A program made the translations under genes and the position numbers. 32,523 nt of DNA from an uncultured Lachnospiraceae bacterium (GTDB lineage: Bacteria; Bacillota; Clostridia; Lachnospirales; Lachnospiraceae), in the NCBI GenBank assembly GCA_902800325.1, contig CADCDW010000044.1, positions 1 through 32,523 on the forward strand. Reading direction: 5' to 3'. Shown piece after piece: positions 1-32,523 of this stretch (position 1 is its first letter; every line of letters starts with the position of its first letter). The notes beneath the pieces were generated by a model. The model was not told where the DNA came from. It did not search any database and saw only the letters and a program-made list of their open reading frames with translations.

Positions 1-1126
1 TATTTCTGTTAGATGTTATAAGCTTCTTGGCTATACGTTCAACTCTTTCATGAAGTTCAAATTCTCTCTCCATGCCCTTTTCCCTGGAAAGCTTTTTAGC
101 ATATTCTTTAAGAATAACCGCTCTTGGATCCGACTCACTATATACGGCATGTCCCATACCATAGATAAGTCCTGCATTGTCAAATGCCTTTTTGTCAAGT
201 ATGGCCTGAAGATATTCTGCAAGCTCATCCTCATTTTCCCAATCCTTGACATTGTTTTTCAAATCATCAAACATCTGCTGAACCTTCAAGTTAGCACCAC
301 CATGTCTTGGTCCCTTAAGAGAACCAAGTGCGGCAGATATAGTCGAATATGTATCTGTACCTGATGAAGTAAGTACATGAGTTGTAAATGTAGAGTTGTT
401 ACCACCACCATGCTCGGCATGTATGACAAGACACACATCCAAAACTTTTGCTTCTAATTCTGTGTACTTTCCGTCTGTTCTTATAAGTCTAAGAAGATTT
501 TCCGCTGTAGAAAGTCCTTTTTTAGGTCTGTGTATGATCAAACTTTTTTCAAGGTGATAATGTCTGTATGCCTGATATCCATAAGCTGCTATAACAGGAA
601 ACTGGGCGATAAGCTTAAGCGACTGCATAAGTACATGCTTGACACTTGTATCATTGGCTTTCTCGTCATAAGCATAAAGTGACTGTACACATTTTTGGAG
701 TATATTCATCATATCCTTACTCGGAGCCTTCATGATAACGTCTCTGTTAAACGCCTCCGGAAGCTGTCTAAATTCTTCAAGCAAACCTACAAATGTCTCA
801 AGTTCCTCATCGGTAGGAAGCTGTCCAAACAAAAGAAGATATGTTGTCTCCTCAAAGCCGTAAAGGCTGTTACGAAGACCTGATACAAGCTTTTTAACCT
901 CATATCCCTGATAATATAATTCTCCGGGGATAGGAATTCTTTCCTCTCCTTTAAATCCTACTACATCCGATATCTCTGTAAGTCCGGTAAGAACTCCCCG
1001 GCCATCAGCATCTCTAAGACCTCTTTTAACATTATACTTTTGATAAAGTCCCACATCTATCTTGTCAGTTTCATTACATATTTCAACATATGTATCAAGA
1101 ATTTTGTCAAATGTATTCTCAGCCAT
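1..1126 (-). CDS. gltA: citrate synthase, 3' end outside the window
   Basis: Condenses acetyl-CoA and oxaloacetate to citrate in the cytoplasm, feeding 2-oxoglutarate and glutamate synthesis. The reading frame is open from 1126 to the window edge (about 375 codons). It contains the family motifs HAEHGGGNNSTFT, SSGTDTYSTISAALGSLKGPRHGG and GHAVYSESDPRA, which carry the two catalytic histidines. The catalytic aspartate lies further toward the C-terminus and is not in the window. The start at 1126 is preferred because GGGAG lies 9 nt upstream; an in-frame ATG at 1135 sits directly against that site. It is the last visible gene of the OPT-led operon, 17 nt after the phosphoesterase. Having a biosynthetic synthase downstream of a peptide transporter could reflect supply of glutamate-family carbon, which is inference. 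Confidence 0.95.
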   Translation of the reverse strand, partial: MAENTFDKILDTYVEICNETDKIDVGLYQKYNVKRGLRDADGRGVLTGLTEISDVVGFKGEERIPIPGELYYQGYEVKKLVSGLRNSLYGFEETTYLLLFGQLPTDEELETFVGLLEEFRQLPEAFNRDVIMKAPSKDMMNILQKCVQSLYAYDEKANDTSVKHVLMQSLKLIAQFPVIAAYGYQAYRHYHLEKSLIIHRPKKGLSTAENLLRLIRTDGKYTELEAKVLDVCLVIHAEHGGGNNSTFTTHVLTSSGTDTYSTISAALGSLKGPRHGGANLKVQQMFDDLKNNVKDWENEDELAEYLQAILDKKAFDNAGLIYGMGHAVYSESDPRAVILKEYAKKLSREKGMEREFELHERVERIAKKLITSNRN

Positions 1127-1143
1127 TTTGTCCATCTCCCTAT

Positions 1144-1734
1144 CTATATTTCAATCAAATATTTTTCATATGCATTTATAACACGTGTTTCATTATACAT
1201 TGATTCACGCTTAAAGTCACGACCATAATTAATATGAACATGTCCATGTGCAAAAAGCATGGGCTTATGCTCATCCATTATGTCTAAAAACACCTTAAAT
1301 CCTGTATGAGGAAGATCACTACTGTCATGAAGATGATAAGCCGGTGAATGTGTTATAAGTATATCTATACCGCCGTTTTTCTTAATCTTACGTCTTAGCT
1401 TCTTATATCTCTTAACCATTTCCTGCTCGGTATACTGGTATGTACCCTCGTTATAACACATACTTCCGCCAAGTCCCATAATCCTCAATCCTTCATGAAC
1501 ATATATATCATCATCTATGCATATGCAACCATCCGGCGGTGTTTCATCATAACAATAGTCATGATTACCATGTACATAAAGTATAGGCACCTTGGCAAAG
1601 GTCGCAAGAAATGATAAAAACTGTGGTGCCAGGTCGCCGCAGGATATAATAAGATCTATACCCTCTAATTTACTTTTTTCAAAAAAATCCCAATAGTATT
1701 TTGACTCTTCATCAGCAAGTAACAAAATCTTCAT
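1144..1734 (-). CDS. metallophosphoesterase
   Basis: A small cytosolic calcineurin-like phosphoesterase of 197 residues with no signal peptide. The metal-binding motifs are visible in order: GDL at about residues 33-35, GNHD at 56-59, THSP at 128-131 and GHVH at 164-167. The first family motif, normally DxH, appears as ADEES, so the usual histidine is replaced; the rest of the site is intact. Tandem ATGs occur at 1737 and 1734, and the second fits the GAGG site better (7 nt). It lies 49 nt after the ParB/BMP gene and 17 nt before citrate synthase, within the same operon. The substrate cannot be named; close families act on nucleotides or phosphodiesters. Confidence 0.87.
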   Translation of the reverse strand: MKILLLADEESKYYWDFFEKSKLEGIDLIISCGDLAPQFLSFLATFAKVPILYVHGNHDYCYDETPPDGCICIDDDIYVHEGLRIMGLGGSMCYNEGTYQYTEQEMVKRYKKLRRKIKKNGGIDILITHSPAYHLHDSSDLPHTGFKVFLDIMDEHKPMLFAHGHVHINYGRDFKRESMYNETRVINAYEKYLIEI

Positions 1735-1783
1735 CATTTATCCTCATACAGTATATATATCTCACAATACAAAACAAATATCA

Positions 1784-3850
1784 TCAATTATGCTTGTCTT
1801 TAGTTTCATTATCCGACTTTTCATTTTCCGGTAAAGTATCCGCTGTCCTGTCATTTGCCTCTGATTCAGCAGTTTTCTCCTCCGGCTTATTATCAACAGC
1901 TTTATCAGCTTCCGGCTTTTCATCATTTTTATCCTCTACGGTTCCGACACCCTTTAACTCAACTATGGATTTTGCACTATCCTTAAGTTCATCGATCTCA
2001 GGTATCTCGCCTACGACATTTTCAGCAAGCCAGTTCATTTTCATAATATCTTCCGGAAGCATATGTTCATTGTCTTCATTTCTAATGACGCCATTTTGAT
2101 CTTTAATTACTGTGTCAAAAGGATAAAATTCATTATTTTTCATCATATTTTTGAAATGCTTTACAAGTCTTAGCGTCGCCGGAGGAATCTTATCCGAATA
2201 TATAAGGTCAACAACTTCCGCCGAAAGTCCCCACCAGTAATTTACTGCCTTATTGTCCTTTTTTTCTTCCTCCTTAAGCTTCCCCTGTAAAACCGTATTT
2301 ATAAGTTTTTCATAAAAAACGCCCCACTGGTATATAGGCATCGCTATATTGAAAGTTCCTTTTTCGTCTATATAATATAAGCCGAATCTTCTGCCCGCCT
2401 CTCTCGGTTTTATCATAATCTGGTCGGAAATATAATTAATGTCTCTTCTTCTGAAATTTTCTATAGCAGCCTCATGTGCAACGCCCTTAATCGAAATCCA
2501 TTCGAGATAGACTTTCGCATCCGGATTAACCATCGCGACACCAAGCGCAAAAGCATTGATATCAGCAGTTATACCAAGTATCGGATAGTCGGCCAGATAT
2601 CCAATCTTATCATTTGTAGTAAGTGCTCCGGCCAGTATTCCCGATAAAAATTTCACCTCGTATAGTCTCGCATAATACGTACTGATTAATTTATGAGAAG
2701 TATTAAGAGAACAGTTAAGTATAACCGTATCAGGATGATTGACGGCAACCTTAAGGCTTGCATTTACCTGTCTGGATGAGGTAGTAAATATTATCTTTAC
2801 CCCCATCGTAATAAGGTCTTCCATTGCTGTTATGATATCCTCTTCGGAATTAAGGTTATGCACCTTAAGTGTCTTTATCCTTTCGGAACAATGTTCTTCA
2901 AGATATAATCTTCCAAGCTCATGCCCATAGAGCCAGTCCGACTCATCGATATCCTTATCAAATATAAATGCCACCTTAACCTGCTTTGGTGCGAGCCCCT
3001 TAAAATAACTCATAATACTTCTCTTACCGGTATCAGGTGGATCGAGTTTAAGTGACACTTCCCGTCCGCTTGATTCGATAAGATATTCTTCCCAAAGCTT
3101 ATCAATCTTTTCCTTTATTTCATTTCCGGTAAACTCTTTGGCATTTTCATATCCATATACGTCCAAAAACAAAAGCAGTGCATCTCCCATCGTCATAGGG
3201 AGCTTTTCTCCTCCTTTAGCTTTTAGCGCCACACAAAAATTATGATTAAATGATCCAAAATCTTTCTTTTGATCGTCTGTCCATGGTTCATCAGGATTTT
3301 CAGAAGTAAGTTCAAGGAGTCGCTTAAAAAAGCCTTCATGTGAGAAAGATATATAATTAATCTCCGTGAGCTTATAAAAATCCATAAACTCATAATAAAT
3401 CTTTATCTCTTTATCATCTGTAAGTTTAGGAACCTTGCGTGTAACCTGCGCCGACACGTTTACCGCATCAAAATATTTGAGTACGGAAACACGCTTATTT
3501 CCTTCCACCACATAATATTTATTGAGGTATTCATAGACCTTTATAGGATCTCTGATTCCTTCTTCTATCTGACTGTCACAAAGTGTGGACCACTTAGAGC
3601 CAAACTCTGTCTTATAGTCTAAAATAGGCATAAAATTATTGGCAAAAGCGTAGGTTCTTCCGGCATTGCTTGTACCAACTACATTTTCAAGCGGTATCTG
3701 TACAAGTCCGAGGTTGACCTCGCTTTGTATATCTACATTTTCAAGTATCTCGTCAAGTACGGGAAGATATGCATTTTCTCCCTTTGAAATAGCACTTTTA
3801 AACGCTTTTAGTCCTGCCTTCTGTGCTTTTTCATATTCTACATATGACAT
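1784..3850 (-). CDS. ParB-like / BMP-type binding-protein fusion, cytosolic
   Basis: A 688-residue protein in three parts. Residues 1 to about 200 contain a ParB/sulfiredoxin-like module with VVEGNKRVSVLKYF near 114-127. Residues about 290-560 resemble the basic membrane protein (BMP/Med) substrate-binding domain that normally binds nucleosides outside the cell (VKVAFIFDKDIDESDWLYGH, LAGALTTNDKIGYLADYPI). The last 90 or so residues are a low-complexity acidic Lys/Glu/Asp tail. There is no signal peptide or lipobox, so the BMP fold should be cytosolic, unlike ordinary transporter lipoproteins. No ABC permease or ATPase is nearby. AAAGGAG lies 5 nt before the ATG. The gene is 25 nt after the PqqD gene. 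A role as an intracellular ligand sensor is plausible but is inference. Confidence 0.8.
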   Translation of the reverse strand: MSYVEYEKAQKAGLKAFKSAISKGENAYLPVLDEILENVDIQSEVNLGLVQIPLENVVGTSNAGRTYAFANNFMPILDYKTEFGSKWSTLCDSQIEEGIRDPIKVYEYLNKYYVVEGNKRVSVLKYFDAVNVSAQVTRKVPKLTDDKEIKIYYEFMDFYKLTEINYISFSHEGFFKRLLELTSENPDEPWTDDQKKDFGSFNHNFCVALKAKGGEKLPMTMGDALLLFLDVYGYENAKEFTGNEIKEKIDKLWEEYLIESSGREVSLKLDPPDTGKRSIMSYFKGLAPKQVKVAFIFDKDIDESDWLYGHELGRLYLEEHCSERIKTLKVHNLNSEEDIITAMEDLITMGVKIIFTTSSRQVNASLKVAVNHPDTVILNCSLNTSHKLISTYYARLYEVKFLSGILAGALTTNDKIGYLADYPILGITADINAFALGVAMVNPDAKVYLEWISIKGVAHEAAIENFRRRDINYISDQIMIKPREAGRRFGLYYIDEKGTFNIAMPIYQWGVFYEKLINTVLQGKLKEEEKKDNKAVNYWWGLSAEVVDLIYSDKIPPATLRLVKHFKNMMKNNEFYPFDTVIKDQNGVIRNEDNEHMLPEDIMKMNWLAENVVGEIPEIDELKDSAKSIVELKGVGTVEDKNDEKPEADKAVDNKPEEKTAESEANDRTADTLPENEKSDNETKDKHN

Positions 3851-3875
3851 AAAAACTCCTTTCCCCGTAGGAAAA

Positions 3876-4226
3876 TCAATCTAAATATTCTATGAAGCCA
3901 TAATCATACAACATCTTCATATATTTTACAAGTCTCGGATAAAGAGGCTCCGCTTCTTCTTTAAACTCTTCTTTTACTTCCTGACCGATTTCATAAATAT
4001 TTTTATATCCATCAATCTTTGGCCAGATAAAGCTTCCCATCTTCTCAAGATGAAGTTTAGAAACCTTAGGTTTTCCAAGAAGCTTTTGAAATAACCTGTT
4101 AAAAAAACCTTTATTTTCAATTAAAATGGTCACATTACCATCTTTGTCCTTTTCCCACTCATATTTGGGAGAATGCTTTGGAATATAATCCATATAATTA
4201 TCTGATTTTTTATTATCCTTAGACAT
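3876..4226 (-). CDS. PqqD-family small protein
   Basis: A 116-residue soluble protein. After a polar N-terminus, the central part (LHLEKMGSFIWPKIDG, IYEIGQEVKEEF, YPRLVKYMKMLYDYGFIEY) matches the PqqD-like winged fold that binds peptides in RiPP maturation (the RiPP recognition element). No radical SAM partner or precursor peptide is seen next to it. It lies between the OPT transporter (39 nt upstream) and the ParB/BMP gene (25 nt downstream), clearly in their operon. Peptide binding linked to transport is an attractive guess, but only the fold assignment is supported. AGGA lies 10 nt before the ATG. Confidence 0.72.
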   Translation of the reverse strand: MSKDNKKSDNYMDYIPKHSPKYEWEKDKDGNVTILIENKGFFNRLFQKLLGKPKVSKLHLEKMGSFIWPKIDGYKNIYEIGQEVKEEFKEEAEPLYPRLVKYMKMLYDYGFIEYLD

Positions 4227-4265
4227 AATTATCTGTTCCTGCTTTGTAATTGCTTTTATTATATT

Positions 4266-6185
4266 TTATTGCTTATCTTCTTTTGGCTCAGTATTCTTTG
4301 GTTTAATCAAAGCAAATCTCGAAACACATATAATCATGATAAGCATGAGAACTATGCCGCCGGCAACACCGGTATTCATGCTACCCGAAAGGTCTATCTT
4401 ATCGGTTACACCAAGTACGGCAAGTATTGCAAGAAGTATGCCAACAAGACCCTCTCCTGCTATCATACCTGAACAGAATAAAACTCCTGCACCTGCCTCA
4501 TCATGCTTAACCTTTGATTTTTTATCTATAAACCAACGTATGATACCGCCTATCATAATAGTTGAACTAAGTTCAAGAGGAAGATAAAGTCCTATAGCTA
4601 CAGGAAGTACCGGAATACCAAGTATCTCCACAACCACAGCTATAAATACGCCGATAAACACAAGTGCCCATGGAAGATTTCCGTCCATAACTCCCTCTAC
4701 AATCATCTTCATAAGAGTTGCCTGAGGAGCAGCAAGTTCTGTAGTTCCAAAGCCCCATGCCTTGTCCAAAAGTATAAGCACACCGCCAATCGTAAATGCT
4801 GATATAAGTGCACCGATAAGCTCACCTGTCTGCTGCTTTTTAGGAGTTGCTCCAAGTATAAATCCCGTCTTTAAATCCTGCGAAGTATCACCTGCCATAG
4901 CAGCTACTATACATATAATAGAACCGATTGATATAGCGCCAACCATACCATGTGAACCGGTATCACCTGTAATTTTTAAAACAAGTGTTGAAAATAAAAG
5001 TGTTGCTATCGCCATGCCCGAAACCGGATTGTTGCTGCTTCCTACAAGTCCTACCATACGTGATGAAACTGCCCCGAAGAAAAATCCAAATATTACTATA
5101 AGTATAGCCCCGAGTAAAGATACAGGTATCTGAGGCAATAACCATATAGCTACAGTTATCGCGATAATACCAACAAGTACAAATCTCATATCTATATCTA
5201 TATCTGTACGCTTTGTTCCCGCCTTTCCTGCAGTCTTCATCCCCTTCATGGCCCCTGCAAATGTATTTACAATAAGCGGAAGCGATTTAATAAGACTTAT
5301 GATACCACCTGCCGCTACCATACCGGCACCGATATATCTGATGTAAAAACTCCAGATAGCAGATGCCCCATTGACAGCATATATCTCGGCTATGGTTTCA
5401 GTACCCGGATAAAGAACCGTACCTGCTCCAAAAGTAATTATAGCCGGTATAAGAACAAACCAGCCAAGTATACCACCTGCAAACATATATGAAGAAATCT
5501 TAGGTCCACATATATATCCAACACCTATAAGTGCCGGATAAACCTCTGCGGAAAGCTCTGTCTTAAGAGCCTTGATAGGTGCTGTAATAACTCCCGGTAT
5601 CATCTTTAATCCATCCACAACGAACTTAAATACTGCCGCAAGTCCCATACCTAAAAATACAGTCTTTGCACTTGAACCACCTTCCTCACCGGCAAGAAGA
5701 ACCTCTGCACAGGCAGTTCCCTCCGGATAAGGTAAAACTCCGTGTTCCTTTACTATAAGCGCATTTCTAAGCGGCACCATAAAAAGCACACCGAGTATAC
5801 CACCGCAAAGCGCAATAAGTGATATAGTAACGAGACTTGGAGAATCCGTTACATTTTCCTTTGCCCACAAGAACAATACAGGCATGGTAAATATAGCACC
5901 GGCTGCCAGTGACTCACCGGCAGAACCGATGGTCTGAACCATATTGCTTTCAAGTATTGAATCTTTTCGCATTATAAGACGGATAACGCCCATTGAAATT
6001 ACCGCCGCAGGTATGGAAGCGGAAACTGTCATACCAACTCTAAGCCCCAGATATGCGTTGGCTGCGCCAAATATCACCGCAAGAATCACACCCATTATAA
6101 CAGATGTGGCTGTAAACTCAGGTGTAATCTTATCAGCCGGAATATACGGCTTAAATTCTGTATCTTTTTTGTTCTTTTCACTCAT
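4266..6185 (-). CDS. OPT-family oligopeptide transporter
   Basis: A polytopic membrane protein of 639 residues, matching the bacterial OPT family, which imports oligopeptides or metal-chelate ligands with protons. Many hydrophobic segments are visible. Family features include the NAYLGLRVGMTVSASIPAAV stretch near the N-terminus, the PYPEGTACAEVL motif, and GDTSQDLKTGFILGATP in the second half. The start is set at 6185 (MSEKNKKD), where GGGGAGG lies 6 nt upstream, rather than an ATG 24 nt earlier that lacks a site. It is the first gene of a five-gene operon ending in citrate synthase. The divergent XRE gene suggests possible control, but no operator is proven. Confidence 0.92.
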   Translation of the reverse strand: MSEKNKKDTEFKPYIPADKITPEFTATSVIMGVILAVIFGAANAYLGLRVGMTVSASIPAAVISMGVIRLIMRKDSILESNMVQTIGSAGESLAAGAIFTMPVLFLWAKENVTDSPSLVTISLIALCGGILGVLFMVPLRNALIVKEHGVLPYPEGTACAEVLLAGEEGGSSAKTVFLGMGLAAVFKFVVDGLKMIPGVITAPIKALKTELSAEVYPALIGVGYICGPKISSYMFAGGILGWFVLIPAIITFGAGTVLYPGTETIAEIYAVNGASAIWSFYIRYIGAGMVAAGGIISLIKSLPLIVNTFAGAMKGMKTAGKAGTKRTDIDIDMRFVLVGIIAITVAIWLLPQIPVSLLGAILIVIFGFFFGAVSSRMVGLVGSSNNPVSGMAIATLLFSTLVLKITGDTGSHGMVGAISIGSIICIVAAMAGDTSQDLKTGFILGATPKKQQTGELIGALISAFTIGGVLILLDKAWGFGTTELAAPQATLMKMIVEGVMDGNLPWALVFIGVFIAVVVEILGIPVLPVAIGLYLPLELSSTIMIGGIIRWFIDKKSKVKHDEAGAGVLFCSGMIAGEGLVGILLAILAVLGVTDKIDLSGSMNTGVAGGIVLMLIMIICVSRFALIKPKNTEPKEDKQ

Positions 6186-6280
6186 AGTAATCCTCCCCGA
6201 AAAAAGCATCTGACTTTTTTATTATTTTAACTCTTTATTATCCTTTATACTATGGTCACAAATATAGTAACACTTTGCTA

Positions 6281-6309
6281 ATTATAGCACAACTAAATGC
6301 ATCAGGCAA
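6281..6309 (-). promoter_or_regulatory. promoter of the OPT operon
   Basis: On the minus strand, TTGCCT (6304-6309) and TATAAT (6281-6286) are separated by 17 bp, about 95 bp upstream of the OPT start codon. It is the only good sigma-A-type promoter found in front of the five-gene block. Confidence 0.65.
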
Positions 6310-6334
6310 ACAAGAAACATTATATAGTATGCCA

Positions 6335-6363
6335 TTGTCAATTGCAAAAAAAAGTATTATAAT
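6335..6363 (+). promoter_or_regulatory. promoter of the XRE regulator gene
   Basis: TTGTCA (6335-6340) and TATAAT (6358-6363) are spaced 17 bp apart, 41 bp before the start codon. The -35 lies in ATTGTCAAT, which contains the TGTCA half-site also found in the palindromes at 7181-7214, so autoregulation is possible. Confidence 0.68.
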
Positions 6364-6404
6364 ATAAAAAAATTCATACACAAGATTACAGGAGGTAATA
6401 ATAT

Positions 6405-6752
6405 ATGTCAGCACCACTAATTCCGGAAAGACTTAAAAAAAGCCGCGAGGCATATGGAATCAATAAAACAGAAGCAGCCAAAATAATAGGACTTACACAG
6501 TCTGGATATGTAAGATATGAAAACGGAGAACGTAAACCTACGATACAGGTTATCGAAGCTATGGCTGCCTGCCTTAATACATCTGTAGATTATTTAATCG
6601 GAGAAAGTGATAATCCTGAAGCAGACAGAATAGTTGTTGAAAAAGGAAAGAATCCTGTATTATTTGAGATATCAGAAAAATTTGACAATCTTAGTAAGTC
6701 ACAGCAGACAAGATTGCTTGAGTATTATAATAAGCTGGTTAATGGTAAGTAG
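6405..6752 (+). CDS. XRE-family transcriptional regulator
   Basis: A 115-residue DNA-binding protein. Residues about 8-62 form a Cro/C1-type helix-turn-helix (RLKKSREAYGINKTEAAKI, LTQSGYVRYENGERKPTI, YLIGES). The remaining part is helical and polar, possibly for dimerisation. AGGAGGT lies 9 nt before the ATG. The gene is divergent from the OPT operon and convergent with a minus-strand unit whose promoter carries two TGACA-N-TGTCA palindromes. Those palindromes are a plausible operator for this protein because the same half-site recurs at its own -35. No clear terminator on its own strand was found. Confidence 0.9.
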   Translation: MSAPLIPERLKKSREAYGINKTEAAKIIGLTQSGYVRYENGERKPTIQVIEAMAACLNTSVDYLIGESDNPEADRIVVEKGKNPVLFEISEKFDNLSKSQQTRLLEYYNKLVNGK

Positions 6753-6765
6753 TTTATTTGCCCAT

Positions 6766-6796
6766 AAAAAATACCCTTCGACCAAAAGCGAAGGGT
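6766..6796 (-). terminator. intrinsic terminator, minus strand
   Basis: An 8-bp stem (ACCCTTCG at 6773-6780 with CGAAGGGT at 6789-6796) is followed on the minus strand by a run of six U (6766-6771). On the plus strand the tail is A-rich, so it serves minus-strand transcripts. Confidence 0.7.
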
Positions 6797-6862
6797 AAAA
6801 AATTACAACCCAAGCATTTATATTCCACATATTGGTCAGCCTTTGTAGTCATATTGTTCTCC

Positions 6863-6893
6863 AAAAAAAAGAGGAGTGCGATGTACACACTCC
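6863..6893 (-). terminator. intrinsic terminator of the small minus-strand unit
   Basis: GGAGTG (6873-6878) pairs with CACTCC (6888-6893). The minus-strand transcript then reads into eight consecutive U (6863-6870). It closes the unit that starts near 7120-7190. Confidence 0.8.
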
Positions 6894-6926
6894 ACAAAAT
6901 CTTTCTTAACTTAAAAGAGTTTTATG

Positions 6927-7041
6927 CTGGTTGTCAGCCGCGATACCCAGTTAAGATATCAATAACGTCGTGGAAATCATTAAGTCCCCCAAGCGGACTA
7001 CAGCTTTAATCCTTGCTGCCAGGCGCAATGCCCAGTTAAGA
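6927..7041 (-). repeat. two imperfect 29-bp repeats, 86 bp apart
   Basis: Copies at 6927-6955 and 7013-7041 match at 23 of 29 positions and share an identical CCCAGTTAAGA end. They lie inside the minus-strand transcript between the terminator at 6863 and the promoters at 7129 and 7192. In the copy nearer the terminator, the CTTAACT can pair with AGTTAAG downstream and GCTG/CAGC can form a hairpin, so RNA structure is likely. Confidence 0.6.
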
Positions 7042-7106
7042 CATCTAAAGAGATGGAAAATTACCCTGCTCCACCTACAGCCCAACTTTTTACGATGCTC
7101 TTTCAT
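6951..7106 (-). CDS. small basic ORF of 51 codons, unassigned
   Basis: An ATG at 7106 has GGAG 8 nt upstream and good promoters ahead of it. The product begins MKEHRKKLGCRWSRVIFHLF and continues with a cationic, partly hydrophobic stretch ending in LMISTTLLIS. It resembles no family I can name. Its size, charge and the repeat-rich, terminator-bounded transcript recall type I toxin or regulatory-RNA loci, but no antisense RNA has been shown. It may equally be a chance frame inside a noncoding RNA. Confidence 0.35.
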   Translation of the reverse strand: MKEHRKKLGCRWSRVIFHLFRCLNWALRLAARIKAVVRLGDLMISTTLLIS

Positions 7107-7128
7107 CGAAGTGTCTCCACTTACTTAT

Positions 7129-7156
7129 ATTATACTCATCTATTCAGATAATACAA
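7129..7156 (-). promoter_or_regulatory. proximal promoter of the small minus-strand unit
   Basis: On the minus strand, TTGTAT (7151-7156) and TATAAT (7129-7134) have a 16-bp spacer and lie just upstream of the GGAG/ATG at 7106. Confidence 0.5.
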
Positions 7157-7180
7157 TATTGAATTATAACAGTTTTTTGT

Positions 7181-7220
7181 ATGACAATGTCATTATATCA
7201 TATGACATTGTCATACGCAA
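7181..7220 (-). promoter_or_regulatory. twin palindromic operator over a promoter
   Basis: Two 13-bp palindromes, ATGACAATGTCAT (7181-7193) and ATGACATTGTCAT (7202-7214), are centred 21 bp apart, which is two helical turns. A minus-strand promoter, TTGCGT (7215-7220), 17 bp, TATAAT (7192-7197), is embedded in them. The geometry suggests cooperative binding of a dimeric repressor; the XRE protein encoded at 6405 is the obvious candidate. Confidence 0.65.
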
Positions 7221-7260
7221 TAATTTTTTAAGTTTTTAAATAGATATAATTATTTTGACG

Positions 7261-8085
7261 CTATAACGAAAAAATATAGGTCATCTTATAATTTTCAGGT
7301 GCAATATTAGCGCAGGAATCGGAACAGATTTGCATATAAATTCCATCTCCGATATCCTTCCAGTTTGTCAAAGGATCACCTTGTGTTTCCGAATAATATT
7401 TAATACTGTTTTCAAGCAACCGATAATCCTCTTCGCTTTCTTCCATCGTATTTACATTTTTCAGAGTAAGGCCTTCGGATGTAAGCTCATACTCTGCACG
7501 TATTTTTAAATACTTCATCGAATTATCCGACATCTTATACGCAACATTATATTCTCTGGCAATTATTTTTTCTTTTGGGAACTCATAGGCTTCAACAATA
7601 ACACTCTTTTGAGAAAATGATTCTTTTTCAAAATAATTTTCTTCCAGATAGCTGTTGATATCCTCTATGTTATTCCTGCTTTCTTCTATTATTTCTTTTC
7701 TTTCTTCCTTACCCGGTCCGACATATAAATATAGCTCCGCTTCCCTTGATTCCGATACACTTCCCGTCACCAAAACAATAACGTGTATATATCCCGAGCA
7801 GTCACCTGAATATATACTTTTTCCGTCCTCATTTACCTTTGCTGTCGGAATATTTGAATCTATCAAAAGCTTAACATCATACTTTCCTTTACATTCAATA
7901 TCAACAAGCCTGTCATACCCAATTGTTGTACCGCTTTCCACCTCGCCTGGCCATTTAGTTGTAATTTTCGGTGTTCTCTTCATGTACCGATAAACACCAT
8001 ATCCCGGCACAGAAATCATTACAATCGATATAAACAAAATAATCAACCATATTTTTGCTTTTTTATTTTTTATTGCATTTATCAT
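7261..8085 (-). CDS. membrane-anchored hypothetical protein
   Basis: A 274-residue protein with one N-terminal membrane segment (IWLIILFISIVMISVPGYGV) and an extracytoplasmic part. The part just after the membrane resembles a Bacterial-Ig-like or bacterial cell-surface domain (ITTKWPGEVESGTTIGYDRL, IHVIVLVTG), followed by a charged helical stretch and a C-terminal domain. The start at 8085 is chosen because GGGGAGG lies 8 nt upstream; a GTG at 8094 touches that site. It follows the anti-sigma gene by 38 nt and is probably the third gene of the ECF operon. No specific function can be named. Confidence 0.75.
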   Translation of the reverse strand: MINAIKNKKAKIWLIILFISIVMISVPGYGVYRYMKRTPKITTKWPGEVESGTTIGYDRLVDIECKGKYDVKLLIDSNIPTAKVNEDGKSIYSGDCSGYIHVIVLVTGSVSESREAELYLYVGPGKEERKEIIEESRNNIEDINSYLEENYFEKESFSQKSVIVEAYEFPKEKIIAREYNVAYKMSDNSMKYLKIRAEYELTSEGLTLKNVNTMEESEEDYRLLENSIKYYSETQGDPLTNWKDIGDGIYMQICSDSCANIAPENYKMTYIFSL

Positions 8086-8123
8086 AACGGACACCTCCCC
8101 TTGTCTCGCTTCTATGTCGCTCT

Positions 8124-9023
8124 TTAATCTTCCAGTTTTGAGAAATCAACATTCTCAAGCACATTATATATTTCTTCTTCGTCAAGTCCGATAAATTGAA
8201 TACTTCCTCTGTATTTTTTATAAGAAATCAATGTAGTGGTTACAGCTTCTTCCCCTTCACCGGTATCCTTAACACTATCCGCAAGCGTAAAGTTTATTCC
8301 TGAACCGGTAACATATTCTCTCTCATTGCTTGTGCTTCCGAGACTTATACCGAAGGCTGCATCCTCAGCAACATTTCCCTCAATATAATCCAAATTCAAA
8401 TACACCTCACCATCTCCGACATTAAAGATTGTTCCCATACTGTATTCCCTTGTCACTTCATCCAAATCGGTTATCACATATTCCGAACTGCTTTCCTCTC
8501 CGGGAATTTCTTTGAATACGCTCTCAAACGGAGTATCTTCAATCATTGTCGTGTAGTCCTGATATGTGTAGTACACATTCTGATATGTTCCGGATACAAC
8601 TTCCGTACGCTTGGATATCCATTTGTCATCCGGCCCCGGCTCTTCTTCGCCTATTACGTCAACATCTACATCATCCAATGGTTCAGCAAGATCCTCATCA
8701 CTTAAATATTCCTCATTTCCTACCGACATACCGTGTTCTGTTACTCTTGCTTTTTCCATAATGGCATTAACAGCATAAGCTGTTCCCGAACCGAGTATTA
8801 TGAAAACTAAAATTGCTGCTGCCGCACTCTGTGCCACGCGTATAAAAGCAGCACGTTTAGCATCTTTTTTCAACTTATGCATGCGTATATTTACTTTTTT
8901 ATCATCTTCATTTTTTCTTTTATCATTCTGAAAATAATAAAGCAATTCTTCATCAAGCCTTTCATCCGGCTTGTAATCGGCTTCAAGTGATTTCTTTAAT
9001 AATCTGTCGATAATATTATCCAT
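8124..9023 (-). CDS. probable anti-sigma factor, single-pass membrane protein
   Basis: A 299-residue protein with a charged cytosolic N-terminus of about 60 residues, a single transmembrane segment (AAAAILVFIILGSGTAYAV) and a large, acidic external domain (residues about 100-299). This architecture and its position directly after an ECF sigma gene point to an anti-sigma factor that holds the sigma factor at the membrane until an external signal appears. No zinc-type HxxxCxxC motif was seen in the N-terminus, so it would be a non-zinc type. The start codon overlaps the sigma stop by 8 nt, implying translational coupling. The external domain resembles DUF4367-like sensing domains only loosely. 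Confidence 0.75.
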   Translation of the reverse strand: MDNIIDRLLKKSLEADYKPDERLDEELLYYFQNDKRKNEDDKKVNIRMHKLKKDAKRAAFIRVAQSAAAAILVFIILGSGTAYAVNAIMEKARVTEHGMSVGNEEYLSDEDLAEPLDDVDVDVIGEEEPGPDDKWISKRTEVVSGTYQNVYYTYQDYTTMIEDTPFESVFKEIPGEESSSEYVITDLDEVTREYSMGTIFNVGDGEVYLNLDYIEGNVAEDAAFGISLGSTSNEREYVTGSGINFTLADSVKDTGEGEEAVTTTLISYKKYRGSIQFIGLDEEEIYNVLENVDFSKLED

Positions 9024-9531
9024 TTAAATACATCTCCTTTAGCAGTTTTCTCGCCTTGTTAAGGCGGCTTTTTACGGTTCCCTTAGGAATGCTTAAGGCT
9101 TTCGATATTTCAGTTTCATTCATATCTTCCATATAAAACATCAATACCACATCCCTGTATTTATCCGGCAGTTTTCTGACAAGCCTTCTAATTTGCGCCG
9201 TTTCATCATCCCTTACGACCTTCTCGTCTACCGGCAGTTCATCAGACGCAATCGTCAGAATGCCTTCATCAAATGCAACGTCCGTATCTACTATCCGTTT
9301 TCGCCACAGATACTTCCGTACATAATTGTTCTTTATATTAGCGGCAATAGTAATAAGATATGATTTTGGATTTTTTTCTTCGTCAATATCGCCCTTTTCA
9401 AATGCTGTAAGAAATGTCTGCTGATACAGATCATCCGCATCTTCCTTCTTGTGTGTTGCATACAAACAAAATGAATAAACTGCCTTACCGTATTCTTTTA
9501 TATATTTTTCCATAGTTTTTTTCTCTGCCAT
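9016..9531 (-). CDS. ECF-type RNA polymerase sigma factor
   Basis: A sigma-70 family factor of 171 residues. Region 2 is visible as KKEDADDLYQQTFLTAFEKG, and region 4 as LPDKYRDVVLMFYMEDMNET followed by EISKALSIPKGTVKSRLNKA, a classic helix-turn-helix that reads the -35 element. The start at 9531 has GGAGG 11 nt upstream; an earlier ATG at 9558 has no good site. The gene is coupled by an 8-nt overlap to the anti-sigma gene. A TGAACC sequence at 9605-9610 upstream on this strand resembles an ECF -35 element, so autoregulation is possible, but no matching -10 stood out. Confidence 0.92.
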   Translation of the reverse strand: MAEKKTMEKYIKEYGKAVYSFCLYATHKKEDADDLYQQTFLTAFEKGDIDEEKNPKSYLITIAANIKNNYVRKYLWRKRIVDTDVAFDEGILTIASDELPVDEKVVRDDETAQIRRLVRKLPDKYRDVVLMFYMEDMNETEISKALSIPKGTVKSRLNKARKLLKEMYLNG

Positions 9532-9620
9532 CCGGATGGAATTCCTCCATGATATCATTGAAGCTTTTGTGCCTTCACTTATATATTTTCACAATACAAC
9601 AAATGGTTCATTTTTTAAAT

Positions 9621-9664
9621 AAAAAAATCCGTCCATACATGCAAGCATGTGGACGGATTTTTTG
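9621..9664 (-). terminator. bidirectional intrinsic terminator after gdhA
   Basis: A long stem built from AAATCCGTCCA and its complement, extended by GCATG/CATGC around a short loop, is flanked by A7 and T6-T7 runs, so it works in both directions. It ends gdhA, 27 nt after the stop codon, and insulates the ECF operon. Confidence 0.85.
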
Positions 9665-9690
9665 TTCTATTGCACGGCTGTTAGCCAATA

Positions 9691-11073
<1,383 letters not shown>

Positions 11074-11105
11074 TCAGCTTAAAACCGTTGTAAAGAAAAA
11101 ATATC

Positions 11106-11135
11106 ATTTTATTGAATTTCAATTTTTCATCACAA
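11106..11135 (-). promoter_or_regulatory. possible gdhA promoter
   Basis: On the minus strand, TTGTGA (11130-11135) and TAAAAT (11106-11111) are separated by 18 bp, about 70 bp ahead of the start codon. The match is moderate, and it overlaps the end of the preceding ATPase gene. Confidence 0.35.
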
Positions 11136-12434
11136 AAACATAGCCATATATAACGGCAAGGTTATTTTTTTATCGCTCTTTCCAACATTTCCATTAATTA
11201 GCTTATAACCATAAGGTATTTCCCCCCTCTTTAAAACATTGTCAAGAGATTTTGAACGGCTTCTACCAGATTTTACTTCTATCGGTATCACTCCATCGAC
11301 TGTTTCCAAAATAAATTCTATCTCAAAGGTTGATGTCTCATCCTTTCTAAAATACAATTCATTATGTCCATTTTTTATAAGTATATCAGCTATTAGTGCC
11401 TCATACATATTTCCCTTGTAGAAGTCCGAAAAACCATCCGGATAAACCAATCTTTCTTTAATAGAATAATCAAACATACTTACATATAATCCGATATCAG
11501 AAGCATATACTCTAAAATTCCCTATATCCCTTGATTCTTTTAGTGGAAGATTATACCCCTTTAAATTATATACCTGTTTTACAAGGTATGCTCCCACAAG
11601 CCAGTCGAGGCTTGAACCAAATTTTCTGGTTGTTCCACCTTTTTCAACTACAGAATATTTGAATTTATGATTATCTTTGGTCAACTGCTCCGGTAAAGAA
11701 AAATAACATTTTTCGGCTTTAGTTTTTATATCTGCATTTGCATAATGAGCTATGTCATATCTATAATCATTTAAAATATCCCGTTGCTTTTTATCAGCTT
11801 TTTGCAAATCATTTTCTTCCAAAAAAATATTTAATACTTCCGGCATACCTCCAAGTACGATATAAAGTCTCAAAAGTTCCATCATCTTGTCATGCAGCGC
11901 AAACGGAACAGGTTCTATATTTTCAAAACATTCTCTCATTTTTTCTATTACTTCATCGTTTACATTCGATGCTATCAGAAATTCATAAAAACTTAGCGGG
12001 TGCATATCAACATATTCTACTGCGCCGACAGGATATGAAGAAGGTCTTTTATAATCTATTCCAAGCATAGACCCTGACGCTATCACATCATACCTTTTTT
12101 CTTCATTCCAAAATTTAAGTGATGTAATAGCCTCCGGACATTCTTGAATCTCATCAAGAAATATTAATGTTTCATCAGGTATTAGTTTAGCATCGTTTAC
12201 ATATAATGAGATATTCATTAGTAATGTTTTTACATCCAAATCTCCTTCAAAGATTTTCTTATATGATGGATTTTTTAAAAAATTAATTGTTATACATGAT
12301 TTATATTCTTTTTTCCCAAAATATTCTATTAAATAAGTCTTTCCTACCTGTCTTGCTCCCCTCACCAGAAGACATTTCTTTGCTTTATTTTCCTTCCATT
12401 CTTTTAATTTTAATTCTATACTTCTTTTTAACAT
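11130..12434 (-). CDS. AAA-type ATPase with DUF4143 domain
   Basis: A 434-residue cytosolic ATP-binding protein of the AAA_14/DUF4143 family, widespread in anaerobes and often in accessory regions. Walker A is GARQVGKT at residues 26-33, Walker B IFLDEIQ at 91-97. The second half is the DUF4143 region, ending in a restriction-endonuclease-like core (EIEFILE about 371, IPIEVKSG about 384-391). The physiological role of the family is unclear; proposals include defence and mobile-element functions. AAGGAAG lies 9 nt before the ATG. It sits alone between gdhA and the Lrp gene and its AT-rich sequence with Lys/Asn-rich product differs from gdhA, which could mean separate acquisition. Confidence 0.9.
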   Translation of the reverse strand: MLKRSIELKLKEWKENKAKKCLLVRGARQVGKTYLIEYFGKKEYKSCITINFLKNPSYKKIFEGDLDVKTLLMNISLYVNDAKLIPDETLIFLDEIQECPEAITSLKFWNEEKRYDVIASGSMLGIDYKRPSSYPVGAVEYVDMHPLSFYEFLIASNVNDEVIEKMRECFENIEPVPFALHDKMMELLRLYIVLGGMPEVLNIFLEENDLQKADKKQRDILNDYRYDIAHYANADIKTKAEKCYFSLPEQLTKDNHKFKYSVVEKGGTTRKFGSSLDWLVGAYLVKQVYNLKGYNLPLKESRDIGNFRVYASDIGLYVSMFDYSIKERLVYPDGFSDFYKGNMYEALIADILIKNGHNELYFRKDETSTFEIEFILETVDGVIPIEVKSGRSRSKSLDNVLKRGEIPYGYKLINGNVGKSDKKITLPLYMAMFL

Positions 12435-12509
12435 AGATATTTACTTCCTTTATCCAATATTAGATAATTTAATTATATGTTTATTTTTTATCTAAACCCA
12501 AAACTCACA

Positions 12510-12566
12510 AAAATATGCACAGATGCATATTTTAGCCTACTTAAAATCTGCATCTGTGCATATTTT
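12510..12566 (-). terminator. 25-bp-stem hairpin after the Lrp gene
   Basis: Arms AAAATATGCACAGATGCA (12510-12527) and TGCATCTGTGCATATTTT (12549-12566) are perfectly complementary over 18 bp. After one mismatch the pairing continues for 7 more, leaving a 5-nt loop. It lies 33 bp after the Lrp stop, and the minus transcript continues into UUUUUG. A terminator is the simplest reading; the stem is unusually long. Confidence 0.55.
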
Positions 12567-12598
12567 ACCACTTTTTATATTTAAAGTAAATATTATAA

Positions 12599-13111
12599 TT
12601 ATTGTATTTTTTCCTTTTCAAGTCCTCTGCTTAAGGTCCTTGAATCCTCTCGCCAATATCTGCATCTGTGCTTAACGCAGGTTGAAAATACTATCTGCGT
12701 TTTGGTCTTTCCGAATCTCTGAAGCTCAACTATGAAATGATCAAGCTCCGTGGTAGTCGGAAATCTCACTTCAATTAGCATAGAGTAATCGCCGGTAACA
12801 CAATTACACTCGATTACATTTAAAACTCCGTCTATATACTCGTAGAATTCTTCTCTTTGTGCCGGCTCCACCTGAAGATTGATAAAAGCCTTTACATAAT
12901 GTCCCATAGCCTCCGGATTAAGTCTTGTGGTAAAGCCTTCAAGAACTCCTTCCTCAAGCATCCTGTCTATACGTGTTCCTACCGCAGTCGGTGAAAGGAA
13001 CACCTGCTCTGCGATATCCTTAAGAGAAGTCCTTGCATTATCCTGCAGGATTTCAAGTATCTTCTCGTCCACCTCATCAAGCTTGTAGTAAATCAATTCT
13101 CTTTTTTCCAT
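12599..13111 (-). CDS. Lrp/AsnC-family transcriptional regulator
   Basis: A 170-residue regulator. The N-terminal helix-turn-helix is LDEVDEKILEILQDNARTSL, KDIAEQVFLSPTAVGTRIDR; the C-terminal part is the amino-acid-sensing RAM domain (VKAFINLQVEP, VIECNCVTGDYSMLIEVRFP, LQRFGKTKTQIVFST). Family members sense amino acids and control amino-acid metabolism, often autoregulating. The gene faces the same way as gdhA and the ATPase but is separated from them by a strong hairpin. AGAGG lies 10 nt before the ATG. A 19-bp tandem repeat array begins about 40 bp upstream and could be a multi-site operator. Confidence 0.93.
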   Translation of the reverse strand: MEKRELIYYKLDEVDEKILEILQDNARTSLKDIAEQVFLSPTAVGTRIDRMLEEGVLEGFTTRLNPEAMGHYVKAFINLQVEPAQREEFYEYIDGVLNVIECNCVTGDYSMLIEVRFPTTTELDHFIVELQRFGKTKTQIVFSTCVKHRCRYWREDSRTLSRGLEKEKIQ

Positions 13112-13150
13112 CTTTTTATTCCTCTACTTTATCAATTATTTAAGACTCAT

Positions 13151-13264
13151 GTCATTCAAGCCCACAATCGTCATACGAGCACTCAATCGTCATTCAAACC
13201 CACAATCGTCATTCGAGCCCACAATCGTCCCTCAACTTCAAAATCGTCATTTAAATCACAGCTT
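13151..13264. repeat. six tandem 19-bp repeats
   Basis: Units start at 13151, 13170, 13189, 13208, 13227 and 13246. The consensus is GTCATTCRAGCCCACAATC; the first four are close copies, the last two diverged. There are no spacers, so this is not a CRISPR array. It sits 40 bp upstream of the Lrp gene start. Confidence 0.88.
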
Positions 13265-13287
13265 TATTTCTGATTTTCAACTATTAT

Positions 13288-13514
13288 TTATCTGCTCCAA
13301 TATCCTATATTATTAATCACTATTTCGCCCTCGTCCGTACCGTCAGTTATAATTCGTATAGCAACAACCTTTGAATAATCAAATTTTGCATCATCGAACA
13401 TCGAAGGATCAATTGCAACACGTTGGAGCTGATGCTTATACTCATATTTATAAATCCAAAAGGCTTTTTAATTCCACCCCAAAACTTTACAAAAAAGCTC
13501 TTAACTTTCTTCAT
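13288..13514 (-). pseudogene. decayed gene with frameshift, 3' part of a surface-type protein
   Basis: An ATG at 13514 with GAGG adjacent opens MKKVKSFFVKFWGGIKKPFG, but the frame is lost. In another frame, codons from about 13460 to the stop at 13288 read HQLQRVAIDPSMFDDAKFDY followed by a segment ending TDEGEIVINNIGYW, which looks like the end of a secreted domain. The two parts are one frame apart over 227 nt, so a frameshift and probably a larger deletion happened. I do not recognise the original family. Confidence 0.45.
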
Positions 13515-13576
13515 ACCTCAAATTCTCCCCTTACCACAACATTAATCCGATTTTTTCATATAATATCATAAAACAC

Positions 13577-13605
13577 AAAAAAACGGAACCCTCTCGGATT
13601 CCGTT
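13577..13605 (-). terminator. intrinsic terminator of a candidate small RNA
   Basis: AACGGAATCC pairs with GGTTCCGTT (one bulged base) around a 5-nt loop, and the minus transcript ends in seven U (13577-13583). Confidence 0.75.
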
Positions 13606-13714
13606 CTCTTGACATATGCTGAATTGTGTGTAGATAATTCGTATTAAAATGCACTAGGGAGACGAACTAATCAACACGATATAATCATTTTATCAAAATT
13701 AATTTATTCGTCAA
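13584..13714 (-). ncRNA. candidate small RNA or attenuated leader
   Basis: On the minus strand, a promoter TTGACG (13709-13714), 16 bp, TATA-like TAAAAT (13687-13692) is followed about 75 nt later by the strong terminator at 13577-13605. The predicted transcript starts near 13680 and is about 100 nt. No ORF with a ribosome binding site lies inside. Beyond the terminator is only the decayed gene at 13514, so this may be a stand-alone RNA or the regulated leader of a lost gene. Confidence 0.4.
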
Positions 13715-13773
13715 TATTCCCCAAGGCTTTCGATTGTTTCACAGCAATTCAACCTTTTTCACTTGAGAAAACA

Positions 13774-13801
13774 AAGTTAAAAATAATTTTAACTTGTTTT
13801 T
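13774..13801 (-). terminator. bidirectional AT-rich terminator
   Basis: AAGTTAAAA (13774-13782) pairs perfectly with TTTTAACTT (13787-13795) around ATAA; T runs follow on both strands. It lies downstream of the TPM gene, beyond a hairpin repeat. Confidence 0.5.
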
Positions 13802-13836
13802 CAAAACCACTATATTTTACTCTGTGTAATACAGTA

Positions 13837-13926
13837 ACAGGCGCCTGGACACACTTTACAGGTACACGCAAATCTCGCTACCGCTCACGATTTGCTTTGT
13901 ACCTAAAAGTGTGTCAAGGAGCCTGT
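13837..13926. repeat. hairpin repeat element A (MITE-like)
   Basis: Imperfect inverted arms of about 28 bp (13837-13865 and 13899-13926) flank an inner GCAAATC/GATTTGC hairpin whose loop reads TGAGCGGTAGCGAG on the minus strand. The right end, GTGTCAAGGAGCCTGTC, resembles the right end of element B at 21991-22214. It sits 15 bp after the TPM stop codon. Confidence 0.6.
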
Positions 13927-13941
13927 CATTATGTCACAAAA

Positions 13942-14808
13942 TTAAAACTTTCCGCTTGAGCCATGATATCCGCCACCCGATGAATGTGATATAGAACCTC
14001 CACCTGAGCTGCTTTGTCTTGGCGTCTTCTTGACGTTACTATACATAAACTGGTCTGTACACATACTGAGGATTATACCGGCTGCTACACCGGCTGCCAC
14101 TCCTCCGGCAACTTTACCGGCCACATTTCCTGCATTGTTTGCTATACCGGTCTGCATGTCATTGCCACTTACATTGGAAGTTACAAGATAGCTCCTTGCA
14201 GCAGGCTGAGTATGCACACTCTTAAGCGTCGCTTTCTGGCTGCCCATTATAATGAGCGAAATTACAAAAGCAACAAGTATAGATATAGGAACAGATGCTA
14301 TTTTCTTCATCTGATATTTCTTAAGATAGCTTTCAACCTGATTGGCATAGGTATCAAGTGCACTATAATATCTTCCTGCCGATAAGTCACTTAAAACAGC
14401 TTCTCCTATAGCATCTGTCTTGCTATATGGAAAAATCTTTTGAGCCCCCTTTTTAGCACTCTTGCTGTGAGCTGTTACCGCCCAGTCTCTGTCTTCCATA
14501 CTTACAAGAAAGCTTACTCCACTTTTTTGCTTGCCTATTCCAAAACCATTATCAGTAAAAAATGAATTGGCATATGCATTTGGATTTGAACTTCCTATAG
14601 ATTCTGTTGTGATGATGATAACATCACACTTATACTTCTTACTTATCTTTTCAAGCTTATCCTCAAGCTGTTTTTCCTCGTTGTCTGAAAGTAAGTCTGC
14701 GTCATCTGTTACTCTCGGTGTTCCGTTACTGCTTGCCGCAAAGGCAGGTACGAAAGGAACAAAGACCAAAAAGATAAGAACCAATAAAGCTAAAACTCTC
14801 TTCTTCAT
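13942..14808 (-). CDS. secreted/membrane TPM-domain protein (YdjH/YgcG-like)
   Basis: A 288-residue protein: a signal peptide (ALLVLIFLVFVPFVPAFAA), then a TPM domain (RVTDDADLLSDNEEKQLEDK, CDVIIITTES, YANSFFTDNGFGIG, FLVSMEDRDWAVTA) to about residue 165, a membrane segment (SIPISILVAFVISLIIMG-like, about 172-190), a linker, a Gly/Ala-rich hydrophobic patch, and a Gly/Ser/His tail (SSGGGSISHSSGGGYHGSSG). Similar proteins in Bacillus (YdjH) act with a zinc-ribbon membrane partner and an SPFH protein in envelope stress; both kinds of partner are encoded directly upstream. The gap to the zinc-ribbon gene is 12 nt. Confidence 0.85.
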   Translation of the reverse strand: MKKRVLALLVLIFLVFVPFVPAFAASSNGTPRVTDDADLLSDNEEKQLEDKLEKISKKYKCDVIIITTESIGSSNPNAYANSFFTDNGFGIGKQKSGVSFLVSMEDRDWAVTAHSKSAKKGAQKIFPYSKTDAIGEAVLSDLSAGRYYSALDTYANQVESYLKKYQMKKIASVPISILVAFVISLIIMGSQKATLKSVHTQPAARSYLVTSNVSGNDMQTGIANNAGNVAGKVAGGVAAGVAAGIILSMCTDQFMYSNVKKTPRQSSSGGGSISHSSGGGYHGSSGKF

Positions 14809-14820
14809 CCTTCCACCTCC

Positions 14821-15900
14821 TTAAAACAGTACAAACAGCGATATACATGTAAATATCGCACCAAGAATAGCTGTCCATGCAAAGAGCCCCTTCTTATAAG
14901 CACTCTTATCGCAAGGAAGATCGCCTACAAACTTTCCTGTCTGACCGTTCATCGCAAAGTAATAATGCTCACCATTCCATGTAGTATTTAAAAGCCATAC
15001 AGGATAAAGTGCATACTTTGTAACACCTTCCTTGATACGCACATTGTTACTTGCTGTTGTTACGGAGGAGTATCCGTTTACCGACTCCCTCATAACATCC
15101 TCAGCGCTCTGCTTTATACGCTGGTTGGCTCTGGCTATACTCTGTTCCGCATTTACATCATACTTATCAGCCAAAAATCCGGACAGATAAGCCGATTGAA
15201 ATGGAACCGCTTCATTGAAATCAAACGGCTCGATAGATTCCATAAGACTGTCCTCCATCTGGGTTGAACCATCAACCGGAACTCTTCTGAACGAGAGGTC
15301 AGCACGTCTCTTTAAAAGATAGTGTTCAGTCTTGGTATAATTAAAACTGCTGTCACTCCAATGCTTTTCTTTGGTTGCATTGAAACTCATATCAGCATCT
15401 ACATCTGCATCAAACAACCAAAACGGTACATAGATACCCTTTATCTCATCTATATGATTCTGGTCTTTAAATACCTTAGGCAAAAGCTTTTTTCCTTGAA
15501 GATGCTTGTTGAGTGCAGCCTTGGCTGCATTTTTATCAAGCTTAAACGGTATAACGTAGTCAGGCTTAAGCGCTCCCTGAAACTGTCCGGTCATAACTAC
15601 CGGGCTGTCACAATACGGACACTTGGTCGCTCCGACATTTTCATCAACTATTATCTCGCCGCCGCAGGAATTACAAGAGTAAACTCTCATTCCGTCAGTT
15701 TCACCCGGTACCCAGTCCTGTCCTGCCTTATTGCCCCATTCCATCTCAGTCTGCGGCTGATTAAGAACCTCGTCTCTTTCCTTAAGGGCCTCCATGTCAA
15801 AAACAGAATCACAATAAGGACATTTCATCTGCTGGGTAGCACTGTCAAACTGAATTTTACCTCCACAGGCGGGGCAGTTATATTCTATCAAACCTGCCAT
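14821..15900 (-). CDS. zinc-ribbon membrane protein (YdjG-like)
   Basis: A 359-residue protein. Two TFIIB-like zinc ribbons open it: CPACGGKIQFD...CPYC and CNSCGGEIIVDE...CPYC, within the first 85 residues. The middle (about 95-300) is a soluble domain with YVIPFKLDKNAAKAALNKHL and GIYVPFWLFDADVDAD, and a C-terminal membrane segment (WTAILGAIFTCISLFVLF) ends it. The layout matches YdjG-type proteins that pair with TPM proteins. GGAGGT lies close to the ATG. A hairpin at 15956-15995 separates it from the SPFH gene, so it may be partly independently transcribed. Confidence 0.8.
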   Translation of the reverse strand: MAGLIEYNCPACGGKIQFDSATQQMKCPYCDSVFDMEALKERDEVLNQPQTEMEWGNKAGQDWVPGETDGMRVYSCNSCGGEIIVDENVGATKCPYCDSPVVMTGQFQGALKPDYVIPFKLDKNAAKAALNKHLQGKKLLPKVFKDQNHIDEIKGIYVPFWLFDADVDADMSFNATKEKHWSDSSFNYTKTEHYLLKRRADLSFRRVPVDGSTQMEDSLMESIEPFDFNEAVPFQSAYLSGFLADKYDVNAEQSIARANQRIKQSAEDVMRESVNGYSSVTTASNNVRIKEGVTKYALYPVWLLNTTWNGEHYYFAMNGQTGKFVGDLPCDKSAYKKGLFAWTAILGAIFTCISLFVLF

Positions 15901-15955
15901 AATCTACCTCCATAGACAAAATCCGTCAGTTATAATAAATAATATTCTCTATAAA

Positions 15956-15995
15956 GGTTTGGTAATTGCAGAAAGTCACCCACAATTACCAAACC
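15956..15995 (-). terminator. 13-bp perfect hairpin between the SPFH and zinc-ribbon genes
   Basis: GGTTTGGTAATTG (15956-15968) and CAATTACCAAACC (15983-15995) are exact complements with a 14-nt loop. The minus transcript continues UUUAUAG, a weak U tract, so it may be a partial terminator or an RNA-processing site. Confidence 0.5.
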
Positions 15996-16053
15996 ATAAT
16001 TAAATATAATTATTCTATAAATAAAGTCACTTAAGCTTTAATATTCAAAGTTC

Positions 16054-17427
16054 CTACTGAATATCATTATCATCAAATGGGTCGCCACACTGCGGACAGA
16101 ACTTAGGTGGATTCTTTGGATCCTCAGGCTCCCAACCACACTTATCACACTTATAAAGTGGTGCTCCTGCCGGCTTTGGCTTACCACAGTTCTGGCAGAA
16201 CTTGCCCTTATTGACAGATCCGCACTCGCAAGTCCATCCATCTGCTGATACCGGTGCAGGTATAGGCTTAGCCTTTCCACACTCACTACAGAACTTGGCA
16301 GTGTTGACAGTTCCGCACTCACAAGTCCAGCTGTCACCTGCCGGTGCCTGAGGTGCAGCCTGCTGTTGCATCTGTTGTTGCTGCATCTGTTGTTGCTGCA
16401 TCATCTGCTGTTGTTGTTGCTGCTGACCTGCCGCATAGAGTGCCTGTGGATTAAATCCTCCTGCATTTTGAGCCATATTCATACCCATAAAGCCCATCAT
16501 AGCTCCACCCTGATTGGAAGCTGCTGCCTTCATAGCATCTGCCTGTGCTCCAACGAGAGTAGCAGCTGCCATAGTCTGACTCTGAAGCATACCTGTCTTT
16601 TGAGCCTCTTTGATAAGCTGCTGATCTTCTTCCGGCAAAGTCATAGGGTTAAATGCTACGGATACTATCTCTATACCTCTTAACTGAGCCCATTTCTCAC
16701 TGAGCTGATTGTTAAGAATCTGAACCATCTCATCCTTATGAGCCGAAATCTGGTTAGGTCTTATCTCAAGATTTGAAATTTCAGCAAAAGAAGGAGTAAG
16801 AGCATCTATAAGCTCACTCTTCATCATACCCTCAACGTCTGATGCCTTATATTCATCAGCTACGTTTGCACAGACATTGGTATAAAAAAGAATAGGGTTA
16901 GTTATATGATAAGAATACTTACCGCTTACTCTAACAGATGTATCTATGTCAAGATTAATCTTGCTATCTACAACTCTGAAAGGAATAGGCTGTGGAGCTC
17001 CGAAAAGCTTCTCCTTAATTTCCTTGATATTGAAATAATAAACCCTCTGATCCTTACCTGTATCACCGCCAAAAGTAAAACGCTTACCCATAGTAGCAAA
17101 GGTCTGCTTGATACTCTGACCGAGACTTCCTGTAAATAAACTTGGTTCAGTTGATGAATTGTATGTAAACTCACCCGGCTCGGCACAGATTTCTGCGACC
17201 TTACCCTGGTCAACAATTATCATACACTGTCCTTCATTTACAGCGATAACGGAACCATTGGTAATAATGTTATCTCTTCCTTTAGTATTGGATGACCCCT
17301 TGTCAGTTCTCTTCTGACCTTTTTTCATCAGCACTTCATCAGGAAGTGACTCACAGTAAAAATACTCTTTCCACTGGTCTGCCATAGTACTTGCTGCTGA
17401 GCTGACTAATGCTTTAATTAATCCCAT
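16054..17427 (-). CDS. SPFH-domain protein with three zinc ribbons (YdjI-like, 'virion core' family)
   Basis: A 457-residue protein beginning MGLIKALVSSAASTMADQWK. Residues about 20-310 form the SPFH/band-7-like region (VIAVNEGQCMIIVDQGKVAE, LSEKWAQLRGIEIVSVAFNP). A Gln/Met-rich linker (QQQQQQMMQQQQ) follows. The C-terminus has three C4 zinc ribbons: WTCECGTVNTAKFCSECG, WTCECGSVNKGKFCQNCG and YKCDKCGW...FCPQCG. Family members assemble at membranes and recruit partners. The start at 17427 has AGGGAG 7 nt upstream; an upstream ATG at 17487 lacks a site. It lies between the Tim44-like gene (171 nt) and the zinc-ribbon gene (153 nt). No pspA gene is seen nearby, unlike the Bacillus arrangement. 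Confidence 0.88.
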   Translation of the reverse strand: MGLIKALVSSAASTMADQWKEYFYCESLPDEVLMKKGQKRTDKGSSNTKGRDNIITNGSVIAVNEGQCMIIVDQGKVAEICAEPGEFTYNSSTEPSLFTGSLGQSIKQTFATMGKRFTFGGDTGKDQRVYYFNIKEIKEKLFGAPQPIPFRVVDSKINLDIDTSVRVSGKYSYHITNPILFYTNVCANVADEYKASDVEGMMKSELIDALTPSFAEISNLEIRPNQISAHKDEMVQILNNQLSEKWAQLRGIEIVSVAFNPMTLPEEDQQLIKEAQKTGMLQSQTMAAATLVGAQADAMKAAASNQGGAMMGFMGMNMAQNAGGFNPQALYAAGQQQQQQQMMQQQQMQQQQMQQQAAPQAPAGDSWTCECGTVNTAKFCSECGKAKPIPAPVSADGWTCECGSVNKGKFCQNCGKPKPAGAPLYKCDKCGWEPEDPKNPPKFCPQCGDPFDDNDIQ

Positions 17428-17598
17428 TTTGTATCTCCCTTCTTTTAAATAAATTATGTTTAAATACATATGTGAAATATATCTCATACAGCTTTTGTAT
17501 GGATATCTTTTACACTCAAAACAAATATAAACCTTTGCTTTCCAATTACCTGTTAAATATGATCCTTAAGGGTAATATATGTTAGCAATTTCCTTCCT

Positions 17599-18381
17599 TT
17601 ATTCCACCTGCTCGCATCTTGAAAAATCCCAGGTTTTTATGTTAAATGCTATGATTGGAGTGTCACAGTATGCACATTTTTTTGCTCCGAGCATCGTAAT
17701 CGGTGCACCACACTGTGGGCATGTAAGTGAAGCACCTTTTGCATCGGCATTTTCCACCACATCACGATCCTGTATGTAAATCATATCAACTTCATACTTA
17801 GACTGCTCGAATCTATCCTTTGAACCTTTTTTAACCTTAGACTCATCATCTTCCGGTGTTATATAATGATAGCTTTGAACCGCCGCCTGAAACCTGACTG
17901 TACATCTGCCGGCACGCTTGTCATATCTGGCAATCTCCATCCTGTGTATCTTAACATCCTTATAATGCTCATGCTGACGGTTAACCGAATTTTTTTCTAT
18001 TCTGTCCGCAAGAGTTCTTCGGAGTTCACTCGTTCCTTCCGATAAAACCGATGAGTGTCTTTCGTCAATCGCCTGAAGAAATGTAAGCAACACATTTTTA
18101 GCTTTTTCCTTCATCTCCTCATAATTAAACTCAGGAAAATCCCTAAGAATAGCCGGGAGCATCAAATTGGTCACTCCTGATACGGATTTAGGACTCATAT
18201 CGGTATCATCAAGACCTTCTCTGAAACCCGCAAATGCCTCATCTAACGGAATCTTTTTTACACCAAACATCTTCCGGTTAAAAGCTCTGACCTTATGTCT
18301 TATATAAAGAAAGCCACCAAAGCCTGCGAGCACTATAGCTACCGCTACTATTAAACCAACTGATGCAAATCCGGAACCCAT
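17599..18381 (-). CDS. Tim44-like membrane protein with C-terminal zinc ribbon
   Basis: A 260-residue protein with an N-terminal membrane segment (VGLIVAVAIVLAGFGGFLYI). Residues about 70-215 resemble the Tim44-like/NTF2 fold (LMLPAILRDFPEFNYEEMKE, LLTFLQAIDERHSSVLS, KIHRMEIARYDKRAGRCTVR). A zinc ribbon, LTCPQCGAPITMLGAKKCAY with CDTP, is near the end. It is the first gene of the minus-strand TPM/SPFH cluster. The fold is inferred from pattern and not from a computed search. A possible role is a membrane-tethered binding or chaperone module in the same cluster. Confidence 0.72.
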   Translation of the reverse strand: MGSGFASVGLIVAVAIVLAGFGGFLYIRHKVRAFNRKMFGVKKIPLDEAFAGFREGLDDTDMSPKSVSGVTNLMLPAILRDFPEFNYEEMKEKAKNVLLTFLQAIDERHSSVLSEGTSELRRTLADRIEKNSVNRQHEHYKDVKIHRMEIARYDKRAGRCTVRFQAAVQSYHYITPEDDESKVKKGSKDRFEQSKYEVDMIYIQDRDVVENADAKGASLTCPQCGAPITMLGAKKCAYCDTPIIAFNIKTWDFSRCEQVE

Positions 18382-18463
18382 AGACCATATCTCCCATACA
18401 TTATACTAAGTCAAATATATGATAAAAACAGCACTCATAAAACATCATATTCAGACAAAATAT

Positions 18464-18492
18464 ATTATATTATAAATTTTAAAATTAAGCAA
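18464..18492 (-). promoter_or_regulatory. promoter of the TPM/SPFH cluster
   Basis: On the minus strand, TTGCTT (18487-18492), 17 bp, TATAAT (18464-18469), about 85 bp ahead of the Tim44-like gene. The 300-bp gap between this gene and the divergent DUF4236 gene otherwise holds only AT-rich sequence and the plus-strand promoter. Confidence 0.55.
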
Positions 18493-18560
18493 GGTTATAA
18501 AAAATGAATAAAGTCTTAAAGAATTAAATTATATCACTGTCCATGTGAAGCATAAAACCC

Positions 18561-18590
18561 TTGCAAACAAATAATGATAAAGGTTATAAT
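18561..18590 (+). promoter_or_regulatory. promoter of the DUF4236 gene
   Basis: TTGCAA (18561-18566), 18 bp, TATAAT (18585-18590), about 95 bp before the start codon. Confidence 0.55.
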
Positions 18591-18683
18591 GTAAATATTG
18601 ATAAACATTTTTTAATGATAAACTTCTATCAAAAAGCAATATTGTCAAAAGTATAAAAATACTTAATCAAAACGGAGGATAAT

Positions 18684-19322
18684 ATGGGATTAAGATTCAG
18701 GAAAAGCATATCTGTTGCGCCCGGCGTCAAGGTCAATGTCAATAAAAAAAGTGCCGGTGTAACCGTAGGTAAAAGAGGTGCACACTATACTATAAATACA
18801 ACCGGCAAGCAAACCGCTTCAGTCGGACTTCCGGGAACCGGTCTTTCTTATTCAAAGTCATTTGGAGGTAAAAAGAAAAGCAGCAAGGCATCATCAAAAA
18901 AAGCATCCGCTTCATCAAATACCAATAGCGCAAGTGCTGACTTACTAAACGAAGCAAAGGCAGCAGGCAACAATACAGGTTGTATCATACTTGCGATTGC
19001 GGCAGTTGCCATACTTGCACTTCTTGTACTTGGTATATGGGGACTTGTTAAGCTCTTCTCAAACAAAGGAAGCGACAAAAAAGCATCGGATAACAAAGCT
19101 GCTGTCGAATCCGTAGCCGATAACAATGATTCATCAGGTCAGACAAACTCGACATCATCAGACAAAAGCGACACGGTATCAGGCAGTGAAAAAGTATGGG
19201 TTACCGCAAGCGGCTCCAAATATCACTCAAAAAGTGACTGCGGCGGCATGAGCAATGCATATGAGATAACACTTGAAGAAGCCAAACAGCGCGGTCTGAC
19301 GCCTTGTAAGAAATGTCACTGA
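18684..19322 (+). CDS. DUF4236 membrane protein with C-terminal Cys motif
   Basis: A 212-residue protein. Residues 1-60 match DUF4236 (MGLRFRKSISVAPGVKVNVN, SAGVTVGKRGAHYTINTTGK, GTGLSYSKSF). A Ser/Lys-rich linker precedes one membrane segment (CIILAIAAVAILALLVLGIW), then a Ser/Asp-rich stretch. The end, VWVTASGSKYHSKSDCGGMS and TPCKKCH, resembles the small metal-binding tail seen in Ada and related surface proteins, with three cysteines and histidines. GGAGG lies 7 nt before the ATG. It is divergent from the SPFH cluster and precedes the protease gene by 71 nt. Function unknown. Confidence 0.85.
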   Translation: MGLRFRKSISVAPGVKVNVNKKSAGVTVGKRGAHYTINTTGKQTASVGLPGTGLSYSKSFGGKKKSSKASSKKASASSNTNSASADLLNEAKAAGNNTGCIILAIAAVAILALLVLGIWGLVKLFSNKGSDKKASDNKAAVESVADNNDSSGQTNSTSSDKSDTVSGSEKVWVTASGSKYHSKSDCGGMSNAYEITLEEAKQRGLTPCKKCH

Positions 19323-19393
19323 TAAATCCGAAAAACAAAACACGAAATTTAACCCTGTTACCTATATAATGCAGAAAAAGGATTTGGTTTCTT

Positions 19394-20362
19394 ATGAAAA
19401 TTGTCAGTATTGAAAAATTAAAAAAAGAATATATATCTGTTGAAGGTTCATACGGCGGAAACCAGAGATGGTTAAGAAAGGATGCTGATAAGGCCAACAC
19501 CCTTTCCGACTATGGTTGTGGTCTTATCTCCGCAAATGATGTGCTATTGCACCTCTCAGATAAGTCCAATAACACGTCAAAAGAAAAATACATAGCGGCA
19601 ATTCGTGAAATGAATCGCCGCTATTTTCATGTACTTCCGTTTTTAGGGGTATCCGGTATTATGCTCAGTTTTTATATGCGCATATATTTTTTTATGCATA
19701 GAAAACATTTTGATAAAAGATATAAAGTCAGGTGGGGTGTCCTTCCCAAAAAACAACTAAACTGCATAAAGGAAATGATAGAAAATGATATCCCTGTCAT
19801 ACTTTCCATAGGACCGGGATTGATACGTGGACGAAAAAAAGAACTGCCCTTATACAGTTTAAAACAATTCACAGTCCCGGATACAAATAAAACTTCCCCA
19901 AATAAATACTCTGACGATACAAACAACCTGATAAACGATAACATAAGCTGTAAGGCAAATGACATCACAAACGATAACATAAACAGTAAAGTAAAACACC
20001 TCATAAACGATAACACAAGCAGTAAAGCAAAACACCTCATAAACGATAACACAAGCAGTAAGACAAATGACATCACAAACGATAACATAAGCGGTAAAAC
20101 AAATGACATCACAAACGATAACATAAATAACGGAACAAACGATAGAATAAGCGATAACATAGAATTTACTCAGGTAAATTCCGTTAAAGATCACTACGTC
20201 AATATAACAGGAGTTATCGAATGCGAAGGCAGTAACTATACCCCTATGCTTGAAATATCCTCATGGGGAAAAAAATACTATATTAACTATAACGAATATC
20301 GTGACTTTGTTAAAAGACATGATAACTATCTGTTTAGCAATATATTGTATATACATCCCTGA
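19394..20362 (+). CDS. C39-like cysteine protease with internal repeat array
   Basis: A 322-residue protein that I read as a papain/C39-like fold: Cys42 in SDYGCGLISAND, His267 in VKDHYVNITGV and the SSWG stretch near 289-292 occur in the order expected for the catalytic site. A hydrophobic region lies near residues 80-100 (LPFLGVSGIMLSFYMRIYFF). Between the Cys and His halves, residues about 175-255 form an Asn/Asp-rich array of seven or so 12-residue repeats (type NDITNDNISGKT). No signal peptide is visible. AAGGA lies 11 nt before the ATG. The active-site assignment is by motif only; the substrate is unknown. It is 71 nt downstream of the DUF4236 gene. Confidence 0.6.
   Translation: MKIVSIEKLKKEYISVEGSYGGNQRWLRKDADKANTLSDYGCGLISANDVLLHLSDKSNNTSKEKYIAAIREMNRRYFHVLPFLGVSGIMLSFYMRIYFFMHRKHFDKRYKVRWGVLPKKQLNCIKEMIENDIPVILSIGPGLIRGRKKELPLYSLKQFTVPDTNKTSPNKYSDDTNNLINDNISCKANDITNDNINSKVKHLINDNTSSKAKHLINDNTSSKTNDITNDNISGKTNDITNDNINNGTNDRISDNIEFTQVNSVKDHYVNITGVIECEGSNYTPMLEISSWGKKYYINYNEYRDFVKRHDNYLFSNILYIHP
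19925..20165 (+). repeat. 36-bp in-frame tandem repeat array in the protease gene
   Basis: Units of about 36 bp built around ATAAACGATAACA and ATCACAAACGATAACATA recur about seven times in frame and code for the 12-residue repeats. Neighbouring copies are nearly identical, which suggests recent expansion or contraction. Confidence 0.8.
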
Positions 20363-20460
20363 CCGAAAAAATCATTTTCCAGTATAACGGTCGCAAAATA
20401 ACCAGACTGATGCGAAGAACGCCTGTCAACCAAAAGAATTCCGTTTCAACACCGAATTAT

Positions 20461-20510
20461 AAAAAGCCATAATCCCTTAAATTCATAAGAGATTATGGCT
20501 TTTATTTATT
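20461..20510 (+). terminator. intrinsic terminator, works on both strands
   Basis: AAAAGCCATAATC (20462-20474) pairs exactly with GATTATGGCTTTT (20491-20503). It lies 100 bp after the protease gene. Confidence 0.75.
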
Positions 20511-20526
20511 TAATGATCTTATATAA

Positions 20527-21147
20527 AACTATCTGAAAAAGCATTTTCGTTATAGCGATGTTATGCCGGTATATACTATAGTTATCTTTGAGCAAAGTCC
20601 GAAGGAATTAAAAAATGCGAAAGATTATTATATACATAAGTCTCAAACAACATTTGACTCCGGAATTAAGATTAATCTTTTGCAGAAATTCATCTTTATA
20701 TCTCTTGACTACTTTAAAAACATCTTGCAAAATAGAATTAAAACAGCGCATAATAGTTCATCGGATGGTGAGTTATCTGATAATATTTTGTCAGGCGATG
20801 AGCTGTTATACAGCAGACTTGAAGAATGGCTTATGTTTTTGAGTGTAGATGAGCCGGAGTTGATAGAGTTTCTTATACGCTATAGACCCTACTTCAAAAG
20901 TCTATACTCAGATATATATGAAATGTGTCTAAATACAGAGAGGTTGATGAATATGTATTCAGAGATTTTAGCAGAATTAGATCATAACACTGTAGTCTAT
21001 ATGATGGACGAAATGAAGACCGAAATTGATGAAATGAATGAGTCTATCGCTGAAAAGGATAAGTCTATCGCTGAAAAGGATAAGTCTATCGCTGAAAAGG
21101 ATGCAGAAATCAAAAGACTACTCGAATTACTTAACCAAAATCATTAA
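20527..21147 (+). pseudogene. 5'-truncated Rpn-family (PD-(D/E)XK) gene
   Basis: The frame from 20527 reads YLKKHFRYSDVMPVYTIVIF, typical of the middle of Rpn/PD-(D/E)XK transposase-like recombination proteins, and stays open to 21147. In-frame stop TAA at 20524 and the terminator just upstream show that the N-terminal nuclease half (with the catalytic residues) is missing. An ATG at 20563 exists but has no ribosome binding site. The C-terminus has three copies of SIAEKDK, a heptad coiled-coil repeat encoded by a 21-bp tandem repeat, ending in a helical tail. It is almost certainly a decayed copy. Confidence 0.75.
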
Positions 21148-21156
21148 ATATTCCAT

Positions 21157-21184
21157 TGTGTCACGGTGACTTCACCGTGTCACA
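21157..21184. terminator. hairpin between convergent genes
   Basis: TGTGTCACGGTGA pairs with TCACCGTGTCACA (one mismatch, 2-nt loop). It separates the convergent Rpn remnant and AlkZ-related genes. There is no U run, so terminator function is uncertain; the TGTCAC ends recall elements A and B. Confidence 0.5.
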
Positions 21185-21195
21185 TGAAATGCAAA

Positions 21196-21957
21196 CTATC
21201 TGACCATTTTTTTAAGAATTTTCTCATCAGCATCCGGATATAATTTAAGTATGTGTTTTCTGATTCTTTCTCCGGATACTTCAGGTTTTTCTTTATATGC
21301 AGAAGACATAAGCTTATATCCCCACACTACTTCAGGCGGCAGTAAAACAGATACCGGCATACCGTATTCTGCGCCCTTTTTATTGATACGGCGTCTGAAA
21401 TCTATCATCACAAGATATATCTGCATCTGCAAATCAGTAAGGATACCCGGAAAGTTTTTCTCACCACCTTTTCCAAAGCCGGCAATTTTTTTAAGTTCTG
21501 TAGAGAGAATTAAATCATCTTTCCACATTTCATCCTCATCTTCTATCTCTTCTTCATTTTTCACGAAAACATCCATTATCTTCTTGCTTCTTCTGCTGGC
21601 GTATCCATCTTCATAAAGAGCGTCAAAATCATATCCGTCTCTTCTGTAATTGGCAAAATACGGAAGCCACTCCAAAGATATGAATCCTGCTTTTTTATCA
21701 AAGAACTTACCATAAGCAACCTTTCTGCTCTTGGCTATCTCCTCACGCCACATCCATGGATCATCCTCGGCGTTGCCTGACCACCATCCCATATACCATG
21801 TATGTTCCTCAACAGAAAAACCCGGTATCTCATTTCCAAACAAAGGCAGAAATCCCACTTTATTTACATAATCAATTAACTCCCGCGCACTATGAATACA
21901 ATTTGGGTCATCATACTCAAGGGCAGTCATAATAAACTCGCCATTTTCCACTATCAT
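21196..21957 (-). CDS. AlkZ-related protein
   Basis: A 253-residue soluble protein resembling the AlkZ-related family of Clostridia (distant to the YcaQ/AlkZ DNA-glycosylase winged-helix proteins): HSARELIDYVNKVGFLPLFG, WWSGNAEDDPWMWREEIAKS, KFFDKKAGFISLEWLPYFAN. The family's catalytic glutamine motif QxQ was not confidently located, so glycosylase activity is not claimed. GGAG lies 8 nt before the ATG. It is separated from the Memo/AMMECR1 gene by element B. Confidence 0.75.
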   Translation of the reverse strand: MIVENGEFIMTALEYDDPNCIHSARELIDYVNKVGFLPLFGNEIPGFSVEEHTWYMGWWSGNAEDDPWMWREEIAKSRKVAYGKFFDKKAGFISLEWLPYFANYRRDGYDFDALYEDGYASRRSKKIMDVFVKNEEEIEDEDEMWKDDLILSTELKKIAGFGKGGEKNFPGILTDLQMQIYLVMIDFRRRINKKGAEYGMPVSVLLPPEVVWGYKLMSSAYKEKPEVSGERIRKHILKLYPDADEKILKKMVR

Positions 21958-21990
21958 TATTTTTTCTCCATATATCCATGTATATCAAAA

Positions 21991-22214
21991 AGACTGTGCC
22001 CTGTCACGCATAAGTGTATCTATGTGTTAGCATTTAGTCCAATTTGCGTTAAATCAAAAGTGAAAATTCGCATATAGGTGCGTAAAAAATCGAACTGTTT
22101 GAGCGTAGCGAGTTTTCGATTTTTAGCACCTATAAAGAATTGAACGCTTTGATTTAGCAAATTGATGACTATCTAACACATAGATACACTTACGCGTGAC
22201 AAGGTACCTGTCTC
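21991..22214. repeat. hairpin repeat element B, about 220 bp (MITE-like)
   Basis: Almost the whole element is a long inverted repeat: TAAGTGTATCTATGTGTTAG (22011-22030) is exactly complementary to 22173-22192, with further paired blocks inward (AATCAAA/TTTGATT, ATAGGTGC/GCACCTAT, AAATCGAA/TTCGATTT) and a centre GAGCGTAGCGAG. It ends near the stop codon of the Memo/AMMECR1 gene. It shares end sequences and the GAGCG-TAGCGAG centre with element A. No transposase ORF is inside. Confidence 0.75.
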
Positions 22215-22222
22215 ATGTCAAA

Positions 22223-23695
22223 TCATGTATGTCTCACCACTTCAAATCTGTATAAATCACAGCCTTCTTCATCCGGCTCAAGTCCTGCCTTTCTTTTTGC
22301 TATAGAAAGCTGTTCCTCTATGGTATCGACGCCATCAAGATTAGGCAATAAAAGTCCCTGTTTGTTGCCTTTTCTCACAATTACACCATACCTTATAACA
22401 TCGAGCTCATCCTCAGATGCTATAGGCTCTATCTCCCCTAAAACATCTACATTTATCTCAAGTTCAAACAATTCCTCTTTCCTTACAGGTGAAAACCTTG
22501 GGTCACGTGTTGAAGCACTAATCGCATTTTCTATTATTTCCTCAGCAAGGCAATCTTTGGTCGGAGCTATGGTTCCTATACAACCTCTCAATGCTCCGTT
22601 TTTATGTATAGACACAAAAGCTCCCGCCCTTCGTTTTGTCAGCTCCTCATGCACATCCGAGTTTGAATCTCTTTCCTGAAGCTGCTCGGCTGTAAGCATT
22701 TCCGTCGAGCCGGTTCCGGTTGATAAAACGCGCCTTTTCACATTTTTCCATGCTATTTTTTCATGTGTAATTATATAATTTTCAAGTGAAAGACGTGCAA
22801 GCTTTACATATGCATCTTCTTTTTTTCTCATATTTAAAATCTTATTTCTATATCTTATATGCCACTTTTCAAGCATATCTCTTTCTTCGTCCACACCTTT
22901 GTTTTGATATGTACATACACCATATCCCACACCGGTTATATCCTGGTGTGAAAGTTTTTTTGTCTCAACTGCCGTACAGTCAAGTGCCCCTGCCATCATA
23001 ACAAACGAACGATGACCGCACTCTGCCGCCTTGTCTAAAAAGCTTTCTTCGAACTCAAACAGTTCGTCAAATGCCGCTCTTCCCATTACGTCCATTATTC
23101 GTTCATCATAAAGAGGTCCTTCCGGGACAAATCCATACGGCCCATATTCTTCTAATTTGTGTGACAGGTCACCACTTGCTACATAGCAGACTCTACGTCC
23201 CAGATTTTCGGCCGTCTCTTTTATAGCCATTCCCAGACGATAATGCTCCTGCATCGGCTCACCCGAAAGTCCGATTCGCACCAGCTTAAAATCAGTATAT
23301 TTTTTCATTATAAAATATAGTGGCACCATAGTTCCATGATCAAGTGCCGCACTTTTTTCTCCAAGTGTCCCTGCCGGTATCCCGTTTCTTTCTGCAATTT
23401 CACAAAGAGAATCAACAAATTCCGCATCATACTTTACATCAAATGTCACTTCAGGAGCATCAAATCTTGCAAATGAACCTTTTGCGCTGCTTCCCGGTGA
23501 GATATGAAAATAGTCACCATACATCACACTATGCGGCGAAGAAACGACTATAGTATCCGGCTTGATATCTGCTATCATATCTGCCACATATTCATAGCTT
23601 TGGCTTGTTTCTTTTATCGACTCCTCACTTCCGCATCCGACCTCCGGCACTATCATCGGCGGATGCGGGACCATAAATCCTGCGACAATTCCCAT
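22223..23695 (-). CDS. Memo-like dioxygenase-fold / AMMECR1 fusion (AmmeMemoRadiSam A+B)
   Basis: A 490-residue fusion. Residues 1 to about 275 are the Memo/LigB class III extradiol-dioxygenase-like domain (FMVPHPPMIVPEVG, VVSSPHSVMYGDYF, ALDHGTMVPLYFI, VASGDLSH). Residues about 305-490 are an AMMECR1 domain with ALRGCIGTIAPTKDCLAEEI and STRDPRFSPV. In many genomes these are two genes next to a radical SAM gene, as here, where amrS is 101 nt upstream. The biochemical product is not established from sequence; a modification or cofactor role is proposed in the family. GGAGGGG lies 8 nt before the ATG. Confidence 0.92.
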   Translation of the reverse strand: MGIVAGFMVPHPPMIVPEVGCGSEESIKETSQSYEYVADMIADIKPDTIVVSSPHSVMYGDYFHISPGSSAKGSFARFDAPEVTFDVKYDAEFVDSLCEIAERNGIPAGTLGEKSAALDHGTMVPLYFIMKKYTDFKLVRIGLSGEPMQEHYRLGMAIKETAENLGRRVCYVASGDLSHKLEEYGPYGFVPEGPLYDERIMDVMGRAAFDELFEFEESFLDKAAECGHRSFVMMAGALDCTAVETKKLSHQDITGVGYGVCTYQNKGVDEERDMLEKWHIRYRNKILNMRKKEDAYVKLARLSLENYIITHEKIAWKNVKRRVLSTGTGSTEMLTAEQLQERDSNSDVHEELTKRRAGAFVSIHKNGALRGCIGTIAPTKDCLAEEIIENAISASTRDPRFSPVRKEELFELEINVDVLGEIEPIASEDELDVIRYGVIVRKGNKQGLLLPNLDGVDTIEEQLSIAKRKAGLEPDEEGCDLYRFEVVRHT

Positions 23696-23796
23696 AATTT
23701 TCCCCTCCTGTCAGTCGTATAAATACGACTTTCAATTCATAAGTTTCCCCACAACGTCACATTTTTTAAGCAATGTTAATTGCTTTTTGTTACATA

Positions 23797-24651
23797 TTAT
23801 ATATTTCCCTCATATACATACTCAAGTTTTTTTCTTGCAAGCTCTGCCAGCTTAATTATACTTTCCACTGTAGTAGGTTGTCTATCTTTATATTCACTTC
23901 TTGGAAAAAATCTTGATATGTGTAGCGGTATTTTTTTATCATATCTAACCTCCAGCTTGCGAACCCACGAAGAAAGCTTTCTCATCTCGTCTTCAGAATC
24001 ATTTTCTTCGGGTATAATGAGCGTGGTAAGCTCAACATGTGCAAATGATAGCGCACGCTCGATAAAATCTTTCGTTGTCTTAAAATCACCCTTCAATACT
24101 TTTTTATAATAATCTTCATTAAAACATTTTAAATCTATATTAAACGCATCTATATAAGGCTCGATTTCATCCAATACCCATGTATTTACAGAGCCGTTTG
24201 TAACTACAATATTTTTCATACCTGCTTCATGGACAAGCTTCGCCGTATCGCGTACATATTCATATCCGACAAGCGGTTCATTATAGGTATATGCTACACC
24301 TATGTTGCCTCTGTCCTTTAGATTTACTGCTATACCACAAAGTGCCTCCGGTAGCAGATACTCGGTATCCGGCACTGTTCTTCCATCTGCCAAGGATATA
24401 CTTACATTTTGACAAAAAGGGCACTTTAAGTTACAGCCATAGCTTCCAACGGAAAGGATCATGCTTCCCGGATAAAATCTGTTCAGAGGCTTCTTTTCTA
24501 TCGGGTCAAGTGCAAGCGATGTAATATATCCAAAACTTTTTGATATTATATTATTACCTTTACATACTCTCGCAAGACATGCACCCGTTTCACCTTCGGA
24601 AAGAGTGCAGCCTCGAAAGCAGACATTACATTTTAGCTTTTCATTTATCAT
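23797..24651 (-). CDS. amrS: AmmeMemoRadiSam radical SAM enzyme
   Basis: A 284-residue radical SAM protein. The cluster motif is CNLKCPFC in SYGCNLKCPFCQN (about residues 73-81). An N-terminal Cys set (CNVCFRGCTLSEGETGACLA) precedes it and may bind further metal. TYNEPLVGYEYV, IVVTNGSVN and IDAFNIDLKCF match the SAM barrel of AmrS/PflA-like enzymes. It is followed by the Memo/AMMECR1 fusion in the same operon. Only AAAGG, 11 nt off, is available as ribosome binding site, so translation could be controlled by the structured leader upstream. Confidence 0.92.
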   Translation of the reverse strand: MINEKLKCNVCFRGCTLSEGETGACLARVCKGNNIISKSFGYITSLALDPIEKKPLNRFYPGSMILSVGSYGCNLKCPFCQNVSISLADGRTVPDTEYLLPEALCGIAVNLKDRGNIGVAYTYNEPLVGYEYVRDTAKLVHEAGMKNIVVTNGSVNTWVLDEIEPYIDAFNIDLKCFNEDYYKKVLKGDFKTTKDFIERALSFAHVELTTLIIPEENDSEDEMRKLSSWVRKLEVRYDKKIPLHISRFFPRSEYKDRQPTTVESIIKLAELARKKLEYVYEGNI

Positions 24652-24723
24652 TTTATATTAAACCTTTAGATATTTGTCACATAACTGTTCAATCAAGTCA
24701 TTTTACGCAAATTACATAACTTT

Positions 24724-24823
24724 AGTATCCGGCTGGAGTGTGTTACTTCGCATCATCTCATATTTTTGGAAAAGACACCTCCACTACCTGCAAGCAGATA
24801 TACCTCTCGGGACCGGATACTTT
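24724..24823 (-). ncRNA. structured 5' leader RNA of amrS, unassigned class
   Basis: On the minus strand, transcription from the promoter at 24830-24858 should begin near 24823, one or two bases before a stem of 9 bp formed by AGTATCCGG (24813-24821 complement) and CCGGATACT (24724-24732 complement). Inside are a 7-bp hairpin (TATCTGC/GCAGGTA, 24785-24800) and a longer arm closed by TGGAG-GTGT/ACAC-CTCCA (24734-24743 with 24775-24783). The layout is a three-way junction. One pair in the small hairpin is U·G only on the minus strand, which supports that strand. No terminator follows before the weak amrS ribosome binding site. I could not match it to a named riboswitch. Confidence 0.6.
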
Positions 24824-24829
24824 ATTATA

Positions 24830-24858
24830 AGTATAATATTATGATTTAGTTTTTTCAA
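24830..24858 (-). promoter_or_regulatory. promoter of the amrS leader and operon
   Basis: TTGAAA (24853-24858), 17 bp, TATACT (24830-24835), directly before the structured leader. Confidence 0.75.
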
Positions 24859-24919
24859 TATGGTTTTAAATATCATTTTTACATTAAATAATGTTTACCA
24901 CTATCGCTCTATTCTGTCT

Positions 24920-25025
24920 ACATTTTTATGTGGAATTTTGTAGGTTGTATTTACATTTTTATGAGGGTTTTCGCAGGTTATATTCGCATTTTTATGAGCG
25001 ATATTTAATTCTTGTTTTTATGACG
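24920..25025. repeat. 33-bp degenerate tandem repeats
   Basis: Units start at 24920, 24953, 24986 (28 bp, shortened) and 25014 (partial), each opening with (A/G)CATTTTTATG or a close variant. They fill the gap between the amrS promoter and the end of the large surface-protein gene. Confidence 0.75.
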
Positions 25026-25078
25026 TCCAATGAAACCAAATACTAAACATAAATCTACTTTTTCTTTTGTAGTTATTC

Positions 25079-27478
25079 TTAATACCAGCCTCCGACATTA
25101 CTAAGTGACCAACCATCAACCATATCAGTCAGATTACCCTGTTCATCGAGCCTAATACCAAAGCTGGTAACCATCGGATCTGACGTTAACGGATGCTCGC
25201 ACAAAAACTTTATATCTCCTTCATATGCTGTACCATACGGTATATATATTGTTGCATTTTCTATCACAATTTTGCTGTGCTCGTCAGGTATATCATCACC
25301 GTTAGTATCAGCAACTAATGCATAACACGAATCATACCCGTCACTTTCAAGCCAAGCGGCACTTCCCGTATGATATGTTACACCATCATCTCCAAGAAGG
25401 GTAATATCCGAGCGCGATTCAAGAACAGCTTCTCTTGAAACAACTGTATAATTTCTTCCCAGATGTGTAAATGTACCTGCATCTATATAACCATAAAACT
25501 TATCTGCCGGTATGCAATTAGGTATTGTCAGTTTTCCGACCATTTTATATCCTGTACCGGTATCTGTTATATCATATGTATAACCCCAGATTTCAACATC
25601 TCCGTCTGCTCCGCCACCACTATCACTAAGCATCTGACTGTCAATCATATTTACATCAAACCTACTATATAAGTTATGTCCAAATATAATTGATATTTCA
25701 TCGCCTGCCGCCATGGTATTATCATCCTGTGATTCAGTACCTTCCTCTGTCAAACCTGCGTCGGCATTGTACTGATTAAAGAGCTCATCGTTTCCGTATG
25801 AACACTCAGGCACTTTACCATACGGTCTTATACCGGGAACTTCCTCATAGTGCTCATTCCACCTGAAAAGTGCATCTTCTGCTGCCAGAATATCAAACTC
25901 AAGTTCAAATTTTTGAATTATGCCATTGAAATAAATATTGGCCTTTACTACAGGAAATGAGATATTAAAGTCGGTACATATCATACCGTTGTCTCTTTCT
26001 GCGACCTCTAAATCTGCAAGTGCTCCTGCCTTGACTCCGGCACCTATTATATCCCATATCCAAAGGACATAAAGCTTGGCATCCAAGTTTACCGAAATCA
26101 TAGCTTCTCCTTCAAATTTGGGTTGAATTGAAGGCACACCTGTAAAATCATAATCCTTAATGGATTTTATACCACTTCCCTGTTCCTGTCTTACACATAC
26201 GCTTGTCGGAAGTGTTGCAACAATTTCAAAATGTCCCTCTGCCGTAAGCTGAAGATATATTTCAAAATCAAGACTCACAAACCCCATTTCAAATGGAACA
26301 TTGATATGTGCTATCGGTATCTTAAAATCATCCTCTCCTGTTTCAAGAGTGAAATCACCGGTTATCTCTGTATCCATATCAAGTCTGTATTCGGCATATT
26401 TTTTGCTGTCATCAAATTGAAAATATGTTGTGTCCGCTGCTATCTTTATATCGGTAAATGCAATGGATAAAGATCCGGCTGCATTATCATTAAGCTGAAT
26501 CGGACTTAAGTATTTGGCAGATTCACCGTTTTCATTATTGGAAATCTCTATACCCAGGTATTTACCCTCAAATGTATCATTTTCCTCTACCGAAAGCTTA
26601 ACCTCAAAACCTTCTGATGTAGTATCATAATTAAATGCTTCACTTCCATTAGTTACAAAATGGTTATTATCATAATCTACGGTATCGAAACTCACATCTG
26701 CAGCATAATTGACCGGAGCAATCGTCTTACTTATCAGTTTCCCCTCTATCGCACCGCTTTTTACTATATCCTCATAAGAAATGCTTGTTTTGTCTGATAA
26801 ATCAAGCTCTGTAACTACATCAGATATCTCCGGCTGAGACATATGGCATGCACCGGATTCGTCAATAGAATCAACTTTTCCCGCTCTTTTACAGCCAATG
26901 CTGTCTGTATAAATGATTATATCTCCCTGATTAACTACAGAATTATCCGCAAAGCTTACAACCGAGCCATCATCATTTACCGTGGCGGTATTGGTCGCAT
27001 CAAGCTCCTTTACACCATCCTTATACTCTGCTTCGCAGTAGTCGTCCAACCACAAATCATCAGTATAAATCTCATTGTATCTGGCAAGGATTTCCTTACA
27101 CTCATCTTGATTGAAATGCTTCTTATCATCTTTTATAAGTCCGTAATCCTTTGCAAGCTTGTAATAATCCTCATCAGTATAGCTTCCTATATCATCTATA
27201 ATTCTTTCATACTTATGTGTACTGATAGTCTTCATAGCTGTTATAGCTATAAGCTTGTCGTCTGCTAAACTGTCCGCCTCATATCCGTTTGGAAGTACTA
27301 TATCATCACAGCCTGTATGCTCTGCCAACATACTAATCCACTCTGATGCTGTAACATAGTTCGAATCTGAAATCTTTTTTGATTTTTTCCCCGATAAAGA
27401 AATAACGATAGCAACTACTGCAATTATTATACTTACACATATGCTGATTAGGATTAAGCATTTTTTCTTATTCATCAT
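25079..27478 (-). CDS. large membrane-anchored extracellular protein, unassigned
   Basis: A 799-residue protein. An N-terminal membrane segment (CLILISICVSIIIAVVAIVI) lacks a clear lipobox or signal-peptidase site, so a signal anchor is likely. Residues about 40-145 look SLH-like or alpha-helical (VTASEWISMLAEHTGCDDIV, YYKLAKDYGLIKDDKKHFNQ). The rest is beta-rich and acidic with Thr/Ser/Asp content typical of surface proteins, including LVADTNGDDIPDEHSKIVIE. It ends in an aromatic GGWY. No catalytic motif was recognised. AGGAG lies 9 nt before tandem ATGs (27478 and 27475). It is a single-gene unit. The function is not known. Confidence 0.8.
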   Translation of the reverse strand: MMNKKKCLILISICVSIIIAVVAIVISLSGKKSKKISDSNYVTASEWISMLAEHTGCDDIVLPNGYEADSLADDKLIAITAMKTISTHKYERIIDDIGSYTDEDYYKLAKDYGLIKDDKKHFNQDECKEILARYNEIYTDDLWLDDYCEAEYKDGVKELDATNTATVNDDGSVVSFADNSVVNQGDIIIYTDSIGCKRAGKVDSIDESGACHMSQPEISDVVTELDLSDKTSISYEDIVKSGAIEGKLISKTIAPVNYAADVSFDTVDYDNNHFVTNGSEAFNYDTTSEGFEVKLSVEENDTFEGKYLGIEISNNENGESAKYLSPIQLNDNAAGSLSIAFTDIKIAADTTYFQFDDSKKYAEYRLDMDTEITGDFTLETGEDDFKIPIAHINVPFEMGFVSLDFEIYLQLTAEGHFEIVATLPTSVCVRQEQGSGIKSIKDYDFTGVPSIQPKFEGEAMISVNLDAKLYVLWIWDIIGAGVKAGALADLEVAERDNGMICTDFNISFPVVKANIYFNGIIQKFELEFDILAAEDALFRWNEHYEEVPGIRPYGKVPECSYGNDELFNQYNADAGLTEEGTESQDDNTMAAGDEISIIFGHNLYSRFDVNMIDSQMLSDSGGGADGDVEIWGYTYDITDTGTGYKMVGKLTIPNCIPADKFYGYIDAGTFTHLGRNYTVVSREAVLESRSDITLLGDDGVTYHTGSAAWLESDGYDSCYALVADTNGDDIPDEHSKIVIENATIYIPYGTAYEGDIKFLCEHPLTSDPMVTSFGIRLDEQGNLTDMVDGWSLSNVGGWY

Positions 27479-27544
27479 TTGAACCTTCTCCTAATACTTT
27501 CATTTTATATTTACTTTAAATATCCATATTTACAATAATTGAGA

Positions 27545-27600
27545 GCAATGAACTACCCCATAAATGGAGTTAAGGGCAATGCACTATCCCATAAATGGTG
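27545..27600. repeat. 31-bp tandem duplication at a gene end
   Basis: GCAATG-ACTA-CCCATAAATGG occurs at 27545-27569 and 27576-27600. The second copy is the end of the zinc-ribbon gene (PFMG stop, minus strand); the first copy repeats this end after the stop codon. Confidence 0.7.
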
Positions 27601-28353
27601 CACCGCAATTACCGCAGAACTTTCCCGGAACAGTTACAGGGCTTCCGCAGTTCGGGCAGAACTTAGGCATGGCCATACCAATCGGCTGAGGCTGCATAGT
27701 CTGCGGCTGCATAGTCTGTGGCTGTACCGATTGCGGCTGTGGTTGTACCTGTTGTGGTTGCATCGGCTGTGGTTGTACCTGTTGCTGCTGTGGTTGCATC
27801 ATCCGTGGTTGCATCGGTATCGGCTGTACCGGCATCACCTGTGGTTGTACCGGTTGTGGCTGCACCGCCTGTCCTGACGGTAAATTGCTCGCTGCATTCA
27901 TCTGTGCGATAACCTCTTCTCTTGATAATCCACTTGTTTCCTGAGCTTCTTTAATTTTTTCTCCAAATATCGGGCTTTCTCTTCAGGAGACAAATTGGAA
28001 AATCTTTGTGCTTCCTGAAGCTTGGCAATCACATCTTTACTTTTGTCATCAAGAGCAAAAGACATAATATTTACATTATAATATATTCCGCTTGCCCTTA
28101 AAGCCCCGGTTGTATCTTTTGATACTTTTGCCGGAAGTTCATCCATTTCCTCAAATGTTGTTTTTCCGGAATACTTTCCTAAAACATCTATAATCTGTGT
28201 CATAGCTTTATTTTTTATGTACTCATCATTTCCTGTTTCTACACCGGCATCTCCGATAAGCATACCAAAGAATCTAAGCCTGACAGGTAATGAATATGTA
28301 CCTGATAGCATAAAAGGTACAGGTTCGGTTGATCCAAATTTAATATTGTTCAT
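27584..28353 (-). pseudogene. SPFH-like / zinc-ribbon gene split by a frameshift in A6
   Basis: The first frame (28353-27898, 151 residues) starts MNNIKFGSTEPVPFMLSGTY and looks like part of the SPFH 'virion core' family at 16054. At the A6 tract (27955-27960 complement) it runs off into KKLKKLRKQVDYQEKR and stops. Moving one base, the other frame reads EAQETSGLSREEVIAQMNAA and continues through a Gln/Pro-rich linker (QPQPVQPQ type) into a C4 zinc ribbon FCPNCGSPVTVPGKFCGNCG. One extra A would restore one protein of about 257 residues. The first part has a good site (GAGGAG, 8 nt). It could be a recent mutation, a sequencing error or programmed slippage. Confidence 0.7.
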
Positions 28354-28371
28354 GTGTTAATCTCCTCGTTA

Positions 28372-28686
28372 TTATTTTATTTTATTTTCATAATCTTCCT
28401 TAAAATGGAATATGTTATCAACTATTGCCATATTACCCACTATGCGAAAGAGCATAAAATAGTCATGGTATAGATAGTTTATTCTCTTATATCCTAATGC
28501 CTTTAATTTTGCATTTTCACAATATTGTATACTTCCAGCAGCTTTTGCCAGAATATTCTTAGTTTCTTCAAAATCATTGGCTACGCTTGTTGCTGCTTGA
28601 TTATTGAAAAACTTTTCCAATATATACTTTATATGTCTATTGAAATCATTTTCCGCATCAATCGTTATTACAACTTTATATTCCAT
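28372..28686 (-). CDS. RelE/ParE-type toxin
   Basis: A 104-residue protein of the RelE/ParE fold: MEYKVVITIDAENDFNRHIK, KLKALGYKRINYLYHDYFML, NMAIVDNIFHFKEDYENK. The family either cleaves mRNA on the ribosome or targets gyrase; the sequence alone does not decide. It overlaps the antitoxin stop by 11 nt, a typical coupled arrangement, and is 18 nt from the SPFH-like gene. Confidence 0.88.
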   Translation of the reverse strand: MEYKVVITIDAENDFNRHIKYILEKFFNNQAATSVANDFEETKNILAKAAGSIQYCENAKLKALGYKRINYLYHDYFMLFRIVGNMAIVDNIFHFKEDYENKIK

Positions 28687-28966
28687 ACTTTGCCCTCACA
28701 TCAGACAAAACATCATCTGCATCCCTATATATTCCTTGTTCAGCATGTGTTCTTGAAGCCGCCAGCTTATCTAAGATTTCATTTTCAGTTAATGGTCTAT
28801 ATATGTCGTCATTTCTCCTTATTTCAAAAGGAAATCCATTTGTAGCAAGAGCCTGCGTCAAAAAAATCCTTATCGCCGTCGTAGTATCTGTTCCAAGAGA
28901 TTTAAACAGAAGGTCTGATTTGTTTTTTAGTTCATCATCTACCCTTACCTGTATTACACTTGACAT
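28676..28966 (-). CDS. RelB/DinJ-family antitoxin
   Basis: A 96-residue ribbon-helix-helix antitoxin: VIQVRVDDELKNKSDLLFKS, DTTTAIRIFLTQALATNGFP, FEIRRND. It should bind the toxin and, through its N-terminus, its own promoter. The start at 28966 has GGAGG 8 nt upstream; an upstream ATG at 28999 lacks a site. Its promoter carries three phased AATACAA repeats. Confidence 0.92.
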   Translation of the reverse strand: MSSVIQVRVDDELKNKSDLLFKSLGTDTTTAIRIFLTQALATNGFPFEIRRNDDIYRPLTENEILDKLAASRTHAEQGIYRDADDVLSDVRAKYGI

Positions 28967-28992
28967 AACAATAACCTCCTTTACTATTTTGT

Positions 28993-29027
28993 AATACAAT
29001 TATAATACAAATCCAATACAAATGCAA
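28993..29027 (-). promoter_or_regulatory. toxin-antitoxin promoter with three phased operator repeats
   Basis: A minus-strand promoter TTGCAT (29022-29027), 17 bp, TATAAT (28999-29004) is overlaid by three AATACAA copies at 28993, 29004 and 29015, exactly 11 bp apart. This is what a ribbon-helix-helix antitoxin stacked on one face of DNA would need. Confidence 0.7.
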
Positions 29028-29167
29028 TTTTTCTGAAAATATACCAGAAAAGTTGCTACTGATAGACGGTTGCCTAAGATAAATTATACGTTTAAAAAAC
29101 AATCGCATCTTTCTCAGGCTCGGCAATTATTTTTTATCTTTATAAATTCCCATTGTGACATACTTAA

Positions 29168-30826
29168 TTATAATGCGTAATCTAAATATATCTCGACAAT
29201 AACTCCATCTTTTACTTTTATTCCAAGAAAGAAAGAAGCTTCACCCATTGTAAGACCTATTTTATCCAATGTATCATAATCATTTCTTCGTTCCTGCTGA
29301 CACTTACATATATAATCATAAGTCGTAATACCTTCTATATTTCCTTCAAATTTACTATACCATTTACAATCTGCTGCAATAGGATAGCTGATTTCAAAAG
29401 ACTGCAAACTATCATTTTCAAGTTTTGGCGCATTGTCCGCAACAACATCAAGCCTACCATCTTTAAACTCAAACTTTGTCACCTGATACATTAAAGGCTC
29501 ATATGTTTCAAGACCATAATCAAGAATCGCTTGTTTAAATTGATTATAATTATATGACTTATAATTACCATTATAAGTATTTATTTCTTGTACAGCACCA
29601 CCAGCATACTCTTTACTGAATGCATTAGCAGCTTCTTCATAGGAACTGTAGTCCTTACCATTTACCTTATATGAACAATAATCTGAATCTTTAAATAATT
29701 GTCCTTCAGAATTATCATAACCACCTGGTAATCTCTCTTCCCAATCATCATCTAATGCAATTTCCAATTGATTATTTGCTACCCATGTTCCTGTCTCTTC
29801 ACTATAATCATACTCTGTAAACACAGCGTTATTCATTATCTGTTGAGGGGAAATTTCTGTACCAATATATATACAACCACTTGCCCCCTCATAAATAGGA
29901 TAGCCCCATCCTAAATCACGTAAGGTATTAAACTTATCCAGATAAAATATCTTTTTGGCGCCATCCACATCTTCCATAATAACTTCAGGAATACCATCAT
30001 TGTTTGGATCAACTATATAGTATTCCGTAGTTACATCATCATAAAACTCATAACTATTGTAATATGCTTCCTTCCAAGCCTCGTCTTCGGAAAATGTTTC
30101 TTCGTCTGAAATACCTACGAGTGCCTTATATGCATCATACATGCTAGTGTATTTTATACCATCATCCAATAAGCTAGTAAAATCTCCCAGCGATGATATA
30201 TATGCATCATATTCATCTTTGCTTACTTCCTTGCTATTTTCTATGCTACCAAGATAATACGTTTTATTTTCTGTGTAATTTCCATCCGTATCTCTAACAG
30301 GATTATAATAAGCTACAACCTCCACCTGCTCACTTGACAGTCTTCCATAATAGTCTTCTCTATACATCCCACCATATCGAAAATATCCTTGTCTCTCAAC
30401 ATAATCGAAAAATGTAGCACTTGAATAACATAGTTGCACAACCTCTCCATTATGATATGAAAGTGCTAAACAACCATTTCCCGGAACCATTACTAATTCC
30501 GGAATGTCATCATCATCGATATACACAAATTCATAACTTGTAATTTCGCCATATGAGCCATCATTAAGATACTCTTCATACGCCACATATGCCAGTTCCT
30601 CAGGGGTGTTCGGCTCTGTTCTGAAATCGTCTAATATCGTATCCTCTGCATCTTCTTTTATTAACGTTTCCTTTTTATCATCTTTATTTTTAAAAAGATC
30701 AATATCTGCACCGGACTCTGTATTATTCTTATATGATTCAGATTTATCATCTGTTTTTCCACAGCCGCTTAAAGAAGATATCATCATAACTGATAATATT
30801 ACTCCAAATAAAAACTTCTTAATCAT
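29168..30826 (-). CDS. lipoprotein with acidic EF-hand-like repeats, unassigned
   Basis: A 552-residue lipoprotein. The signal peptide ends in a lipobox, LSGC (MISSLSGCGKTDDKSESY), so Cys is lipidated on the outer membrane leaflet. Acidic segments resemble calcium-binding or VCBS-like loops: YIDDDDIPELVMVPGNG and VDPNNDGIPEVIMEDVDG, in a duplicated layout. A C-terminal domain reads EGNIEGITTYDYICKCQQER and ends with VIVEIYLDYAL. No known enzyme motif was seen. It is followed by an unassigned 130-bp AT-rich gap and the RelB promoter. Confidence 0.85.
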   Translation of the reverse strand: MIKKFLFGVILSVMMISSLSGCGKTDDKSESYKNNTESGADIDLFKNKDDKKETLIKEDAEDTILDDFRTEPNTPEELAYVAYEEYLNDGSYGEITSYEFVYIDDDDIPELVMVPGNGCLALSYHNGEVVQLCYSSATFFDYVERQGYFRYGGMYREDYYGRLSSEQVEVVAYYNPVRDTDGNYTENKTYYLGSIENSKEVSKDEYDAYISSLGDFTSLLDDGIKYTSMYDAYKALVGISDEETFSEDEAWKEAYYNSYEFYDDVTTEYYIVDPNNDGIPEVIMEDVDGAKKIFYLDKFNTLRDLGWGYPIYEGASGCIYIGTEISPQQIMNNAVFTEYDYSEETGTWVANNQLEIALDDDWEERLPGGYDNSEGQLFKDSDYCSYKVNGKDYSSYEEAANAFSKEYAGGAVQEINTYNGNYKSYNYNQFKQAILDYGLETYEPLMYQVTKFEFKDGRLDVVADNAPKLENDSLQSFEISYPIAADCKWYSKFEGNIEGITTYDYICKCQQERRNDYDTLDKIGLTMGEASFFLGIKVKDGVIVEIYLDYAL

Positions 30827-30924
30827 CTTAAAATACTCCTTCTTTACAAATCATAACTCCAATATTATAACATTTTTACCATACTCTTCAATAAAAAAAA
30901 CATCTCTAATCATATATTAAATAT

Positions 30925-30961
30925 AAAATAAAAGATGCCTACCGGTACAATGATAGACATC
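30925..30961 (-). terminator. intrinsic terminator after the PH/SHOCT gene
   Basis: GATGTCTA pairs with TAGGCATC (one G·U) and the minus transcript continues UUUUAUUUU. Confidence 0.65.
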
Positions 30962-30968
30962 CAATTAT

Positions 30969-31646
30969 TTATTGCAAAAGTCTGGTCTTTGCATTCTCAA
31001 ACTCTTCTTGTGAAATTGCTCCTGCATCTAAAAGCTGTTTATATTTCAATATTTCATCGGCACTTGATGGCAATGACTGTGAAACTGATTGAGCAAACTG
31101 CGGTTGATTAGCAACATAATTATCTTTTGCTAATCTAAGTGCATTCTGGAACTTTTGTATCTCTTGCGGATTATATGCAGATATAGGAAATGCAATTTTT
31201 CCTCCTGCATATTCAATCTCAAAAACCTTAATTCTAAAGAAGAAAAATAATATAAGGAATACTCCACCTACAATAGCTACAACAAGTGCAAACATTAAAC
31301 CATCAACATCTCCTGCACTTTCTGACAAAAGTGCAAAGATTAAAGCTGCAATCTCTGCCAATATTCCAATAATTAGAAAAGCAATTAATCTAATCTGGAA
31401 AAATCCTGTTCCTGTAATATCCTTAACATCTAAAGTTCGTTGTTCCTTTGTAGACTTATAATGTCCACCATTCTTGGTAAAGCATTTACCCTTAAAATAA
31501 ACTCGTTTATCAGTTAAGGCACAAAATCCCTTTCCTAATACACCCATAGTTAAAAAATTCTGTAAATATGTACCACCTAAAACACCTAGTGTTTCTTCTG
31601 ATTGATCTGCATATAAGCTTTTCAAATTTTTCGCCTGTCGTGGCAT
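30969..31646 (-). CDS. membrane PH-like/SHOCT protein, C-terminal part of a split gene
   Basis: A 225-residue reading frame. Residues about 25-80 look PH-like (GVLGKGFCALTDKRVYFKGK, RTLDVKDITGTGF), then two membrane segments (LIAFLIIGILAEIAALIFAL and LVVAIVGGVFLILFFFF) and a further strand-rich part. A SHOCT domain closes it (ADEILKYKQLLDAGAISQEE). The ATG at 31646 has no ribosome binding site. Upstream, the same frame continues to a zinc ribbon beginning at 31763, interrupted by a single TAG at 31656-31658. The likely original is one 265-codon gene. Zinc-ribbon plus PH/SHOCT membrane proteins are common in Firmicutes, function unknown. Confidence 0.75.
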   Translation of the reverse strand: MPRQAKNLKSLYADQSEETLGVLGGTYLQNFLTMGVLGKGFCALTDKRVYFKGKCFTKNGGHYKSTKEQRTLDVKDITGTGFFQIRLIAFLIIGILAEIAALIFALLSESAGDVDGLMFALVVAIVGGVFLILFFFFRIKVFEIEYAGGKIAFPISAYNPQEIQKFQNALRLAKDNYVANQPQFAQSVSQSLPSSADEILKYKQLLDAGAISQEEFENAKTRLLQ

Positions 31647-31655
31647 AACTTGCAG

Positions 31656-31763
31656 CTACTGTTGATAAGGCATTTGCTTATACTGTACACCTAAATTCAT
31701 ACCACAATTTGGGCATTGCATTGTTCCATTTTGTAGATTGGCTCCACAATTATTACATATCAT
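31656..31763 (-). CDS. N-terminal zinc ribbon of the split PH/SHOCT gene
   Basis: A 35-codon frame starting at 31763: MICNNCGANLQNGTMQCPNC, then GMNLGVQYKQMPYQQ and an amber stop. The C4 ribbon has CxxC...CxxC spacing. GGAGG lies about 12 nt before the ATG, the only ribosome binding site for the locus. The stop follows a Gln-rich stretch, and CAG to TAG is a one-base change. Confidence 0.6.
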   Translation of the reverse strand: MICNNCGANLQNGTMQCPNCGMNLGVQYKQMPYQQ

Positions 31764-31884
31764 CTTCTTAATTATCCTCCGTTTTTTATTTTAATTAGTA
31801 AAAATTCTATATAATTCCCATCTTTTATTAATAATTCCTAATATACCGTTATATACACTTATCCCAAATCATATAACTGCACTA

Positions 31885-31919
31885 TCACTTTTGTGACTAA
31901 CACTTCTGTGAGTTATTTT
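31885..31919 (+). promoter_or_regulatory. promoter with paired TCAC/GTGA repeats
   Basis: TCACTTTTGTGA (31885-31896) and ACACTTCTGTGA (31900-31911) are 15 bp apart. They overlap a possible promoter TTGTGA (31891-31896), 17 bp, TATTTT (31914-31919), ahead of the second XRE gene. This could be its operator. Confidence 0.4.
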
Positions 31920-31971
31920 TCTGTCAACCATTATATATGATTAATCAAGATAAGTAAAGGAGTTTTTCTAT

Positions 31972-32193
31972 ATGGAAACCTATGGAGATATACATTTTAG
32001 AATAAATGAAATATTGACCGAAAGGGGCATAAGTAAAAACAAAATATGTAAAGATCTTGATATTCCTCGAACCAATTTTAATAAATACTGTCGTGATGGT
32101 GTCACTCGTCTTGATACAGGAATGTTATGTAAATTATGCTACTACTTAAATATAGATATGGGCGAATTAATAGAATATAAACGTCCCGAATAA
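31972..32193 (+). CDS. small XRE-family regulator (YozG-like)
   Basis: A 73-residue protein that is nearly all one Cro/C1-type helix-turn-helix: FRINEILTERGISKNKICKD, LDIPRTNFNKYCRDGVTRLD, LCKLCYYLNIDMGELIEY. AAAGGAG lies 9 nt before the ATG. It has no partner gene in the same direction inside the window. Confidence 0.88.
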   Translation: METYGDIHFRINEILTERGISKNKICKDLDIPRTNFNKYCRDGVTRLDTGMLCKLCYYLNIDMGELIEYKRPE

Positions 32194-32240
32194 TCTGAAA
32201 ATATTATTATAATTATGCTCCTTTTTGTAATTAAAAAAAA

Positions 32241-32279
32241 CTGAGATAAGTAAAATTAACTCTTCTCAGGGATTTTTCC
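32241..32279 (+). terminator. intrinsic terminator of the small XRE gene
   Basis: CTGAGA (32241-32246) pairs with TCTCAG (32264-32269), followed by GATTTTT. It is a short stem. Confidence 0.55.
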
Positions 32280-32291
32280 TTTAAAAAAGTA

Positions 32292-32315
32292 TGCTGGTGA
32301 CCGGAATCGAAGCAC
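32292..32315 (-). other. tRNA-3'-end-like fragment
   Basis: On the minus strand the stretch contains TTCGATTCCGGTCACCAGCA, which looks like the T-loop to CCA end of a tRNA. No tRNA body lies beside it. Such fragments often remain at the edge of integrated elements; here it is only a suggestion. Nearby 32358-32383 carries TTGGTGCA twice on the minus strand, a pattern sometimes seen beside integrase genes. Confidence 0.3.
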
Positions 32316-32434
32316 AAAAAATGTGGAAAGGAGTTGTTTTTCAACAGTTGTTTGTCGCCTGCACCAAGATTTGCACCAAATTTCACTTGAATTTTATTTG
32401 ACATAATTTAATATTGATGTTAATTGAATATTAT

Positions 32435-32510
32435 CGCGCTTGGGAGCACCCCTTCTCACGCTTGAGAGCATGCTGTTTTTCACCTAATTTCTCATACTTG
32501 GGAGCACCCT
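32435..32510. repeat. three short repeats of CRYRCTTGRGAGCAYSC
   Basis: Copies at 32435-32452, 32457-32474 and 32493-32510 share CTTGGGAGCAC or a close variant. They fill the right edge of the window, where no gene was found. Confidence 0.6.
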
Positions 32511-32523
32511 ACAAACACAATAT

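Follow-up and report, generated by a model that had tools for sequence, protein, structure and literature searches.

The element upstream of amrS in the window (a 32,523-nt stretch of DNA from an uncultured Lachnospiraceae bacterium) is a strand-specific structured RNA of 98 nt that is preceded by a promoter signal, belongs to a family found in scattered Lachnospiraceae genomes and is genomically independent of amrS. It is very probably a stand-alone RNA gene. We consider it reasonably likely, taking the evidence together, that this small RNA gene encodes a four-way-junction structural RNA that acts in trans and is probably bound by a protein. The first-pass annotation, which had interpreted the region as a leader RNA of the AmmeMemoRadiSam genes, is therefore partly supported: a functional, strand-specific structured RNA with a promoter was upheld, but a role as amr leader was not.

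A promoter and a four-way-junction RNA upstream of amrS

All features of the locus described here are on the minus strand. A -35 box, TTGAAA (24853..24858), can be read directly and is separated by a 17-nt spacer from a -10 box, TATACT (24830..24835). Promoter scoring picked the same pair with a score of 10 out of 12, in agreement with the strong promoter noted in the first-pass annotation. The predicted transcription start, at about 24823, lies at the foot of stem P1, and eight bases separate TATACT from the 5′ strand of this stem. P1 is formed by AGUAUCCGG (24813..24821) and CCGGAUACU (24724..24732), which pair over 9 bp and close 98 nt, as had been described. The conserved unit enclosed in this way (24724..24821; P1, P2, P3 and P4/P5) was delimited by three covariance models (R1-R3), 65 homologues, covariation and the predicted fold.

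Within this unit, P2 is a small hairpin with a GAGA (GNRA-type) loop (24803..24810) that is present in both the family alignment and the fold. P3 is a hairpin (24785..24800) in which one pair is variable within the genus, being U24798.G24787 in the window, C-G in L003 and U-A in L004 and L005. P4 (UGGAG/CUCCA and GUGU/ACAC, with one bulged base) and P5 together occupy 24734..24783 and end in an AU-rich apical loop. P5 pairs 24771-24774 with 24746-24749 in the register of the family model, from which the minimum-energy fold of the window copy departs slightly in this stem. The compact junction had been read as three-way; it is four-way, because the additional hairpin P2 (24810-24803) adjoins P3 and P4.

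A 103-nt stretch of the window has a predicted folding energy of -33.3 kcal/mol (z -3.08, with 1 of 200 shuffles as good), and the whole 207-nt interval has a z-score of -2.22 (3 of 200 shuffles as good). The RNA element was found once in the window's own genome. No U-run follows P1 in the window copy, while one is present in a congener (L207). The leader had been proposed to reach to amrS; the RNA is structured as claimed, but its conserved unit stops at 24724 and is separated from amrS by 72 nt of AU-rich DNA. amrS encodes a radical SAM protein (23797..24651, PF04055), and a LigB-AMMECR1 fusion protein is encoded at 22223..23695 (PF02900 and PF01871).

Covariation supports the structure and fixes the strand

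Two alignments were used to evaluate the structure. In an 11-row MAFFT alignment, which was not fitted to the model although the structure was picked by eye, 92.9% of 350 cells from P1 to P5 were paired, 18 pairs had double changes (12.7 when shuffled) and the covariation score was 0.561 (0.212 when shuffled). RNAalifold recovered nearly the same fold without a given structure, with double changes in 21 of 33 pairs. In the family-model alignment of 65 homologues, which was fitted to the model and whose pair counts are thereby biased in its favour, 93.4% of 2074 cells were paired and 26 of 32 pairs had double changes, compared with 18.2 when shuffled. The corresponding covariation score was 0.574, versus 0.196 for shuffled and at most 0.147 for slid versions. 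Double changes occurred in 9/9 pairs of P1, 2/3 of P2, 4/6 of P3 and 11/14 of P4/P5. Six copies folded singly had z-scores of -1.32 to -3.95, the weakest being L126 (-1.32), for which 26 of 200 shuffles were as good.

Covarying stems beyond close strains had been named as a check in the first-pass annotation, and P1, P3, P4 and P5 do covary across the 65 homologues. Conserved, covarying structure is what a stand-alone structured small RNA should have. The covariation had been expected upstream of amrS homologues, but the window's genus was the only one in which we found the RNA next to amrS.

The 65 homologues contain 200 G.U and 19 A.C cells (105 and 19 without the two most G.U-rich pairs), which fixes the strand. 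The minus strand had previously been proposed from a single U·G pair, which does exist (24798.24787). Conserved letters cluster at C.GTTCCGGGAGGAG and GGTGTC / AACAC / GC.G, and the junction and the bulges hold the conserved columns. The P5 loop, of 14-21 nt, is variable in length and sequence. Three homologues (L198, L201 and L203) have the P4 core GUGU/ACAC replaced by GCAU with AUGC-like partners.

The RNA family is patchy within Lachnospiraceae

In a DNA search of 195 relatives, 4 of the 36 other genomes of the genus (G020, G024, G004 and G014) matched strongly. These four congeners are 95-98% identical to the window within the element and differ in the flanks. The same search gave an 82% match over 53 nt in a genome of another genus (G107). 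Model R1, built from six sequences, matched at least 9 of 397 family genomes, the window's among them. Model R2, which followed the 11-sequence alignment, matched at least 61 of 397, with one copy each and 53 of the 61 at E < 1e-15. At least 5 of 344 order-level genomes were matched, all of them from Lachnospiraceae, and at least 3 of 199 phylum-level genomes, namely the window's and two with weak matches judged to be chance. In total, the covariance models yielded 65 good homologues, comprising the window, four congeners and 60 other Lachnospiraceae genomes.

When up to 99 candidates per genome were examined, 20 of 23 further genomes of the genus lacked the RNA, so the patchy distribution looks real. 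A search of 40 RNA-negative family genomes with the later model R3 gave just two weak matches, which were also judged to be chance. One incomplete homologue (L204, 29 bits) was left out of the 65-row counts and kept in the 61-locus context counts below. P4/P5 is largely or wholly missing from the two weak matches outside the family (L216 and L217; 27.2 and 23.3 bits) and from the two in control genomes (L233 and L234; 25.9 and 24.6 bits), whose own folds differ from that of the family; all four were taken as chance. L233 matches in P1 and P2, yet it falls within a same-strand reading frame of 220 aa; L234 is a less clear case that was treated likewise.

Transcription signals and genomic context point to a stand-alone gene

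A promoter score of at least 9 out of 12 was obtained for 49 of 65 homologues, compared with 3.5% of 2340 upstream control windows, and in 50 of 65 the distance from the end of the -10 box to P1 is 5-8 nt. A promoter of its own at the 5′ end of the RNA is a further property of a stand-alone small RNA. Downstream of P1, a T-run of at least four within 14 nt is present in 27 of 64 scored homologues (10.5% of controls) and missing from 37, as it is from the window copy. Two homologues (L178 and L189) directly adjoin a same-strand tRNA gene.

We inspected the surroundings of 66 copies, up to ~4.5-5 kb per side where the contig allowed, with flanking genes called by a simple longest-ORF rule. Leaving aside the window's group, 61 loci remain; counting genes of at least 100 aa, the first one downstream of the RNA is encoded on the opposite strand at 34 of them and on the same strand at 23, and 4 have none. 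At 11 of these 61 loci a same-strand gene lies within 150 nt. The RNA therefore has no general position upstream of and in line with a gene, the arrangement of a cis-acting leader, which is seen in 5/5 loci of the window's genus. In G107, the genes on either side of the RNA and its own promoter are both on the opposite strand, which was a first sign against a leader role. Several observations speak against the stand-alone, protein-bound reading: T-runs are missing from the copies noted above, amrS is next in all five congeneric loci, a same-strand gene is next at 23 of the 61 others, the folds of single copies vary in strength, and no protein partner was found.

Neighbouring genes did not show the consistent association with a gene family that a riboswitch or leader would have. 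The largest cluster of neighbouring proteins covers nine loci at scattered distances. The neighbour scan comprised 112 flanking proteins (proteins above 900 aa, and 3 of the remaining 115, were left out), among which hits to 191 Pfam families were recorded, each in at most four proteins. A link to defence islands was considered and rejected, as PADLOC on the 112 proteins gave 68 families, none with more than four members, and no pattern. Four loci from three genera (L125, L166, L170 and L181) have common neighbours on both sides and represent one conserved chromosomal position. Four Spo0A_C matches among the flanking proteins may be the upstream genes of these four loci.

Comparison with known RNAs

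To our knowledge, few regulatory RNAs have been characterised in Lachnospiraceae, a major bacterial family of the gut and the rumen. The comparison with Rfam suggested in the first-pass annotation was run, and none of the 4227 models of Rfam 15 matched the window or eight distant homologue loci (L112-L119) at the gathering threshold. When the window stretch, L115 and L118 were scanned permissively, there were either no matches or only chance-level ones to lncRNAs. Searches of open-access main text with consensus strings and by topic found no paper tied to the RNA. On these two grounds we regard it as a new family of a known kind, and therefore call it a new family of orphan stand-alone structured RNAs; the comparison with the 3161 published microbiome motifs was by their descriptions only.

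These 3161 candidate motifs were found by covariation in gut bacteria of human microbiomes (PMC8040213). One of them, HMP2_1881 (108 bp), resembles the window RNA in being near radical SAM domains and is set apart by its description as predominantly from Bacteroidetes (PMC8040213). Clostridiales-1 (RF01699) and Gut-1 (RF01706) are bacterial and are tabled as probable RNAs that are not cis-regulatory (PMC2864571). They are alike in being orphan stand-alone structured bacterial RNAs; the window RNA differs in having no match to the RF01699 and RF01706 models. A strongly covarying family outside Rfam 15, for which an alignment, a promoter and a copy from a phage are available, is a target in the search for a new RNA-protein complex or regulator.

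Possible modes of action

In the mechanism that we propose, a housekeeping-type promoter would start transcription at the foot of P1, and the RNA would fold into a compact four-way junction of ~98 nt with its 5′ and 3′ ends paired in P1. Transcription would often stop at the U-run after P1, or the RNA may be released from a longer transcript, as might be the case for the two homologues that abut a same-strand tRNA gene. The mature RNA would most likely be a trans-acting structural RNA that a putative protein recognises. A stable separate transcript, action in trans and a protein partner are thus putative parts of this reading. The conserved junction, the GNRA-type hairpin, the GUGU/AACAC element with its bulges and the variable long loop suggest that the fold is what is recognised, most simply by a protein. 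We regard binding by a protein rather than antisense pairing as an even call.

A possible but improbable alternative is that the small RNA works in trans by antisense pairing, its P5 apical loop binding to mRNAs. This would agree with a stand-alone gene that has a promoter and frequently a U-run, and the 14-21-nt loop is the sole long unpaired stretch; however, a conserved seed would not differ between copies as this loop does in both length and sequence, and it is the junction that is conserved instead. In addition, Hfq (PF17209) was detected in 0 of 80 family genomes, while the control found PF17209 in Escherichia coli and Bacillus subtilis among others. This makes a classical Hfq-aided antisense RNA less likely, and we rejected an Hfq-dependent sRNA; Hfq-free antisense RNAs are known in Gram-positives.

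Y RNAs, the partners of Ro60 (TROVE) proteins, are small RNAs with paired 5′ and 3′ ends, a feature that the window RNA has in common with them. The difference is that a TROVE protein was detected in 0 of the 80 family genomes, 40 of which are RNA-positive. Together with the result for Hfq, this makes a Y RNA or an Hfq RNA unlikely, and an identity as a Y RNA was rejected.

Phage copies and mobile elements

Viral contigs were searched with five pattern scans, and the candidates were then scored with R3. One phage contig (L223) has an intact copy of the RNA (89.7 bits). It is oriented against the phage genes, with a helicase/resolvase block on one side and a transcription regulator plus terminase on the other. 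A second viral contig (L210) has only the 5′ half of the RNA (28.3 bits). In the latter, a short DNA methyltransferase (methylase) frame runs antisense into the RNA 5′ half (L210:8835-9317), as if joined by a deletion. The window's own 21-mer had no match in the viral contigs, and one further viral match (L232) and 12 of 13 16-mer matches were not confirmed by R3. Two queries against 50,697 phage and 72,556 plasmid records gave no match.

These copies raise the alternative that the RNA belongs to phages and integrative elements as an accessory and has been retained by hosts, for example in phage-host conflict, for which we see a modest chance at best. The position of the L223 copy between replication and late genes, the half copy in L210 and the patchy presence of the RNA (at least 61 of 397 genomes across the family and 4 of 36 others within the genus) are consistent with this alternative, as are the 10 of 61 copies that lie within 310 nt of a tRNA (six of them tRNA-Ala), compared with 4 of 84 control gaps, and the two serine recombinases among the 112 flanking proteins. 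On the other hand, the family tallies of flanking proteins have no phage pattern, the loci L125, L166, L170 and L181 show the RNA at the same chromosomal position in several genera, and the two queries against the phage and plasmid records found no match. At two loci (L162 and L191) both a tRNA-Ala and a serine-recombinase-like gene are near the RNA, and these are perhaps integration hot spots.

Speculatively, the family would be a new class of stand-alone four-way-junction RNA that forms the RNA half of a ribonucleoprotein in Hfq-less Lachnospiraceae, with the phage copies hijacking the same partner or acting as its decoy, an extension that we put forward as a tentative idea.

The RNA is independent of amrS outside the window's genus

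Riboswitches and protein-sensing leaders have a compact junction and a conserved core. The window RNA is similar in its junction core and in preceding amrS in the window's genus; it differs in that the downstream gene across its family is more often on the opposite strand and belongs to no common family. The promoter, the RNA and amrS are in line in 5/5 congeneric loci, window included, with 16-79 nt between the RNA and amrS, and a LigB-AMMECR1 gene is near the RNA in three of the five. In L208 and L209 the gap is 16 nt, which leaves little room for a separate promoter. Because the RNA and amrS are so close, amrS may be read from the RNA's promoter in the window's genus, and the RNA may have a local second role there as a 5′ UTR.

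A cis-acting leader of amrS, whether a riboswitch or a protein-sensing RNA, is nevertheless very unlikely to be the function of the family. Among the best 80 of 571 loci of amrS relatives, the RNA is present at three, all of them congeners, and in the stretches surrounding the 61 other copies a search at E 1e-5 revealed no relative of AmrS or LigB-AMMECR1. We compared 40 of the 60 R2-positive genomes other than the window's with 40 family genomes without a listed match: AMMECR1 was found in 9 of the 40 RNA-positive genomes (31 had no match) and in 7 of the 40 RNA-negative ones. A close relative lacks the RNA at the corresponding site: the two loci L032 and L033 have the upstream gene and amrS in common, and L032 has no RNA between them. 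Finally, the fold of the 207-nt interval pairs part of the amrS ribosome binding site with bases upstream of the predicted start, which would be missing from the transcript. An amr-linked role was rejected on the basis of the amrS loci, the neighbours and AMMECR1 co-occurrence. The proposal of a sensing leader for the AmmeMemoRadiSam genes is thus not borne out, with no common neighbour elsewhere and more downstream genes on the opposite strand than on the same strand. It had also been suggested that the ligand of the RNA would inform what this system makes. What the RNA binds would probably not reveal the AmmeMemoRadiSam product, and a false lead is removed.

A structured DNA element, such as an attachment or recombination site, would fit the tRNA proximity, phage copies and patchiness, but is barely credible given the excess of G.U over A.C on one strand and a promoter whose distance to the RNA is almost constant in 50 of 65 copies.

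Further upstream of the RNA in the window, a 799-aa protein without a Pfam match is encoded at 25079-27478. Between this gene and the RNA promoter, degenerate direct repeats around ACATTTTTATG / GCATTTTTATGAG can be seen by eye at 24918-25022.
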